The notes below the pieces were generated by a model. The model worked only from the letters and a program-made list of their open reading frames with translations. It had not been told where the DNA came from and made no database searches. A stretch of 64,000 nucleotides of DNA, taken from positions 1 through 64,000 of the forward strand of contig CAIZQU010000086.1 in the NCBI GenBank assembly GCA_903935205.1, given 5' to 3'. How positions within the stretch are numbered: the stretch's first letter is position 1; each line of letters opens with the position of its first letter. Origin of the DNA: an uncultured cyanobacterium. Its GTDB lineage: Bacteria > Cyanobacteriota > Cyanobacteriia > PCC-6307 > Cyanobiaceae. Positions 1 to 64,000 of the stretch are shown piece by piece. Made by a program: the position numbers and the translations under genes.

Positions 1-1
1 C

Positions 2-460
2 GCCGATGTGTTCTTCCGCCGGGGCCTGATCGAGCGCTGGGGCCGTGGCACCCAGGTGATCGTGGAGGAATGTGAGCGGGCCGGCTGCACGGAACCCAGC
101 TACCAGATCAGTGGCGGCTGTTTTGTGGTGACCTTCCCGCTCAGGGCAACCCCGGGGGCAGAGTCAGGGCCAGAGTCAGGGCCAGAGTCAGGGCCAGAGT
201 CGAGGCCAGAGTCAGGGCCAGAGTCGAGGCCAGAGTCAGAGCTGGCTCGAGCTGTTCTCCTCGCCCTAGAGCAGGGCCCACTGGGCAAGGCTGCCATTGC
301 TGAGGCGCTGGGCCATCGTTCGATTTCAGCCAGCCTCAACCGCACGATCCGCAGCTTGCTGGCTGAAGGGCGGATTGCTTTCACGATCCCCGATAAACCG
401 AACAGCCGGTTGCAGAAATATCGGCTGATCACCACACCATCAAAGGAGCAGGAGCCATGA
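2..460 (+). CDS. RecG/AlbA-like ATP-binding protein, C-terminal part (5' end outside window)
   Basis: The frame is open from the left edge, so the start lies upstream. The visible part begins with a stretch (ADVFFRRGLIERWGRGT) typical of the C-terminal ATPase-like domain (HATPase_c_4) of 'RecG-like' or AlbA_2 proteins. A Pro-Glu-Ser repeat linker follows, then a winged-helix-like tail ending in 'IPDKPNSRLQKYRL', which is usual for this family. Such genes commonly sit inside type I restriction-modification loci, and this one is followed by hsd sequences with an ATGA overlap. The role in these loci is not established; DNA binding or regulation is inferred. It looks intact as far as it can be seen. 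Confidence 0.75.
   Translation, partial: ADVFFRRGLIERWGRGTQVIVEECERAGCTEPSYQISGGCFVVTFPLRATPGAESGPESGPESGPESRPESGPESRPESELARAVLLALEQGPLGKAAIAEALGHRSISASLNRTIRSLLAEGRIAFTIPDKPNSRLQKYRLITTPSKEQEP
157..240 (+). repeat. 12-bp tandem repeat, about seven units
   Basis: Seven consecutive 12-base units, mostly gccagagtcagg or gccagagtcgag, with a first unit beginning ggc and a last unit ending aga. Each unit encodes four residues (G/R-P-E-S), so copy number can change without shifting the frame. The repeat forms the linker between the ATPase-like region and the C-terminal winged helix of the ATP-binding protein. Confidence 0.9.
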
Positions 461-594
461 CGATCAACTGTTGTCGAACACTCTATCTTGAAAAGGTGGA
501 GCATCGCCCACCGCTGGAGATCCTGGCCGAACTGCGGGCGATCGAGCAGGAAATCCTGCAGGGGAGCGAGGAGCTGGAGGGGATGCTGGGATGA
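457..594 (+). pseudogene. HsdM-like C-terminal remnant (45 codons)
   Basis: A 45-codon frame that overlaps the preceding gene (ATGA) and overlaps hsdS by four bases at its end. Its second half (PPLEILAELRAIEQEI followed by LEGMLG) resembles the extreme C-terminus of type I methyltransferase subunits, which normally sit directly upstream of hsdS with this kind of overlap. The methylase catalytic region is absent here. Either hsdM has been deleted to its tail or displaced by the ATP-binding gene, or an intact hsdM lies upstream of the window and this is only a short linker peptide. Assignment rests on pattern recognition alone. Confidence 0.5.
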
Positions 595-1759
595 TCGGAC
601 ATGGGATTTTCGTGGGTGAAATCTTTGATATTGAACGTGGAGGGTCGCCCCGTCCAATACAGCACTATCTCACGGAGGATGCTGATGGTATCCCGTGGAT
701 CATGATTGGCGATACAACGGTAGGCGGGAAATACATAGAGAGCACTAGGTTGCGAATCAAATATGAAGGCATTCGAAAGTCTCGCGAGGTCTACCCAGGC
801 GAACTGCTGCTCACTAACTCTATGAGCTTTGGTCGTCCCTATATTCTTAAAACTTATGGATGTATTCACGACGGCTGGCTTGCCCTTAAGCCAAAACGCA
901 ATGACATCGATCTCAACTATGCCTATCACGCGCTTGGCTCATCCTACGCTATGGCACAGTTTCAAAAGCAGGCGGCTGGGGCGACGGTCAAGAATTTGAA
1001 TAAAGATATTGTTGCTTCCACCAGGATTCCCCTCCCCCCCCACTGGAGGAGCAGCGGCGCATCGCGGCGATTCTGGATAAAGCCCATCATATTCATGGCC
1101 TTGCTGCAGAGAAGGCCAAGATCTATGCCAGCTCTCTTTATCGATCTCTATTGACACAAGAGATCGAGCAACCTGAGGCGGAGTGGGTCAAACTAGGCGA
1201 CATACTCGAGATTGCACGTGGGGGCTCACCTAGGCCAATCCAGGCGTTCCTGACCAATGATCCTGATGGAATCAACTGGATCATGATCGGAGATGCCGGA
1301 GTGGGCGAGAAATACATCACCAAGACAGCCAAGAAAATACGATCCAAAGGGCTCTCGAAGACTCGACTCGTGAAGGATGGAGATCTTCTGCTTTCCAATT
1401 CAATGAGCTTTGGTCGTCCTTACATCATGAAAACAGATGGAGCCATTCACGATGGCTGGCTAGTGCTTCGCGACACGAATGCGACTTGCAGTCCTGATTA
1501 CCTATATCATGTTCTTGGATCTCCAATTTGCTATTCGCAATTTGCGAGAGCGGCTGCGGGAGCAACTGTCAAGAACTTAAACACCTCGATTGTCAGCTCA
1601 GTTGAGATCCCACTGCCACCAATTGAGAAACAGGTAGAGATTGCCGAGCGGCTCGATGCGGCTGAGATCCATGTCGGCAGCATCTTTGCATCGCTGGCCA
1701 TGAAAGCAGAACAGCTCAAAAGCAGTCTGGCCAACTCGCTACTTCAAGAGGCTAGTTGA
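591..1759 (+). pseudogene. hsdS: Type I restriction-modification specificity subunit, frameshifted
   Basis: Two halves of one HsdS lie in different frames: 591 to about 1036, then about 1040 to 1759. They join at a run of eight C (1034-1041); six or nine C would restore IPLPPLEEQRRIAAILDKA, the conserved spacer helix. The product would be about 389 residues with the usual layout TRD1, conserved region, TRD2, conserved region. The two TRDs are strikingly alike (GGSPRPIQ, IMIGD, NSMSFGRPYI, HDGWL and AAGATVKNLN occur in both). As read, the first frame ends at 1154. The second half has a TTG at 1151 but lacks TRD1. A phase-variable tract, a fixed mutation or a sequence error are all possible. 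Confidence 0.9.
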
Positions 1760-1761
1760 GC

Positions 1762-1989
1762 ATGAAAGCCACAGAAGCCAAGCTCCTCCAGATCCTGGGC
1801 GTCATCTCCCAGTTCATCATCCCGATCGATCAGCGCACCACCTCGTGGACGCAGAAGGAATGCCAGCAGCTTTGGACTGACAGCCTCCGTGCCGGATCCA
1901 CCGAGGAGACTGGGGTGAATTTCATCGGCTCGGTGGTGCCCATCGATGAAGGTCTCGGAAATCTCGCGGTGAGGCCCTCAATCTGGTGA
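1762..1989 (+). pseudogene. GmrSD/DUF262 family nuclease, N-terminal remnant
   Basis: The ATG at 1762 lies just after hsdS. The first residues (MKATEAKLLQILGVISQFIIPIDQRTTSWT) match the start of DUF262 proteins of the GmrSD class, which cut modified DNA using an N-terminal ParB-like domain and a C-terminal HNH domain. The frame degrades after 'FIGSVVPIDEGLG' and stops after 76 codons, before the DGQQR motif that defines the catalytic part. A likely C-terminal scrap of the same family is found about 550 bases downstream. The product would be non-functional. An upstream in-frame TTG at 1756 overlaps the hsdS stop and is less likely. Confidence 0.75.
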
Positions 1990-2050
1990 TCGCGGAGGGC
2001 GGCGCCAACACTGGCATCTGCTGCCAGAATGAACAGGCGAGGCGGGCACC

Positions 2051-2257
2051 ATGAACGAAATCCTTTTTGTTGTCGAAGCGGCTGAGGATGGCTCCTATCG
2101 TGCCAGCGCCGTGGGGCAGGCGATTCATACCGAGGCGGATAGCCTCAATGAGCTCCACCAGGAGATTCGCGACGCGGTACATTGCCGTTCCGATGAGGGG
2201 CAGGCTCCGCCGCTGATTCGCCTGCATCACATGCGGCAGGAGTTGTTGACCCTGTGA
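2051..2257 (+). CDS. HicB-like small protein (antitoxin-type partner)
   Basis: A 68-residue protein beginning MNEILFVVEAAEDGSYRA, with 'TEADSLNELHQEIRDAV' and ending in 'IRLHHMRQELL'. This is the pattern of the short HicB-type family often mislabelled as a 2-oxoisovalerate dehydrogenase fragment, normally encoded immediately before a HicA RNA-binding toxin. Here the partner start codon overlaps its stop (2254-2257), so the pair was an operon, but hicA is truncated. The protein looks complete, making it an orphan antitoxin candidate. The toxin-neutralising role is inferred from the family. Confidence 0.75.
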   Translation: MNEILFVVEAAEDGSYRASAVGQAIHTEADSLNELHQEIRDAVHCRSDEGQAPPLIRLHHMRQELLTL

Positions 2258-2349
2258 GAATCCCCAGGGATCTCAACGGAGCTGATCTGGCCAAACAGCT
2301 TGGACAGTTTGGCTACTCCATTCCGGCCTCGATCAACTGCCGCAGATAG
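2254..2349 (+). pseudogene. hicA: hicA toxin, N-terminal stump
   Basis: A GTG start overlaps the hicB-like stop. The first 23 or so codons (IPRDLNGADLAKQLGQFGYS) match the beginning of HicA, a small double-stranded-RNA-binding-fold mRNA interferase. The frame then runs into the inverted 3' end of a ribbon-helix-helix gene and stops at 2349. The catalytic His region (normally a 'GSH' shortly after this point) is gone, so no toxin activity is expected. The junction lies near 2325. Confidence 0.75.
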
Positions 2350-2432
2350 AAGGCCTTGGTGCGGCCGGTCAGCTGGGCGAGCTAATCCAGCCGCTGCTCG
2401 GTTCCCGGCTCCAGCCTTACCGTGGTGCCCAT
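2325..2432 (-). pseudogene. Ribbon-helix-helix antitoxin remnant with in-frame stop
   Basis: Read on the minus strand from the ATG at 2432, this gives MGTTVRLEPGTEQRLD, a TAG stop, then LAQLTGRTKAFYLRQLIEAG. That is the N-terminal DNA-binding part of a RelB/DinJ-like ribbon-helix-helix antitoxin, in which the stop replaces an acidic residue codon. The rest of the gene and any toxin are missing because the sequence is joined head-on to the hicA stump. Two toxin-antitoxin relics therefore share one recombination junction. Confidence 0.7.
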
Positions 2433-2509
2433 GCGGTCACCTGAATGCATGCATTCAACTTAGGCGAGATGGCCGGAGCTCGGGGCGCAAGCGTGGGAGG
2501 CTCGACACC

Positions 2510-2644
2510 GGCTACAACCCCGAGGGCTGCTTCAGCACGAGTCCTCTGCGGCTCAACCAAGGCCTCGGGCTGCTGGAGCGCTGGGATGTGGACGCCATGC
2601 GCAGGCGTGGGGAGACGCTCGCGGTACGGGCGCTGGGGCCATAG
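2510..2644 (+). pseudogene. Possible GmrSD/DUF1524 C-terminal scrap
   Basis: The frame ending at 2644 reads SPLRLNQGLGLLERWDVDAM and RRRGETLAVRALGP before a stop. The spacing of 'LRLN', 'RWD' and 'RG..LA..A' resembles the end of the DUF1524 HNH domain of GmrSD-type nucleases, whose N-terminal scrap lies at 1762-1989 on the same strand. No HNH motif remains. If right, the middle of one gmrSD gene was replaced by the toxin-antitoxin fragments. The bases from 2645 to 2802 contain no gene I can support. Confidence 0.4.
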
Positions 2645-2802
2645 CGAGGTGGAGTTCGGTGTCGCCAGCCTGGAGGAGATTCCCGATGCCATTGGCCTGA
2701 TTCGCCAGTCGCTGGAGCGATAACTGGAGGGAGAGTCGTGAAAAGCCCTGCCAGCCTTAACCTCAGGTCGCAGCAACCGTTCGGGCCGATTGCCTCATCC
2801 CT

Positions 2803-3168
2803 ATGACCCAAGCCCAACCTGCTGCGATTGGAGCTGAAGGCCAGGCCTGGGCAGTCACAGCCGAGAAGATCAACGACGTGGTGAACCGTCTGGTCGCGGC
2901 AGCCTCGCCGCTGCGGCTGATTGCGTTCGGCTCGGCCGCGCGGGCTGAGCTGGCCGCCGCCAACGACCTGGATCTGCTGGTGGTGGAGCCAGAGCTCACC
3001 AGCCGCTACAGCGAAACGGTGCGCCTGCAGAAGGCACTGCGGGGCGTGTTGATGTCGGTGGATCTGGTCGTGACCAGCCAGGCGCGCTTCGACGATCGCG
3101 CCCGGATCCCAGGCACGCTCGAGTACGCGGCGCACCGCGAGGGATGGGTGCTCCATGACTCGCTCTGA
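2803..3168 (+). CDS. MNT-type minimal nucleotidyltransferase (antitoxin candidate)
   Basis: A 121-residue protein with the polymerase-beta-like nucleotidyltransferase signature: LRLIAFGSAARAE, then NDLDLLVVE, which supply the GS and paired Asp metal ligands, and a third acidic position in 'SVDLVV'. In MNT-HEPN modules this enzyme transfers AMP to, and so inactivates, the HEPN RNase toxin encoded next door. The downstream HEPN gene overlaps it by 14 bases, as usual for this pair. It looks intact. Function in vivo is inferred from the family and context. Confidence 0.85.
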   Translation: MTQAQPAAIGAEGQAWAVTAEKINDVVNRLVAAASPLRLIAFGSAARAELAAANDLDLLVVEPELTSRYSETVRLQKALRGVLMSVDLVVTSQARFDDRARIPGTLEYAAHREGWVLHDSL

Positions 3169-3487
3169 TCAGGTAAGGCTGTTGCAGCGCAAGGCCTCTC
3201 AGGACCTGGCGGTGCTCGACAAGCTGCTGGATGATCCAGACATCGACGACGAGACCCTCGGCTATCACGCCCAGCAGGCGGCCGAAAAGCTGATCAAGGC
3301 GGTCCTTGCGCTGCATGGGCACGACTACCCGCGCAGTCACAACATCGGTCTGCTGCTCGATCTTCTGGCCAGCCACGGCATCCCTCTGCCGGAGCGCTTC
3401 GAAGTCTTGCAGACCCTGACGCCATTCGGCACCGTCTTCCGTTACGACGACCTGCCGCTGGAAGACACCCCTGCTCGCCGCAGCTGA
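3155..3487 (+). CDS. HEPN domain protein (toxin candidate, possibly C-terminally altered)
   Basis: A 110-residue protein overlapping the MNT gene. 'DDETLGYHAQQAAEKLIKAVL' minus its first residue, and 'YPRSHNIGLLLDLL', are characteristic of HEPN proteins paired with MNT; many HEPN proteins are RNases. The usual end after 'RYDDLPLED' continues for roughly 15-20 further residues; here the frame ends with TPARRS at a TGA. A one-base change just before would read on to about 3540, so the C-terminus may be frameshifted. A clear Rx4-6H motif is not obvious to me. Confidence 0.75.
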   Translation: MTRSDQVRLLQRKASQDLAVLDKLLDDPDIDDETLGYHAQQAAEKLIKAVLALHGHDYPRSHNIGLLLDLLASHGIPLPERFEVLQTLTPFGTVFRYDDLPLEDTPARRS

Positions 3488-3567
3488 CCGCCGCTGCTCC
3501 ATGGTCTTCAGCACTATGTGACAGCCGCAATCGAGGCCGAAGGCCACCTTGGTGGGGAGTCCAGTCC

Positions 3568-6500
3568 ATGAGCTCCCAGTACGCCCTGATCGCCAGCCAG
3601 TGGCCTGAGCTCCACGAGGAGGCGCTGAAGGTCGAGCAGTTCGCCCTCTCCGATCCCCGCACCGCCTGCTTCTACGCCCGCCGCACGATCGAGCTGCTGG
3701 TGGAGTGGGTCTATGACAACGATGGGCAGCTGGAGCGGCCCGTGACCGCCCAGACCCTGGCGGATCTGATGGATGCGCGGGTCTTCTGTGACGTGGCCGG
3801 CGAGCAGATGCGTCGCTTTCGCTTGCTCAAGGGCCTCGGCAACAAGGCCGTCCATCGCAGCGATCCGATCCGCCCCGGCGATGCGGTGCTGGCGGCTCGG
3901 GAGTTGTTTCAGGTGCTGCGCTGGTTTGCGCTCACCTACGGCCGTGATCCCCAGCGCGTGCGGGGCTTGAGCTTCAACGCTGAGCTGTTGCCCAACCGTG
4001 ATGCGGCCACGGCTCAGCAGGCCCAGAGCCGGGAACAACTGGAGGCCCTGGCCGACCAGCTGGCCGAGAGGGACCAGCAACTGCGCGATCAACGCCTCGC
4101 CGCTCTGGCCTCGCATGAGGAAATCGATCGGCTGCGGCAGGAGATCACCGCCCTGCGCAAGGCCAATGAAGCTGCCGCCCAGCCCGAAGCCGACATCAGC
4201 GAATCCGACACCCGCGTCTACATCGATCTCGACCTGGAAGAAGCCGGCTGGGTGCACGGCCAGAGCTGCATCCATGAGCACAAGGTGCAGGGCATGCCCA
4301 ATGCCACCGGCACCGGCTTCGTGGATTACGTGCTCTGGGGAGACGACGGCAAACCCTTGGCCCTGGTGGAAGCCAAACGCAGCTGCCGCGATCCACGCGA
4401 TGGTGAGCGCCAGGCCGAGCTCTACGCCGATTGCCTGGAGCGGCGCTATGGCCAGCGGCCCCTGATCTTTCTCTCCAATGGCTACTGCCATCGCCTCTGG
4501 GACGACCGGCGCTATCCGCCTCGCGAGGTGCAGGGCTTCTACAAAAAAGATGAGCTCGAAACCCTGATCCGCAGGCGGGAGATCCGTCAGCCCCTCGCCC
4601 AGGCCACCATCTCCACCGCCATCAGCGATCGCTACTACCAGCAGCGGGCGATCCGGGCGATCTGCGAATCGCTGGAGCAGGGTCGGCTCAAGGCGTTGCT
4701 GGTGCAGGCCACCGGCACCGGCAAGACCCGCACCGCCATCTCGCTCACCGATGTGCTCACCCGCTGCAACTGGGTGAAACGGGTGCTGTTTCTGGCCGAT
4801 CGCACCTCCCTGGTGCTGCAGGCCGAACGCGCCTTCCGTCGCTTCCTGCCCGATTGCTCCCCCGTCAACCTGGTCACCAACAAAGGCGGTGAGGGACGTG
4901 TGTTTCTCTCCACCTACCCCACGATGATGAACCTCATCGATGCCGAGGACTCCAAGGGTGTGAAGCGCTTCGGGGGTGGGCCACTTCGATCTGGTGATCA
5001 TCGACGAAGCGCACCGCAGCGTCTATCAGAAGTACGGCGCGATCTTCGCCTACTTCGATTCGCTGCTCACCGGCCTCACCGCCACCCCGCGGGAGGAGAT
5101 CGATCGCAACACCTACGAGCTTTTTGATCTTGAGATCGGCCTGCCCACCGATGAATATGGCCTCGATCAGGCCGTGGATGACGGCTTTCTTGTTCCCTTC
5201 CGGCCCATCTCCGTGCCGTTGCGTTTCCCGCGAGAGGGCATCAGCTATGCCGCCCTCAGCGACGACGAGAAAGCCCAGTGGGAGCTGCTCGATTGGGAGG
5301 AGAACATACAGAATGCTGGCCGGGTTGATTCCGGCGCGATCAACGCCTGGCTGTTCAATGCCGACACCGTGGACAAGGGTCTGGAGGTGCTGATGACCCA
5401 GGGCTGCCAGGAGGCCGGTGGCGATCGCCTCGGCAAATCCGTGATCTTCGCGCGCAACCAAAAGCACGCCGAGTTCATCTGTGAGCGCTTCGATCTCAAC
5501 TATCCCCACCTCGCCGGCAAGGCCACGCGGGTGATTCACAATAAGGTGAGCTATGCCCAGTCGCTGATTGATGAGTTCGCCGATCCAGGCAGCGATCTAC
5601 GCATCGCCATCTCCGTCGACATGCTCGACACCGGCATCGACATCCCCGAGATCGTCAACCTGATGTTCTTCAAGCCGGTGCGCTCCCGCACCAAGTGCTG
5701 GCAGATGGTGGGGCGCGGCACCCGCACCTGCAAGGACCTGTTCGGGCCTGGCCGTGACAAGGAGTGCTTCTGGATTTTTGATCTCTGCCAGAACCTCGAA
5801 TTCTTCCTCGGTCAGAGCGGCGCCGACTCCACCGCCGCCCCGGAAACCCTCAGCACCCGCCTGTTTCGCAGCCGTCTGGCGCTGATCGAAACGATTGATC
5901 AGAAGACGGTGCAATCGGGGCCAGGCATGACCGTTTCCCCGACACAAGGCCATCCCGGCAACACCGAGACCGCTTTGGGTCGCCATCGCCAGACGCTCGC
6001 CGAACTCCTGCGCTGCCATGTGGCCGCCTGCCCGGCCGACAATTTCGTGGTGCGTCCCCATCTGCAGCTGGTGGAGCGGTTCCGCACCACTGAGGCCTGG
6101 TCCACCCTCAGCCCTGACGACCATCAGCTCCTTGCCGCCACCCTGGCTCCCCTGCCCTCCGCCTACGCCGAGCAGCAGGGTGACACCGACGCAGAGGCCC
6201 GCCGCTTCGATCTGCTGCTCTACACCCTGCAGCTCACCCTGCTGCGGGGCGAACCCCCCTTCGCTCGCCTGCAGCAGCAACTGCGCGATCTGGCTGCCCA
6301 GCTGGAGGCTCGCCCCAACATCCCCCAGGTGGCGGCCGAGCTGGAGCTGATCCGTGATCTGCTGCGCGACGAGTGGTGGCAGGACGTGACCGTGCCGATG
6401 CTTGAGGAGGTGCGGCGGCGCCTGCGGGCGTTGATGGGGCTGATCGAAACCACCGCCCGCACACCGCTTTACACCAACTTCACCGATGAGCTCGGTGAGC

Positions 6501-7021
6501 TGCGTGAGCTCGATGCCGCCGCCCTGGTCAGCCGCGACGAGTTTGTGCAGTTCCGCCTGCGCGTTAAGGATTTCCTCAAGGTGTATGAGGATCACCTCAC
6601 CATGCAGCGCCTGCGCCGTAATCAACCCCTGACCCCGGCCGATCTCGACGAGCTGCAGCGCTTCCTGCTTTCCCATGGTGTCGGCACGGAGCAGGTGATC
6701 CAGCGGGCCGCGGAGGAGTGCAACGGCTTTGGCCTGTTCATCCGCTCCCTCGTGGGCCTGGATCGCAATGCTGCCAAGGAGATGTTCGCCGCATTTCTTG
6801 TCGATGGCACCCATACGGCCACCCAGATCCGTTTCATCAACGACATCATCGAAGAGCTCACCCATCGAGGCGTCATGGATCCCGTCCGCCTCTACGACCC
6901 GCCCTTCAGCGATCTGGCACCCATGGGCCCGGAGGGCCTGTTCACTGAGGTCGAAGTGGATAGCATCTGCCATTTGCTCCAGCTGATCACGACGCGGGCC
7001 AGAACTGAGCAAGCTGCCTGA
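3568..7021 (+). pseudogene. hsdR: Type I restriction enzyme motor subunit, frameshifted
   Basis: Two overlapping frames (3568-5127 and 4976-7021) make one HsdR of about 1150 residues once a single G is removed from the G5 run at 4972-4976; this restores RFGVGHFDLVIIDEAHRS. Domains in order: DUF4145-like N-terminus (residues 1-130), a Gln/Glu-rich coiled coil (about 150-205), the HSDR_N nuclease with 'VDYVLWGDDGKPLALVEAK' (about 250-275), and a superfamily 2 translocase with Walker A 'ATGTGKT', DEAH and 'LTATP' motifs, arginine-finger region 'QMVGRGTRTCKD', then a long C-terminal helical domain. The break lies between motifs I and II, so neither fragment can translocate DNA. The partner hsdS is also broken. 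Confidence 0.92.
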
Positions 7022-7600
7022 GCGGCTACAATGGGCTGGCCACCGATGACAGCATCGCGGATCTTCAAGCAACCATTCCCTCCATGTCGACAGGTCGGCC
7101 GCTGCAGCATCTGCAAGCCCATACCCAACGACCCGTCCCAGAATCCCATCACATGCTCAGCGCCCATGGCCCAATCGCCACCGCTGCTGGATCTGACCCT
7201 TGTCTGGCGCTACTGACTTGAGTCACTGAGTTGAGCCACTGAGTTGTAGGCAATTTCAGTCCTCATAGGCCGAAACGAGCAAATGCGGATTCTCAACCGC
7301 TGAGATTGCATCACCATGTTAAGAAGTTATGGCCGCTGTAGCGTCATCATGCTTAGCGTGGAAAGGATTCAAGCCAGCCAATCCTCGATGAAAACTTTCT
7401 GGCCAGCGCTTCGTTAGCATGTCCACAGACTCTGGCTTTCTCTGGTTGCTGTTTATTCCGTCATCGGTAACCTTCTAGGCAGTCTCTTGGTCTTTTGTGG
7501 TCCTAGGGAAGCAATAAATGGAAGCAACTGTTGATCAGCCATAGACAGTTTCATCAATTCTGCCCAATGACTTTCCCACCCTCAAACATTGAGTTCCCTC
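7022..7600. other. Non-coding stretch with a short direct repeat
   Basis: About 580 bases without a supportable gene, separating the defence remnants from the glycosyltransferases. Base composition drops markedly from about 7230 onward. A 13-base unit, ttgagtcactgag, is followed directly by ttgagccactgag (about 7219-7244). No tRNA, attachment site or promoter could be recognised with confidence. Confidence 0.5.
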
Positions 7601-8320
7601 ATGACTTCCATCGGCATTGACATCCAGCCTCTGGTCAGTATTGTGCTCTGCACGTATAATCGCGCCCACTGTCTCGCCCATGCCATTGATAGTTTGCTGT
7701 GCCAATCATTGACCCAATGGGAGCTCTTGATTGTTGACGATGGCAGCAAGGATCACACCTTTGCTGTTGCCAACCCCTATGTCGAGCAACATGCCCATAT
7801 TCGCTATTGTAAGCATAAAAATAAAGGCTTGGGTCATGCCAAGAACGCTGGAATTCAGGCATCGGTGGGCCGCTATGTCACATTCCTGGACAGCGACGAC
7901 ACCTATGACTCGACCCACCTGGCATCGCGTCTGGAGTACATGCTTGCCCATCCAGATGTGGATTTGATTCAAGGAGGATTCTACAGCGAAGAAGATATCG
8001 ACGTCGTCGACTACTACCATCCAGGCAGGCTGATCAGCTTGAATGAATGTGTATTGGGGCCAACATTTTTTGGCAAGAGAGAGGTCTTTTTCGAGTTGCA
8101 AGGATTCAGGCAGATTCCCTATGGCGAAGATACCGAATTCTGGGAGCGGGCCGAGCAAAGGTTTAAAACCCACAAACTGACTGATCCCAAAACCTACATT
8201 TACACTCGGGCTGAATCCAGTATCACCAAAGATCTTGCCACCTCCCTGTTCGGTTCGATCGCTGCCACCGCCAACAGCGTGGTCAACGCAGCGGCCCATG
8301 ACGGCATGGTCCGGCAATGA
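7601..8320 (+). CDS. Family 2 glycosyltransferase
   Basis: A 239-residue GT-A fold glycosyltransferase. The N-terminus (VSIVLCTYNRAHCLAHAIDS) and 'WELLIVDDGSKD' are the nucleotide-sugar binding strand and acidic loop; 'TFLDSDDTYD' carries the DXD-like metal-binding motif. Such enzymes build exopolysaccharide, lipopolysaccharide or glycan chains at the inner face of the plasma membrane. I chose the ATG at 7601; a TTG twelve bases upstream is also open. It forms a pair with the next gene, 62 bases away on the same strand. GC content and codon use are lower than in the surrounding genome, suggesting transfer. The substrate cannot be told. Confidence 0.85.
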   Translation: MTSIGIDIQPLVSIVLCTYNRAHCLAHAIDSLLCQSLTQWELLIVDDGSKDHTFAVANPYVEQHAHIRYCKHKNKGLGHAKNAGIQASVGRYVTFLDSDDTYDSTHLASRLEYMLAHPDVDLIQGGFYSEEDIDVVDYYHPGRLISLNECVLGPTFFGKREVFFELQGFRQIPYGEDTEFWERAEQRFKTHKLTDPKTYIYTRAESSITKDLATSLFGSIAATANSVVNAAAHDGMVRQ

Positions 8321-8382
8321 GCGACCGCGCTGAGTCGATCCGGACGCTTGCATGCCATGACTAACTGTTTGCTCCGCAAGTC

Positions 8383-9252
8383 ATGTCAATGCCCTTGATC
8401 TCTATCATCACCCCTGCCTATCAGGCAGAGCAGACAATCAAACGGGCTGTTGTCAGTGCGTTGCAGCAAAGCTATGCAGATTGGGAGCTGATTATCGTCA
8501 GTGACGACCAGCAGGACTATGGCCACATACTGAAAGAACAAGGCATTGCTGACGAGCGCCTGCGCTTTTTCTCGACTGGTCAAATTGGGTCTGGTTCCAG
8601 TATGGCCAGAAATCACGCTCTAAGGGTTGCTCAAGGTCAATACATTGCCTGCTTGGATGCCGACGACGAGCTGAAGCCAGCGAAGTTGGCGACATTGTTG
8701 CCATTGGCCCAAAAATATGGCGCCGCCATCAGTGACATCGAATTCAGGGATCACGAAACAAACGTTCTGCTGGAGCAATACAATCAGCTGCCTTGCCGGG
8801 ACTTCGCCACGGTCAAGCAGATTATCCCCGCTTGCATTCAGTCCTACTCAGTCTATCTTTATGACCGGTTCAGGATTCCTGACCTCTACTATGATCCCGA
8901 TCTCCTGAGGGCGCAGGATTTTATCTATTTGATGTCGTTTTTTAATGCGATTGATTGTGTTGGCGTTTCAGCGGAGAAGCTCCACGTCTACTATCGACGT
9001 CAGGGATCCTCTTTCCATTCGCCAGACACCCATCAAAAGTCTCATGAGTACAAGCTCATGATTCTCGAAAAGCTGGAACGCGGTCAGCACTCAATCCATA
9101 ATCCCGCGGCTCAGGATGTGGCTAGGCGCTACATGGAATTCAGCCTGGAGGTGGACAGGCTCTACGACGAGGAAATCCTGCATGATCCGCAGGCCCAGTG
9201 GCTCGCAATCTTCAAGTCGCAGTTGCCGAATCGCTTCCTCTCAACCCTCTAG
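8383..9252 (+). CDS. Family 2 glycosyltransferase
   Basis: A 289-residue glycosyltransferase of the same superfamily as its upstream neighbour. It shows 'ISIITPAYQAEQTIKRAV', 'WELIIVSDDQQD' and the metal-binding 'IACLDADDEL'. The second half (YDRFRIPDLYYDPDLLRAQD and beyond) is less conserved and probably recognises the acceptor. Together with the preceding gene it makes a small, low-GC glycan-modification cassette between the defence relics and core genes. Donor and acceptor are unknown. Confidence 0.85.
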   Translation: MSMPLISIITPAYQAEQTIKRAVVSALQQSYADWELIIVSDDQQDYGHILKEQGIADERLRFFSTGQIGSGSSMARNHALRVAQGQYIACLDADDELKPAKLATLLPLAQKYGAAISDIEFRDHETNVLLEQYNQLPCRDFATVKQIIPACIQSYSVYLYDRFRIPDLYYDPDLLRAQDFIYLMSFFNAIDCVGVSAEKLHVYYRRQGSSFHSPDTHQKSHEYKLMILEKLERGQHSIHNPAAQDVARRYMEFSLEVDRLYDEEILHDPQAQWLAIFKSQLPNRFLSTL

Positions 9253-9666
9253 TCTGCACGCAGGCGCCATCCATTTCATCCCATCTCTGACTCGCACTTT
9301 CTCATCCGAATAGGTGCGGTAGCCCCCGCTGTTTCCATGTCCATCGTTCACTCTCTGGCAACGCCCCGGCCGCTCCCCGGCCGCTCCCCGGCTCCCTTGC
9401 CCTTGATGCGATGGCTCCAGCCACAGCTATTCCTTGCCATCCAGGTCCATTCCACTGCCTCCAAGGCGTTGCTGTGTTGCACGGTCACGATCAGCCTGGG
9501 CCCCAGCCCAGCGGCTCTGTCGGCTTTACCTGATTCAGCCTCTGTGAAGCCCCATTCGAGCGGCTTCAATCGACCCGCGTCCCCCAGGCTTGCTTCTTCG
9601 CTCTGAAGTCTCTTCTTAACCCTGCTCGCTATCATTCATCCAAACCCAGGCCGCTACCCCAGCTCC
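9253..9666. other. Intergenic stretch, no supported gene
   Basis: About 410 bases. Overlapping open frames exist on both strands (plus 9337-9606, minus 9348-9635) but neither shows a domain, signal peptide or convincing ribosome binding site. GC content rises here from the low value of the glycosyltransferases to the genome norm. Confidence 0.4.
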
Positions 9667-9963
9667 ATGCTCCGCTCCCTGCTCCCAGCCGTTCTGGCCC
9701 TTCCCCTCGCCGCCACAGCCGCCCTGGCGGCCCTTCCCCCCTGGCATCAGAACGCCAAGGATCTCGATGTGATGGTGGCCTTCATCAAGGCCCACCAACG
9801 TGTCGCCGGCAGCCTGCGCTCGATCGATCTGCAGACCTACAGCGTCCGCTTTGACAAGAACTGCGTGGCCCACTTCATGCGTCAGGAGGTCAAGCGTCCC
9901 CCGGGTTGGGTGGGGCCCCAGGCACCCCTGGTCTTCCACCACGCCAATTGCGCCCTCGACTGA
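9667..9963 (+). CDS. Small secreted protein of unknown function
   Basis: A 98-residue protein with a clear Sec signal peptide (MLRSLLPAVLALPLAATAALA), so the mature part of about 77 residues should be periplasmic. The mature sequence has two Cys (in 'KNCVAHF' and at 'HHANCALD') that could form a disulfide. No known domain is recognised. It stands upstream of a run of small plus-strand genes; spacing to the next gene is 89 bases. Confidence 0.65.
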   Translation: MLRSLLPAVLALPLAATAALAALPPWHQNAKDLDVMVAFIKAHQRVAGSLRSIDLQTYSVRFDKNCVAHFMRQEVKRPPGWVGPQAPLVFHHANCALD

Positions 9964-10052
9964 CCCCAAGCAGCACCCGGCGCCTGGCGTCCCTTCGCTA
10001 TTCCCTGGGCCCACCGTCGTCCAGAGTCCCTGGGCCCCCTGCGCTTCCGGCC

Positions 10053-10442
10053 ATGGCTGACGCTCCCTATCTGCTCGCCCTCGCCCTGCTCGAGCAGAAC
10101 GGCGTCCGGGCCCTGCCCCTGCAGGGCCAGTCGCTGCCTGAATCTCCCGCTGCCGATGCCGGCCCTGGTGCGCTGGGCGAGCGCCAGGCCCTGGAATTGC
10201 TGGTGCGCGTCTGGCAGCGCAGCGACCAGTCCCCTCTGCGCCGCGCCGCCGGTGTTGAGAGTCTGCTGCTGGTGACGGTGCCGATCGAGGCGCTGATGGA
10301 GCGGGTGCCCAGCCTCAAGGCCCGCTGGATTGCCGATGGCAACACCGCTGCTCTGATTCAGGGCCTGGCCGACCTGGGCGGCCGCCTCTGGACCCTCAGC
10401 CTGGAGCCCCGTCAGCCTTTGCAGTTCACCGCCCTCCACTGA
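10053..10442 (+). CDS. Conserved-looking hypothetical protein
   Basis: A 129-residue soluble protein starting MADAPYLLALALLEQNGV. The reading frame is open upstream to 9906 but the ATG at 10053 gives the most natural N-terminus. It has no Cys, signal peptide or membrane segment, and is rich in Leu, Ala and Arg. No domain is recognised. Codon use matches the core genome, which supports it being real. Confidence 0.6.
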   Translation: MADAPYLLALALLEQNGVRALPLQGQSLPESPAADAGPGALGERQALELLVRVWQRSDQSPLRRAAGVESLLLVTVPIEALMERVPSLKARWIADGNTAALIQGLADLGGRLWTLSLEPRQPLQFTALH

Positions 10443-10525
10443 CCCGGCCGCTCCCTCAGCATCTCCCCAGCCTGGGTTCGCTGGTGGTCCGCCGGCCGTC
10501 GCCCGCTCGCCCCCCGGTTCACACC

Positions 10526-11215
10526 ATGCTCGCCCCCGAACCCCTGCGCCAGCGCCTCGCCGCTCTCCCCGGCCTGGGAGCTGGCCGGCGGCGGTTGGTG
10601 TTGCTGCTCAGCCAGCTCGGTGATTTCGACAGCCTGGAGTACATCCAGGCTCTCGTTCCCGCCCTGCCCCGACTGGAGGCCGCCGCCATCGTGCCCGTGG
10701 CCTTCGCCATCGGTGGCCCCGCTGGCGCCGAGCGCCTCTGCGCCTACACCGGTCTGCCCCCAGCCCTGTTGCAGGCGGAGGATGAACCGCGCCTGCATCG
10801 TGCCCTCGGCCTCTACCCCGGCCTGCAGACCCCCCTCGGTCCCTGGCCCGGCCTGTTGCTGATGTGTGCCGGCATCGGCTCCCCGGGCACCCTGGCAGAG
10901 GTGCTGCGCGGCTACACCGGCGATCGCTCCGCCCCCCAGCGGTTGGCCGGCCCCCCATTCGATCGGCTCGGCGAGGGTTACCAGCGGCCCTTCGAGCTGG
11001 CGACCGTGCGTCTGCGCAACATGCAGGAGGTGCTGGGCCACTGGCGAACCTATGTGCCCAGTGATCGCTGGCTCACCCAACGCGGCGGCACCTTTCTGCT
11101 CGATGCCGATGACACCCTTCTCTACAGCCACCGCGATCGCGGCATCCTCGGCTTCTCGGAAACCATGGCCGCACCCCTCCGTTTCCTGGATCCCTGGCTG
11201 CAGGCGGCGGGCTGA
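10526..11215 (+). CDS. AhpC/TSA-like thioredoxin-fold family protein
   Basis: A 229-residue protein that resembles the picocyanobacterial 'AhpC/TSA family' group. The central part (RRLVLLLSQLGDFDSLEY, 'LPRLEAAAIVPVAFAIG', 'LHRALGLYPGL') follows the peroxiredoxin-like fold pattern. The usual peroxidatic Cys motif is not evident, so peroxidase activity is doubtful. The start at 10526 is preferred over an upstream GTG-type opening at 10484. Its stop lies in a palindrome shared with the convergent gene at 11219. Confidence 0.7.
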   Translation: MLAPEPLRQRLAALPGLGAGRRRLVLLLSQLGDFDSLEYIQALVPALPRLEAAAIVPVAFAIGGPAGAERLCAYTGLPPALLQAEDEPRLHRALGLYPGLQTPLGPWPGLLLMCAGIGSPGTLAEVLRGYTGDRSAPQRLAGPPFDRLGEGYQRPFELATVRLRNMQEVLGHWRTYVPSDRWLTQRGGTFLLDADDTLLYSHRDRGILGFSETMAAPLRFLDPWLQAAG

Positions 11216-11224
11216 GGATCAGCC
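11210..11224. terminator. Short palindrome holding both convergent stop codons
   Basis: The sequence ggctgaggatcagcc forms a 6-bp stem with a 3-base loop. The left arm contains the TGA of the AhpC-like gene and the right arm contains the stop of the minus-strand gene at 11219. It has no T-run, so it may act as a weak bidirectional terminator or RNA 3'-end stabiliser; this is inference. Confidence 0.35.
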
Positions 11225-11524
11225 GGTCTGCTCCTGCTGGCGCCGCCGGGCGAGCACCGCCAGGTAAAGCGCCTCGGGCACTTCGCGGATGTCGTATTCG
11301 GAGGGCAGCATTCCGTGCACCTGTTCATGCACCGCCATCCAGCAGTTGCGCTCGGGATCGGCGCTGCTGCCATCGAAGTCCCGGGAGCGCTCCGCCAGGG
11401 CGGCCACCAGGGCTGGAGCGGCGGCGGAGCTGCCTTCGTCGTTCCCGGTGGTGGGATCGGAGGCCGGCGCCCCCTCGGGCTGGACGCCAGGATCGGGATT
11501 GGAGGCGGGCTGGGCCATGGCCAT
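11219..11524 (-). CDS. Small hypothetical protein
   Basis: A 101-residue protein. The first half is a low-complexity Pro/Gly/Ser/Ala-rich region; the second half (residues about 55-95: 'NCWMAVHEQVHGMLPSEYD', 'VPEALYLAVLARRRQQ') is ordered and has the codon use and composition of a real gene. No function is known to me. It is convergent with the AhpC-like gene, three bases apart. Confidence 0.6.
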   Translation of the reverse strand: MAMAQPASNPDPGVQPEGAPASDPTTGNDEGSSAAAPALVAALAERSRDFDGSSADPERNCWMAVHEQVHGMLPSEYDIREVPEALYLAVLARRRQQEQTG

Positions 11525-11586
11525 GGTGGTGAACGGGCTGGTGATCCTGGCGCAGGCGGCAGACTGGAGCCGTCCGCCCCCGCCCG

Positions 11587-12279
11587 ATGACCGCCCCCTT
11601 TTGCCCCAGGCCGCCGCGGGCTGTGCGGCGCCCGGCCCTGGGTGGCCTGGTCCAGGGGGGGCTGGCCGTCTGGGGCCCCGCCTTGTGGGCCCCCACTCTG
11701 TGGGTCCCCGCTCTGTGGGTTCCGGCCTTGTGGGTTCCGGCTCTGGGGGGCCAGGCCCTGCCTGGTCCGGCTCTGGCGATCCCGACCCGGGTGGCCCAGG
11801 CCCCGCCGACAGCTCCAGCCAGCCAGTCCCCTGCGGCGCCGCTGCGCCCAGCCCCGGCGCCGTCCATCACCGCCTCCCCGGCGCCGCGCCAGACATCCGG
11901 CCAGCCCTCCAGCCCCAGCCGTGATGCCTCCTGGGCCTTCGATCCCGCCGGTCCCTTCCTTCCCGGTGGCCCGGACCCGTCGGCACCGAAGGGCCTGGGG
12001 CTGCCCCTGTCCCCCGGCGATCCGCTGCCCGCCTGGCCTGCCCCAACGCCCAAGGCCATCGCCGCGCCCCGGCCCCAGATCCCGCCCTGTCCGTTGATCG
12101 TGCCGGCCAAGGACTTCGCCCTCCAGCCGCTCCACATCCCGCCGTCCCAGGTCCGGTTCAAGAACAGCCTGGGCTGCCTCTCAGCGGCCGATGCGATCTA
12201 CGGTCCCGATGGTTGTCCGCGGCGCCTCTGCGGCACTGATCGGGGGGTGCGGCTGACCCTGCCAACGGGGGGGCCGTAG
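11587..12279 (+). CDS. Pro/Ala-rich, probably exported protein with LWVPA repeats
   Basis: A 230-residue protein. Residues 1-70 are hydrophobic and contain five-residue repeats (LWAPT, then LWVPA three times), ending near 'PTRVAQA', which could be a signal-peptidase site. Residues 70-160 are Pro-rich and low-complexity. The C-terminal 50 residues ('[18 protein letters not shown]') contain three Cys and look like the conserved functional part. The start at 11587 is the first ATG; a shorter protein starting further in is possible. No domain is recognised. Confidence 0.55.
11668..11742 (+). repeat. 15-bp tandem repeat encoding (L/V)W(V/A/G)P(A/T)
   Basis: Five adjacent 15-base units encode [20 protein letters not shown] and LWVPA. 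The last three units are nearly identical at DNA level (ctgtgggttccggcc type). The unit length keeps the frame whatever the copy number. Confidence 0.8.
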
Positions 12280-12440
12280 TCGCCGCGTTCCGAGCCATCC
12301 CCTGGGCGGTTCTCCCCACGAAACGGGTCGGTGTGCCCATCCTGGTAGGGGGGGCCGCACCCGGCGGTTCGGTGCCCCGGAGGGGAGAGGCGCTTCAAAC
12401 CCCATAGGGTGCACCCACTCCCCCCTGAGCCCCAGACACC

Positions 12441-12446
12441 AGGAGG
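12441..12446 (+). promoter_or_regulatory. Ribosome binding site of clpB
   Basis: A canonical aggagg lies eight bases before the ATG at 12455 and fixes the clpB start. No CIRCE operator was seen in the 175 bases upstream. Confidence 0.8.
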
Positions 12447-12454
12447 TTCCCACC

Positions 12455-15082
12455 ATGCATCCCACCGCCGAACTGTTCACCGAAAAGGCCTGGGGCGCCA
12501 TCGTGGCGGCCCAGCAGTTAGCGCAGCAGAAGCGCCAGCAGCAGATGGAGAGCGAGCATCTGTTCGCCAGCCTCCTCGCCCAGCCCGGTCTGGCGACCCG
12601 CATCCTCGAGAAGGCGGGCGTCCCGGTGGGCACCCTGGTGCAGCGGATCGAGGCAACCATCACCGCCCAGCCCAGCCTCAGTGCCCCGCCGGAGAACGTC
12701 TATCTCGGCAAGGGCCTCAACACCGTGCTCGACCAGGCCAATTCCCTCAAGGAGGCCTACGGCGACAGCTACATCGCCATCGAGCATCTCCTGCTCGCCC
12801 TGGCGATCGACGACCGCTGCGGCAAGCAGCTGCTCAGCCAGGCCGGCACCGACGCCAGCAAACTCAAAGAGGTGGTGCAGGCGGTGCGCGGCACCCAGAA
12901 GGTCACCGACCAGAACCCTGAGGGCACCTACGAATCCCTGGAGAAATACGGCCGCGACCTCACCGAGGCCGCCAAGGCCGGCAAGCTCGATCCGGTGATC
13001 GGCCGCGATGAGGAGATCCGCCGCACCATCCAGATCCTCAGCCGCCGCACCAAGAACAACCCGGTATTGATCGGCGAACCCGGCGTCGGCAAGACGGCGA
13101 TCGTCGAGGGCCTGGCCCAGCGGATCGTCAATGGCGATGTGCCCCAGGCTCTACAGAATCGCCAGTTGATCGCCCTCGACATGGGCGCCCTGATCGCCGG
13201 CGCCAAGTATCGCGGTGAGTTCGAGGAGCGTCTCAAGGCCGTGCTCAAGGAGGTCACCGCCTCCGAGGGGCAGATCGTGTTGTTCATCGATGAGATCCAT
13301 ACCGTGGTCGGGGCTGGCGCCAGCGGTGGCGCCATGGATGCCAGCAACCTGCTCAAGCCGATGCTGGCCCGCGGCGAACTGCGCTGCATCGGTGCCACCA
13401 CCCTCGATGAACACCGCCAGCACATCGAAAAGGACCCGGCCCTGGAGCGTCGCTTCCAGCAGGTGTTTGTCGATCAGCCCACGGTGGAGGACACGATCTC
13501 GATCCTGCGCGGCCTGAAGGAGCGCTATGAGGTGCACCATGGCGTCCGCATCGCCGACAACGCCCTGGTGGCCGCCGCCGTGCTCTCCAGCCGCTACATC
13601 GCCGATCGCTTCCTCCCCGACAAAGCGATCGATCTGATGGACGAATCGGCCGCCCGCCTGAAGATGGAGATCACCTCCAAACCGGAGGAGATCGACGAGC
13701 TTGATCGCCGCATCCTTCAGCTGGAGATGGAGAAGCTTTCGCTGGGACGCGAATCCGATACCGCCAGTCGCGATCGTTTGGAGCGTCTGGAGAAGGAGCT
13801 GGCCGAGCTGGCCGAGCAGCAGAGCTCCCTCAATGCCCAGTGGCAGGCGGAGAAGGGCTCGATCGATGAGCTCAGCGCCCTCAAGGAGGAGATCGAGCAG
13901 GTGCAGCTGCAGATCGAGCAGGCCAAGCGCAGCTACGACCTCAACAAGGCCGCCGAACTTGAATACGGCACCCTCGGCGACCTCAACCGCCGCCTTGCCG
14001 CCAAGGAGGCCGAACTCAGCAGCGGCCACTCCGGCAAAACGCTCCTGCGCGAGGAGGTCACCGAGGATGACATCGCCGAGGTGATCGCCAAGTGGACCGG
14101 CATTCCTGTGAGCAAGCTGGTGCAGAGCGAGATGCAGAAACTGCTGCTGTTGGAGCAGCAGCTGCACAGCCGTGTGATCGGCCAGCAGCAGGCTGTTTTG
14201 GCGGTGGCTGACGCCATCCAGCGTTCGCGGGCGGGGCTTTCCGATCCCAACCGCCCGATCGCCAGCTTTCTGTTTCTCGGCCCCACCGGCGTGGGCAAGA
14301 CCGAGCTCTCCAAGGCCCTTGCCGCCCAGCTGTTCGACAGCGAGGAGGCGATGGTGCGGATCGACATGAGCGAGTACATGGAGAAGCACGCCGTCAGCCG
14401 CCTGATCGGGGCCCCTCCCGGTTATGTGGGCTATGAGGAGGGCGGCCAGCTCACCGAAGCGGTGCGGCGTCGCCCCTATGCGGTGATCCTGTTCGATGAG
14501 GTCGAGAAGGCCCACCCCGATGTGTTCAATGTGATGCTGCAGATCCTCGATGACGGTCGCGTCACCGACGGCCAGGGCCGAACCGTGGATTTCACTAACA
14601 CGATCCTGATTCTCACCAGCAACATTGGCAGCGCCTCGATCCTCGATCTGGCCGGCGATCCAGCTCGCCATGCCGAGATGGAGCGACGGGTGAATGAGGC
14701 ACTGCGGGCTCACTTCCGACCTGAGTTCCTCAACCGCCTGGATGAATCGATCATCTTCCACAGCCTCAAGGCCGAGGAATTGCGCCAGATCGTGGAGCTG
14801 CAGGTGAAGCGGTTGGCGAAGCGCCTGGAGGAGAAGAAGCTGGGATTGCAGGTCGATGACGAGGCGCTCGACTGGCTGGCCGCTGTCGGCTATGACCCGG
14901 TCTATGGTGCCCGCCCACTGAAGCGCGCCATTCAGCGCGAACTGGAAACGCCGATTGCCAAGGCGATTCTCGCCGGCAGCTTTGCGGCCGGCTCAACCAT
15001 CGTTGTGACTGTGGAGGCGGAGCGCTTAAGTTTCCGCCCGGAAGCGGCGGCGGCTGTTCCCGCCCTGCCGGCCCTGGTCTGA
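12455..15082 (+). CDS. clpB: ATP-dependent disaggregase ClpB
   Basis: An 875-residue Hsp100 chaperone that, with DnaK, pulls proteins out of aggregates. Order: N-terminal Clp_N repeats (residues 1-145), first AAA+ domain with Walker A GEPGVGKT (207-214) and '[13 protein letters not shown]', coiled-coil middle domain (about 405-530, Glu/Gln/Lys-rich), second AAA+ domain with [14 protein letters not shown], '[14 protein letters not shown]' and sensor 2 '[15 protein letters not shown]'. The middle domain identifies ClpB rather than ClpA or ClpC. Length and motifs are normal. A strong ribosome binding site precedes the ATG. It may be transcribed alone; a stem-loop lies 28 bases after the stop. 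Confidence 0.98.
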
Positions 15083-15110
15083 TCCGAGCGAGGAGCGGTT
15101 GAGGATGATT

Positions 15111-15138
15111 CGCCCCCGCCGCGCCAGCGGCAGGGGCG
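15111..15138. terminator. GC-rich stem-loop between convergent clpB and the secreted operon
   Basis: A 12-bp stem (cgcccccgccgc with gcggcaggggcg, one mismatch) around a 4-base loop. It lies 28 bases beyond the clpB stop and 4 bases beyond the stop of the minus-strand gene at 15143, so it can end transcription from both sides. There is no T-run on either strand. Confidence 0.55.
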
Positions 15139-15142
15139 ATGT

Positions 15143-15655
15143 TCAATTGAGGCCGAGGGAATGACGCATGCTGCCAACGGTTTTCTTCATGTCTTCATCG
15201 CTGATGTGACCCGCTTCAAGCAACTGCTGGGCCAGGGCTAATTTGGCCCGGTTCAGTTGCATCTGCAGCAAACCCGAGCAGGTGTTCTTAAAGCCGGTGC
15301 CGCCAAGCGGCACCAGCAGGGCCACCCCACCTCCGACCCCTTTGCTGCGGTCGAGGCTTTCCGGGAAGCTCAGGCCGCTGCCGGCGCTGTCCTCCCCCTG
15401 GCGCCAGCGGCCATAGACCACCAGCGAAGGGGGTGAACGGTCCGTCACCGAACATGTGCTGCCATCATCGAAATCGACCTGAAGCCGGGGTTGGGGGGCG
15501 TAGGCGGCATCGTTGTTGACGGAGATCCCGTCCGCAGCCATCAGGGGTTGACCCAGAAGCGCGAGCAGGATTCCGTAGCCAACAATGCTGAGCCACTGGT
15601 GGAACCCCCTGCCTGGCCTTCCTTGCGCTCGACCGGTGGTATGTAGAGAGCACAT
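15143..15655 (-). CDS. Secreted protein of unknown function, third gene of pilin/chaperone-like operon
   Basis: A 170-residue frame. The N-terminus ends in a good signal peptide: basic residues, then LSIVGYGILLALLGQPLMA, with cleavage before ADG. The mature part of about 128 residues has two Cys ('GSTCSV' and 'KNTCSG'), a Gly-rich middle and a charged helical tail that includes 'HISDEDMKK'. It overlaps the upstream chaperone-like gene by 115 bases in another frame, unusually long; a shorter overlap would need a start codon that I do not find. A frameshift fusing the two genes is less likely, because the signal peptide sits inside this frame. No domain recognised. Confidence 0.6.
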   Translation of the reverse strand: MCSLHTTGRAQGRPGRGFHQWLSIVGYGILLALLGQPLMAADGISVNNDAAYAPQPRLQVDFDDGSTCSVTDRSPPSLVVYGRWRQGEDSAGSGLSFPESLDRSKGVGGGVALLVPLGGTGFKNTCSGLLQMQLNRAKLALAQQLLEAGHISDEDMKKTVGSMRHSLGLN

Positions 15656-15972
15656 ACAAAGTAAGGGGTTTTCTGGGTGACCGTGGTTTTCAGGGTCAGG
15701 ACCAGCTTCTTCATCTTGTTGGGAGGAAGTTTGAAGCTGGCGGGCATCAGCGTGACACCTTCACTCAGAACCGGGCCTGCCTTGGTCGGCTCATCGCTGG
15801 GGCCCTTGACGCGCACCGTGATCATGATCGGTTCGGTTCGCGAGTGGGAGACCTGGAGCTTGACCCGTGCGATCTGATTGCGCACGCTATAGTCTTTCTT
15901 GTCCAGATAAACGGTCTGAGCAGAAACCTGCCCAGACCATAAAACTGCCAGCAGCAGTAAACAGCGCTTCAT
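15541..15972 (-). CDS. Periplasmic chaperone-like protein (PapD-type fold suggested)
   Basis: A 143-residue protein with a signal peptide (MKRCLLLLAVLWSGQVSAQ). The mature part alternates hydrophobic beta-strand segments: 'ARVKLQVSHSRTEPIMITVRV', minus its first residue, 'ASFKLPPNKMKKLVLTL' and 'TPYFVCALYIPP'. This order, with an Arg-containing strand, a Pro-Pro-Asn-like loop before a long strand, and a 'Y.VCAL' strand, resembles domain 1 of pilus-assembly chaperones. It begins three bases after the pilin-like gene, so the two are co-transcribed. There is no usher in the window, and no second chaperone domain. The assignment is structural intuition rather than a clear motif match. Confidence 0.55.
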   Translation of the reverse strand: MKRCLLLLAVLWSGQVSAQTVYLDKKDYSVRNQIARVKLQVSHSRTEPIMITVRVKGPSDEPTKAGPVLSEGVTLMPASFKLPPNKMKKLVLTLKTTVTQKTPYFVCALYIPPVERKEGQAGGSTSGSALLATESCSRFWVNP

Positions 15973-15975
15973 CGA

Positions 15976-16434
15976 TCAGAGCGCGGTGCAGGTGGCGGTA
16001 GTGGCCAGTGTGTAGCTGCCTGCCGAGAGCAGTTGGCTGGCGTTGTTCTGGGTGATCTCAGTGGTGATGTTGCCCGAGAACCTGTTGACACCGGTCTTTT
16101 CAGCGCCCGTGACCGAGGCGGTGGTGGAGTTGCTGCTGACGAGATTGGCCAGGCTGACCGAGGGGATGTAGGCCGCAGCTTCGGCGGGGGCGCTGGGAGC
16201 CAGGGCGCTGAGGGTGACTGTGGCTCGGCCATTTGAGACGAACTCGTAGCTGCCGGTGCCGGTGAGCTTGTCTTTCTGGGCTGTCACGTCCATCGAAATC
16301 GAGCCAGCTGAGGTGATATCGCAGAAGCTGGGGTTGGTGCCGCTGGAATCAATGCTTGCAGATGTGCCCGCAAATCCAGCCAGTGGAGTGCAGGCAACGG
16401 CGATCATTGCGGCGACAGCGTGAATGGTTTTCAT
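15976..16434 (-). CDS. Secreted pilin-like or spore-coat-U-like beta protein
   Basis: A 152-residue protein with a signal peptide (MKTIHAVAAMIAVACTPLAGFAG). The mature part is rich in Ser, Thr, Ala and Asn with short beta-strand-like repeats, and has two Cys, one near the start ('NPSFCDI') and one near the end ('TATCTAL'). An N-terminal/C-terminal Cys arrangement and Thr/Ser richness are seen in chaperone-assembled surface subunits. It is first in a tight minus-strand operon with the chaperone-like gene. GC content is lower than in flanking clpB. Identity as a surface subunit is inferred. Confidence 0.55.
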   Translation of the reverse strand: MKTIHAVAAMIAVACTPLAGFAGTSASIDSSGTNPSFCDITSAGSISMDVTAQKDKLTGTGSYEFVSNGRATVTLSALAPSAPAEAAAYIPSVSLANLVSSNSTTASVTGAEKTGVNRFSGNITTEITQNNASQLLSAGSYTLATTATCTAL

Positions 16435-16596
16435 TGCAAGTAGGTGCTGTGAAGTGTTGCCCCCTTGAGGGCTCCCACGTCATAGGCCGGTTCAATCGGC
16501 AGGGTCAAGTTGTGATTGATGCTGCCCTATCTTTTTGGACCAGTAACATCGTTAATGCATTTCTCGCATACTCTCGGCAGGTCCCTGGTGAATCCA

Positions 16597-17703
16597 ATGG
16601 CGAAGCGTCGTGTTCATGCTCCAGAGTTCAAAGCCCAGGTGGCTCTTGAGGCTTTGAGCAGCAAAAAGACTTTGGCTGAAGTTGCCGCTATCTACAAGTT
16701 GCATCCAGTTCAGGTCTGTCAATGGAAGCAGCAGATTGCCAAGCGCCTTCCTGATCTCTATCGCCAGCGAGATCTGTCTGGCAATCAGGATGCAGCTGAG
16801 GTGTTGAAGTTGCAAATCAGCAAGTTGGAATCTGCCAATGCCGCGTTACTGGAAGAGCTGGCCTGGCTCAAAAAAAAATTCTACAGATACAATCAGCCGA
16901 TTCTGAGATCAGTGCTGGAGCCCGACCATCACGCTATCTCCATGCGGCGTCAATGTGATTTGGTTGGCATGGCAAGATCCAGTTACTACTACAGTCCCAC
17001 CAACAACGTCTCGACCACCCATGACCTGGCTCGTTGCATCGACTATATGTGTATGCTTGATCCGGCCATCAGCGGCCAGAAACTCCTGGCTGAGCTTCAG
17101 GCCAAAGGCATTCCGATTCATAAGAACTACCTCCACCGCCTCCTCTGCCACCTGGGGTTTGCCCCTTTTGAGCGCAGGCTTACCAAGCTCTTTGTTGATC
17201 GCTGCGCCCAGCCATCCCCCCAGGCCTCGCTGATGCAGATGGCTCAGGACCCCGAGCGGCAATGGATTCTTGACATCGCCTATTGGCCCACTCCCCAGGC
17301 GGATTTGTTCGCCGCTCTGATCGTCGAAAGCCAATCGCAGCGCTGCCTCGCCTGGGGACTTTCCGACAGCCTCAGTTCCGCCCTTCCGACCGCCGTGTTG
17401 CAGAGGGCCATGCAGAAGCATCCCTTGCCCCTCAGCCTGCGCTGCGAAACCTTTCTGCCGCTGCTGAGCGATCGGTTTCTCGCCTGCCTGAACCAGGATG
17501 CCGTCGCTTTGGTGGCGCCCCTCTGGTTGGATCGCCAGCGGGGCGGCGGAGCCGGTCGGGCCACCCTGCTGGCGCCCCTGTGGCGGTGCTTGAAGCAACG
17601 GGCCGCCGACCTGCAATTCGGTGATGGCGATGCCAGCAATGAATGGGTGCTTGACCAGGCGCTCAAGACGTTGCCGAACCCCCTGGCACAGCATAGTCTG
17701 TAG
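16597..17703 (+). pseudogene. IS3-type transposase, OrfA and OrfB in one frame, catalytic residues lost
   Basis: A 368-residue frame from MAKRRVHAPEFKAQ. Residues 1-95 are OrfA: a helix-turn-helix ('KKTLAEVAAIYKLHPVQVCQ') and a leucine zipper. At 'WLKKKFYRYNQ', an A-rich site where IS3 elements normally shift frame, it passes straight into OrfB ('RRQCDLVGMARSSYYY'). In the DDE domain only the first Asp remains ('WILDIAYWPT'); the second Asp and the Glu are absent, and the last 140 residues diverge and are host-like in GC. No terminal inverted repeats were found. Dead or repurposed; the open frame persists. Confidence 0.75.
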
Positions 17704-17790
17704 GTTGTATGTAGGGTCGCCCTTTGGGCCTGGCGGGGGCGGCTGGATGTTGACCGATTAACGATGAATCGCTTGCTTCGGTCGATCGCA

Positions 17791-17828
17791 CGGCTCTGAA
17801 ATGACAAGTTTCATCACAGAGCGAGCCG
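17791..17828. repeat. Imperfect inverted repeat after the transposase ORF
   Basis: cggctctgaaatga pairs imperfectly with tcatcacagag..gagccg over 38 bases. It lies in a 284-base gap with no supported gene between the transposase-derived ORF and phhB. It might be a worn IS end or a terminator; nothing decides this. Confidence 0.3.
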
Positions 17829-17987
17829 TTGATTCGCTGTTTTCAAACTATACAGTGATGCTACATCTACACCGCCGGGGTCGTCGATTGAGGCGGCGTT
17901 CTGGCGTGCGATTGCTGCTCTGACCCTGCCTGCTCTTGCTGCCCGGTCGTGCTGCCGGAGTCTGCCGGGCACCGATTGGCTGTCCGC

Positions 17988-18275
17988 TCAGCCCAGAATC
18001 CGGTCGATGCGCCTGGCCAGCTCCCCGTCGAGGGCGGAAATGCCGCCGCAGTCGTGGGTGGTCAGGGCAATCGTCACCCGGTTCCAGACATTGCTCCATT
18101 CCGGGTGATGGCCCATCGACTCGGCGGCCAGGGCCACCCGGGCCATGAACCCGAAGGCCTCCGAGAAGTCGGCGAAGCGCAGCTCCCGGCAGAGCTTCCC
18201 CTCCACCACCGACCAGGCGGGCAAATCCGCTGCCAGGGCTGCGATCGCCTCGCTGGAGAGGGGCTGAACGGTCAT
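17988..18275 (-). CDS. phhB: Pterin-4a-carbinolamine dehydratase
   Basis: A 95-residue protein of the usual family length. The motif '[20 protein letters not shown]', followed by HDCGG, supplies the conserved active-site His residues of 4a-hydroxytetrahydrobiopterin dehydratase (PCD/DCoH). The enzyme dehydrates the oxidised pterin cofactor so it can be recycled. In cyanobacteria lacking phenylalanine hydroxylase the homologue is thought to act in pterin metabolism or carboxysome-related roles; neither is visible here. It stands alone on the minus strand. Confidence 0.93.
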
Positions 18276-18847
18276 CGGATCGCTGCGCTGAGTCCAGAGT
18301 GGAGCGTAGGCACCGGATCTGGCGGGCGATCGCTCACAGCGGTCGCGCCGATCGGCTTGAGTGGCGCCGTGTCGTTTGAGTCGTGGCGTTGCCGGTCATC
18401 GAGACCGCGGGCAGGGTGGCTGGCGCCTCTCCACCGGCCATGGCCGGCGGAGCACGGGCCTCAGATCCCTGGGATGGCTGCGCAGCATCCCCCGGGACGG
18501 CCCCGGGCCCTTGGCTGGTCCTCCCGATCCCGTTCAGCGATCCCCAGCCTCAGCACTCCCCGTTTCTTCCTGCTTGGCTCCGCGGTGGTCACGGCTGAGT
18601 CGTCCCCCGTCGCCCTTGTTCCCCCTCGCAGCCCTCCCCCCGCTCGGCCTGGCCGCCGCTCTGCAGCCGGGCCCTCGCCTGCGCCGCCACCAGCACCGCT
18701 GCTGTTGGCAAGCGGCCCCCTGCCGCCACCCCCCACCGAGCTCCATGGCGGCTGGTCTCCTCGCGGCTGGCCTCAGGGGCTCCCCTGCAGGCGTGCGCCT
18801 CCGCACTGCCCAGGGCTCGGTGTTCTCGTTTGCCGGTGCTGCCTGCC
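18276..18847. other. Intergenic stretch, no supported gene
   Basis: About 570 GC-rich bases between two minus-strand genes. Open frames exist on both strands (for example plus 18361-18954) but they are Pro/Arg/Ala-rich composition artefacts without domains. A HIP1 octamer sits at 18326. Confidence 0.5.
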
Positions 18848-19300
18848 TCAGGCCCCGATCAGGTGCAGGCTCAGCTGGCGCTTCTGGCGTCCGGAGCGGT
18901 GTTCCCAGAGGTAGATCGCCTGCCAGGTGCCCAACAGGAGCCTCCCCCCCGTGAACGATTGGCTGAGGCTGCTGCAGGTCAGTGCTGTGCGGATGTGGGC
19001 GGGCATGTCGTCCGGCCCTTCGTCGTCGTGCAGCCAGCGTCGCAACTCGCCCCGGCCGCTGACCGGTTTCACCCCCTCCTCGGGCACCAGCGCCCGCAGG
19101 AAGGCCTCCAGATCGGCCAGCACCCGCGGGTCGGCGTTCTCGTTGATCGTGAGGCTGCAGCTGGTGTGCAGGCAGGCGATCACGGCGATGCCGGTGTCCA
19201 GGCCGCTGCTGGCGATTTCCCGGTTGAGGGCGGCGGTGAGGTCGGTGAAGCCTGCGCCGGAGGTGTACACCTCCAGCTGCCGGAGGTCCTGGCGGATCAT
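18848..19300 (-). CDS. YjbQ family protein (secondary thiamine-phosphate synthase type)
   Basis: A 150-residue protein matching the UPF0047/YjbQ family: 'GIAVIACLHTSCSLTINENAD' less its first residue, 'DDMPAHIRTALTCSSLS' and 'LLLGTWQAIYLWEHR' are all diagnostic. The conserved Cys/His region near residues 43-50 and the Gly-Thr-Trp-Gln motif near 123 mark the presumed active site. Family members have weak thiamine-phosphate synthase activity, but the physiological role is unsettled. Length is normal. I chose the ATG at 19300 rather than an upstream extension. Confidence 0.92.
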   Translation of the reverse strand: MIRQDLRQLEVYTSGAGFTDLTAALNREIASSGLDTGIAVIACLHTSCSLTINENADPRVLADLEAFLRALVPEEGVKPVSGRGELRRWLHDDEGPDDMPAHIRTALTCSSLSQSFTGGRLLLGTWQAIYLWEHRSGRQKRQLSLHLIGA

Positions 19301-19579
19301 GGCGGCGTCGATGCTGGCGCAAACAGCCAGTGTGCAGCCCCCGATCCACCCCTCTGTGACGCGGGTGGCTGAGATGGGGCTGGCTGAGATTGCACTGGCT
19401 CAGATGGGTCTGAACAGTTGGCCCCACTCACCCACTGCAGCGAGCCACCACGACCACCCTTCTGAACCGTTCAGCCCACCCTCGGTCGATCCGGGAGGCG
19501 GCGGAAGGAGCCAGCCATCCCGCCGTGCCGCACCACCTGAAGCGGGCGTTTGACGGAATCATGCCCTTAACATATAGCC

Positions 19580-20155
19580 ATGCCAGAACTTACAATCCTT
19601 TACGACGGCGGTTGTCCGCTCTGCCTGCGCGAGGTTCGCTTTTTGCGCTCCCGCGATCAGCGCCTCCACCCGGGTGCCCCCCGCCTGGCCTTCGTCGACA
19701 TCGACGCCCACGGGTACGACGCCGCCCTCCATGGTGGCATCGGCTATCGGCAGGCCATGGGCCGCATCCATGCCCTCGCCGCCGATGGCACCGTCCTGCG
19801 CGATGTGGCTGTGTTCCGACAGGCCTATGCCCTGATCGGCCTGGGCTGGCTCTATGCCCCCACCCGTTGGCCCCTGCTGGGGCCGACGATCGATGGCCTT
19901 TATGGCCTCTGGGCGGCTTTGCGGCTGCGCTTGACCGGCCGGCCCAGCCTCGATCAACTCTGCGACCTGCGCCAGGGCCGCTGTGTGGCCCCATCTGCAC
20001 CCACCTCCCGTTCCGTTCCCAGCGCAGTGGCGGCCACCCCGGCCAGCCCCGACCCCAGCCAGGGGGGCGACCGAGGCGCCCCGCGCCCCACCGGCTCCCG
20101 CCCGCCGGAGCCGATGTCCGCCAGTGCCGGTCGCGGCACCACCGCCTCCCGATGA
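19580..20155 (+). CDS. DCC family thiol-disulfide oxidoreductase (DUF393)
   Basis: A 191-residue protein. The N-terminus 'LTILYDGGCPLCLREVRFL' carries the DxxCxxC signature (Cys12 and Cys15) of DCC proteins, a thioredoxin-like group of unproven redox role. 'FVDIDAHGYDAALHGGIGY' and 'DVAVFRQAYALIGLGWLYAP' continue the family pattern. The last 40 residues are Pro/Ser/Arg-rich and probably disordered. It is upstream of the CrtISO-like gene on the same strand with a 130-base gap. Confidence 0.88.
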   Translation: MPELTILYDGGCPLCLREVRFLRSRDQRLHPGAPRLAFVDIDAHGYDAALHGGIGYRQAMGRIHALAADGTVLRDVAVFRQAYALIGLGWLYAPTRWPLLGPTIDGLYGLWAALRLRLTGRPSLDQLCDLRQGRCVAPSAPTSRSVPSAVAATPASPDPSQGGDRGAPRPTGSRPPEPMSASAGRGTTASR

Positions 20156-20285
20156 CCGCTCCGGCACCCGTCAGCGGGATCCCGGCACCCGCCTGCGCGG
20201 CCCTGGTGCCAGCCGTCGGCACGCTCCCATCCGCCGCTGACGCCCCCGCATCGCTCCTCTCCAGCGGCCGCGGACCCCGCCGATC

Positions 20286-21881
20286 GTGACCGCCGCCTCC
20301 CCGCCCTCCATGGCGGCCCCGCCAGGCTCGGATCCCGATCTGATCGTGATCGGTTCCGGTCTCGGCGGCCTCTGCGCCGGGGCGATCGCCGCCCGCCATG
20401 GCTTGAGCGTGCTGGTGCTGGAGGCCCACCAGGTGCCAGGCGGCGCCGCCCACGGCTTCACCCGCCGCGGCTTCCAGTTCGAGAGCGGCCCCTCTCTCTG
20501 GAGTGGTCTGGGACGCTGGCCCAGCCCCAATCCCCTCACCCAGGTGTTGCGGGCGGTGGGGGAGACGCTGCCGGTGGTGCCGTACCACCATTGGGACCTG
20601 CTGCTGCCGGAGGGGCGGCTGCGGGTGGGGGTGGGGATGGAGCCCTTCCAGGAGGTGCTGCGCCAGCTGCGCGGCGAGGCGGTCGCCCTGGAATGGCGGC
20701 GCTTTCTGCTGGTCCTCGAACCCCTTTGTCGGGCCAGCCGCTCCCTGCCGCTGCTGGCCCTGCGGCCCGGCCTCGGCGGAGCCCTGAGCCTGGGCGGAGC
20801 CGGGCTGGAGCTGCTGGCCCGGGCTCCCCAGCTGGCGGCCCTCGGCGGCGCCTTCGGCCAGATCGCCCGCCGCCACCTGCAGGATCCCTTCCTGCTCCAT
20901 TGGGTGGAGCTGCTCTGCTTCCTGATCTCCGGCCTGGGGATGGATCACACCAGCGCCGCGGCGATGGCCACCCTGTTCGGGGAATGGTTTGAGCCCGAGG
21001 CCTGCCTCGACTATCCCCTCGGCGGCAGTCCGGCCGTCGCTGCAGCCCTGGTGCGCGGCATGGAGCGCCACGGCGGCCGGCTGCGCACCGGTGCGCCGGT
21101 GGAGCGGATTCTGGTGGAGGGCGGCCGAGCCGTGGGGGTGCGGCTGGCGGCCCAGGCCGGTGGCGAGGTGCTGCGAGCCCGGCGCGGCGTGATCAGCAAC
21201 GCCAGCCCCTGGGACACCCTGGCCCTGCTCCCCCCCGAGGCGGTCCCCCGCCGCTGGCGGGACCGCCAGGGTGCCACCCCGGCCTGCGCCAGCTTTCTCC
21301 ACTGGCATCTGGCCCTGCGCAGCGGCCCCGAGCTCGATGATCTGCCCGTTCACACCGTCTGGGTCGGTGATTGGCAGCGGGGCATCGGCGCCGAGCGCAA
21401 CATGGTGGTGCTCTCGATGCCGTCGCGGCTCGATCCCTCCCTGGCGCCGGCGGACCACCAGGTGCTGCACGGCTACACCCCCGCCAACGAACCCTGGGCC
21501 CTGTGGCAGGACCTGGAGCGCGGCAGCCCCGCCTACGAGTCCCTCAAACAGGAGCGCTGCGGCGTGTTCCACACGGTCTTCGACCAGCTGCTGCCCGACT
21601 GGCGCGAGCGGCTTGTATTCGAACTGCAGGGCACGCCCCTCAGCCATCGCCATTGGCTGCGGGTGCACCAGGGCAGCTACGGGCCGGCCTGGCCCGCCGA
21701 CCGCGGCCCCTTTCCCGGCGGTTCCACCCCGATCGACAACCTGATGCTCTGCGGCGCCGGAGTGTTCCCTGGCATCGGCGTGCCGCCCGTGGCGATCAGC
21801 GGCGCCCAGGCCGCCCACCGGTTTGTGGCCGCCAGCGCGCAGCGGCGGCTGCTGCGCGAGCTCGACCTGCCCGGGGGCTGA
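20286..21881 (+). CDS. FAD-dependent oxidoreductase, carotenoid isomerase/phytoene desaturase family
   Basis: A 531-residue flavoprotein. The dinucleotide-binding motif is 'DLIVIGSGLGGLCAGAIAA' (residues 18-36), followed by 'LEAHQVPGGAAHGFTRRGF'. The C-terminal FAD-contact segment is 'LMLCGAGVFPGIGVPPVAIS'. This layout is that of CrtI/CrtISO-type enzymes, which desaturate or isomerise carotenoids at the membrane. Which carotenoid step, if any, cannot be told; cyanobacteria carry several paralogues. The GTG at 20286 is the earliest start; the Met ten residues in is an alternative. Confidence 0.85.
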   Translation: MTAASPPSMAAPPGSDPDLIVIGSGLGGLCAGAIAARHGLSVLVLEAHQVPGGAAHGFTRRGFQFESGPSLWSGLGRWPSPNPLTQVLRAVGETLPVVPYHHWDLLLPEGRLRVGVGMEPFQEVLRQLRGEAVALEWRRFLLVLEPLCRASRSLPLLALRPGLGGALSLGGAGLELLARAPQLAALGGAFGQIARRHLQDPFLLHWVELLCFLISGLGMDHTSAAAMATLFGEWFEPEACLDYPLGGSPAVAAALVRGMERHGGRLRTGAPVERILVEGGRAVGVRLAAQAGGEVLRARRGVISNASPWDTLALLPPEAVPRRWRDRQGATPACASFLHWHLALRSGPELDDLPVHTVWVGDWQRGIGAERNMVVLSMPSRLDPSLAPADHQVLHGYTPANEPWALWQDLERGSPAYESLKQERCGVFHTVFDQLLPDWRERLVFELQGTPLSHRHWLRVHQGSYGPAWPADRGPFPGGSTPIDNLMLCGAGVFPGIGVPPVAISGAQAAHRFVAASAQRRLLRELDLPGG

Positions 21882-21941
21882 GCGGCGTCGGCCGGGCAGA
21901 CCCCCGGCTCCCTCAGCATGGGGAGACGCCGCCGAACCGCC

Positions 21942-22343
21942 ATGACGACCATGACCTGCCGCTACGAAGGCCAGCTGCGCTGCCAGGCGGTGCACGAATC
22001 CTCCGGCTGCGAGCTCCACACCGATGCCCCCCTCGACAACCAGGGGCGCGGCGAGAGCTTCTCCCCCACCGATCTGGTGGCTACAGCCCTGACCACCTGC
22101 ATCCTGACGATCATGGGCATCACCGCCGAGCGCCATGGCTTCGCCCTGGAGGGCTGCCAGGCGCGGGTGGAGAAGGCCATGACCAGCAGCGGCGTGCGGC
22201 GCATCGCCTCCCTCACCGTCTGGGTCACCCTGCCGGCCGGGCTGACGGAGCCGCAGCGTCAGCTGCTGCAGCGAGCCGGTGAGGGCTGTCCGGTCAAGCG
22301 CAGCCTTGAGGGCTGTGTGCCGATGACCCTCCACTGGGCCTGA
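21942..22343 (+). CDS. OsmC family peroxide-detoxification protein
   Basis: A 133-residue protein with the two reactive Cys contexts of OsmC/Ohr proteins: 'TDLVATALTTCILTIMG' and 'GEGCPVKRSL'. OsmC proteins reduce organic hydroperoxides through these Cys. The ATG at 21942 is chosen; a start 24 bases upstream (21918) adds an Arg-rich stretch not typical of the family. It follows the CrtISO-like gene at 60 bases. Its stop is in a short palindrome shared with the convergent peptidase gene. Confidence 0.9.
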   Translation: MTTMTCRYEGQLRCQAVHESSGCELHTDAPLDNQGRGESFSPTDLVATALTTCILTIMGITAERHGFALEGCQARVEKAMTSSGVRRIASLTVWVTLPAGLTEPQRQLLQRAGEGCPVKRSLEGCVPMTLHWA

Positions 22344-22355
22344 GCAGCCCTCAGG
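22339..22355. terminator. Stem-loop spanning convergent stop codons
   Basis: cctgag and ctcagg pair around a 5-base loop. The left arm holds the TGA of osmC and the right arm the stop of the minus-strand gene at 22351. There is no T-run. A bidirectional terminator is inferred. Confidence 0.35.
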
Positions 22356-22908
22356 GGCGTGATCGCACGCCGTCGGCGCAGAGCTGTCGGAAGAGGTTGA
22401 TCACATTGTCCGGCGTCTGCAGCTCCATCCAGAAGGCTTCGGCCTCGAGCCGCTGGTCGCTGCTGGGATAGCTGCGGTCGATCAGCTTGGCGTAGTGGGG
22501 GGCCATCGTTCGCAATTCGCGGAAGGTGCGGGGCATCGAGTCGTCGGCGATCACCGAACCGCCCCGGCAGGCCTGCATGATGTGGGTCGATTCGTGGGCC
22601 ATCACCTCCCACACCGCCTCCAGATCGGCCAGGTTGACACCATTGCGGCAGAGCACCAGGCGGTGCTGGCCCTTGCCATCCACTTCGTAGAACCCGGCAT
22701 GGCTTGGCGGGCAGTCATCGGCCACCTCGGTGACCACCCCGGCACCATTGACCAGCCGCTCCAGGGTGCCGATGTCCTCCAGGCTGGCGGCGAGGGCGGC
22801 GGGGGCCGCCAGCAGACCCGCCAGGGCCAGGGTGGTGATCGGGGCCTTCAGCCTTGTCCCCAGCGCGCAGCGGTGCCTGACGGTGGTGCGGACACGGCTT
22901 CTCATCAT
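22351..22908 (-). CDS. Secreted zincin-like protein with HExTH motif
   Basis: A 185-residue protein. Residues 1-40 form an Arg-rich signal peptide with the hydrophobic core 'ITTLALAGLLAAPAALA'. The mature part has 'WEVMAHESTHIMQACRGG', in which His105-Glu106-x-x-His109 fits a zinc metallopeptidase helix. Four Cys in the mature domain may form disulfides. The rest ('APHYAKLIDRSYPSSDQRLE', 'EAFWMELQTPDNVINLF') fits no family I know, but a Glu-containing 'EAEAF' helix downstream could supply the third zinc ligand, as in gluzincins. Starts at 22905 and 22908 are both ATG. Confidence 0.75.
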   Translation of the reverse strand: MMRSRVRTTVRHRCALGTRLKAPITTLALAGLLAAPAALAASLEDIGTLERLVNGAGVVTEVADDCPPSHAGFYEVDGKGQHRLVLCRNGVNLADLEAVWEVMAHESTHIMQACRGGSVIADDSMPRTFRELRTMAPHYAKLIDRSYPSSDQRLEAEAFWMELQTPDNVINLFRQLCADGVRSRP

Positions 22909-23325
22909 GGCGGGATCAGCACAAGGCGACCACTTCCAGAGTGGCCACGAATCGCCGAGTGCGCCGTGGCGTCGAGTGCGCCGTGGCGCCGGGGGCGACC
23001 CTGCCGGGGCGGGACGATCGCCCGGCCAGGCCCTGCCCGGGCGATCGTTCCCGTTCGCCTCGACTGGCTCGCCGCTGCCTACCCTCAACCAGCCGCCGGC
23101 ACCTCTGCGGTCCGCTCGCCGCCAGCCCCAGCCTCCGGCCGGCCTGTGTGATCAGGAGTCCCAGCCGGCTCCGCAGCGAGGGGCCCTTGCCACCGGTCCC
23201 CAGCCCCTGGCCGCCGGACCCGGCCACCAGCCAGCAGCCCACGGCCCAGGCCAGGGGCTGCAGCACCCGGCCACCAGGGCCGCACAACCCGTTCAGCCAG
23301 CCAGTCCCCGGCCCTGCCCCCGCCC
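22909..23325. other. Intergenic stretch, no supported gene
   Basis: About 415 bases, very GC-rich, between the divergent secreted-peptidase and carboxypeptidase genes. Frames are open on several phases but show only Pro/Arg-rich composition. The near-repeat gccgtggcg(t/c)cg(a/g)g occurs at about 22965-22992. Promoters for both genes must lie here but cannot be assigned. Confidence 0.45.
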
Positions 23326-24855
23326 ATGACGACCACGCCGTCCTCCCCGATCGAGCAGCTCAGGGAGTACCTGCACACCACCCGGCTGCTGGGCACGATC
23401 CACAGCACCCTCTACTTCGATCAGAACACGGTCATGCCGGCGGCGGCGGCTCCCTGGCGTGGAGAGCAGTTGGCGCTGCTGGCCCGCCAGATCCACCAGC
23501 GCCAGAGCAGCCGCGAGTTTCAGGATCTGCTGGCCGCGGCCGAGGCTGAGGTGCGGCCGGAGGCGCTGGCGGAGGAGCCGGCCCAGGCGGCCGACCGCCG
23601 CCACAACCTTCGCCTCCTGCGCCAGGAGCTGGAGCGCCAGCGGCGGCTCGACCCCGCTCTGGTGGGCCGGCTGGCCCAGGCCCAGGCCCAGGGCTATGCC
23701 CACTGGCAGGAGGCCCGGGCCCGCTCCGACTTCGCCCTGTTCGCTCCGGCCCTGGAGGAGCTGGTGCGGTTGCGCCAGGAACAGGCCCGCCAGCTGGCCG
23801 AACCCCGCAGTTGCTGGGAAACCCTGGCCCAGGTGTTCGAACCGGAGGTCAGCCACCGTCGCCTGGCGGAGCTGTTCGCGCCCCTGGTGGAGGGGTTGCC
23901 GCCCCTTCTGGAGAGGGCGGCGGGTTTGCCCCCCCTGCCCCCCGCGGACTGGGACCTGCCCGATGCCGCCCAGGATCGCCTGAGTCAGGCCCTCCTCCAG
24001 GACTGGGGCTATGACCCCGGCCGCTGTGTGCGCGCCCGTTCCCCCCATCCTTTTTCCTGCACCATCGGCCCGGCTGACTTCCGCATCACCACCCGGGTGG
24101 TGCCGGGCCTGCCCTTCTCCTCCTTCCTGGCCACCGCCCACGAATGGGGCCACTCCCTCTATGAACAGGGCTTGCCCCGCAGCGACGACCACTACTTCCC
24201 CTGGCCCCTCGGTGAGGCCACCTCGATGGGGGTGCATGAGAGCCAGAGCCTGTTCTTCGAGTGCCGGCTGGCCCGCAGCGCAGCCTTTGCCGAACGCTGG
24301 CACCCGCGCTTTTGCGACGCCCTGGGCCGCGACGCCTGGGGTGGGCCACGCCGCTTCTGGCGGGCCCTCAACCCGATGCGCGCCGGCCTGAATCGTGTCG
24401 AGGCCGATGAACTCAGCTACAGCCTCCACATCGTGCTCCGCTATGAGCTGGAGCGTGCCCTGTTGGAGGAGGGGATGGCGGTGGCCGAGCTACCCCAGCG
24501 CTGGAACGACGGCATGGAGAGGCTGCTGGGATTGAGGCCTGCCAACGATGCCGAGGGCTGCCTGCAGGACGTCCACTGGAGCGAAGGGCTGTTCGGCTAT
24601 TTCCCCTCCTACGCCCTCGGCCACCTGATCAGCGCCCAGCTTTCGGAAGCCCTGGAGAGCGAACTCGGACCGATCGAGGCCCGGGTTGCCGCCGGCGATG
24701 AGGCTGCGATCATCGCCTGGCTGGGGCGGCGGGTCTGGCCGCTGGGCCGGCGCGTCAACGGTGAGGAGCTGGTCGAACGGCTCAGTGGCCGCCCCTTGGA
24801 TGCCATGCCCTTCCTCCGCCACCTGGAGACCAAGCTCGCTGCCCTCGCCTGCTGA
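23326..24855 (+). CDS. Carboxypeptidase M32
   Basis: A 509-residue metallocarboxypeptidase of the Taq type. The zinc-binding motif is 'TAHEWGHSLYEQG' (His272-Glu273-Trp-Gly-His276), and the downstream Glu is in 'GVHESQSLFFE'. Other family marks are 'HPFSCTIGPADFRITTR' and 'DELSYSLHIVLRYELE'. It removes C-terminal residues from peptides in the cytoplasm. Length is normal. It lies 46 bases before the pyrophosphatase gene, so the two may be co-transcribed. Confidence 0.95.
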   Translation: MTTTPSSPIEQLREYLHTTRLLGTIHSTLYFDQNTVMPAAAAPWRGEQLALLARQIHQRQSSREFQDLLAAAEAEVRPEALAEEPAQAADRRHNLRLLRQELERQRRLDPALVGRLAQAQAQGYAHWQEARARSDFALFAPALEELVRLRQEQARQLAEPRSCWETLAQVFEPEVSHRRLAELFAPLVEGLPPLLERAAGLPPLPPADWDLPDAAQDRLSQALLQDWGYDPGRCVRARSPHPFSCTIGPADFRITTRVVPGLPFSSFLATAHEWGHSLYEQGLPRSDDHYFPWPLGEATSMGVHESQSLFFECRLARSAAFAERWHPRFCDALGRDAWGGPRRFWRALNPMRAGLNRVEADELSYSLHIVLRYELERALLEEGMAVAELPQRWNDGMERLLGLRPANDAEGCLQDVHWSEGLFGYFPSYALGHLISAQLSEALESELGPIEARVAAGDEAAIIAWLGRRVWPLGRRVNGEELVERLSGRPLDAMPFLRHLETKLAALAC

Positions 24856-24901
24856 GGGGCTGCGGGGCGGTCCTTAGGATGCCGCGGCGCAACCGATTCC
24901 C

Positions 24902-25489
24902 ATGGCGAACATCGACCACGCCCCCAGCCGCACGATGCTCAACCTGCTGCACGTGCTGCCCGCCTTTGCCGACGAGGCGGCGCTGCGGGTCAACGCCATC
25001 GTGGAGCTGAACTCGGGCACGATCAATAAGTACGAACTGATCACCGAGACCGGCCAGCTCAAGCTGGATCGGGTCGGCTATTCCTCCCTGGCCTACCCTT
25101 TCGCCTACGGCTGCATCCCCCGCACCTGGGATGAGGACGGCGATCCACTGGACATCGAGATCGTCGGTGTGAGCGAACCCCTGATCCCAGGGTCCCTGGT
25201 CGAGGCCCGCATCATCGGCATCATGAAGTTCGACGACGGAGGCGAGGTTGACGACAAGGTGATCGCCGTGCTTGCCGATGACAAGCGCATGGACCACATC
25301 ACCTCCTATGAGCAGCTGGGGGGCCACTGGCTCACCGAAACCCAGTACTACTGGGAGCACTACAAGGACCTCAAGAAGCCCGGCACCTGCAAGGTGAATG
25401 GCTTCGCAGGCAGTTCCGAGGCTGTCCGCATCATCAAGGAGTGCGAGGCGCGCTATACCACCACCATCGAACCCCAGCTGGTGGGCTGA
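24902..25489 (+). CDS. ppa: Inorganic pyrophosphatase, family I
   Basis: A 195-residue enzyme that hydrolyses pyrophosphate and drives biosynthetic reactions. 'ELNSGTINKYELITETGQLK' aligns with the substrate-binding E..(S)..KYE segment, and 'WDEDGDPLDIEIVG' holds the three metal-binding Asp residues of the DxDPxD type. 'EHYKDLKKPG' is the usual C-terminal mark. The N-terminus (MANIDHAPSRTMLNLLHVLP) is less typical of the E. coli enzyme but usual in cyanobacteria. It follows the M32 gene closely. Confidence 0.93.
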   Translation: MANIDHAPSRTMLNLLHVLPAFADEAALRVNAIVELNSGTINKYELITETGQLKLDRVGYSSLAYPFAYGCIPRTWDEDGDPLDIEIVGVSEPLIPGSLVEARIIGIMKFDDGGEVDDKVIAVLADDKRMDHITSYEQLGGHWLTETQYYWEHYKDLKKPGTCKVNGFAGSSEAVRIIKECEARYTTTIEPQLVG

Positions 25490-25548
25490 GGGCCTCCCCC
25501 GAGGCGGCCCCGCCCTTCCGGTCCACGCTCCCGACCCTCTGTCCCGCC

Positions 25549-26157
25549 ATGAAGCTCCGCTCGCTGGTCGGCCCCCTGGCCTTCGCTGCCGTCACACCGG
25601 TGCTGCTCGCCTCTGCGGCCCCTGCGGTGCAGCCGCCTCCGCCGGTGCCCGGGCCCGCCACGGCCCAGGCCAGCGGCACCAGGCCCGCCACCGTCTCCCC
25701 GGCGGCTCCGGCCACGGCCGGTTCCGCCGCCACCACCACGGCAGCACTGACCAATACTCGCGAAATCGTGCTGGAACTGGGCAAGCGCACCATCAGTCTG
25801 GTGGACGCCGGCAAGGTGCTGGGCCGCTGGCCGGTCGCCATCGGTGATCCCTCCACGCCAACCCCCACGGGTCGCTTCAGCATCCGCAACAAGGTGGTCA
25901 ACCCCCAGTACCAGAGCACCAAGAGCGGCAAGAACAATCCCACCATCGGACCTAACGGACCCCTGGGTGATCGCTGGATCGGCTTCCACACCACGACCCG
26001 CGACCAGTACGGCATCCATGGCACACCGGCGGCCTGGGCCTGGGCGGTCCACCAGGGGGCGGCCGTCACCCACGGCTGCGTCCGCATGCTTGGTCCCCAT
26101 GTCCGTGCCCTGTTCGATCAGGTCGATGTGGGCACCCCGGTGGTGGTGAAGCCCTGA
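25549..26157 (+). CDS. L,D-transpeptidase (YkuD family), exported
   Basis: A 202-residue periplasmic protein. It has a signal peptide ('LVGPLAFAAVTPVLLASAAPA'), minus one residue for brevity, then a Pro/Thr/Ala-rich linker to about residue 65. The YkuD catalytic domain runs from 70 to the end, with 'YGIHGTPAAWAWAVHQG' and the catalytic 'THGCVRM' (Cys177). Such enzymes form 3-3 cross-links in peptidoglycan or attach proteins to it. The start at 25549 gives the signal peptide directly. The gene is 59 bases after ppa. Confidence 0.93.
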   Translation: MKLRSLVGPLAFAAVTPVLLASAAPAVQPPPPVPGPATAQASGTRPATVSPAAPATAGSAATTTAALTNTREIVLELGKRTISLVDAGKVLGRWPVAIGDPSTPTPTGRFSIRNKVVNPQYQSTKSGKNNPTIGPNGPLGDRWIGFHTTTRDQYGIHGTPAAWAWAVHQGAAVTHGCVRMLGPHVRALFDQVDVGTPVVVKP

Positions 26158-26268
26158 CCCGACGAAGCCGAAGACATTCCGCAGATCAGCGCAGCACCCA
26201 TCCGTAGGGGGGGTATTTGCACCTAGGGTCACTGCAGCCCCTGGCGATGGCGATTGTTACCCTCCCCC

Positions 26269-26439
26269 ATGCAGCAGACAGCTCCCCACCGCAGCGTTGA
26301 CCCGCTGAACAGCTGCCTGAAATGGAGACAGGATGGTGAGCTCTCTGAGCTCGATCTCCATCGGATACTCGCGCTCCTTTCTCAGGTTGACCCCGTGGCT
26401 GAAGGCCTGATCTCTGGGCGCTCGGAAGCCCCGCGTTGA
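26269..26439 (+). CDS. Possible 56-residue hypothetical protein
   Basis: A short frame starting MQQTAPHRSVDPLNSCLKW and continuing 'DGELSELDLHRILALLSQV'. Composition is that of a soluble folded peptide rather than noise. It overlaps the 3' end of the convergent ClC gene by 58 bases, which weighs against it. No family is recognised. Confidence 0.35.
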   Translation: MQQTAPHRSVDPLNSCLKWRQDGELSELDLHRILALLSQVDPVAEGLISGRSEAPR

Positions 26440-28397
26440 AGCTGGCGAGCCAGCGCCACTGCCAGCCCATCACGGCTTGCCAGTCCCTCCAGTGCTGACA
26501 GGGGAAGTCCCGCAGCCGGCAGTTCGTTGGGCAGATAACCCCCCAGTCCATCGTCGACGCTGAACACGGGGACCTGGCGCAGGCCATTGGGGGTCAGCTG
26601 GTCCTCAAGCCTGTCGAGCTTGGCCGCTGAAGGCAGCCACACCAGCGCCCCGCGTCGGCAGTCCCCCAACCTGACCGAGTGCCGTGAACCGGCATTGGCG
26701 AGGGCTCGCTGCAGGTCCGGTAAGGTCACCAGGCCGATCACATCACCGCTGTCCTCCACCAGCAGGCAGTGGCCATGGGCCTCCACCAGCTTGGCAAGGG
26801 CTTCCACGGCTGAGCAGTCGGCCGGCAGCACCAGCGGCGCCTCCGGTTCGAAGGCCTCCTGCACCCCGATCCGGGCCAGACTGTGGCGGCGTGCCTCCTC
26901 AATCGGATCGGCGCCGAGCAAGCCGGCGTTGCCGAAGCCCTGCCACCGCTCCACCAGGGCAGCGCTCAGGCCGGCGGCCGCCATCAGGGGCAGCACGATC
27001 CGGATGTCGCGGGTCAGCTCGAACAACAGCAGCAGGGAGGTCAGCGGCGCCCTGGCACTGCCCGCCAACACCGCCGCCATGCCGACCATCGCGTAGGCCG
27101 GCGGCTGGGCCACCGGCAGATGCAGGCCCCCCTCCCCCAGCACCTGGCCATAGGCATTGCCGAGCACGGCACCGAGCACCAGGGCCGGAGCGAAGCCGCC
27201 CCCCACAAAACCGGTGGCGTTGCTCACGGTGGTGGCGAGCAGCTTGACGCCGATCAACAACACAAGTGTCAGCAGCGGAATGCCGCCGTCGCTGCCCAGC
27301 AGGGCCTCAATCGTGTCGTATCCCACCCCCAGGACCTGGGGAAAGAGCAGGGCCATGCCCCCCACCGCCGCACCCCCCAGGGCGGTGGCCAGCCCAGGGG
27401 GGAGCTGACGCACGATCGCCTGCACCCGCTCACCCCGGCCGGCGGCCATCAGCCGCACCAGCGCCCAGGACATCAGACTCGCCAGGAGCCCCAGGCCCAG
27501 GTACAGCGGTAACTCCAGGGGAGAGCGGACGTCGTAAGCGGGCAGCCGCAGGATCGGGTCGTCCCCGAGGCAGAGCTCGGTGACCAGGGCCGAGGCCACG
27601 GCCGCCACCAGCACCGCCCGCAGGCTGGGCCGACCGGGCATGCTGCTGAAGCTGCCCTCGAAAGCAAAGAACACCCCGGCGATCGGTGCCTTGAATCCCG
27701 CCGCCAGGCCCGCCGCCACCCCAGCTGCCACCAGGGCCTTCTGCGCTTCGGGGGGCAGGCCGCCGCGCTGGGCCACCCAGAGCCCCAGGTTGCCACCACT
27801 TTCGACGCTCGGCCCTTCCGGTCCCAGGGAGGCCCCGCTGCCCAGGCTCAGGGAGGCGGCCAGGATCCGCAACAGCGGCAACCGCGGCTCAGAGGCGAGG
27901 GCTCCGTCGGCCATGGCCATCAGGCTGGGCAGGCCGGCGCCGAGGTTTCCCCCCAGCCAGCGCAGCAGCCCCACTGCCAGCCCCCCCAGGGTGGGCACCA
28001 CCACCACGGGCCAGAGGGCCAGCCAGTCTGGGGCGGCTGCGACCGGATCCGGCAGAGGGGTGGGCGGCGGAGCGCTGGGTGGCAGGAAGCCGATACCGCT
28101 CAACCCGAGCTGGAGCAGGGCCTTCAGGGGTGTGCCGCTGTCGGGCTCGAGCGGCGGCAGATCGATCGGGGAGGCGGCGGGTAGCGGTGGGGTGCGGGCA
28201 ATCGCCAGCAGGCCTTCCACGAAGGGGCCAAACAGGAAATTGTTGATGAATCCCAGCAGCTCGTGAAAGCCAACGATCACCAGGCCGGTCAGCGAGCCCA
28301 CCAGGGCGGCCCAGGCCAGCAGGTTCCACTGAAAGGGCCGCGGCCTGGTCGGTGCTGGACCGGACGGCGGCTCCACCGCCGACGGGCCCGATGCCAT
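26382..28397 (-). CDS. ClC-type chloride channel/exchanger with C-terminal CBS domains
   Basis: A 671-residue membrane protein. The ClC selectivity motifs are visible: 'GSGASLGPEGPSVE' (GxxxP type, with the gating Glu), and 'GFVGGGFAPALVLGA' (GxFxP type). About ten or more hydrophobic segments lie between residues 25 and 500. From about 540 on, 'CSAVEALAKLVEAHGHCLLV' and 'DSGDVIGLVTLPDLQRAL' form CBS repeats that usually bind adenine nucleotides. The retained Glu suggests H+/Cl- exchange. The start at 28397 leaves a 4-base gap after hemC, so it is co-transcribed with it. Confidence 0.93.
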   Translation of the reverse strand: MASGPSAVEPPSGPAPTRPRPFQWNLLAWAALVGSLTGLVIVGFHELLGFINNFLFGPFVEGLLAIARTPPLPAASPIDLPPLEPDSGTPLKALLQLGLSGIGFLPPSAPPPTPLPDPVAAAPDWLALWPVVVVPTLGGLAVGLLRWLGGNLGAGLPSLMAMADGALASEPRLPLLRILAASLSLGSGASLGPEGPSVESGGNLGLWVAQRGGLPPEAQKALVAAGVAAGLAAGFKAPIAGVFFAFEGSFSSMPGRPSLRAVLVAAVASALVTELCLGDDPILRLPAYDVRSPLELPLYLGLGLLASLMSWALVRLMAAGRGERVQAIVRQLPPGLATALGGAAVGGMALLFPQVLGVGYDTIEALLGSDGGIPLLTLVLLIGVKLLATTVSNATGFVGGGFAPALVLGAVLGNAYGQVLGEGGLHLPVAQPPAYAMVGMAAVLAGSARAPLTSLLLLFELTRDIRIVLPLMAAAGLSAALVERWQGFGNAGLLGADPIEEARRHSLARIGVQEAFEPEAPLVLPADCSAVEALAKLVEAHGHCLLVEDSGDVIGLVTLPDLQRALANAGSRHSVRLGDCRRGALVWLPSAAKLDRLEDQLTPNGLRQVPVFSVDDGLGGYLPNELPAAGLPLSALEGLASRDGLAVALARQLQRGASERPEIRPSATGST

Positions 28398-28401
28398 GGC
28401 C

Positions 28402-29379
28402 TCAGGCCTCGGGGCGGACGCTGGCAAAGATTTCCTCCAGAATGGCGCCCGCTCCCTGCTCCCGCAGCCGCAGGGCCAGGGCTTCGCCGATCGCCTCCGG
28501 ATCCCCGGCATCGCCGGTCACGCTGTCGCGGATCAGGCGCTGGCCATCGAGGCTGGCCACCATTCCGGTGAGCACCAGGTCACCGCTGTTGTCAGGACCG
28601 GTGAAGCGGCTGTTGACCCCGATCGGCACCTGGCACCCCCCCTCCAGCTGGCGCAGGAAGGCCCGCTCGGCCCGGCAGCGCAGAGCCGTGGGCCGGTGCT
28701 CGAGCACGGCGATCCGCTCCAGCACGGCGGTGTCGCCTTCCCGGCACTCGATACCCAGGGCACCCTGGCCCACCGCGTGCAGAGAGATGGCTGGATCGAT
28801 CAGCTCGTGGATGCGATCGCCAAGGCCGAGGCGCTGCAGGCCGGCGGCGGCGAGGATCAGACAGTCGAATTCACCGGAATCGAGTTTCTCGAGGCGGGTG
28901 ATCACGTTGCCGCGCACATCCTTGAAGCTGAGCTGGGGGTAGTGATGGCGCAGCTGGGCCAGACGGCGCAGGGAGCTGGTGCCCACCACGGAGCCCTCCG
29001 GCAGGGTGGCCAGGCTGCGGTCGCGATGGCGCTCGTGCACCACCAGGGCATCGGCGGGATCCTCCCGCTCGGTGATGCAACCCAGGATCAGGCCCTCAGG
29101 CAGGTTGGTGGGCAGGTCTTTGAGGCTGTGAACCGCGATGTCGGCGCGATCGACCAGCATCTGGGCCTCCAGCTCCTTGGTGAACAGGCCCTTGTCGCCG
29201 ATCTTGGCCAGGGCCACATCCAGGATTTTGTCGCCTTGGGTGGCCATCGCCTCGATGCTGATCTCCAGCCCGGGGTGGGCCTGGGTCAGGGCATCCCGCA
29301 CCCAGTGGGTCTGGACCATCGCCAGTTGGCTGCGGCGCGAGGCGATGCGAAGGGTGGCCTGGGCGGTGGGGCTGGTCAT
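28402..29379 (-). CDS. hemC: Hydroxymethylbilane synthase (porphobilinogen deaminase)
   Basis: A 325-residue enzyme that joins four porphobilinogens into hydroxymethylbilane for chlorophyll, haem, bilin and cobalamin synthesis. '[19 protein letters not shown]', '[16 protein letters not shown]', '[14 protein letters not shown]' and '[11 protein letters not shown]' are diagnostic; the Cys in the last one carries the dipyrromethane cofactor. Length is normal. The ATG at 29379 gives the standard N-terminus. It sits between DUF1824 and the ClC gene on the minus strand. Confidence 0.97.
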
Positions 29380-29573
29380 CGGGGCCCTGCAGAAAGCGGA
29401 CGATGCCGCCGGATCACAGCCAACCAGCCTACGGACCCGCTGGGGTGGGAGGCCGGTGGCGACCGCTGGACCGTGATCAGCTGATGGGATTGGTCGTCCC
29501 AACCCTGCGCGCTGCGGCGCTGCAGGCACCGGCGGCGGGTTCGGCCCCGGAGCGCCGGGTACGGCCTTTGTCG

Positions 29574-29981
29574 TCAGAGCAGATCGAGGGGCAGGGGGCC
29601 CCAGGTCTGTCCCAGCTCCGGCTGGTCGGGATGCTGACCGCTGATCAGGACTCCCTCCCCCAGCCCCTCCTCATGGCGCAGCCAGCAGCTGCCGTTGGCC
29701 TGATGGCCCTTCAGGTACACCGGTCCTTCGATCGGCCCGTCGCTGTCCGCGCTCCGGGGATCGCTCAGCAGCAGGGGCTCCCATCCGAAGGCACGCTCCC
29801 AGCGCCTCAGGGCCGCCAGCGCCTGGTCCGCCGAAGGTGCCATCACGCCGATCGTGAACCAGGGGCAGGTCGCCATCGCGGTGGTCAGCTCGTCCCGCAG
29901 GTACTGGCGCTGTTCTGCCGTCAGGTTGGGGGCGGTGCGCAGACCGCGCAGGTCCGCCAGGGTCTGGATGGGCTCTGCCAT
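29574..29981 (-). CDS. DUF1824 family protein
   Basis: A 135-residue soluble protein of a family found in cyanobacteria and plastids. Recognisable stretches are '[18 protein letters not shown]', '[17 protein letters not shown]' and '[19 protein letters not shown]'. Function is unknown. It lies 53 bases downstream of the PAP2 gene and 194 bases upstream of hemC on the same strand. Confidence 0.88.
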
Positions 29982-30034
29982 GGGGATCGGGGGCAAGGTG
30001 ATGGGAGCTTGGGGGCTGGTCGCTGGGATTGGAT

Positions 30035-30673
30035 TCAGGCGGGTGGCGCCGAACGGGCGCTGCGCCAGTAGGCCAGGCAGATCGTCAGCCAGGCCCCGCC
30101 CACGGCACCGCCGGCCAGCAGATCCGAGGGCCAGTGAGCACGGGCCGCCAGGGTGCTGAGCCAGACCAGGGCGATCCAGCTGAGGGCACCGATGCTGAGG
30201 GGAAGTCGCAGGCGTGGGTGGTGGTAAGCCAGGATCGCGACCATCGCCAGATAAAAGGCGATCGAGCCGGCGGCGTGGCCGCTGGGGAAGCTGCGGCCAT
30301 CGACTGCGATCAGCTTTTCGTGGGGCCGGGAGCGGTCGAACAGCGGTTTGAGCCAGATGTCCACGATCGCCAGGATGCCGGCGGTGGAGCAGACCAGCAG
30401 GCCGAGGTCGTGCCACCAGCGCTTGCGCACCAGATGGAACAGGGCCAGGGCCACCAGGCTGGCGGTGAAGCCCACGCCGCTCATCCGATAGATCTGCAGC
30501 AGGGTGGATCGCAGGGCGCCCGGCAGGTTGGTGCCCAGCCAGGTCAGCAGCTGCTCGTCGAAGGGAGGAGGCTCCTTGCCATTGACCAGGCTGGCCAGCT
30601 TCAGCACCAGAACGGTGGCTGCTACCACCACCAACCAGTCGCGGGGACGGAGGGGTGGGCGGAGCGGAATCAT
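30035..30673 (-). CDS. PAP2 superfamily membrane phosphatase
   Basis: A 212-residue protein with about five or six membrane segments. The three acid-phosphatase motifs are present in order: 'KPLFDRSRP' (KxxxxxxRP), 'RSFPSGHAAGS' (PSGH) and 'TLAARAHWPSDLL' (SRxxxxxHxxxD type). Enzymes of this kind release phosphate from polyprenyl-pyrophosphate or phosphatidic acid. It overlaps the GT39 gene by four bases (ATGA), so the two are translationally coupled; recycling of the lipid carrier used by that transferase is a reasonable inference. Confidence 0.93.
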   Translation of the reverse strand: MIPLRPPLRPRDWLVVVAATVLVLKLASLVNGKEPPPFDEQLLTWLGTNLPGALRSTLLQIYRMSGVGFTASLVALALFHLVRKRWWHDLGLLVCSTAGILAIVDIWLKPLFDRSRPHEKLIAVDGRSFPSGHAAGSIAFYLAMVAILAYHHPRLRLPLSIGALSWIALVWLSTLAARAHWPSDLLAGGAVGGAWLTICLAYWRSARSAPPA

Positions 30674-32523
30674 CGGGGCCTGGGGATGGATGACAGGGAC
30701 ACGCGCCAGAGTTCCTGCTGATCGTGCCGTGCCAGACGGGTGATGGCGGGGGCGGGAAGTTCCAGCGCTTCCAGGTCGGTTCGATCACCGACCAACCGCA
30801 CGGACACGGTACCGGGGGCCAGGCCAAGGCTGGCCGGGTCCCGCCGCTGCTGCTTGGCCAGGGAGCGGCGGTTGGCCACGAAGCTGGCCGTTTGCCCGGT
30901 GTAGAAGACCATGCTGTAACGCCGCGTGCCCACCACCCAGAGCGGCTCGCTGGGGCGGGCCAGGCGGCGGGCCTCGGTGGCGATCCGGCGCAGCGGCAGC
31001 TGCCGTTCCCGATCGAGCAGCGGGGCCAGGGGGGCGATCACCAGGGCCAGGATCGCCAGGAATCCCGCCAGGTTGGGCGCCCAGAGCCAGCGGCGGCCGG
31101 ATGGAACGCGGGCCAGCAGCACCGCCATCGCCAGGGCTGTGATCCCGAGCAGCAGGGCAAGGCTGAGGGGGAGTCCGGAGCGCGCCAGGGCCTCAGCAAA
31201 GCCGGGGTGGGCGGGATCGGTGGCCGCCCAGCGGGGGGCCAGCCCGGCGGCGATCGCCATCAGGGCCAGCAGAGCGGCGGCAAACCAGCCGCTGCCGCTC
31301 TCCAACCATCCCTTGCCAGCGCCCATTGGGCCGCGGGCGATGGCTTGCCGGTCCTCGGCTTCGTCACCAGCCATCGGCTGCCAGTACAGGGCGATGGCCA
31401 TGGCCGCGGCGGGCACCGCCGGCAGGATGTAGCCGGGCAATTTGGTGGCGGCTGCCGAGAAGAAAGCCACCACCAGCACCAGCCAGAGCAGGAAGAAGAG
31501 CGGCAGTGTCGCCACGGGCTCAGCCCGGCGCCAGCGGCTGAGCTTCCAGGGGCGGAGGCGCGCGATGGCGGCGGGTAGAAACACGGACCAGGGAAGCAGC
31601 AGCAGCGCCACCCAGGGCAGGTAAAACCAGGGCGGACCGGGGTGGTCGTAGAGGACGTTGGTGAACCGCTGCAGATTGCTGAACCCGAGAAAGCCACCCA
31701 GGAAGGCCTCGCCATGGCGCTGGGCCGCAGCGCTGTACCAGGGCAGCACCACCCCGAGGAACAGTCCGGCCATCGCCAGCAGGGAACGGGGCCGCCACCA
31801 TCGCTGCCACGACCCTGTCAGGGCCAGATGGACGAACACCACCAGGCCGGGCAGCAGCAGCCCCACGGGACCCTTGGCCAGCACGGCAATGCCAGCGAAC
31901 AGGGCCATGGCTATGCGCCCGATCCGGGCCTGGAGGCCAGCCGCCGGGGCGGAGTGGGCGAGCAGGAAGCCATAGAGCGCCAGGGTGATGGCGCTGGCCA
32001 GAAACATGTCGGTGGTGGAACTGCGCCCCCAGCCGATCCAGCCCGGTGTGGTGGCCATGATGCCGGCGGCCACGGCGGCCCGGAGCCAGCGTCGCCCCGT
32101 CGCCTCGGCGGCCGGGGCCAGCTGCCAGAGGAGCAGGAAGCTGGCCACCACCACGGTGCTGGCGGCCAATGCCACGGGCAGGCGGGCGGCCCATTCCGAC
32201 ACGCCGAACAGGCGGAAGCTGAGGGCCACCATCCAGTAGCCCCAGACCGGGTAATCGAAGAACAGCTGGCCGTTCCACCAGGGGGTGACCCAATCGTTGC
32301 GCAGCAGCATCTGATGCCCCACCTCGACGAACAGGGCCTCGGTCTTGTCCATCAGGCCGAGGGCACCCAGTCGGTTGAAGAATGCCAACCAGCAGATCAG
32401 GGCGAGCCAGAGGCCACTGAGCAGCCCGAGCCGGCCATCTGCGGGGACGTTTGCTGCCGGGCCGCTCCTGGTGGTGGAGGGGGCGCGTTCAGAGCGATGC
32501 AATAGCAGGGGTGTCCTCAGCAC
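30670..32523 (-). CDS. Polyprenyl-phosphate-sugar glycosyltransferase (GT39/ArnT-like)
   Basis: A 617-residue integral membrane protein. 'MDKTEALFVEVGHQMLLRND' corresponds to the first periplasmic loop with the acidic catalytic residues of GT39/GT83 enzymes, followed by 'WVTPWWNGQLFFDYPVWGYW'. Around twelve hydrophobic helices follow, and a soluble periplasmic C-terminal domain (from about residue 500: 'LWVVGTRRYSMVFYTGQTA'). Such enzymes move a sugar from a polyprenyl carrier to lipid A, protein or a glycan. A GTG start is used. It heads an operon with PAP2. Confidence 0.88.
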   Translation of the reverse strand: MLRTPLLLHRSERAPSTTRSGPAANVPADGRLGLLSGLWLALICWLAFFNRLGALGLMDKTEALFVEVGHQMLLRNDWVTPWWNGQLFFDYPVWGYWMVALSFRLFGVSEWAARLPVALAASTVVVASFLLLWQLAPAAEATGRRWLRAAVAAGIMATTPGWIGWGRSSTTDMFLASAITLALYGFLLAHSAPAAGLQARIGRIAMALFAGIAVLAKGPVGLLLPGLVVFVHLALTGSWQRWWRPRSLLAMAGLFLGVVLPWYSAAAQRHGEAFLGGFLGFSNLQRFTNVLYDHPGPPWFYLPWVALLLLPWSVFLPAAIARLRPWKLSRWRRAEPVATLPLFFLLWLVLVVAFFSAAATKLPGYILPAVPAAAMAIALYWQPMAGDEAEDRQAIARGPMGAGKGWLESGSGWFAAALLALMAIAAGLAPRWAATDPAHPGFAEALARSGLPLSLALLLGITALAMAVLLARVPSGRRWLWAPNLAGFLAILALVIAPLAPLLDRERQLPLRRIATEARRLARPSEPLWVVGTRRYSMVFYTGQTASFVANRRSLAKQQRRDPASLGLAPGTVSVRLVGDRTDLEALELPAPAITRLARHDQQELWRVSLSSIPRPR

Positions 32524-32751
32524 AGCATTTCTGAATCTAAACCTGATGCCGTGTTCCTGATCGAAGCCCCGCTTCTGGCTGGCGCCGCCCAGGGGCTTGG
32601 CCAGGGGGCCTTGCTGTGGGGCGGCTCCTGTGACCAGCTCCTACTGAAGAAGGCCTGACCGATTGCGGTGCCATGGATGGGAGCGATTTTGGGCGTTGGC
32701 ATGCCTGCGAATCGGGCCCCATGCCCCCACAAGCTGCTCAGGGTTTTACCC

Positions 32752-33060
32752 ATGTAACGACGCGAGTAATTGATCAGCACTTGTTTGAGGATTTCTCCCT
32801 GCCTTTTGGCGGATCACTTCCAGGTGACAACCGCTGGATCACGCTGGCCGCGTTGATCGCAGGGGATGAACGGGACGATGACTGTGCAACGACTGTGCAA
32901 CCCAGTTCTGCCAGGGGTTTGCTGCTCCGGTGAGGCCTTTGCGCCTGGCGCAGGGGCCTTTGATCATCAAGGCGCCCATGGGACTCACGGAGGAAGAACT
33001 TGTTGGGCTGATGCAAGACAATCCATGTCGGCAATCCTTCATCGCCCCTGTAACCAATGC
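32752..33060 (+). pseudogene. IS5/DUF772-type transposase remnant
   Basis: The decayed start reads ATG, a stop in place of Tyr, then R-R-E (32752 onward). After a shift the next frame gives 'HLFEDFSLPFGGSLPGDNRW' and 'ITLAALI'. After further shifts it gives 'LAQGPLIIKAPMGLTEEEL', then 'MQDNPCRQSFIA'. This is the conserved N-terminal region of IS5-like transposases that carry a DUF772 domain. The catalytic DDE part is missing. Neither inverted repeat can be assigned. It lies between two surface-glycan genes. Confidence 0.75.
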
Positions 33061-33469
33061 ACGGTCTGCAGATGTTCTGCGGCGCTGGTGATCGCCTGCG
33101 CCGTACCGCCTGCGTCAGGTGATCAGCCGAGATCGGCCCCGGCCATTGGGTGGCTGGGGAGCGAGCGGAGCGATGGACACAAGCAATGCCAGTGTTGCAG
33201 CCGTGATGTGCAAGGGGTTGGACCGGGAGGATGGCCTTAGCCTGAGCATCTGGCCAGGCTGAGGCCATGGTCTGGATCTCTGGTCAAAGATGCTGGTGGG
33301 TGGCGGGAGAGGCTTGGTCGATTGGCGATGGGCCACCTCGAAGAATCACGCTTTCTCTGTCCACTAGGCTGGCACCGCGCCCACTAGGCCATGATTCATG
33401 ATTCATGAGTCATGACTTGTGAATCACAGACTCACCTGAGCTGGCGGGAATTGGAATTTTTCAAGTACC
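33061..33469. other. Intergenic stretch, no supported gene
   Basis: About 410 bases downstream of the transposase remnant. A run of overlapping 'catgattcatgattcatga' type repeats lies at about 33390-33413. Nothing else is recognisable; frames on the minus strand (e.g. 32774-33268) are antisense to the transposase remnant. Confidence 0.4.
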
Positions 33470-34567
33470 CTAAGGAGTATTCCAGACAAAACGAGATGAA
33501 GCTGCGTATTTCCAGACGAAATCAACGGCGATGCCGGCAAACATGGCCAGCAGGGCTTCGCTTCTGAAGCTGCGATAAAACGCCGAGGATATTCCCACAT
33601 TTGCCATCATCCCCAAAGAGGTCACAAGCAGGAAGCGGATCAGGCCGAAGAACAGGGGTGCACCCCTCAGCTGCTGAGCTCGAAAGGTGAGGCTGTTGTT
33701 GATCAGAAAATTGGAAGTCGCAGCTCCAACTACGGCCATGCTTTGGGCTTGCTCAAATGTGAACCCCAATAATCTGTGGCCTAGCCCATATAGCATCAGG
33801 TGGGTCATGATGCCGGTGGCGCCGACCAAGGCAAAGCTGATCGCCCGCCTCGGCACGCTGCGCAGGAGCAGGGTGTGGAGGATGGAGATGCCAAGATCCC
33901 AGACGACGGCAAGATTCAGCTTGGATTCTCCGCTGATCCGTGGTTGAAAAGCCAAGGGGATCTCACCGACGCGCAGTTGCCCGTGACTGAGGGCCAGTAA
34001 TTCGTAGAGAAACTTGAATCCACTGACATCAATCTGACGCACATAGGCCATCGCCCGTTCTGGTCTGAGCGCAAAGAAACCGCTCATGTAGTCGGTGAGC
34101 TGGCGATAGCGCGGCAGGCTGAAGCGCGCCAGGGCGTTGGCCAGATTGGAATTGCGTTGCCGTGCGGGGCTGAGCCCCAGGATCTCAGCATCAGGATGGA
34201 AGCGGCTGCCGATCAACAGATCGAGGTCGCTGGCCAGGAGGGTGGCCACGGTTCGGGCGACGGCACTGGGGTCATGTTGGCCATCGCAGTCCATGACCAT
34301 GATCAGATCACCGGTGGCATCGAGAATTCCCTCCTTGATGGCACTGGAAAGCCCGAAGCGGCCTACCCTGCGAATCAGGCGGATGCAGGGATATTGATGG
34401 GACAGGCGAAGAATGGCCTCCGCTGTCCCATCGGCTGAATCGTCATCAATAAATAGAATTTCAAGCGAATAGTCCTGGCCCAGGGGTAAAAGCTGGCTGA
34501 CGATGGGCTCGATATTGGCGCACTCATTAAATGTGGGCAGGACAATGGATAGGCGCGTCTGATGCAC
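33470..34567 (-). CDS. Dolichol-phosphate-mannose-synthase-like transferase fused to GtrA domain
   Basis: A 365-residue two-domain protein. Residues 1-230 are a GT2 domain of the Dpm1 type ('RLSIVLPTFNECANIEPIV', 'ILFIDDDSADGTAE', 'IMVMDCDGQHDP', 'DYMSGFFALRPE'), which loads a sugar from a nucleotide onto a polyprenyl phosphate. Residues 240-365 have four membrane helices of the GtrA family ('FALVGATGIMTHLMLYGLG', 'SNFLINNSLTFRA', 'FVWKYAASSRFVW'), thought to help flip or anchor the product. A GTG start is used. Its product would feed the GT39 enzyme nearby. Moderate GC. Confidence 0.93.
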   Translation of the reverse strand: MHQTRLSIVLPTFNECANIEPIVSQLLPLGQDYSLEILFIDDDSADGTAEAILRLSHQYPCIRLIRRVGRFGLSSAIKEGILDATGDLIMVMDCDGQHDPSAVARTVATLLASDLDLLIGSRFHPDAEILGLSPARQRNSNLANALARFSLPRYRQLTDYMSGFFALRPERAMAYVRQIDVSGFKFLYELLALSHGQLRVGEIPLAFQPRISGESKLNLAVVWDLGISILHTLLLRSVPRRAISFALVGATGIMTHLMLYGLGHRLLGFTFEQAQSMAVVGAATSNFLINNSLTFRAQQLRGAPLFFGLIRFLLVTSLGMMANVGISSAFYRSFRSEALLAMFAGIAVDFVWKYAASSRFVWNTP

Positions 34568-34636
34568 AGCGAGAAGAATTGCCTGGGACTGATTCGCCTG
34601 GAACTAAAGTGAAGCCAGGCAGCGTTTGACTACTGA

Positions 34637-35938
34637 CTACTTGATGTATTCCTTGAGCACGCCATTGCGATTGGGATGGCGAAGTTTGCGTAGGGCTTTG
34701 GCCTCAATCTGGCGAATGCGTTCGCGGGTTACATCAAAGATCTGGCCGATTTCCTCCAGTGTCTTCATGCGTCCGTCATCGAGGCCATAGCGCAGCCGCA
34801 GCACGTCGCGTTCCCGAGGGCTGAGGGTGGCCAGCACTCCTTCCAGATCTTCTCGCAGCAGATTTTTGGCCACGTCCTGCTCTGGATTCTCGATGTCAGC
34901 TTCGATGAAATCACCAAGACGGGAATCCTCTTCTTTCCCGATTGGCGTTTCGAGGGAAATCGGAACCTGGGCTGATTTGGCGATGAACCGGAGTTTTTCG
35001 ATCGTCATCTCCATGCTCTCGGCGATCTCCTCCTCCGTGGGCTTGCGCCCGAATTCCTGAGATAGGGTTTTGGTGGTCTTTTTGATCCGAGAGATCGTTT
35101 CGTAGAGGTGAACGGGCAGGCGGATCGTGCGGCTCTGGTCGGCGATCGCCCGGGTGATCGCCTGACGGATCCACCAGGTGGCGTAGGTGGAAAATTTGTA
35201 GCCCTTCTCGTGATCAAACTTCTCGGCAGCGCGAATCAGGCCCAGGCTCCCTTCCTGGATCAGATCCTGGAAGGAAAGGCCGCGATTCATGTACTTCTTG
35301 GCGATCGAGACCACCAGTCGCAGGTTCGACTGAACCATCTTTTCCTTGGCCCGTCGACCCAGCATCAGGCGACGCCGGAATTTGATCAAAGGCATCTCAA
35401 CCAGGGCGGCCCACTCCTTCGTGTCAGGGAAATGGCCCTTATCAGCCTCAAACTGGGCGGCCAACTCCTCAAGCTGCAGCAGATCGGCGATCTTGCGGGC
35501 CAGCTCGATTTCCTCATCGGGACGCAACAGGCGAATCCGACCGATCTCCTGCAGGTAGACCCGAATCGAATCCTCCGTGTAGACGCCTTTCGGGCCTACC
35601 TTGATGCTCGCCAGCGCCTTGGCGCGGGCGTCCTTGGCGTCGGCCTTGTCAGACTTTGTCTCCATGGAGACATCGCCATCGTCCAAGGACAGGTCGTCGG
35701 CGGCTGCCAGCAGCGTGTCGGCGGCATCTTCCAGGTTGGCCATCGTTGCCGATTCCGCATCCAGGCCCCCGTCGAGGGACTCTGAATCCCCCCCAGCGGG
35801 AGCCGCCGCCTTGGCGCGGCTACGCCGCGCTGGCTTCGAGGCCGGGGCCCCATCCTTTGCAGCCAGCTCGCTGGTTCCTCGGGATGGAGCCTTGGTGGAC
35901 GCTTTGGCGGCGACGCTCTTGGCAGCGGCAGGGCTCAT
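34637..35938 (-). CDS. rpoD: Principal RNA polymerase sigma factor (group 1, SigA/RpoD)
   Basis: A 433-residue primary sigma factor. After a Ser/Ala/Lys-rich N-terminus (1-110), region 1.2 shows '[16 protein letters not shown]', region 2 '[20 protein letters not shown]' and '[13 protein letters not shown]', region 3 '[18 protein letters not shown]', and region 4.2 '[20 protein letters not shown]' with the ending '[19 protein letters not shown]'. These match the vegetative sigma of cyanobacteria, which recognises standard -10/-35 promoters. The ATG at 35938 is preferred; an upstream frame to 36004 is only Pro-rich. Confidence 0.96.
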
Positions 35939-36393
35939 GGGAATGGACGGAGGGGACGGCGGAGGGGGGGCAGGGGCACCGGATGCCGGGGGCCGGTGCA
36001 GCAATGGGCGGAACGGCCATGAACAACCAGGCGAGTCCAGGTCGGCCTGCGATCCAGAGAGGAACTGCGAACGTGTCGATGGAGGCCGAAGACGCTGCAG
36101 GGGGGCAGTGCAGCGACGGGGGCGGGCTCGTCAGAATCGTTTCGCAGCGTGACAGGAGGTGACTGGGGCTTGGAGGCGAGGCCAGGAGGCCTGGACGGAA
36201 CGCGAGGGGGCTGTCAGAGGGGTTCGCTGACCGGAGGGCTGATCGGAGGCATGGCTTCCGGGCTGACTCGACGGGTCTGGCTCTGGACGAAGCCCCCAGA
36301 GGGGGGTCTTGGATGGAAACTCTCCGGGGTTCCGACGGCAGCCTGGACTGCCCGCTGAGTTCATCTTAGGAATGGCCTGAGACGTCCGCAAGA
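35939..36393. other. Divergent intergenic region between rpoD and priA
   Basis: About 455 bases that should contain promoters for both genes. It is G-rich on the plus strand (several runs of five to six G). No gene, tRNA or clear -10/-35 pair could be recognised. Confidence 0.45.
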
Positions 36394-38694
36394 TTGAGCA
36401 GGACCAGCCCCACGATCGATCCAGTCTTCTTCGGGGGGGCTGGGGGCCAGGCCACAGCCCCCGCCTGGGTCCATGTCTGGCTCGAAGCCGGGCCGGAGGG
36501 GCGTGCGTTCACCTACGCCAACCCCGCTGCCTTGGTGCTCACCAGCGGCGATCTGGTGCGGGTTCGCCTCCAGGGCCGACCCCACATCGGTCTGGTGATC
36601 GGCTGTCAGGAGTCCCGTCCGGAGGCGCTCGCCGGCAAGACCGTTCAGGCGATCGAGTCGGTGCTGCAGTCGGCCGCGATCGATCCCGCCTGGCAGGCCC
36701 TGATTGAGGCGGTGGCGGCCGCCTGCCACACCCCCCTGTTCCGTTGTTTGCGCACCGCCCTTCCCCCTGGCTGGCTCGGCCAGGGGGCCGGCCAGGTCGG
36801 AGCTCCGCCGCGGCCGGTGATCGGCATCGAGACCACACTCTCCGCCCCCCCGCCCCAGGAGCTCAGCGAGCGCCAACGGGACCTGCTCGCCCACCTCGAG
36901 GCCCATGGCGGCCGGCGCTCGTTGCGGCAGCTCTGCGGTGCCGACGGGTTCAGCCGGACCCTGCTGCAGACCTGTGAGCGCCGTGGCTGGATCCGGCGCT
37001 TTCCGATGACCCATCCCGGCAGCCCCGACCCTCCCCCCCCCGGCGCGGGGCAGGAGCCGCCCCGCCCTCCCAGCCCCGCCCAGGCCGCGGCGATCGCCGC
37101 CGTTTCTGCGGCTGCCCCCGGCAGCACCCTGTTGCTCTGGGGCGTGACCGGTGCAGGCAAGACGGAGGTCTACCTCCAGGCCGCCGCCGCCGAGCTCGCC
37201 GCCGGTCGCAGCGTGCTTCTCCTGGTGCCGGAGATCGGCCTGATCCCCCAGCTCCTCGACCGCTGTCGCCGCCGCTTCGGCACCGGGGTGCTCGAGTATC
37301 ACAGCAGCATGGGAGATGGCGAACGGGTGGCGGCCTGGCGGCGCACCCTCCAGGCCGGCCGAGTGGGCCAGCCTCTCCTGGCCGTGGGCACGCGCTCGGC
37401 AATCTTCCTGCCTCTGGCCCGCCTTGGCCTGATCGTGCTCGATGAGGAGCACGACAGCTCCTACAAACAGGAGGCACCGATGCCCTGCTACCACGCCCGC
37501 GACGTGGCGCGGTTGCGGGCGTCAAGCTGCGGCGCCAGGCTGGTGCTGGGCAGTGCCACCCCGAGCCTGGAGACCTGGCTGCGCTGCCGCGGTGCCTCGC
37601 CTGACATCCAGCTCCTGGAGCTGCCGGAGCGGATCGGCCAGCGCCCTCCCCCGCCGGTTCGGGTGATCGACATGCGCCGGGAGCTGGGAGATGGCCACCG
37701 CCAGCTGCTCAGCCGCCCCCTGCTGGAGCGTTTGCGCCAGCTGCCCGAACGCGGTGAACAGGGGGTGGTGCTGGTGCCCAGAAGGGGGTACCGCTCCTTC
37801 CAGAGCTGCCGCAGCTGCGGTGAGGTGATGCTCTGCCCCCACTGCGATGTGGCCCTGACGGTGCATCGGCGCTCGGGGGGACAGGAATGGTTGCGCTGTC
37901 ACTGGTGCGATCACCGCCAGGAGGCGGGCAGCCGCTGCGGCCACTGCGGCTCAACGGCGTTTAAAGCCTTCGGGGCTGGTACCCAGCGGGTGCAGGAGCA
38001 GCTGGCCGGTGAACTGGAGGGTTTGCGGCTTCTGCGTTTTGATGCCGACACCACCCGCGGTCGCGATGGTCACCGCCGCCTGCTGGAGCGGTTCGCCGCC
38101 GGCGAGGCCGACGTGCTGGTCGGCACCCAGATGCTCGCCAAAGGGATGGATCTGCCGAAGGTCACCCTGGCGGCGGTGCTGGCGGCCGATGGTTTGCTGC
38201 ACCGCCCCGATCTGCGTGCCGCCGAAACCTGCCTGCAGCTGCTATTGCAGCTCGCCGGTCGGGCCGGTCGGGGTGAACGGCCCGGCGAGGTGCTGATCCA
38301 GACCTACAGCCCCACCCACCCGGTGATTCGCCACCTGGTCGACGGTCGCTATGGGGCCTTTCTGGAGGTGGAAGCCGAGCAGCGGCAACGGGGTGCTCAG
38401 GTGCCCTTCAGCCGGGCCTGCCTGCTCCGCTTCGCCGGGGCTTCTGCCAGCGCCACGGCTACCGCTGCCACCGCCCTGGCCACCCTGCTGCAACCGGAGG
38501 TCACGGCGGCGGGCTGGTGTCTGATCGGTCCGGCGCCCGCCCCGGTGGCCCGGGTGGCGGGCCGCAGTCGCTGGCAGCTGCTGCTCCATGGCCCCGCCGG
38601 CAGCCCCCTGCCTCTGCCGGAGGGTGCCAGCCTGCGGGACGCCCTGCCCAGCGGCGTGAGCCTGACGATCGACCCCGATCCCCTGGAGCTCTGA
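36394..38694 (+). CDS. priA: Primosomal replication-restart helicase PriA
   Basis: A 766-residue superfamily 2 helicase that reloads the replisome at stalled forks. Order: N-terminal 3'-DNA-binding domain with 'GDLVRVRLQGRPHIGLVIG', winged helix, helicase with Walker A 'GVTGAGKTEVYLQA', DEEH box 'VLDEEHDSSYKQE', 'RLVLGSATPSLE', then a zinc-binding insert with paired Cys (CRSCGEVMLCPHC and later CHWC, CGHC), and 'QMLAKGMDLPKVTLA', 'LAGRAGRGERPGEVLIQT'. A TTG start at 36394 fits; there is no nearby ATG. It converges with the DUF3153 gene two bases away. Confidence 0.96.
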   Translation: MSRTSPTIDPVFFGGAGGQATAPAWVHVWLEAGPEGRAFTYANPAALVLTSGDLVRVRLQGRPHIGLVIGCQESRPEALAGKTVQAIESVLQSAAIDPAWQALIEAVAAACHTPLFRCLRTALPPGWLGQGAGQVGAPPRPVIGIETTLSAPPPQELSERQRDLLAHLEAHGGRRSLRQLCGADGFSRTLLQTCERRGWIRRFPMTHPGSPDPPPPGAGQEPPRPPSPAQAAAIAAVSAAAPGSTLLLWGVTGAGKTEVYLQAAAAELAAGRSVLLLVPEIGLIPQLLDRCRRRFGTGVLEYHSSMGDGERVAAWRRTLQAGRVGQPLLAVGTRSAIFLPLARLGLIVLDEEHDSSYKQEAPMPCYHARDVARLRASSCGARLVLGSATPSLETWLRCRGASPDIQLLELPERIGQRPPPPVRVIDMRRELGDGHRQLLSRPLLERLRQLPERGEQGVVLVPRRGYRSFQSCRSCGEVMLCPHCDVALTVHRRSGGQEWLRCHWCDHRQEAGSRCGHCGSTAFKAFGAGTQRVQEQLAGELEGLRLLRFDADTTRGRDGHRRLLERFAAGEADVLVGTQMLAKGMDLPKVTLAAVLAADGLLHRPDLRAAETCLQLLLQLAGRAGRGERPGEVLIQTYSPTHPVIRHLVDGRYGAFLEVEAEQRQRGAQVPFSRACLLRFAGASASATATAATALATLLQPEVTAAGWCLIGPAPAPVARVAGRSRWQLLLHGPAGSPLPLPEGASLRDALPSGVSLTIDPDPLEL

Positions 38695-38696
38695 AC

Positions 38697-39860
38697 TCAG
38701 CCGGGCAGCTCGGGCAAGCCGAACCCCAGCTGGCGGCGCAGCCGCTGCAGAAAGAACACCAGCGGCAGGAGCAGGCCGATGGCCGCGGCGCCGAGACCCA
38801 GGGGGTTCCAGCGCCAGGCGTGGACTGTCAGGATGTTGGACTGACCTGGCTGGAGGGGCCAGCGAAGCCGTTGCTGAGGAAGTGGTTCCACCGGCAGCGG
38901 CCCGGCCCGCTCCACGGCTGTGGCGACCAGCGGTTCCAGATCGATGGAGACGGCCAGACCCGACAGGGAGGGCAGGCTGCGCAGGTCGATCTCCAGGTTG
39001 AGCCGCTGGACCACCCCCACCAGCCAGTTGCGCTCCTGGAAGGAGAACCTGGGCGGTGGGAGCGGCAGTTCCGCCAGGCCGGCGGCCTCGGTCAGGGTCT
39101 TCTCCAGCCGGCGTAAGGCCTCCTCGGCCGGCAGCACCGGCCCCAGCAGCCGGGTTGTGCCGCCCTGGCTGCGCACGCCAAAGCCCTGGCGTTCCAGCCG
39201 CTCGGCGAGCCGCCGCTGCCAGGGGCCGGCCATGCCTGAAAGGCTGCGCACCTCGTGGCCCACCTGCAGGCGGCCGGGGCCGGCAAAACGCAGGTCGGTC
39301 CGCACCTCGACGCAGCCTCCGAGCAGGGAGGCGAGCAGCACAAGGGCCAGCAGCAGCCCCGCCAGGGCCGCGAAACCGTAGGGGGGGCGGGTCGGTCCCA
39401 CCGGTGGGGCCGGCGGTGGCTCGGAGCGCTGGGCCCGGCGACGGCGGCCGGCGGTGGCCAGGCTGTCCAGGGAGGTGTCGACCCCCAGCTCCGGAAGGTC
39501 GAGGGACCAGTCTCGCGGGCGTTCCAGGGCTGGTGCCTCCAGGATCTGCTGCAGATCCCGAGCTCGGGCCCGCAGGCTCGGGTCGGGGGAGCCCCGCAGG
39601 CCGCGGCACCAGACGGCGGCCTCCTCGCCCCGGCCCTGGCCGATCAGGGCTGTGGCCAGCAGCAGCCGCAGTTCGGCGCCGAATGCGGAGGCAGCCGGAT
39701 GGCGACCGGCCAGGGGCTCGAGCAGGCGGATCACCGGACCGTAGTCGCCCCGTTCCAGCAACAGGCCCGCCCGCTGCAGCGTCGCGCCATCCGCCGTCGC
39801 CGTCGGCTCAGCGGTGGCGGCGGGATCGGTGGGGTCAGGCTGGACGGTCTCGTCCGCCAT
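38697..39860 (-). CDS. DUF3153 family membrane protein
   Basis: A 387-residue protein. Residues 20-110 are helical and TPR-like ('AGLLLERGDYGPVIRLLEPL'). A membrane segment follows ('FAALAGLLLALVLLASLLGG', about 163-183) with a Cys directly after it. The DUF3153 domain ('VEVRTDLRFAGPGRLQVGHE', 'QRLNLEIDLRSLPSLSGLAV') occupies 185-335. A second membrane helix near the C-terminus ends in a basic stretch (QRLRRQLG). Function is unknown; the family is cyanobacterial. In many DUF3153 proteins the first segment is a lipoprotein signal, so a TPR-like extension before it is notable. Confidence 0.85.
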   Translation of the reverse strand: MADETVQPDPTDPAATAEPTATADGATLQRAGLLLERGDYGPVIRLLEPLAGRHPAASAFGAELRLLLATALIGQGRGEEAAVWCRGLRGSPDPSLRARARDLQQILEAPALERPRDWSLDLPELGVDTSLDSLATAGRRRRAQRSEPPPAPPVGPTRPPYGFAALAGLLLALVLLASLLGGCVEVRTDLRFAGPGRLQVGHEVRSLSGMAGPWQRRLAERLERQGFGVRSQGGTTRLLGPVLPAEEALRRLEKTLTEAAGLAELPLPPPRFSFQERNWLVGVVQRLNLEIDLRSLPSLSGLAVSIDLEPLVATAVERAGPLPVEPLPQQRLRWPLQPGQSNILTVHAWRWNPLGLGAAAIGLLLPLVFFLQRLRRQLGFGLPELPG

Positions 39861-39899
39861 GGGCAGGCCGGAGCGTTGGGGAAGGGAGGGGGCGCTGGA

Positions 39900-40793
39900 T
39901 CAGGCTGGGCTTTGGTTGGCGCTGCCCACCACCATCGTGCCGATGCCGGCATCGGTGAACACCTCCAGCAGCAGAGAATGGGGGTGGCGACCGTCGACGA
40001 TGTGAGCCGCCTTCACCCCCTGGGCCAGGGCGCGGATGCAGCACTCGGTTTTGGGGGTCATCCCGCCAGCCACCACCCCATCGGCGATCAGCTGGCGGGC
40101 CTGGGCCAGGGTGAGCTGGCGGATCAGGGAGGCGGGATCGTGTCGGTCCCGCAGGATGCCGGCCGTGTCGGTGAGCAGGATCAGCTTCTCGGCCTGCAGC
40201 GCCGCCGCCAGCTCACCGGCGACCGTATCGGCATTGATGTTGTGGGCCTGGCCATCAGCATCGGGGGCCACGCTGGAGATCACCGGGATGTAGCCGTTCT
40301 CCAGCAGGGGCGCCAGCACCTGGGGGTTCAGGGCCGCCACCTCCCCGACCAGACCGTTGGCACCATCCCCCCAGGTGCGGGCCCGAATCAGGCCGCCATC
40401 GCTGCCGGAAAAGCCCACCGCCCGGCCACCCACCTGGGCGATGCCGTTGACGATCTGCTTATTGACCCTGCCCACCAACACCATTTCCACCACCTCCATG
40501 GTGGCGGCGTCGGTGATGCGCAGGCCGTTGCTGAATTTCGGCTCAATCGAGAGCCTGGCCAGCCACTGGTTGATCTCGGGGCCACCGCCATGCACGACCA
40601 CCGGCTGCACGCCGACGCAGGCGAGCAGGGTGAGGTCGCGGAAGACGGCCTCGCGCAGATCCTCCCTGACCATGGCGGCGCCGCCGTACTTCACCACCAC
40701 CCTTCGCCCGGCGAAGCGCTGGATGTAGGGAAGCGCCTCACTCAGGACCGAAGCCCTCTGGGTGTCCTCGGCGCTGACCAGGGGATCGGACAT
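39900..40793 (-). CDS. argB: Acetylglutamate kinase
   Basis: A 297-residue enzyme that phosphorylates N-acetylglutamate, the second and PII-regulated step of arginine synthesis in cyanobacteria. '[19 protein letters not shown]', '[20 protein letters not shown]', '[16 protein letters not shown]' and '[14 protein letters not shown]' are family motifs for nucleotide and substrate binding. The N-terminal helix ('[17 protein letters not shown]') is the one that hexameric, PII-sensitive forms carry. Its ATG shares one base with the stop of the upstream DUF2854 gene. Confidence 0.97.
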
Positions 40794-41377
40794 CAGGACG
40801 GAGCGTTGGCGGAGGGGGCGGGAGTGGTTGCGGCAGGTTCGGGGCTGCCGATCAGCTCAAGCCCGATCCGTCCGGCGGCGGGTTGGCTGAGGCTCGACCT
40901 CAGGCCAGAACCGAAGAAACGGCCCAACCTTTCCTGTCGATCCTGCCAGCGGGCGGTATCAACGGCGCCGCAGTCGAACAGCAGGCGCAGGCCGTAGGCG
41001 CCGTCCAGCTCGAACTCCTCGACGCTGAGCAGCTGGGGTGGGGTGGTTTCATCCCAGAGGCCAAGCACCTCCAAGGAGCTTTCGAGGTGGGCCTTTTGGC
41101 CGTAGCGCCAGCGGCAGACATCGGCCAGCAGCTTGGCCAGGGAGGCGTTCTCGGGCTGCTGGCGCAGCTCGCGCAGGGCCTGCGGTGGGGTGAGGCGCCT
41201 GGGGGGGGGCAATTCGGAGGATTTAAGCGCCAGGCCGCCCAGCAGGATGGGGATGCCGTAGAAGATGGTCGGCAGGCTGAGGTTCGCGTTGTCGCCGAGG
41301 TAGGCGAGTGAGCCGATCACGGTGAGCACGGCACCGGCCACGGTCACGAGGCTGCCGGGGGAGAGAAGGGATTGCAT
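40793..41377 (-). CDS. DUF2854 family membrane protein
   Basis: A 194-residue protein of a cyanobacteria/plastid family. Two membrane helices near the N-terminus ('[19 protein letters not shown]' and '[16 protein letters not shown]') are followed by a soluble domain ('[20 protein letters not shown]', '[15 protein letters not shown]'). The reading frame is open far upstream but the ATG at 41377 starts the family N-terminus. A run of nine G at 41211-41219 is read in frame, a useful control for homopolymer accuracy in this sequence. It overlaps argB by one base. Confidence 0.85.
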
Positions 41378-41459
41378 CCATCCATGATCCAGCAGCGTGG
41401 GCCCCGTCAGCCTTCGGCGGTGCCAGGATTCGTCCTGAGCCCATGCGTCAGGAGCGTCC

Positions 41460-41732
41460 ATGCCGAGCCCGAGCACGCCACCCCCGTCTCCCCAGGGTGC
41501 AGCCTCCACCCCGGAGGCTGGGGCTTCGGCTGGCGCAGGCTCCCCGGACCGTGCCGATCCCCAGAGCCTCCCTACCCCCCAGCTGATCGACCAGCTCCGC
41601 CAGGACCGGCTCTGGTTGCTGCGGCAGATCGATGCGGGCCAGTGGCCCACCTGGCGGCTCGATCTGGCAGCCCTGGAGCGGGAACTTGGACAGCTGCTGG
41701 AGCAGGCGGAGGACCGCCTCGGGCAGGGTTGA
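41460..41732 (+). CDS. Small conserved-looking hypothetical protein
   Basis: A 90-residue protein. The first 38 residues are Pro/Ala/Ser-rich; the rest is a compact helical stretch ('TPQLIDQLRQDRLWLLRQI', 'WRLDLAALERELGQLLEQ') with regular heptad-like leucines, suggesting a short coiled coil. No function is known to me. It is divergent from DUF2854. Confidence 0.6.
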   Translation: MPSPSTPPPSPQGAASTPEAGASAGAGSPDRADPQSLPTPQLIDQLRQDRLWLLRQIDAGQWPTWRLDLAALERELGQLLEQAEDRLGQG

Positions 41733-41861
41733 GGCGGTCCCTGCAGCGCTCGGCGGTGCGCAGGTTCGGCCAGGGGCGGATCGGGTTGGTGTGGCCGTGG
41801 CTCGGCTGGCCGGGGGGCCGCTCCAGCGAAGCTCCATCGCTGTGCAGGCTCCGCCCGGCTC

Positions 41862-42126
41862 GGAGCCTGTTGCGCGTAGCCGCATCGGCTCCAGATCCCT
41901 GGGGAGATCCCGCGACACAACGGAACAGGATCTCCCATGGATCTCATCCGCATTGCGATTGCGGCTCCGTGTCAAAGGGCAGATGGATGGCACGGCAGCA
42001 GATCTTGCGATGACGCTGCAGAGATGTCCTTGATGCCCTTTGTCTCAGGATGAGGCTGGGATAGGCGCCGCTTCGGGTCAGTCATTGTTCAGGGCCTGGC
42101 CTGTCGACCTACGCGCAACAGGCTCC
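41862..42126. repeat. 265-bp element bounded by an 18-bp perfect inverted repeat
   Basis: ggagcctgttgcgcgtag at 41862-41879 is matched exactly by its reverse complement at 42109-42126. Inside, gggagatcc (41902-41910) and ggatctccc (41928-41936) form a second, 9-bp inverted repeat. The interior carries no gene. Size and ends resemble a non-autonomous (MITE-like) element, but no target-site duplication is obvious. The rest of the gap 41733-42199 holds nothing recognisable. Confidence 0.5.
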
Positions 42127-42199
42127 TCGCTCCCCCAGGTTCCCTCGGCGCATCCCGGCACAAGCGATCCCCCCGGCGAGCGCTCAGTCAGCGAGCCGC

Positions 42200-42793
42200 T
42201 CAGAAGGGGATGTCGTCATCTTCGAGGGGATCGTTGAAGCCCTCAGGGTCTGCCACCAGTGGTGATGCGTCCCACACCGGTGCGGCGGGTTCGGCGCGAG
42301 GGGCCGGCGCCGGGCCTGGGCGGGCAGCGGCTCCACCGGCTGCTGGCGCCGGCCGGCCGGCACCGATGGCGCCGCCCGCCCCTCCTGAGCCCGATCGCCG
42401 CACCGGGGAAGGGCCACCGCCCCGTTCGGCAGGGGCGCTCAGGGGGCGTTCGGCGGGGCCGCCCAGCGGCAGCGGTGGCTCGGCGCCACCACCGCCGAGG
42501 GGATGGAAGCGCGAAAGGGTGAATTCGGCCCGCTTCTCCTTGATCCCGTCGGGCCGGGTCACGGTGTTCATCCGCAGCCGCCCCTCCAGCATCAACCGCT
42601 GGCCGATCGCGACACGGTTCTGCAGATCCTGGGCCACACTGCCCCAACCCACCGCTTTGATCTGCCCGGGCGGATCATCGACCCGCAGCCCCTCAAACCG
42701 CACCGCCATCTCGGCGACGGGGGTCTGGTTGTCCTGGGTGTAGCGGATCTGAGGGGCCTCCAGCACCTCCACCTCGAGCAAGCAGTGATTCAC
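42200..42793 (-). CDS. ssb: Single-stranded DNA-binding protein
   Basis: A 197-residue protein. The OB fold spans residues 1-100 ('LLEVEVLEAPQIRYTQDNQ', 'PVAEMAVRF', 'VAIGQRLMLEGRLRMNTV'). A Gly/Pro/Ala-rich disordered linker follows to about 185, and the protein ends in the acidic tip DPLEDDDIPF that docks SSB partner proteins, PriA among them. I prefer the GTG at 42793 because homologues start M-N-H-C; an ATG at 42820 is also in frame but would leave only four bases before the divergent cobK start. Confidence 0.9.
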   Translation of the reverse strand: MNHCLLEVEVLEAPQIRYTQDNQTPVAEMAVRFEGLRVDDPPGQIKAVGWGSVAQDLQNRVAIGQRLMLEGRLRMNTVTRPDGIKEKRAEFTLSRFHPLGGGGAEPPLPLGGPAERPLSAPAERGGGPSPVRRSGSGGAGGAIGAGRPAPAAGGAAARPGPAPAPRAEPAAPVWDASPLVADPEGFNDPLEDDDIPF

Positions 42794-42824
42794 TCCCAGA
42801 CCATGGCTTGGAGCGCCCATCCTG

Positions 42825-43616
42825 ATGCACGCGCGAGCTGAGCACCACCCAGGTGATCTGCTCTGGCTGATCAGCGGCACCGGTGAGGGGCCGCTGCTGG
42901 CCCATGAGCTGTTGGCCCGGGGTTGGCGGCTGCGGGTGCATGTGGTCAGCGCCGCAGCCGGGCGGGCTTACCCGGCCAGCGAGCGGCTGACATTGGCGGT
43001 CGGCCCCCTGGGGGACGGCGAGACCATCGCCGCTTGCCTGGAACGGGCGGCTCTGGCCGGTCAACGGCCGCACTGGGTGGTGGATGCCACCCATCCCTTC
43101 GCCGTGCGGATCAGCGCCGCCCTGGCCAGCGCCTGCAGGGGCTGCGGTCAACCGCTGCTGCGTCTGGTGCGCCCCACCCTGCCTGCCGCTGGGGCGCGCC
43201 TGTTGCCGGTGCTGGGAGCCCTGGCCAAGGAGCCCCTGCGGGGTGAGAACCTGCTCCTGGCGATCGGCGCCCGGCAGCTGGCCGAGGCGGTGCGCTGCAG
43301 CCCTGGGGCGATGCATCACGCCCGGATCCTTCCCAATCCGGCGGCCCTGGCGGCGGCGCTGGCGGCCGGTTTGGAGCCGGCGCGCCTGGCGCCCCTCCGT
43401 CCGGGAGGGTCGGCTGCGATCGAGTGGGCCCTCTGCCGCCGCTGGGGAATCGGCGCGGTGCTTTGCAGGCGGTCGGGCAGTCCGAGCGAGGCCCATTGGC
43501 ACCGACTGGCGGCGGCTGAAGGGCTGCGGCTGCTGCTGCTGGAGCGCCCCCCCGAGCCAGAAGGGGTGCCGGGATTGGATCTGAAGGCGTTGTTGCATCG
43601 CCTCGGCCACCCTTGA
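42825..43616 (+). CDS. cobK: Precorrin-6A reductase
   Basis: A 263-residue enzyme of the CobK/CbiJ family, which reduces precorrin-6A with NADPH in corrin ring synthesis. 'LLWLISGTGEGPLLAHELLA' is the nucleotide-binding start, and 'HWVVDATHPFAVRISAALA' and 'ARILPNPAAL' are family motifs. Picocyanobacteria make pseudocobalamin, consistent with this gene. The start is very close to the divergent ssb. It is followed after 85 bases by cutA on the same strand. Confidence 0.88.
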   Translation: MHARAEHHPGDLLWLISGTGEGPLLAHELLARGWRLRVHVVSAAAGRAYPASERLTLAVGPLGDGETIAACLERAALAGQRPHWVVDATHPFAVRISAALASACRGCGQPLLRLVRPTLPAAGARLLPVLGALAKEPLRGENLLLAIGARQLAEAVRCSPGAMHHARILPNPAALAAALAAGLEPARLAPLRPGGSAAIEWALCRRWGIGAVLCRRSGSPSEAHWHRLAAAEGLRLLLLERPPEPEGVPGLDLKALLHRLGHP

Positions 43617-43701
43617 GCGGTTGCCGAACCCCGTTCTCTCCCAGCAGGCTGTGGATCCGGCCAGAGTGGGGCCAGTGGCGGCGGTGGGCGTGGACGATCG
43701 G

Positions 43702-44070
43702 ATGGAGCAGGACGGGGGCGATCTGGTGCTGGTGCTCAGCACGGAGGCGAACCAGAAGCTGGCGGAAGCTCTGGCCAGGGAGTTGCTGGGGAGGCGCCTG
43801 GTGGCTTGCGTCAGCCTGCTGCCGGTGCGCTCCCTGTATCTCTGGCAGGGCAAGATCGAGAGCGCAGCGGAGGTGAAGCTGCTGCTCAAGACGCGGGAAG
43901 GCCTGCTGGCGGCCTTGCGCCAGGCCGTCGATGGGCTGCACAGTTATCAGACGCCGGAGTGGATTGTGTTGCGGGGAAGCACCGACGGTGGCTACGGCCG
44001 CTGGCTGCAGACGGAACTTGCCGATTCGCCCCAGCCGGTGGTTGGAGCCGATGGGGATACGACCGGCTGA
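43702..44070 (+). CDS. cutA: Divalent-cation tolerance protein CutA
   Basis: A 122-residue protein whose core matches the trimeric CutA1 fold: 'RRLVACVSLLPVRSLYLWQG', 'KLLLKTREGLLAALRQAV' and 'SYQTPEWIVLRGS'. It is linked to copper tolerance in E. coli, but its function in cyanobacteria is unclear. The ATG at 43702 gives the family length; a TTG at 43621 would add 27 unconserved residues. It converges with the PfkB kinase gene. Confidence 0.92.
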   Translation: MEQDGGDLVLVLSTEANQKLAEALARELLGRRLVACVSLLPVRSLYLWQGKIESAAEVKLLLKTREGLLAALRQAVDGLHSYQTPEWIVLRGSTDGGYGRWLQTELADSPQPVVGADGDTTG

Positions 44071-44085
44071 AACCCGTTGGCGGGA

Positions 44086-45084
44086 TCAGGGCAGATGGTT
44101 GGCCACCAGCTCCGGCAGGGAGGCCTGGGGCCGGGGTCCCAGCTGGGTCACCACCTGGCCAGCGCAGAGGGAACCGAGGCGGCCGCAGCGCTCCAGATCC
44201 TGACCGCGGGTGTAGCCGTAGAGGAAGCCTGCGGCATAAAGATCGCCGGCTCCGGTGGTGTCCACCAGGTCACCGAGGTGATAGGGCGCGATCGTCAGGG
44301 TGTCAGCGCCGCTCAGCACCAGGGAGCCCTTCTCACTGCGGGTCAGGGCAGCCACCCGGCAACGCCCCCGCACCTGGTCGGCGGCCGCCTCGAAGTCGTC
44401 GGTTTGGTAGAGGGAGCGGATCTCCGTTTCGTTGGCGAACAGCACATCCACGTGGCCATCCACCAGCTCCAGAAAACTCTGGCGATGGCGGTCGACGCAG
44501 AAGGCATCGGAGAGGGAGAGGGCGACCTGACCACCGCTGTCACGCATCACCTCGGCCGCGGCGATGAAGGCACGCTTGGCAGCATCGCTGTCCCAGAGGT
44601 AGCCCTCCAGATAAAGCACCTGGGCCTCACGCACCAGCTCCAGGTCCAGGTCGGCGGGCTCGAGGTTGACCGAAGCCCCGAGATAGGTGCACATGGTGCG
44701 CTGGGCATCCGGGGTCACCAGGATCAGACAGCGGGCGGTGGAGGGTCCCTCCACCGCCGCAGGCGTCTCGAAGCGCGCTCCCACCGCCCGGATGTCGTGG
44801 CTGAAGATGCCGCCCAGCTGGTCGTTGCGCACGCGACCGATGAAGGCAGCGCGACCACCGAGCTGGGCGATCCCGGCCAGGGTGTTGGCGGCGGAGCCGC
44901 CGGAGGTTTCCAGCCCTGGGCCGACACTGGCGTAGAGGCGTTCGGCCTGCTCCTCATCAATCAGGGCCATGCTGCCCTTGCTCAGGGCGTGCTCGGCGAG
45001 GAAGGCGTCATCAGCCTGGACGAGGACATCGACGATGGCATTGCCGATGCCGATCACATCGAGACTTTTCGTGGTGATGCTCAC
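44086..45084 (-). CDS. PfkB family sugar/nucleoside kinase (adenosine-kinase-like)
   Basis: A 332-residue ribokinase-fold kinase. 'ETSGGSAANTLAGIAQLGG' is the first PfkB signature, and 'LVDTTGAGDLYAAGFLYGY' the second, with the catalytic Asp in DTTGAGD. The overall pattern ('VIGIGNAIVDVLVQADDAFL', 'LFANETEIRSLY') is that of the adenosine-kinase-like group found next to purA in picocyanobacteria. The phosphate acceptor is not proven; adenosine salvage is a fair inference from its neighbour purA. Confidence 0.88.
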   Translation of the reverse strand: MSITTKSLDVIGIGNAIVDVLVQADDAFLAEHALSKGSMALIDEEQAERLYASVGPGLETSGGSAANTLAGIAQLGGRAAFIGRVRNDQLGGIFSHDIRAVGARFETPAAVEGPSTARCLILVTPDAQRTMCTYLGASVNLEPADLDLELVREAQVLYLEGYLWDSDAAKRAFIAAAEVMRDSGGQVALSLSDAFCVDRHRQSFLELVDGHVDVLFANETEIRSLYQTDDFEAAADQVRGRCRVAALTRSEKGSLVLSGADTLTIAPYHLGDLVDTTGAGDLYAAGFLYGYTRGQDLERCGRLGSLCAGQVVTQLGPRPQASLPELVANHLP

Positions 45085-45159
45085 GCGCTGATGGGGGTGG
45101 GGGTGGGGATGGGGGAGGGGAGGCAGGCTTGGTGATCAGGGGCCGAAGATTTTGGGGCT

Positions 45160-46473
45160 TCAGACGCTGAGCAGGGCACGTTTGGGACCATGGATGGGAT
45201 CCTCAACCACGATGGTCTGATCCCGTTGGGCGCCGAGGGAGACGATCGCGATCGGCACCTCCATCAGCTCTGCCAGAAAGCGCAGGTAGGAGCGGGCGGT
45301 CTCAGGGAGTTCCTCCAGGCTGCGGCAGTCGGCGGTGGAGCACATCCAGCCGGGCAGGGTTTCAAAGATCGGCCGACAGCGGGCGAAATCTTCGGCGCTG
45401 CAAGGGAAATGTTCAATTCGCCGGCCATCGAGTTCATAGGCGACACAAACCTGAATGGCATCGAGTTCATCGAGCACATCGAGCTTGGTGATCGCCAGGC
45501 AGTCGAGCCCGTTGACCTGCACGGCATAGCGGCCGATCACGCCATCGAACCAGCCGCAGCGCCGGCGGCGCCCTGTGGTGGTGCCGTATTCACCGCCACG
45601 GTCGCAGAGGTGGTCATTGAGGCTTCCCTCCAGCTCGGTGGGGAAGGGTCCCTCTCCGACCCGGGTGGTGTAGGCCTTGGCCACGCCGATGACCCTATCG
45701 ATCAGGGTGGGACCCACCCCGGCTCCGATGCAGGCCCCCCCCGAAACGGGATTGGAGGAGGTGACATACGGGTAGGTGCCGTGGTCGAGGTCGAGCAGGG
45801 TGCCCTGGGCTCCCTCGAAGAGGATGTTCTTGCGGGCGCGGGCCGCCTCGTGAATCGTGCGGGTGCAGTCGACCACGTGGGGGGCGAGCCGCTGGCCGTG
45901 GTCGGCATATTCGGCGATCACTGCTTCGGGATCCAGTGGATCGACCCCGAAAACCTTTTGCAGTAGTTCATTCTTCTCGGCCAGGGGGCCGAGCAGACGG
46001 TCCCGCAATCGATCGGGATCGAGCAGATCGATCACCCGGATGCCGTTCCGTTCGGACTTATCGGCATAGGTCGGGCCGATGCCCCGGCCGGTGGTGCCGA
46101 TGCGGCGGTCGCCCCGGCGCTGCTCCATCGCCTGATCAAGCAGGCGGTGGTAGGGCATCGTGACGTGGGCGGTACTGGCCAGCTTGAGACCGGAGATGTC
46201 GATGCCGTAGGCGGTCAGCATGTCCAGCTCCCCGAGCATGACGCGCGGGTCGACCACGGTGCCGGATCCGATCAGGCAGGTGGTGTCCGGGTAAAGAATG
46301 CCCGAAGGGATCAGATGAAGTTTGAGAACGCGATCATCGACAACGATTGTGTGGCCGGCGTTGACCCCACCTTGGTAGCGCACGACCACATCGGCCGAAC
46401 GGCTCAGCAGGTCGGTGATCTTTCCCTTCCCTTCGTCGCCCCACTGCGCACCGATGACGACAACGTTGGCCAA
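45160..46473 (-). CDS. purA: Adenylosuccinate synthetase
   Basis: A 437-residue enzyme joining IMP and aspartate with GTP, the first step toward AMP. '[20 protein letters not shown]' is the GTP P-loop at the N-terminus; '[13 protein letters not shown]', '[14 protein letters not shown]', '[20 protein letters not shown]' and '[12 protein letters not shown]' are family motifs. The TTG at 46473 starts the standard sequence (L/M-A-N-V-V); a GTG six bases upstream would add two residues. It lies 88 bases downstream of psb27. Confidence 0.97.
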
Positions 46474-46560
46474 GGACACGGCGGCCCGCAGCCGCAAGGA
46501 AGCACAAGGTCAAAGCCTCTCAGACCGAGGGCCCCTACGTCAAAGCTGCGGGCCGGGTCT

Positions 46561-47016
46561 TCAACTGCCGCGCACCACCCCGGTCTCGGCGCGGCGCAGC
46601 TCCTTTTCGAGCCGGTCGCGCAGGGCATCGGGCAGGGGGCGATTGGCGTAGTTGGCGTAGTGACCCGCCAGGGAGTTGAGGGCGGTCTGCATCGTGGTGA
46701 ACGAGGCCAGGCCGTTCACATCGCGCCGGGGGCGGTAGCGGGCCATGTAGGCGTTGATCAACGCTTTGGCCTTCTCCTCGGCTTCGGCATGGGCTGGGTC
46801 GTCCTGGGCGATGGCGATGGTGCTCAGCAGGCTGTCGGCCACCTGAACCGTGTCATCGACGTAGTTGCCGCTCAGCCCGCCACTGGCACCTGAGCAGGCG
46901 GTCAGGCCGAGGCACAGGCAAAGCCCGACCGCCAGCAGGCCCGGGAGGGTGGAACGGCGGGCCCCTGACACCAGGGACCGGACTCCACCGAACATGCGGG
47001 ACAGGAGAGCGGCCAT
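46561..47016 (-). CDS. psb27: Photosystem II assembly lipoprotein Psb27
   Basis: A 151-residue lumenal lipoprotein that binds CP43 during photosystem II assembly and repair. The lipobox is 'LGLTACSGA', so the Cys is lipidated after cleavage. The mature four-helix bundle shows 'YVDDTVQVADSLLSTIAIAQ', 'AKALINAYMARYRPRRDVNG' and 'ALNSLAGHYANYANRPLPD', all typical. Its presence marks the organism as an oxygenic phototroph. The ATG at 47016 is chosen; an open stretch runs seven codons further. Confidence 0.95.
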   Translation of the reverse strand: MAALLSRMFGGVRSLVSGARRSTLPGLLAVGLCLCLGLTACSGASGGLSGNYVDDTVQVADSLLSTIAIAQDDPAHAEAEEKAKALINAYMARYRPRRDVNGLASFTTMQTALNSLAGHYANYANRPLPDALRDRLEKELRRAETGVVRGS

Positions 47017-47115
47017 GGGCACAGCAGTGGAAACCACGATCCTACGGGGCGCCTATCCAGTGTCCTCAGGGCCGGCAGAGCGCCGGTTGTCGATGCGGCG
47101 GACGGCGGTCCGGCT

Positions 47116-49017
47116 TCAGGCGGAATCCCCAAGGCCTGAACGGGAGGCGGTGATGGCGCTGATCAGCACCTCCAGGGCCTGATCCAGGGGCAGGTCGCGG
47201 CGATGGCCGTCGGCGCGGAACACCACCTCCACCTCGCCACGGGCAGCTCCGCGGCCCACCACCAACCGCCAGGGGATGCCGATCAGATCGGCGTCCTTGA
47301 ACTTGACGCCGGCTCGCTCATCGCGGTCGTCGAGAAGGGCGTCGATGCCAGCCTGTCGGAGGCGATCGTAGGCCGACTCCGCCAGGCTGACCTGCTGGGG
47401 ATCCTGGGCGCTGGCGCTGACGACGATCGCCTCGAATGGGGCGATCGCCACGGGCCAGTTCAACCCGGCGTTGTCGTGGTTCTGCTCGATCGCAGCCTGG
47501 GCCAGCCGGGAGACACCGATGCCGTAGCAGCCCATCCACAGGGTCTCCTCCTGGCCGGATTCACTGGTGTAGCGGGCCTCAAGGGCCTCGGCGTACTTCC
47601 GGCCCAGTTGGAAGATGTGGCCGACCTCGATGCCGCGCACGGCGCTCAGGGTCTGGGAGGGGTCGTGGAGGCAGCGGTCTCCCGCCTGGCAAGCCCGCAG
47701 ATCCACCACATCAGGAGTCAGGCCCAGTCCCTCCCAGCTGACGCCCACCCGGTGATGGCCGGGCCGGTTCGCCCCGCAGACGAAGGCTGTCAAGGCGGCC
47801 GCAGTGGCATCGGTGAGACGCAGCACCGTGGTGGCCAGCCGCGCCCCTGAGCCCCTGGCCATTCCCTGGGCCGGCTCGGCCAGCCCCCGGCGATCGACCA
47901 GGGCACCCTCCTCGAGATCCGGGCCCAGGTAGCCCAGGGGCAGAGCGGCCGGATCGATCTCGATACCCTCCTTCTGGCGCAGTTCACGGGCGAGATCGGT
48001 GCTCAGCGGTTCGATCGAGAGCAAGGTTCCGTGGGCGGCCCCGAGCCTGGCCGTCAGGGCATTGACCAGCTTGACCTCATTGAGCTGTTGATCCCCCCGC
48101 AGGCTGATCACAACGGCCTGGCGCAGACCATCTTCGAAGCGGGCCAGCAGCAGGAGGACCTTCACCACCTGGGTGGGGTCGAAGCCGTGGCCCGCGGCCA
48201 GCTGCTCGATCGTGGTGGCATCGGGGGTGGCCAGGGGTTCGCCGGCGCCTGAGAGGCGCATGCCACCCGGCAGGGGAACGGCGGGGGGGGCCAGGGACAC
48301 GGCTCGCTCCTGGTTGGCGGCATAGAGGCCGTCGGAGCTGGTCAGGATCAGGTCCTCACCAGCTTCGGCCGTGACCATGAACTCCTGGCTGGCGGATCCG
48401 CCGATGGCACCGCTGTCGGCCTCGACGGCGACAACCCGCAGGCCGCAGCGTTGGAAAATGCGACGGTAGACGCCATCCATGGCGGCGTACGTCTGACGGA
48501 GACATTCTTCACTGCCGTGGAAAGAATAGGCATCCTTCATGATAAATTCACGACCGCGCATCAAGCCAAAACGTGGCCTGATCTCGTCCCGGAACTTAGT
48601 CTGAATCTGATAAAGATTGACGGGCAGCTGTCTGTAGGAACGCAGCAGATCCGCCGCCAGTGAGGTGATCACTTCCTCATGGGTTGGTCCCAGGCCGAGT
48701 TCCCGGCCCTGGCGGTCGCAGAGATGGAACATGATGCCTTCGCCTGCCGTATAACCAGCCCATCGGCCGCTCCGCTGCCAGAGCTCGGCGGGTTGGAGCT
48801 GGGGCAGAAGCGTTTCCAGAGCTCCGCTGCCATCCATCTCCTCGCGCACAATGGCCGAGATCTTCTGAAGCACACGCCAGAGCAGGGGCAGATAGGCGTA
48901 GATGCCCGACGCGACGCGGCGGATGTAGCCGGCCCTGATCAGCAGCTTGTGGGAAGCGATCTCAGCCTCGGCCGGATCATCACGCAGCGTCACCAGCAGC
49001 AGGCGGGAGACGCGCAT
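47116..49017 (-). CDS. proS: Prolyl-tRNA synthetase, bacterial type with editing insert
   Basis: A 633-residue class II synthetase charging tRNA-Pro. Motif 1 is around 'AELWQRSGRWAGYTAGEG', and motif 2 'TKFRDEIRPRFGLMRGREF'. A YbaK-like editing insertion, which clears mischarged alanine, spans about residues 245-390, with 'QVVKVLLLLARFEDGLRQAV' at its start. The catalytic domain resumes with 'HIFQLGRKYAEALEA', motif 3 'MGCYGIGVSRLAQAAIEQN', and an anticodon-binding domain. The insert marks the prokaryote-type enzyme. It lies upstream of psb27 on the same strand. Confidence 0.97.
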   Translation of the reverse strand: MRVSRLLLVTLRDDPAEAEIASHKLLIRAGYIRRVASGIYAYLPLLWRVLQKISAIVREEMDGSGALETLLPQLQPAELWQRSGRWAGYTAGEGIMFHLCDRQGRELGLGPTHEEVITSLAADLLRSYRQLPVNLYQIQTKFRDEIRPRFGLMRGREFIMKDAYSFHGSEECLRQTYAAMDGVYRRIFQRCGLRVVAVEADSGAIGGSASQEFMVTAEAGEDLILTSSDGLYAANQERAVSLAPPAVPLPGGMRLSGAGEPLATPDATTIEQLAAGHGFDPTQVVKVLLLLARFEDGLRQAVVISLRGDQQLNEVKLVNALTARLGAAHGTLLSIEPLSTDLARELRQKEGIEIDPAALPLGYLGPDLEEGALVDRRGLAEPAQGMARGSGARLATTVLRLTDATAAALTAFVCGANRPGHHRVGVSWEGLGLTPDVVDLRACQAGDRCLHDPSQTLSAVRGIEVGHIFQLGRKYAEALEARYTSESGQEETLWMGCYGIGVSRLAQAAIEQNHDNAGLNWPVAIAPFEAIVVSASAQDPQQVSLAESAYDRLRQAGIDALLDDRDERAGVKFKDADLIGIPWRLVVGRGAARGEVEVVFRADGHRRDLPLDQALEVLISAITASRSGLGDSA

Positions 49018-49147
49018 GGATCGGAAGAGTCGCTGGGGCCGGACCTTAACACCGGCCCCGTAGGCCAGTGGCGTGCTCTGACCAGTCCCCCCGGGGTCGC
49101 CGGGTCATGGTGCGCCTCGGGAACCTCTGCTAGGTTCCCGAGATAGA

Positions 49148-49720
49148 ATGGACCCCGCAGCCGTAACCATGTTTGCAAAGCCCGGTCCGCTGTCCGGTAC
49201 ACCACAGGCAGGTTCCGGTCTCGACCAGGCAGACGGTGCACTAGCCAGTCCGAGCGGTGGCGATGCTGCAGCGGGTTTTGATCGCGTAGTCGGCTCAGTC
49301 ACCGATCCGAGTGACCCGATCGTGAGCAGCGGCAGTGCCAATGCCCTGATCGGCATCGATGACGTCCAGAAGTCGTTGAATCGTTCCAGGGCTTCGGTGT
49401 ATCGCTACACCAACACCGACCCCCGTCAGCTCAATCCTCCCTTCAACCCTCGCAGACTCAACCCCGAATACCGCAGCGACCAAAAAGAACCCCTGATGTT
49501 CCACCCCAACGAGGTGGCCCGCTTCGCCCGCGATGTGCTCAGGATCAAGGAGGTCACCGTCGAGGTGCTCAACGCCCCCTCCACCGCGACTCAGCAGCTG
49601 TTGGGGGCCATTCTGGAGGAGATCCGCTCGATCCGCCTCCACCTGGAACGGCTCGAGCAAGGGCCTGCCAACCTGGCGGCCCATCGGTCCCAGAACAACC
49701 AATCCAGGCCAGCGGCCTGA
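49148..49720 (+). CDS. Putative DNA-binding protein with helix-turn-helix-like core
   Basis: A 190-residue protein, divergent from proS. Residues 1-70 are low-complexity. Then 'GIDDVQKSLNRSRASVYRYT' reads as a helix-turn-helix, followed by 'PLMFHPNEVARFARDVLRIK', a pattern like the N-terminal DNA-reading part of MerR or resolvase-associated regulators. A C-terminal helix ('LGAILEEIRSIRLHLERLEQ') could dimerise. A start at the ATG 21 bases further in is possible. Known homologues in picocyanobacteria have, to my knowledge, no assigned role. Confidence 0.6.
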   Translation: MDPAAVTMFAKPGPLSGTPQAGSGLDQADGALASPSGGDAAAGFDRVVGSVTDPSDPIVSSGSANALIGIDDVQKSLNRSRASVYRYTNTDPRQLNPPFNPRRLNPEYRSDQKEPLMFHPNEVARFARDVLRIKEVTVEVLNAPSTATQQLLGAILEEIRSIRLHLERLEQGPANLAAHRSQNNQSRPAA

Positions 49721-49740
49721 GCCGATCAAGCCGGCCGCTC

Positions 49741-50377
49741 ATGGCCCCTGCTTCAAGGCTGTCCGATCTCGCTATCGTTGGCAGAGAAGCTTCGATCACT
49801 GAGCTGGTAACGCCATCTCAGGATCGTTTGGCTTCGGTGGCGCGTCCCATCGGTCGTTCCACCTGCGGAACCCTTCAACATCCGCACCCTGGCCCCCGTC
49901 ATCCCTCCCCTGGCCCAGTCCACAGCACCCATCAGCGCCTCGGTCCTCGACAGCGGTGGCTCGTCTGCGTCATCCACGTCGCCTCCATCCCAGGTTTCTC
50001 AGGCAGAGGACGACGGAGACCCCCCCAGTCCGACCTCGCTCTCCCCGAACAGCAGTCAGGAGGACTGGCCGCTCGATGAGGGCGAATCCTCCTCGACCAA
50101 CCCTGGACTGTCTGCAACCCCGGACCTTACCGAAAGCCTCGGCTGGTTGGCGGGTGGCGGTATCGCCCTGCTGACTCTGGTCATTCCGATCGGCAGCGTT
50201 GTGCTGGACCGTGGTCCGTCCCTCGGTTTCGGAGCAGCCAACTCACCGGCGATCCTGAACGCTCCCGGCTCCGAATCGATCCGCGCAGGCACGCCCAGGA
50301 GAAGGCTTCCGGCGGCCTTGGCCGATGGCGTCAGTCCGCAGCAGCCGGCCACCTTCAGGGCGCTGTCCGATCCGTAA
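49741..50377 (+). pseudogene. Single-pass membrane protein of unknown function, apparently frameshifted
   Basis: From 49811 to 50377 one frame stays open and protein-like ('NIRTLAPVIPPLAQSTAPIS', an acidic Ser/Asp/Glu-rich stretch, then the membrane helix 'LGWLAGGGIALLTLVIPIGS'). It contains no ATG, GTG or TTG before the membrane helix. The frame starting at the ATG 49741 ('LSDLAIVGREASITELVTPS') would join it if one C were removed from ccc at 49871-49873. This suggests one gene of about 210 codons with a +1 insertion. The alternative is a shorter product starting at the TTG or GTG near 50147. Function unknown. Confidence 0.45.
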
Positions 50378-50508
50378 CCGACCCGGCCGGTCCGCAGGCA
50401 CTCCCTGCCACCCCTCCAGGTCCGCGACGTCAGCCCCTACGGTTCAGAGGGCATCACACCCTGACCTGCCGCTACTGTCGGCCCAGGTGGTGCGCCGGTC
50501 TGTTGCGT

Positions 50509-51429
50509 TCAGCGGCGTCGCTGCAGGAGGAACCCTTCCACATCCAGCGCCTGGAACACCGGCGCTGGGTCGAGGAAGCCGGCGGCGGCCACCAGAGCGG
50601 TCAGGCGGGAGAGACCGATCGGGTGGAGGCCTTCGGTCAGTGCTGCCACCGTCTGGGCGGTCACGCTGCCGCCTGAAAGATCGGGATCGAAGGACGGCAG
50701 CCCACTGGCCCGCTGGAAGCCCCGCCGCGCCTGCCGAAGCTGATCCTGCAGCGGCGACCGCTCCGCCTGCATCAGATCGACCAGCAGCAGCTGACCACCG
50801 GGTTTGAGCAGGCGCGCCAGACCGCTGAGGAAGGCGAGTTTGCTGCCGTCGTCGGCCAGGGCCTGCAGCACGAGCACCGCCAGGGCCCCATCAAAACGCG
50901 CCGAGCCCTCCAATCCCTCCACCGTGCCCTGGTGCCAGTGGATGGCTGGGTCGGGGCCAAGCCTTCGGCGGGCCAGTGAGAGCATGGCGGGGGCTGGATC
51001 CAGTCCGGTGAGCCGCCAATCGGGGCGTTGACTGCGGGCCTCCAGCAGCTCGGTGCCGCTGCCGCAACCGGCCACCAGCACCTCCGACCCATCGACGGAC
51101 GCCAGGGGAGAGGCCGCCAGCAGCGCCACGCCAAGCCGGGCGAGGCTGGAGTAGCCGGGAATCAGACAGGGCACGATCCTGTCGTAACTCTCCTCCTCTG
51201 GCTCAGGGCGAGCCAGGTCCTTTTCTGCGCCGGCCAGGGGATCCACCCCGAGCGGGGGCTCTGGCGCCGAGGCTTCGGAGCTGTTCGCCTCCACGTTCCG
51301 ATCTCCGCATCCTGCGCCTTCCAACCTAGGCAGGGCCAGGGCCAGACCAGGCCTGAGGCGTTGAACCGGGACCCCGGCGGCCCAGGCGGGGCTGCCCGTC
51401 TGCCGAGGCCGGGCTGCGGCCTTGGCCAT
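50509..51429 (-). CDS. Class I SAM-dependent methyltransferase
   Basis: A 306-residue protein. The Rossmann methyltransferase core starts near residue 113 with motif I 'SEVLVAGCGSGTELLEA', followed by 'RLTGLDPAPAMLSLARRRL' and 'RFDGALAVLVLQALADD', then 'LLKPGGQLLLVDLM'. The first 75 residues are low-complexity and may not all be translated; a later start around 'DRIVPCLIPGYSSLARLG' is possible. The substrate is unknown. Confidence 0.82.
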   Translation of the reverse strand: MAKAAARPRQTGSPAWAAGVPVQRLRPGLALALPRLEGAGCGDRNVEANSSEASAPEPPLGVDPLAGAEKDLARPEPEEESYDRIVPCLIPGYSSLARLGVALLAASPLASVDGSEVLVAGCGSGTELLEARSQRPDWRLTGLDPAPAMLSLARRRLGPDPAIHWHQGTVEGLEGSARFDGALAVLVLQALADDGSKLAFLSGLARLLKPGGQLLLVDLMQAERSPLQDQLRQARRGFQRASGLPSFDPDLSGGSVTAQTVAALTEGLHPIGLSRLTALVAAAGFLDPAPVFQALDVEGFLLQRRR

Positions 51430-51526
51430 CGGGGTGATGCATCCAACCTTTGCATCCGTCCGCCGCTGGGGCTGGCGGGTGGCTCACGTGCCTTAAGTTG
51501 GGCGGCGACGACACCCCAGAGCAACC

Positions 51527-51886
51527 GTGCCCACCATCCGTTTCGAGCAGGAAGGCCAGCAGGTGGGGTGCATCGAGGGCGCCAACCTTCGCAAGGCTGC
51601 CCTGGATGCGGGCATCAATCCCTACAAAGGTCTCAACAACCTCAACAATTGTGGCGGCCTCGGCCAGTGCGGCACCTGTGTGATGGAGGTGCTCGAAGGG
51701 GCTCGCAACCTCTCCCCCCGCAGTGATGTCGAGGAGGTTTACCTCGCTGACCGCCCCGCCAGCTACCGGCTCAGCTGCCGCACCACCGTGAACGGAGACG
51801 TCACCGTTCGCACCCGCCCTTCGGAGGGCGTTGGCAAGGGGTCCAACAGCCTGGTCGGTGCCCTCAAGGCCTTGGTCGGCCGCTGA
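51527..51886 (+). CDS. 2Fe-2S ferredoxin-like protein
   Basis: A 119-residue protein of the plant-ferredoxin fold. Cluster ligands are Cys42, Cys48 and Cys51 in 'NNCGGLGQCGTC', and Cys84 in 'SYRLSCRTTVNGDV'. The Cx5CxxC spacing differs from photosynthetic PetF (Cx4CxxC), so it is an auxiliary ferredoxin, probably of low potential or tied to a specific partner. A GTG start is used. The next gene begins 20 bases after its stop. Confidence 0.9.
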   Translation: MPTIRFEQEGQQVGCIEGANLRKAALDAGINPYKGLNNLNNCGGLGQCGTCVMEVLEGARNLSPRSDVEEVYLADRPASYRLSCRTTVNGDVTVRTRPSEGVGKGSNSLVGALKALVGR

Positions 51887-51905
51887 CCCATCCCCAGCCC
51901 CGGCG

Positions 51906-52277
51906 GTGACCGAACCCCTGGTTTACAGCTACGGGCCTTGCAGCACCTGCCGCAAGGCCCTTTTTTGGTTGCGTCAGCGTGGTCGCCAACCGCGGCTGAT
52001 GGACATCACCAGTCAGCCACCCAGCCCTGAGCAGCTTGCCGAGGCCCTGCGTCAGCTGGGTGGCCGTAGCCGTCTCCTCAACACCAGTGGCGCCAGTTAT
52101 CGGGCCCTGGGTGCTGAGCGTGTTCGCGCTATGAGCGATGCTGAAGTTCTCGAAGCCCTCGCCGCCGATGGTCGCCTGATCAAGCGCCCGTTCCTGGTGA
52201 TGGACGATGGCACCATCCTCACCGGTTTCCGGCCTGAGGAGTGGGAGCCCCTGTTTCCTCCCCAGCCGTCCCTCTGA
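51906..52277 (+). CDS. ArsC/Spx/MgsR family thioredoxin-fold protein
   Basis: A 123-residue protein with the N-terminal redox motif 'YSYGPCSTCRKALFWLRQRG' (CxxC), and 'LLNTSGASYRALGAERVRAM' and 'LIKRPFLVMDDGTILTGF' typical of the arsenate reductase-like family. In this group the true arsenate reductases have CX5R; the CxxC form fits Spx/MgsR-like proteins more closely. A GTG start lies 20 bases after the ferredoxin, so the two are probably an operon. Confidence 0.88.
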   Translation: MTEPLVYSYGPCSTCRKALFWLRQRGRQPRLMDITSQPPSPEQLAEALRQLGGRSRLLNTSGASYRALGAERVRAMSDAEVLEALAADGRLIKRPFLVMDDGTILTGFRPEEWEPLFPPQPSL

Positions 52278-52296
52278 CCAGCGCGCTGCCGCGGGT

Positions 52297-53823
52297 TCAG
52301 TCGCTCTCCAACGGCTCCTGTGCAGGGGCTGAAGGTTGTCCGACCATCAGTTGATCGAGTTCCTCGATCAAGCCGCCGACGCCGGCCCGGCTGAGCTGGC
52401 CGAGGTAGATGCGCTTGATCTGCTCGATCAGGGCGCAGATCAGATCCTGGGAATCCTGCAATGCCGGACCCGATTCCAGGGCGCTCGCCAGCTCTTCCCA
52501 GAACCTGTCGATGACCCGCTGCAGCAGTTCCAGCTGTTCATCATCGCGGCGACCCAGCCGGTTGCCGGTGCTGCGGGTCAGGTCCAGGAGGCTGTCGACC
52601 ACGCCTGCGGCCAGTTGGCGGCTGATCCCCTTCTCCACCCCAAGCAGGGGTTGGAGCTGGCGCAGGGGCGGGGGCACCATCGTGGACTGGAGGCTCTGCT
52701 GCAGGGCATGGCCCAGCACACCCTCCAGCTCCGGCGCCAGCCGTGGCGCCACCCTTGCCAGCAGCAGGGGCGCCCAGATGCGTGTCAGTTCCACCAGCTC
52801 CCGTTGCTGATAACTGGTCACGGTCTGATGGCTGCGCAGGCTGCGCAGCCGCTCCGGCCAGCGCCGGGAGCGCACCAGCTGTTGCAGTCCGTCAAGCAGC
52901 TGCAGGGCCAGGACCTCAAACAGTTCGATCGCGAGCAGTGCCACCACGCCGCGACTGACCACCGCTCGCAGGGGTTCGATGCTGATCACGCCACTGGTCT
53001 GAAGGCGCTCCAGCACAGGTGCCAGCCTCAAGATGCGCCAGAAGGGCAGGAGCAGCGGCAGGTCGATCCAGCGTCGCAGCAGGGCTTCCCGCCAGCGAAG
53101 GCCAGGTAGCCGCCGCCGCATCCTGATCGCCCGCAGCAGGATGTCGAGGGCGAAAACGCTCTGGAACAGCAACAGGTCATAGCGCCAGGCATGGTCGGTG
53201 GGGCGGCCGTTCTGGTCAAAGGATCGCCAGTAGTTGGTGGCCACCAGCGGCAGCACCTGGCTGCGCCAGAAGCGGCTCTCCTCAGTCCATGGGTGGCTGC
53301 TCAGCCAGGCGGGGCTGAGCAGCAGGGCGACCGCCTGCTTGGCCGAGTCGCGCTTGGCGCGACGTTCGAGCCGCCCCTTGATCTTCTCCAGGGTGGAGGT
53401 TGCCCCGGAGGCCTCGAACGGGTTGGTGTCGATCAACTCCACGGTGGCCTCCACCTGGCGGCGGAGCAGGGCCTGCTGGGCTGGCGTCGGGGTCGTGGTG
53501 CCGCTGCCGCCCTGGGCCATGGCGGCATCAAGCTCGTCGAAAATTCTCAGGTAGGTGCTGGTCTCCCGGTGTGGTTCGATCCCCTTGATCGGATCCATCC
53601 AGGGGGTGATGTCGGGCAGGGCCTGAAGGGGCAGGGCCAACGGCACCGAGGGGATGGGATAAAGATTGCGTTGCAGCCAGAACGAGCGAAGCGGCAGATA
53701 GGTGATGTCGAAGATCACCAGCAGCACGTTGAGCGCTGCCCAGATGGCCACGAAACGATCCCAGTGGCGGCCGAGGCGGCTTCCCACGGGGGAGGATCTG
53801 GCGTACCAGCGGGGGCGGGCCAT
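52297..53823 (-). CDS. Cyanobacterial membrane protein of unknown function
   Basis: A 508-residue protein. An N-terminal helix spans 'FVAIWAALNVLLVIFDITYL'. A middle soluble part (about 70-200) is followed by hydrophobic segments with interspersed Arg ('LLLFQSVFALDILLRAIRMR', 'WIDLPLLLPFWRILRLAP', 'GVVALLAIELFEVLALQLLD'), and a long helical C-terminal region. The Arg/Asp placement in the middle loosely recalls voltage-sensor helices S2-S4, but no pore or other domain is recognised. Start at the ATG 53823. Confidence 0.7.
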   Translation of the reverse strand: MARPRWYARSSPVGSRLGRHWDRFVAIWAALNVLLVIFDITYLPLRSFWLQRNLYPIPSVPLALPLQALPDITPWMDPIKGIEPHRETSTYLRIFDELDAAMAQGGSGTTTPTPAQQALLRRQVEATVELIDTNPFEASGATSTLEKIKGRLERRAKRDSAKQAVALLLSPAWLSSHPWTEESRFWRSQVLPLVATNYWRSFDQNGRPTDHAWRYDLLLFQSVFALDILLRAIRMRRRLPGLRWREALLRRWIDLPLLLPFWRILRLAPVLERLQTSGVISIEPLRAVVSRGVVALLAIELFEVLALQLLDGLQQLVRSRRWPERLRSLRSHQTVTSYQQRELVELTRIWAPLLLARVAPRLAPELEGVLGHALQQSLQSTMVPPPLRQLQPLLGVEKGISRQLAAGVVDSLLDLTRSTGNRLGRRDDEQLELLQRVIDRFWEELASALESGPALQDSQDLICALIEQIKRIYLGQLSRAGVGGLIEELDQLMVGQPSAPAQEPLESD

Positions 53824-53886
53824 CGGGATCGGATCACCCAGGGGCCCGTCTAATCTGCCTGTTAAACGACACTGCCCAAGGATTCC

Positions 53887-54753
53887 TTGAGCTCCTCCGA
53901 CTCGTCCAGCGCCGCATCGGCCCAGCGCAGCGGCGACAGCCGCCTCAACCGGGACGACGTCAGGCCGGAGCCCAATGGCGCCGACCCCCAGGCGGATGCA
54001 ACGCCCACGGCGCCCCCAGCCCGTTCCGACACCATGGTCGTGCCCCCCAACAGATCCACCTCCCGCAGGCCAGCTGATCCTCGCCCTGAAGAGGAAAACC
54101 CCTGGGAGTTCTGGCGCAGCGTGCTGATCACCCTGGCGATCGCCCTCGGTATCCGTCAGTTTCTTGTCGAGGCCCGCTACATCCCTTCCGGTTCGATGCT
54201 GCCCGGTCTGCAGTTGCAGGACCGTCTGCTGGTCGAGAAGCTGAGCTATCTCAGCCGTGCGCCGCGCCGGGGTGAAATTGTCGTCTTCCGTGCTCCCCAC
54301 CACTTCGATCCGGTTCTACGCACCCAGTACGGCGACGCCGGACCCCTCCGCTGCCTGCTGGTCAACCTGCCCCTGATCGGTTCGATCCCGGGTCTCCAGC
54401 AACCCGCCTGCGATGCCTTCATCAAACGGGTGATCGGATTGCCTGGAGAGCGTCTGGTGGTTGATCCCCGGGGCAGGGTCACGATCGATGGCAGCCCTCT
54501 GGTCGAGCCCTATGTGAGCAATTTCTGCCCGGTCGATCCCCGGGGCATCGGCCCCTGTCGACCGCTCAACGTCCTGGTACCGCCGGGCCACGTCGTGGTC
54601 CTGGGCGATAACAGGGCCAACTCCTGGGATGGGCGCTTCTGGCCCGGGGGACCCTTTCTGCCGGATCGCCAGATCATCGGTCGGGCCTTCTTTCGTTTCT
54701 TTCCTTTCAGCGCTTTCGGCTCGCTGCCAGAGCCCAACGCTCCCGTTCGCTGA
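53887..54753 (+). CDS. lepB: Signal peptidase I
   Basis: A 288-residue membrane protease that removes Sec and Tat signal peptides. After an 70-residue disordered N-terminus, one membrane helix ('FWRSVLITLAIALGIRQFLV') leads to the catalytic Ser103 in 'ARYIPSGSMLPGL' and the general base Lys180 in 'DAFIKRVIGLPGERL'; 'VVVLGDNRANSWDGRFW' is the third signature. A TTG start at 53887 is the only early option; a Met at residue 50 is an alternative. The 3' end overlaps the convergent dihydroorotase-like gene by 47 bases. Confidence 0.95.
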   Translation: MSSSDSSSAASAQRSGDSRLNRDDVRPEPNGADPQADATPTAPPARSDTMVVPPNRSTSRRPADPRPEEENPWEFWRSVLITLAIALGIRQFLVEARYIPSGSMLPGLQLQDRLLVEKLSYLSRAPRRGEIVVFRAPHHFDPVLRTQYGDAGPLRCLLVNLPLIGSIPGLQQPACDAFIKRVIGLPGERLVVDPRGRVTIDGSPLVEPYVSNFCPVDPRGIGPCRPLNVLVPPGHVVVLGDNRANSWDGRFWPGGPFLPDRQIIGRAFFRFFPFSAFGSLPEPNAPVR

Positions 54754-55990
54754 AGCCTGAAGCGACCACCCGACCCCGCAGACGCGGATCTCCTGGATCT
54801 GGTCGATTGGCCGCCTGGGAGGGATCGCCACCCTCACCGAAGCTGGCTGCTGCCAGGGGATCAAACAGGATCCAATCGCCGCTCCCGGGTTCCAACCTCA
54901 GGGGTTCCAGGCCGAGGAAGCGGCAGGGGCCCCAGCAGAGGGCCTGCCAGAGCAGGGCAGGGGACCAGCCGTGTCCCACCACCAGCTCCTGCCAGAGCAT
55001 CGGCAACACCAGCCCATGGCCGGCGATGCCCGGTCGGCGCTGATCCAGGGGCAACAGCCGTTCCTCGGCATCGAGGGCTTCGTGGTGGACCGCCACGGCG
55101 CTCAGCAGCCCTTCGGCCATGGCGCTGATCAGGGCCTGCCGATCGCCGGGGCCGCCGAGGGAGGGGATCAGTCTCCATCCCTCCGCATCGGGATCGAGCT
55201 GGCCGCAATCGGCCAGCAGATGCCACCAGCACACGCTCGCCGGCGGTGGGTTGATCGCCCTGCGCAGCAGCTCCACCCCCTCGGCGGTGGAAAGGTTCAT
55301 CAGGCGCAGGGGAGCCTCGGGAAGGACTGTGGTGAGGCTGAGCAGCGCCTGCAGTGGCAGCACCTCGCTCAGGAATGGATCCACCGGCCAGCCCGAGCGC
55401 AGGGCTTCCACCCGTTCGCGTACAAATCCGTCGCGGCTGAGGCTCGGATCCCTGGGGGCCACCAGCAAGGGGCTGGGTCCCATCTCGGCAAGCCGCAGGC
55501 CGCGTTCCAGCAGCGCCAGGGGCGGCAGCGACGCCCCTGCGGCGAGCCCGCACGCCCCCGCCTCCAGCTGCTCGGCATGGCGGGCGAGCTCCTGGTCGTT
55601 GCCACCCTGGCTGAAGGCACCCCAGAGCAGCAGGCGCTGGGGGCTGGTCCAGCTCAGATCAAAGGCCTCGGGGCAGTCCCGCCAGGGCCGGGCCCATGGC
55701 AGCAGGGCCACGGTTCCATAGCCTCCTGCCCGGGCCGCCGCCGCCAGGCTGTCGAGGGTCTCATCGCGTCCCTGCAGGGGTTCGCGCAGAACGCTGTGGG
55801 GATCGACGAGTGCCGGGCCCAGCCAGAGCTGTGAGGCATCGATCGTCCAATCCACCGACCCATCCCCAAGGGCGTCCCCCCCGAGGGAGATGAGGCGGTC
55901 ACCACGCAGCAGGGCATCGCAGATCCGGGGGGGGCAGTCCGGTCCCTCCAGGAGGTTGACCTGTCGCAACAGCAGCGTAGCCGTGGCCAT
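54707..55990 (-). CDS. Dihydroorotase-like protein lacking the metal-binding HxH
   Basis: A 427-residue amidohydrolase-fold protein of the PyrC-like group ('LLLRQVNLLEGPDCPPRICD', 'WTIDASQLWLGPALVDPHSV', 'LREPLQGRDETLDSLAAAAR', 'GGYGTVALLP'). The active-site motif of dihydroorotases, DxHxHLREP, reads DPHSVLREP here: the second His is Val, and I find no clear carboxylated Lys or later His set. It is therefore unlikely to be catalytic; inactive dihydroorotase paralogues can act as structural partners of aspartate carbamoyltransferase. Start at 55990. Confidence 0.82.
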   Translation of the reverse strand: MATATLLLRQVNLLEGPDCPPRICDALLRGDRLISLGGDALGDGSVDWTIDASQLWLGPALVDPHSVLREPLQGRDETLDSLAAAARAGGYGTVALLPWARPWRDCPEAFDLSWTSPQRLLLWGAFSQGGNDQELARHAEQLEAGACGLAAGASLPPLALLERGLRLAEMGPSPLLVAPRDPSLSRDGFVRERVEALRSGWPVDPFLSEVLPLQALLSLTTVLPEAPLRLMNLSTAEGVELLRRAINPPPASVCWWHLLADCGQLDPDAEGWRLIPSLGGPGDRQALISAMAEGLLSAVAVHHEALDAEERLLPLDQRRPGIAGHGLVLPMLWQELVVGHGWSPALLWQALCWGPCRFLGLEPLRLEPGSGDWILFDPLAAASFGEGGDPSQAANRPDPGDPRLRGRVVASGFSERERWALAASRKR

Positions 55991-55997
55991 AGTGGGC

Positions 55998-57341
55998 TCA
56001 GAGGGCACCGGCGGCGGTGCGATCGATCACCCCCCCCAGGTGGGCGGTGAGGTTGAGGCAGCTGACCACCGGCGCCGCGTCGCCGCCGCCGGGGTAATCG
56101 ATCACGGTGATGCCTCCGTTGCCCTGTTTGATCGACCAGATCGCGGCCGGACCAAGGCCCAGCAGGGCGCAGAGGATGGTCTTGTTGACGGCATCGTGGG
56201 CCACCACCAGCGCCGTTTCATCCGGGTTGAGGCCTGCCACGATCTGCTTCCAGCTGGCCAGGGAGCGGTCCCAGACCTGCTGAATGGTTTCGCCGTCGGG
56301 CATCACCACGGTTTCAGGGGCCACCTTCCAGGCCTGGAGCAGCTCCGGCCATCCCTCAGCGATTTCGGTTTCCAGCCGGCCTTCCCACTGGCCGTGGGCG
56401 ATCTCCACCAGCCCTGCGCAGCTGGTGAGGGGAACACCGGGATGGGCGGCCAGGATCAGCTCGGCGGTCTGGCGTGGCCGGGCCATCGGACTGGTGTAGG
56501 CCCTCTGGATGGGCACCGCAGCCAAGCCGTCCCGGGCTGCGGCTGCCTGATCCCGACCATTGGCATTGAGCGGGATGTCGATCTGTCCCTGGAACCGCCC
56601 CTGGCGATTCCAGTCGGTTTCACCGTGGCGCACCAGCAGGAGACGGGGCCCCGGCCCCTTCGGCGGCATGGTTACACCCAGATGGGCGGTGCCGTTGTGG
56701 GATTCGATCTGGACCGCGATGCCGCCGTCCGCAGCGCGGCCGAGATTGAGCACGGAGATGGCGGCGTTTTCAAGCCGCAGACGCCTGAACCCTGAGGCCG
56801 GCAGGCCGAGCAGCTGCAGGATCAGGCAGCGCAGGATGGCGTTATGGGCCACCACCAGCACCGTGGCCGTGGCCGTGCCATCCAGCTCTGTGAGGTGGCG
56901 GCTAATCAGACCATCATTGAAACGACGGGCCTGCTCCATCAGCTCCAGCAGGGGCTTGAAACGCCGCCCGTCGGGCTGGTCCAGTTCCAGGTTTTCTGGA
57001 TGCTGGCGCCAGAGACGCTCCTGCTCGGGGAAGCGCTCACGGATCTCCTGCCGCCGCAGTCCGCTCCAGGGAGCCAGATCGATCTCCAGCAGGTCGTCGC
57101 TCAGCTGGGGCTGGCAGGGTGAGCCGTGCACCGTGAGCAGCTCGCTGGCCGTCGCCTGGGCCCGCTGCAGCGGTGAGCAGTAGACGGCGTGAAACTCCAG
57201 GGGAGCCAAAGCCTGCCCCACGCGACGGGCCTGATCCAGGCCGGCGTCACTGAGTCGGGAGAGGTCGTCCCGGCCCTGGATGCGCTCCTCGAGGTTGAAG
57301 CTGCTCAGGCCATGGCGCACCAGCGCGATCCGAAGGGGCAC
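55998..57341 (-). CDS. Histidine phosphatase protein with two phosphoglycerate-mutase-like domains
   Basis: A 447-residue protein with two complete histidine-phosphatase domains. Domain 1 starts 'RIALVRHGLSSFNLEERIQG' with the second catalytic His in 'LVVAHNAILRCLI'. Domain 2 starts 'LLLVRHGETDWNRQGRFQG' with 'ALVVAHDAVNKTIL'. Both have the RHG nucleophile and the 'PLxRAxxTA' context ('YCSPLQRAQATA', 'YTSPMARPRQTA'). Tandem-domain forms occur in picocyanobacteria; whether it is a mutase or a phosphatase is not known. The GTG at 57341 starts the family N-terminus. It lies directly upstream of the dihydroorotase-like gene. Confidence 0.9.
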   Translation of the reverse strand: MPLRIALVRHGLSSFNLEERIQGRDDLSRLSDAGLDQARRVGQALAPLEFHAVYCSPLQRAQATASELLTVHGSPCQPQLSDDLLEIDLAPWSGLRRQEIRERFPEQERLWRQHPENLELDQPDGRRFKPLLELMEQARRFNDGLISRHLTELDGTATATVLVVAHNAILRCLILQLLGLPASGFRRLRLENAAISVLNLGRAADGGIAVQIESHNGTAHLGVTMPPKGPGPRLLLVRHGETDWNRQGRFQGQIDIPLNANGRDQAAAARDGLAAVPIQRAYTSPMARPRQTAELILAAHPGVPLTSCAGLVEIAHGQWEGRLETEIAEGWPELLQAWKVAPETVVMPDGETIQQVWDRSLASWKQIVAGLNPDETALVVAHDAVNKTILCALLGLGPAAIWSIKQGNGGITVIDYPGGGDAAPVVSCLNLTAHLGGVIDRTAAGAL

Positions 57342-57461
57342 AGACCATGCGCCGCAGGGATTCCCATCGTATGGGAGCAGCTGCAGGGAGCTGCGGTCCG
57401 CGGCGGCGGCTGGGCGCCAGGCGACAGAATGCAGGATCGGCATTGTGGCGAGGCCCAGCGG

Positions 57462-58871
57462 TTGAAGTCCCTTCCTTCCCGGCCGTCCACATCTTCGGGA
57501 AGCCCAGGCGAACCGACCTGGAAGGTTCTGCTGGCCCTCCTTTGCCTGGCGCTCACGGCCCTGCTCTGGTTCCAGGGTCTGGCCGGAAGCCTCGATCTGC
57601 CATCCGTCAGCAACGACCTGGAGCTGCGCCAGCTCGAACTTGCCGCCCTGGCTGAGGGCACTTTGCCCAGGCCGATGGCTGAGCTGCTCCTCGGGGAGGA
57701 TCCGAGGGAACGGCTGGCCACCAGCCTTGAAACCAGAATCAGCGGCGGCCCCACGCCGGCGCCGGCCGTCGAACGCCTCGAACTCGCCCTGCTGCGCCGC
57801 GGTGCCTCCCCCGCTGAGGGGGACCAGCCGATCCGGGATCTGGTGCCGATGGTGGCGGCGGCGCGAAGGCCCCTGCTCGATGCCTTGCTGGGGCAACAGC
57901 GGATCTCCGTGGAGCGCCAGCAGGAGCTGCTGCAGGCCTGGCACCACCATCCCCTGGTGGCCCAGTTGAGCTGTGAGCAGCTCGGAGGGCCGGAGCCCAG
58001 CTGCCCCGCCGCCCGTCGAGGGCCGCTGTTGCTGCTCCAGCTGTTGGGCATTCAGGTGCTACCGACCCTGCTGCTGCTGCTGGGGGCGGTTTTGCTGATC
58101 CGCGAGCTATGGCTTCATTTCAGCGGACGGCGTGCGAGCCCACCACCGCTGGTCGGCCCACCCCTGTCGCTGGTGGACATCACCTTGCTGATCGCTGGAG
58201 GCTTCGTGCTGATCGGCGAGGTGTTTCTGCCCCAGTTGCTTCATCTGCCCCTGCAACAGCTGCTGCAGCGGCTGTTCGCCGAGCATCCTGCCAGGGTGCA
58301 GGGGCTGCAGGTGTTGATCCTCTACGCCAGCCTCAGCCCGGCTCCGCTGCTGTTCCTACGCCACCTGCTGCCGCTGGAGGGGAGGCCTGCCGATGGCTGG
58401 TTGCAGTGGCGTTGGCGGCCCCTGCTGCGACCCCTGCGGGAGGCCGTGGTCATGGTGTTGATGGTGATGCCGCCGGTCGCCTTGAGCGGCTGGCTGATCG
58501 ACACCCTCTGGAGCAACCCCGGGGGCAGCAACCCCATGCTCGACCTCGTGCTCACAGGCAGCGATCCCTTTGCCCTGGCCTGTTTCGCCCTCACGGCGAT
58601 CGTGCTCGCTCCCCTGTTCGAGGAAACCCTGTTCCGTGGAGTGCTGCTGCCTGCCCTGGGCCGGCGGCTCGGCGCCGCCGTCGCCGTGGTGCTCAGCGCA
58701 GCCCTGTTCGCCGCCGCCCATCTGAGCCTCACCGAACTGGTGCCGTTGTTCTTACTGGGCTGTGGCCTGGGTCTGCTGCGGCTGCGCAGCGGCCGTCTGG
58801 CGGCTTCGGTGTTGATGCACGCCCTCTGGAATGGCATCACCTTCGCCAACCTGCTCTTGCTGGCCGCCTGA
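57462..58871 (+). CDS. CPBP family intramembrane metalloprotease (CAAX protease type)
   Basis: A 469-residue membrane protein. After one N-terminal helix ('VLLALLCLALTALLWFQG') there is a soluble region to about 190, then seven or so membrane segments. The CPBP (Abi) signature is complete: 'APLFEETLFRGVLLPALG' (EExxxR), 'ALFAAAHLSLTELVPLF' (FxxxH) and 'VLMHALWNGITFANLLL' (HxxxN). Roles in this family range from prenyl-protein processing to bacteriocin immunity; here it is unknown. A TTG at 57462 fits; the ATG at 57429 is an alternative. It is divergent from the histidine-phosphatase gene. Confidence 0.9.
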   Translation: MKSLPSRPSTSSGSPGEPTWKVLLALLCLALTALLWFQGLAGSLDLPSVSNDLELRQLELAALAEGTLPRPMAELLLGEDPRERLATSLETRISGGPTPAPAVERLELALLRRGASPAEGDQPIRDLVPMVAAARRPLLDALLGQQRISVERQQELLQAWHHHPLVAQLSCEQLGGPEPSCPAARRGPLLLLQLLGIQVLPTLLLLLGAVLLIRELWLHFSGRRASPPPLVGPPLSLVDITLLIAGGFVLIGEVFLPQLLHLPLQQLLQRLFAEHPARVQGLQVLILYASLSPAPLLFLRHLLPLEGRPADGWLQWRWRPLLRPLREAVVMVLMVMPPVALSGWLIDTLWSNPGGSNPMLDLVLTGSDPFALACFALTAIVLAPLFEETLFRGVLLPALGRRLGAAVAVVLSAALFAAAHLSLTELVPLFLLGCGLGLLRLRSGRLAASVLMHALWNGITFANLLLLAA

Positions 58872-58909
58872 CAGACCAGTCGGCTGCCAGTTGCTGGGGG
58901 GCCCCTGGG

Positions 58910-59419
58910 GTGGTTCACTTGCGCAGCACTTCTACGGCAGCCTTGGTCGCCATTCCCACTTCCGCGCCCCAGCGCCCGAGCGTCCATCGCCCCGATGGCC
59001 AGCCATCGCCACGCGCCGCGCGCCGCCGTTCGCTTCAGCTCGTCCGGGGCTCGCTTTCGGCCCGCAGGGTCGAAAGCCATTCACCCGTTTTGGCCGGCCT
59101 GCATCGCGCCAGCACTGGAATCCTGGCGGGTCTGGGCCTGTCATTGGTCGGCCTGAGCGCCCTCAGCCAGCACTGGCAGACCGTCTTCTCCCTGAACTAT
59201 GCCCAGCTTCAGGCCTCCCGCAGCCTCGAACAGAAATTGCAGGAATCCGCTGCCCTGTTGGAGCAACACCATCTCGGCGCCGCACGGCGTCCGGGCCAGC
59301 TGGTGCCAACCAGCAGCGAGAAGTTGATCCACATCGGTCCACCGAAGGTGATCCCGGCCCCCGCCGGCTTTTCAATCCTGGCCCACCTGCCCCGGCAGCC
59401 CATGCCAGCCGGCTACTGA
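58910..59419 (+). CDS. FtsL-like single-pass protein upstream of ftsI
   Basis: A 169-residue protein. About 60 basic, Pro/Arg-rich cytoplasmic residues are followed by one membrane helix ('TGILAGLGLSLVGLSALSQH'), then a heptad-patterned helix ('YAQLQASRSLEQKLQESAAL') and a Pro-rich tail. This is the topology of the divisome proteins FtsL and FtsB. Its stop overlaps the ftsI start (TGATG, at 59419), where ftsL sits in many bacteria. No sequence motif proves it. A GTG start at 58910 is chosen; a TTG at 58919 is also possible. Confidence 0.55.
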   Translation: MVHLRSTSTAALVAIPTSAPQRPSVHRPDGQPSPRAARRRSLQLVRGSLSARRVESHSPVLAGLHRASTGILAGLGLSLVGLSALSQHWQTVFSLNYAQLQASRSLEQKLQESAALLEQHHLGAARRPGQLVPTSSEKLIHIGPPKVIPAPAGFSILAHLPRQPMPAGY

Positions 59420-61278
59420 TGGCACGCGCCGCCACCCGCCGCCATCCCCCTGCCGCCAGCGGTTCCCACGACCGCCGAAGCCACGGCGAGCCTCGTGCAC
59501 GGTCTCGACGCCATCGGGTTGTCGCCGAGCTGCCGGGCTCCTCCCCGCGGCGGATGGTGGCGGTGTATCTGCTGTTGTGCGCCGCCCTTGTCGGCCTGGG
59601 CGGTCGTCTGGCCTGGCTGCAACTGGTCGAGGGTGCCCAGCTGCAGGCCAAGGCCCGCTCCCATCAGACCCTGAAGGTCGATCCCCTCGGCGAGCGGCGC
59701 ACAGTGGTCGACCGGATGGGTCGGCTGGTGGCGATCGATGAGGAGCGCTTCACCCTCTGGGCCCACCCCCAGTACTTCAACTTCCCCAACGATCCTCCCC
59801 AGCGGGTCCGGCCTCCTGCCGATGTGGCCAAGGCCCTGTCTGTGGTTCTGGCCCAGCCCGTCGACACGTTGCGCCGCGCCCTGGGCGATCACAAGAGTGG
59901 CGTGCGTCTGGCCACCAACCTTGATCCGGAGACCGCAGCCCAGGTGCGCAAGCTGGGCATCAGCGGCCTCGACCTCGACCCATACCCCCAGCGCATCTAT
60001 CCCCAGGGCGGTCTCTTCGCCAATGTGGTGGGCTTCCTCAATAGCGAACGCCAGCCCCAGGCTGGACTGGAACAGAGCCGAGACCGCGACCTGCGGCGCC
60101 AGGAAACCCCGTTCACCTTGCGTCGCGGTGCCGACGGCACCCCCCTTCCCGATGGCCTGCGGCCCGGCTCCCTCTACGGCGATGACCTACGGCTGCAGCT
60201 CACCCTTGATGCCCGACTGCAGCTGGTGGCTCAGCAGGCCCTGGCGCGGCAGGTGAAGCAGTGGAATGCCAAGCGTGGTGCGGCCCTGGTGATCGATGCC
60301 CGCAATGGCGAACTTCTGGCTCTGGCCTCCACCCCCACCTACGATCCGAACGCCTACTGGAAGTACGACCCAGGGTTGTTCCGTGAGTGGTCCGTCCAGG
60401 ACCTCTACGAACCCGGTTCCACCTTCAAGCCGATCAATCTTGCCCTGGCCCTGCAGGAGAAGGTGATCGATCCCAAGGGCACGATCTACGACAGCGGCCA
60501 GCTGACGATCGGCGGATGGCCGATCTTCAACGCTGATCGCAGCGGCCATGGCAGCATCGACTTCCCCACGATCCTGCAGGTGTCCAGCAATGTGGCGATG
60601 GTTCAGGCCATGGCCCAGATGAATCGGGATCGCTATTGGCGCTGGCTGCATAATCTCGGCATTGATGCCGTGCCTGATACGGATCTGCCCGGTGCCGTAG
60701 CGGGCCAGCTCAAGACCCGCGCTGACTTCACCGCCGGTGCGATTGAGCCCGCCACCGCCGCCTTCGGCCAGGGGTTTTCGCTCACTCCCCTGAAGCTGCT
60801 CCAGCTGCACGCCATGCTGGCCAATGGTGGCCGCCTGGTCAGCCCCCACATTACCCGCGGTCTGCGATCCGGTGATGCCCTGGCTAGCAAGGGCACCCCC
60901 ACCGGTGTCCAGTTGCTCGATCCCAAGGTCACCCGCACGGTGATCGACTGGATGGAGACGGTGGTGGAAAAGGGCAGCGGCAAGGGCCTGCAGATTCCTG
61001 GCTATCGCATCGGCGGCAAGACCGGCACCGCCCAGAAGGCCCACAACGGTGTTTACATCCCAGGGGCGCGCATCTGCAGCTTCGTCGCCGTGCTGCCGAT
61101 CGAGGATCCCCGCTACGTCGTTCTGGTGGTGGTCGATGAACCCCAGGGGGGCAATGCCTATGGCGCCACCGTGGCGGTGCCTGTGGCACGCCAGATCGTC
61201 GAAGCGTTGCTGGTGCTCCAGCAGATCCCCCCGAGCCGTCCGGTCGCAGCCATGGCGAAACCAGCACCTGCCCGCTGA
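59419..61278 (+). CDS. ftsI: Septal peptidoglycan transpeptidase FtsI (class B PBP)
   Basis: A 619-residue penicillin-binding protein. A basic N-terminus (1-45) precedes the membrane anchor '[20 protein letters not shown]'. The dimerisation region ('[20 protein letters not shown]') leads to the transpeptidase domain with the three active-site motifs: 'EPGSTFKPI' (Ser334), 'VSSNVAM' (SSN, 389-391) and '[10 protein letters not shown]' (KTGT, 534-537). It cross-links septal peptidoglycan. It overlaps the FtsL-like gene by one base, and tal follows 72 bases later. Confidence 0.95.
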
Positions 61279-61349
61279 GGGCCTGGGCTGGTCCGGCGGC
61301 GCTGGCTACGTTGCCCATCAGGGAATCCCAGCTCGGAGCGAAGCGAACC

Positions 61350-62357
61350 ATGGCCAACCTGCTTGACCAACTGGCCGCGATCACGGTCGTCGTGGCCGAT
61401 ACCGGCGACATCGATGCGATCCGCCAGTTCACCCCACGGGATGCCACCACCAACCCCTCCCTGATCCTGGCCGCAGCCCAGATCCCCACGTATCAGGACC
61501 TGATCGATCGCTCCTTGCGGGAATCGCGTCAGGCGATGGGGCCAGGGGCCAGTGCTGCGGAAGTGGTGAGCGAAGCCCTCGATGAGCTCAGCGTCACCTT
61601 CGGTAAGGAGATTCTGCGGATCGTTCCCGGGCGGGTGTCCACCGAGGTGGATGCCCGTCTCAGTTACGACACCGAGGCCACAGTGGCCAAGGCCCGCAAG
61701 TTGATCGCTCTCTATGGCCAGGCGGGTATCGACCCCGAGCGGGTGCTGATCAAGATCGCCTCCACCTGGGAGGGGATCCGTGCCGCCGAGCAGCTGGAGC
61801 GCGAGGGCATTCACTGCAACCTCACCCTGCTGTTCGGCTTCGCACAGGCTGTGGCCTGCGCCGAGGCCGGGGTCACGCTGATCTCGCCGTTCGTGGGGCG
61901 GATCCTGGATTGGTACAAGAAATCCACCGGTCGCGATAGCTATCCCGGTCCCGAAGATCCCGGCGTGATCTCTGTGACAAGGATTTTCAACTACTACAAG
62001 ACGCACGGATACCGCACCGAGGTGATGGGGGCCAGCTTCCGTAATTGCGAGGAGATCATCGAGCTGGCGGGCTGCGATCTGCTTACGATCGCCCCGGCTC
62101 TGATGGATCAGCTGCGCTCCAGCGATGCGGTTCTCCAGCGTCGCCTCGATGCCGCTGCCCCTGGTCCAGCTGAGGCCAAGATCACCCTCGACGAGAGCGG
62201 CTTCCGGGCCCTGATGGCCGAGGACACGATGGCCAGCGAGAAGCTTGATGAGGGCATCCGCGGTTTTGCCAAGGCGATCGAGACCCTGGAAACCCTGCTG
62301 GCCGGCCGCTTGACCGAGCTGGAGGGCCAGGGCGCGACCCTTGCCTACAGCCGCTGA
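61350..62357 (+). CDS. tal: Transaldolase
   Basis: A 335-residue pentose-phosphate enzyme moving a dihydroxyacetone unit between sugar phosphates. '[19 protein letters not shown]', '[15 protein letters not shown]' and '[20 protein letters not shown]' (with the Schiff-base Lys in LIKIAST) and '[20 protein letters not shown]' are diagnostic of the classical long TalB-type family. In cyanobacteria it acts in night-time carbon oxidation. The ATG at 61350 gives the standard N-terminus. Confidence 0.97.
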
Positions 62358-62457
62358 GGCGGTTGCGGGGCACCCTGCCTCCGCGGGACGGCCAGGGGCC
62401 TCGATGGGCTGATCCGGCCGCGCCGATTCCCCGTTCCTACGCCTCATTCATCCCACC

Positions 62458-62835
62458 ATGAATGCCCTCGACACCATGCGCGCCCTTGCCAGCACCGGTG
62501 AGGTGATCGAAGTGGAGCCCGGAACCCTGATCTTCCGGGCCGGTGAATCCGGCGACTGCATGTTCGGCTTGCTCGAGGGCACCGTCGAACTGAGCTGGAA
62601 CGGCGACAGCGGCCACGAACAGATCCAGGCCGGCGATGTCTTCGGTGCCGGTGCTCTGGTCACCCAGGACCACCGCCGTTATGGCAATGCCAAGGCTCTC
62701 AGCCCTTGCCGCCTGCTGGTGATGAACCGCGAGAAGTTCCTGTTCGCTGTGCAGGAGGCGCCGATGTTTGCCATTGAGCTGCTCGGTTCGATCGATCAGC
62801 GCCTGCGCGATCTCAAGGACTGCACCCGTGGCTGA
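62458..62835 (+). CDS. Cyclic-nucleotide-binding domain protein
   Basis: A 125-residue protein consisting of one CAP-effector-like domain: 'VEPGTLIFRAGESGDCMFGL', 'LEGTVELSW', 'IQAGDVFGAGALVTQDHRRY' and a closing helix. There is no DNA-binding helix-turn-helix, so it is not a CRP-type regulator by itself. The Arg that binds the cyclic phosphate in true cAMP proteins (R..L/V..L) is not obvious, so ligand binding is uncertain. It follows tal by 100 bases and is convergent with the next gene. Confidence 0.9.
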   Translation: MNALDTMRALASTGEVIEVEPGTLIFRAGESGDCMFGLLEGTVELSWNGDSGHEQIQAGDVFGAGALVTQDHRRYGNAKALSPCRLLVMNREKFLFAVQEAPMFAIELLGSIDQRLRDLKDCTRG

Positions 62836-62874
62836 TCCGAGGGGGGGCGGGAGGTTCCGCCGCTCGGATCAGCC
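62830..62874. terminator. Bidirectional stem-loop covering both stop codons
   Basis: ggctgatccgag (62830-62841) and ctcggatcagcc (62863-62874) are exact inverted copies. Inside, ggcgg and ccgcc (62846-62850, 62857-62861) extend the stem after a short internal loop. The left arm contains the TGA of the cyclic-nucleotide-binding gene, and the right arm contains the stop of the convergent minus-strand gene. It is symmetric, so it can work for both transcripts. There is no T-run. Confidence 0.65.
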
Positions 62875-64000
62875 CCGCTGAAACAGCAGACGGCGGATCA
62901 CCCGCTGGGCGATGTCGCCATAGCCCATCTCGCCGGAGAGGATCTGGGCGATGCGTTGCGGGGCCGTGGGTCGTTTGATGCCGAGTTGGTAGCCCACCTT
63001 CGGCACCCGGTAAAACACCTGGGCGATTCGCTTGCCCCAGGCCATCGAATCACCCCAGTCCTGGCGCATGGCAGCGCTGTAGTCGGCCAGGGCGTTGCGG
63101 TCACCGCCGAGCCAGCGATCGATGGCGCGGCCTGCCTGGCAGCCGCTGAGCAGCGAGGGGCGCAGTCCCTCCGCCAGGAAGGGATCACAGAGGGAGGCGG
63201 CGTCGCCGGCCACGACCACCCCGTCGCCATCGAGGCGATGGTGGCCGTTCCAGACGCGCAGCCGGCCTCGACGTCGCAGGCCGGCCTCGACGGGCAGCCC
63301 GAGGCTCGGCAACAGCGAAGCGAGCACGGCGTCGCTGTCGGCCTCCTGCTGGCCGATGAAGGTGCCCACCCCGATGCTGGTGCCTCCCTGGCGGGGGAAG
63401 GCCCAGCAGAAGCCATGGTGCACCAGACCGAAATCGAACCGCGCCGTGTCGGGCTCGCTCACGGCCCCCTCCACTTCCACCGACACGGTGGCTGCGTAGC
63501 GAGGGGAGGCCGGGCCCAGGCCCAGGCTGGCGGCGTGGCCGGAGGCCGATCCCTCGGCCAGCACCAGCGCCGGGGCTGCGAGGGTTTCATCGGCTCCGAT
63601 CCGCACATTCCAGAGACCGTCCTCACGGCCGATCACCCTTGCTTCGCTCTGGCAGCGCAGCTGGCAGCCGGCCTGGCGTGCCTGGTCAGCCAGGTAGGCA
63701 TCGAGCCGGCTGCGGCGCACGATCCAGAAAGGGGCGTCCCCGGGAAGCTCTGCGGTCACCGGATCCCCCAACGACCAGGTGAAGCGGACGCGGCGGATCA
63801 CCTGGTCCACCGCCGGAGTCAGATCGAAGGGGAACAGACGTTGCACCGAGGCGGCCATCCCACCGCCGCAGGGATTGGTGAGGCCGGGGGCCTGCTGACG
63901 TTCCAGCAGCACGACCCGGCGACCGGCGCAGGCCAGCTGAAAGGCTGCTGCGGTGCCGGCTGGGCCGGCACCGACGACGATGGCATCGGCGGAGGGGTGG
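62869..64000 (-). CDS. Geranylgeranyl-reductase family FAD oxidoreductase (5' end outside window)
   Basis: The frame is open to the right edge, where the FAD-binding loop reads 'ADAIVVGAGPAGTAAAFQLA' followed by 'GRRVVLLERQQAPGLTNPCG'. Further on come 'PFWIVRRSRLDAYLADQARQ', 'GFCWAFPRQGGTSIGVGTFI' and the second FAD contact 'VVVAGDAASLCDPFLAEGLR', all marks of the geranylgeranyl reductase (ChlP/BchP)/FixC-like group. Members reduce isoprenoid double bonds; this one is a divergent paralogue whose substrate is unknown. Only a few N-terminal residues are missing. Its stop is in the shared palindrome. Confidence 0.88.
   Translation of the reverse strand, partial: HPSADAIVVGAGPAGTAAAFQLACAGRRVVLLERQQAPGLTNPCGGGMAASVQRLFPFDLTPAVDQVIRRVRFTWSLGDPVTAELPGDAPFWIVRRSRLDAYLADQARQAGCQLRCQSEARVIGREDGLWNVRIGADETLAAPALVLAEGSASGHAASLGLGPASPRYAATVSVEVEGAVSEPDTARFDFGLVHHGFCWAFPRQGGTSIGVGTFIGQQEADSDAVLASLLPSLGLPVEAGLRRRGRLRVWNGHHRLDGDGVVVAGDAASLCDPFLAEGLRPSLLSGCQAGRAIDRWLGGDRNALADYSAAMRQDWGDSMAWGKRIAQVFYRVPKVGYQLGIKRPTAPQRIAQILSGEMGYGDIAQRVIRRLLFQRG

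Follow-up and report, generated by a model that had tools for sequence, protein, structure and literature searches.

A candidate usher-less chaperone-subunit module and an adjoining transposase-derived gene in a family of picocyanobacteria

Do three tightly packed genes for exported proteins in an uncultured cyanobacterium of the family Cyanobiaceae form a chaperone-assembled surface system, and is an usher part of it? The genes, here called A, B and C, lie in a stretch of 64,000 nucleotides (positions 1 to 64,000 of contig CAIZQU010000086.1, assembly GCA_903935205.1), referred to as a whole as the window, and a sequence-only reading had proposed them as a pilin/chaperone operon. The proposal stands in part, as a chaperone-subunit module that is supported for B and weakly supported for A; profile comparison links C to neither chaperones nor pilins. 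All three open reading frames were recovered on the minus strand where they had been placed (Table 1), with a gap of 3 nt between A and B and an overlap of 115 nt between B and C. By inspection, A, B and C each begin with a signal-peptide-like N-terminus, and every mature protein carries two cysteines, invariant in six-row alignments (C38/C149 in A, C107/C136 in B, C68/C126 in C). The lower GC content that had been noted was confirmed at 0.601 for the trio compared to 0.664 for the window, the lowest 500-base segments (0.496–0.536) mostly covering the beginning of A, the adjoining spacer and the neighboring transposase-derived gene T. The trio is not a chance arrangement, as the same gene order recurs elsewhere and dN/dS is 0.07–0.22 for A, B and C in the three pairs tested.

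Table 1. Positions of the trio, gene T and associated elements in the window
Feature	Position	Strand	Basis
Gene A: pilin-like exported protein of 152 aa, rich in Thr/Ser, with two Cys	15976..16434	-	ORF list, weak profile match to cyanobacterial pilins, low-confidence beta model
Gene B: single-domain PapD-like periplasmic chaperone (predicted), 143 aa	15541..15972	-	Profile and model comparisons
Gene C: exported two-Cys protein, 170 aa, C-terminal part faintly SHOCT-like	15143..15655	-	ORF list, family profile, dN/dS
B/C overlap in two frames: last strands of B and signal peptide of C	15541..15655	-	Conserved start and open frame, fourfold-site differences
Gene T: IS3-type OrfA-OrfB fusion with degenerate catalytic triad	16597..17703	+	Oriented divergently to A; open reading frame from 16516, with Met 28 taken as the start
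Predicted promoter of A: TTGACC, 18 nt, TATGAC	16479..16508	-	Best pair of scan in window
Element ending in ATCGTTAA, like inner part of IS3-type left end; candidate T binding site	16537..16555	+	Kept in 7/7 T-linked loci

The trio is conserved. A search with the B protein found matches in 7 of 149 genomes, the window's genome among them, and the B profile applied across the phylum found 2 of 386, namely the window's genome and another member of its family. The C profile matched 13 of 292 genomes at E ≤0.1, with E below 1e-6 in only three, the genome of the window and a pair of distant relatives; among 300 genomes of the family, the A profile matched 19 at E ≤0.1, 13 of these at ≤2.5e-6. Because their trios are broken, L007 does not enter the first B profile (A2) or the A and C profiles (A1, A3), and L060 of genome G031 does not enter alignments A4–A6. 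The order A-B-C was found in 17 loci, 13 close (the window, L051–L059 and L061–L063) and 4 distant (L047–L050), with L060 as one additional, broken locus; the co-occurrence check suggested in the sequence-only reading thus returned a conserved trio. The match to B is modest in L047 (E 8e-4) and L048 (E 2e-4). In L049 and L050 it is weak (E 0.17 and 0.21), which we count against the module reading; membership of these two loci therefore rests on position together with their A and C matches. Three A-like genes precede B and C in L047 and two in L048. The neighbors of the trio differ from genome to genome among the loci compared, indicating that the unit has moved or that the genomes have been rearranged. 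Neither B nor C matched any of 72,556 plasmids.

Several individual loci deserve description. In L047 (9086–11092) and L048 (6515–8539), an AraC-type regulator and a 307-aa protein come after the multi-A operon. The protein is conserved, with 67% identity between the two loci; it has no Pfam match but looks by eye like an outer-membrane barrel and is a candidate exporter. In L060 (7767–8893), a deletion fuses the start of A into B and the match to C is limited to the first 40 residues; T still adjoins this broken trio. Close to the trio in genome G001 (L005, 2895–3260, in operon orientation) is an exported protein that we take to be CHRD-domain-like. L064 was rejected as a trio member, its match to C being weak (E 3e-5) and the same stretch containing no match to A or B.

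Searched singly against Pfam and NCBIfam, the three proteins returned nothing but one chance-level match for C, and a sequence search of solved structures with the family profiles gave one match for B (E 0.045), none for A and two for C (E 2 and 2.8). The PapD_N family weakly matched 4 of the 17 members of the B family (best E 0.0032), and a genome search with it picked out B itself in two genomes (positions 17–125 and 15–122 of 126), below the cut-off, which was passed in none of the 18 trio genomes. The structure check suggested for B gave an Ig-like, chaperone-like fold: a model of mature B from five sequences (pLDDT 76.6, pTM 0.69) retrieved pilus chaperones in 12 of the best 13 Foldseek rows, with E values from 1.6e-3 and no row reaching 0.001. 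VIA aligned residues 2–117 of FimC to residues 1–125 of the B model at Z about 9, and unrelated Ig-like domains also scored at Z 9–10 (alpha-2-macroglobulin 10.0). Since these domains score like chaperones, the fold of B alone does not decide its identity.

Profile comparison was more specific. We built a chaperone domain profile from four E. coli and nine cyanobacterial chaperones, leaving out L092, which is nearly the same as L091; L099, L100 and L103 yielded no chaperone-like ORF. Residues 7–123 of the B profile aligned to residues 8–126 of domain 1 of these 13 chaperones at E 9.2e-5, a value equaled by none of 60 column shuffles, compared to E 0.08 for domain 2. With the nine cyanobacterial chaperones alone, E was 0.001 over residues 7–75, while the four E. 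coli chaperones alone gave a weak match to domain 1 (E 0.012 over 96 columns) and one to domain 2 (E 0.009 over 10 columns), and this smaller comparison is therefore not domain-specific. At its C-terminus, CSRFWVNP of B aligns to SRIKLYYRP of FimC, placing the end of B at the domain border. Cys107 and Cys136 are invariant in 17 of 17 rows and lie in the model's final two strands, and by our reading of the alignment Arg138 occupies the position of the basic G1 residue given in the available part of PMC4133393 as K112 in PapD and K139 in Caf1M. B is the best-supported part of the trio: in sequence and model it resembles, from end to end, Ig domain 1 of pilus chaperones of the PapD/FimC type, in agreement with its earlier description as a single-domain chaperone-like protein.

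A is weakly supported, by profile and model, as pilin-like, which falls short of a proven pilin. Without signal peptides, A weakly matched two cyanobacterial pilin profiles (E 0.005 and 0.04), in each case better than 60 of 60 shuffles; E. coli pilins gave no match (E 0.16, with 1 of 60 shuffles as good). The model of A is weak (pLDDT 60.9, pTM 0.47). The PapG pilin domain fills its top two Foldseek rows, at E 0.015 and 0.036, a result to which so weak a model lends little weight, and its best VIA rows were other beta-sandwiches at Z up to 5.6, with no pilin among the best 50 rows, an absence that excludes nothing. An alternating I-x-A/S-x-G stretch, comparable to that of FimG or FimF, occurs in the first mature residues before the first cysteine in 13 of 13 close A rows. 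The second cysteine is missing from one A-like protein each in L047 and L048.

C is under constraint (dN/dS 0.17–0.22 in three pairs), and its signal peptide is encoded inside B, read in a different frame. In 13 of 13 close loci C keeps both its start codon and an open frame, with a one-codon shift in L054, and fourfold-site differences in B are lower over the overlap's second half (0.478) than over its first half (0.655) or the rest of mature B (0.628). By coordinates the overlap is also present in L047 and L048 and absent in L049. An alternative start of C at the ATG beside the stop of B was discarded as unconserved, whereas the upstream start is conserved. SHOCT faintly matched the C-terminal part in 4 of 17 C family members (E 0.0044); a thiolase C-terminal model matched seven members equally faintly (E 0.0021) and was taken as chance. 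Profile searches found no relatives of C with a known role, and C was rejected as a chaperone domain 2 or a pilin for want of a profile match to either.

The sequence-only reading had reported no usher near the trio and suggested a search elsewhere in the genome. The absence was upheld: no usher (PF00577) passed the cut-off in any of the 18 trio genomes, including that of the window, with one weak match in G514 (E 0.215). Eleven of these genomes have a completeness of ≥90% and contamination of ≤5%, and several are drafts below 90% completeness. The family passed the cut-off in 15 of 244 sampled cyanobacteria, all from families other than the window's, and by inspection a chaperone-like ORF of about 250–267 aa lay near the usher in 10 of 13 such loci fetched. 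B aligns with chaperone domain 1 only, itself supported, and does not show the two Ig domains of known chaperones. With neither an usher nor a second chaperone domain, membership of the trio in the chaperone-usher class fails as tested.

Upstream of A, T or its HTH part is divergently placed in the seven loci closest by B (the window, L051, L058, L059, L060, L062 and L063) and was not found in the other trio loci compared. T is a single open frame in four loci, divided between two frames in L060 and L051, and reduced to its HTH part in L059; its match to HTH_Tnp_1 (E 3.7e-4, 21.1 bits) is below the cut-off of 24.1. Compared to four IS copies from these genomes, all six OrfB parts have kept the first D of the catalytic triad, replaced the second D by E and replaced the third E by A, S or T. 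In 4 of 4 IS copies the two ends carry matching terminal inverted repeats, with 0 of 200 shuffles as good, and matched repeats were unsupported in five T loci (21, 50, 142, 157 and 24 of 200 shuffles as good). The ATCGTTAA block is kept upstream in 7 of 7 T-linked loci and is also carried by IS copies in the window's genome. In the window the IS-end element lies 47 nt upstream of the predicted -35 box of A. Six of the seven T-linked loci have, at a constant distance from A, a TTGAC(C/T), 18 nt, TATGAC-like pair, and in those six the block is 46–48 nt further upstream; a stricter consensus scan listed no promoter upstream of A. Beyond T, a 10-base copy of ATCGTTAA on the minus strand (17757–17766) is perhaps the remnant of a right IS end; it is not significant alone (21 of 200 shuffles as good), and far-side copies are also present in L058 and L060.

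The T sequences group as a single clade (support 1.000). Distances between them track the trio distances (r 0.90), the true order being the only one of 120 as good in a comparison of 5 taxa from which L059, with its HTH part only, and L060 were omitted. In the single unsaturated pair, L062/L063, dN/dS of T is 0.23. Outside trio loci, T relatives in 221 family genomes had at most 32% identity over most of the length, with 36–38% over the first half and up to 48% in the HTH part for shorter stretches. Other IS3-like matches were rejected as functional relatives of T: of ten inspected, five were readable at the motif (L130, L131, L134, L135 and L137), and all five have HSDQG intact. We read T as a candidate exapted regulator of the trio in one lineage.

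Taken together, we give an even chance to the reading that A-B-C is a minimal usher-less chaperone-subunit module in which B donates a strand to A and T regulates the unit in one lineage. A would be exported and then folded in the periplasm by B, whose last strand, G1, would be lent to the unfinished Ig-like sheet of A by donor-strand complementation, while basic residues of B would grip the C-terminus of A as domain 1 of PapD-type chaperones does. A could then move on, either to a further A by way of its N-terminal strand or to C, which is probably a periplasmic or outer-membrane partner of A serving as an anchor, cap or hand-over factor. The first step would probably work like the chaperone-usher pathway; any assembly and export to the surface would follow. 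In one lineage, T, as a transposase-derived DNA-binding protein, may set transcription by acting at the old IS end, which lies upstream of the promoter.

Two other accounts of A-B-C were weighed. The trio might involve no assembly system, B being a small periplasmic Ig-like binding domain held by a disulfide and A and C being soluble proteins, secreted or of the envelope, encoded in the same operon. This would suit the equal Z scores of unrelated Ig-like domains and chaperones, the weak model of A and its lack of a match to E. coli pilins, the failure of C to match anything and the usher not found. However, of the profiles tried, B clearly fits only chaperone domain 1, end to end, and A fits only pilins, and several A-like genes ahead of one B in L047 and L048 resemble fimbrial subunits sharing one chaperone; we regard this account as rather unlikely. 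It is improbable that the trio encodes a true chaperone-usher pilus, a more extreme version of the Synechocystis case, with an usher encoded elsewhere and too diverged for Pfam. Against it, the PF00577 search that succeeds in other cyanobacteria gave no match over the cut-off in 18 genomes, 11 of them within the completeness and contamination limits above, and B is without the second domain of known chaperones, though the weak match in G514, the incomplete drafts and the location of the Synechocystis usher slr0019 apart from cccSP (PMC4390875, in the part available) would all be compatible with it.

For T, the competing account is a decaying insertion sequence left beside the trio with no regulatory function, which we consider a real possibility, if somewhat short of probable. 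The survival of the HTH part only in L059, the parts in different frames in L060 and L051, as in ordinary IS3-type copies of these genomes, the far-side ATCGTTAA copies in the window and two other loci, and the absence of T from other trio loci are what decay would produce. The persistence of T in G031 despite the broken trio likewise favors decay and also counts against the module reading. Decay sits less well with the dN/dS of T in its one unsaturated pair, the loss of the same two catalytic residues in 6 of 6 OrfB parts, the agreement of T and trio distances in five taxa and the upstream element kept in all seven loci.

Returning to the module reading, a bolder form of it, which we hold as a tentative and doubtful proposal, is a family-specific usher-less system in which a one-domain chaperone and a new partner protein, C, serve to move or polymerize pilin-like subunits, one branch having recruited a catalytically dead IS3-type transposase as a dedicated regulator with the old IS end as its operator. 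If true, a donor-strand subunit handled by one chaperone domain without an usher would mean that little machinery is needed, and other routes by which such subunits leave the cell would become testable. In addition to type IV pili, these picocyanobacteria would have a candidate surface system, and T would be a case of an insertion sequence turned bacterial regulator.

Compared to IS3-family insertion sequences, T shares an OrfA-type HTH, an OrfB-like domain and the upstream ATCGTTAA block, but it has lost two of the three catalytic residues, has no matched ends and occurs as one copy per genome beside the trio. A literature search for a domesticated IS3 transposase acting as a bacterial transcription factor found none, and the available text of a review of recruited mobile elements (PMC8987985) does not mention IS3.

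Among assembly systems, the FGL chaperones (Caf1M, DraB, SafB) have an F1-G1 disulfide and an N-terminal extension of 12–14 residues before strand A1, according to the available part of PMC4133393. B resembles them in that its model places the cysteines, which may form a disulfide, in F1 and G1 and shows a long loop between these strands; it differs in lacking a second domain and the N-terminal extension, its first strand starting from mature residue 2. Archaic chaperone-usher systems occur in Cyanobacteria, as stated in the accessible portion of PMC4654587. The trio shares with archaic Csu pili an exported subunit and a chaperone, but the Csu chaperone anchors its subunit by both domains and needs an usher, whereas B has one domain and no usher was found. 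The cyanobacterial pilin-chaperone-usher operons (L091–L103) likewise have an exported small subunit followed by a chaperone, B matching the first domain of their chaperones and A weakly matching their pilins; their chaperone ORFs of about 250–267 aa lie beside an usher, unlike B with 143 aa and no usher.

The closest comparison is with the CccS/CccP system (slr1667-slr1668) of Synechocystis sp. PCC 6803, described in the parts available of PMC6755745 and of the review PMC4390875. Both pair a pilin-like protein with a PapD-type chaperone in one operon with no adjacent usher. In Synechocystis, SCPU and PapD_N are recognized and the genome encodes an usher homologue, whereas the trio, compared by description, is below both family cut-offs, has no usher over the cut-off, a one-domain B and the extra gene C. 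The sequence-only reading had called the trio the best candidate in the window for an undescribed surface system. A literature search on pili, to the extent of the text accessible, returned no report of A-B-C. Cyanobacterial chaperone/subunit pairs with a distant usher gene have already been described (PMC4390875, in the part available), so that the trio is best seen as a variant of a described kind.
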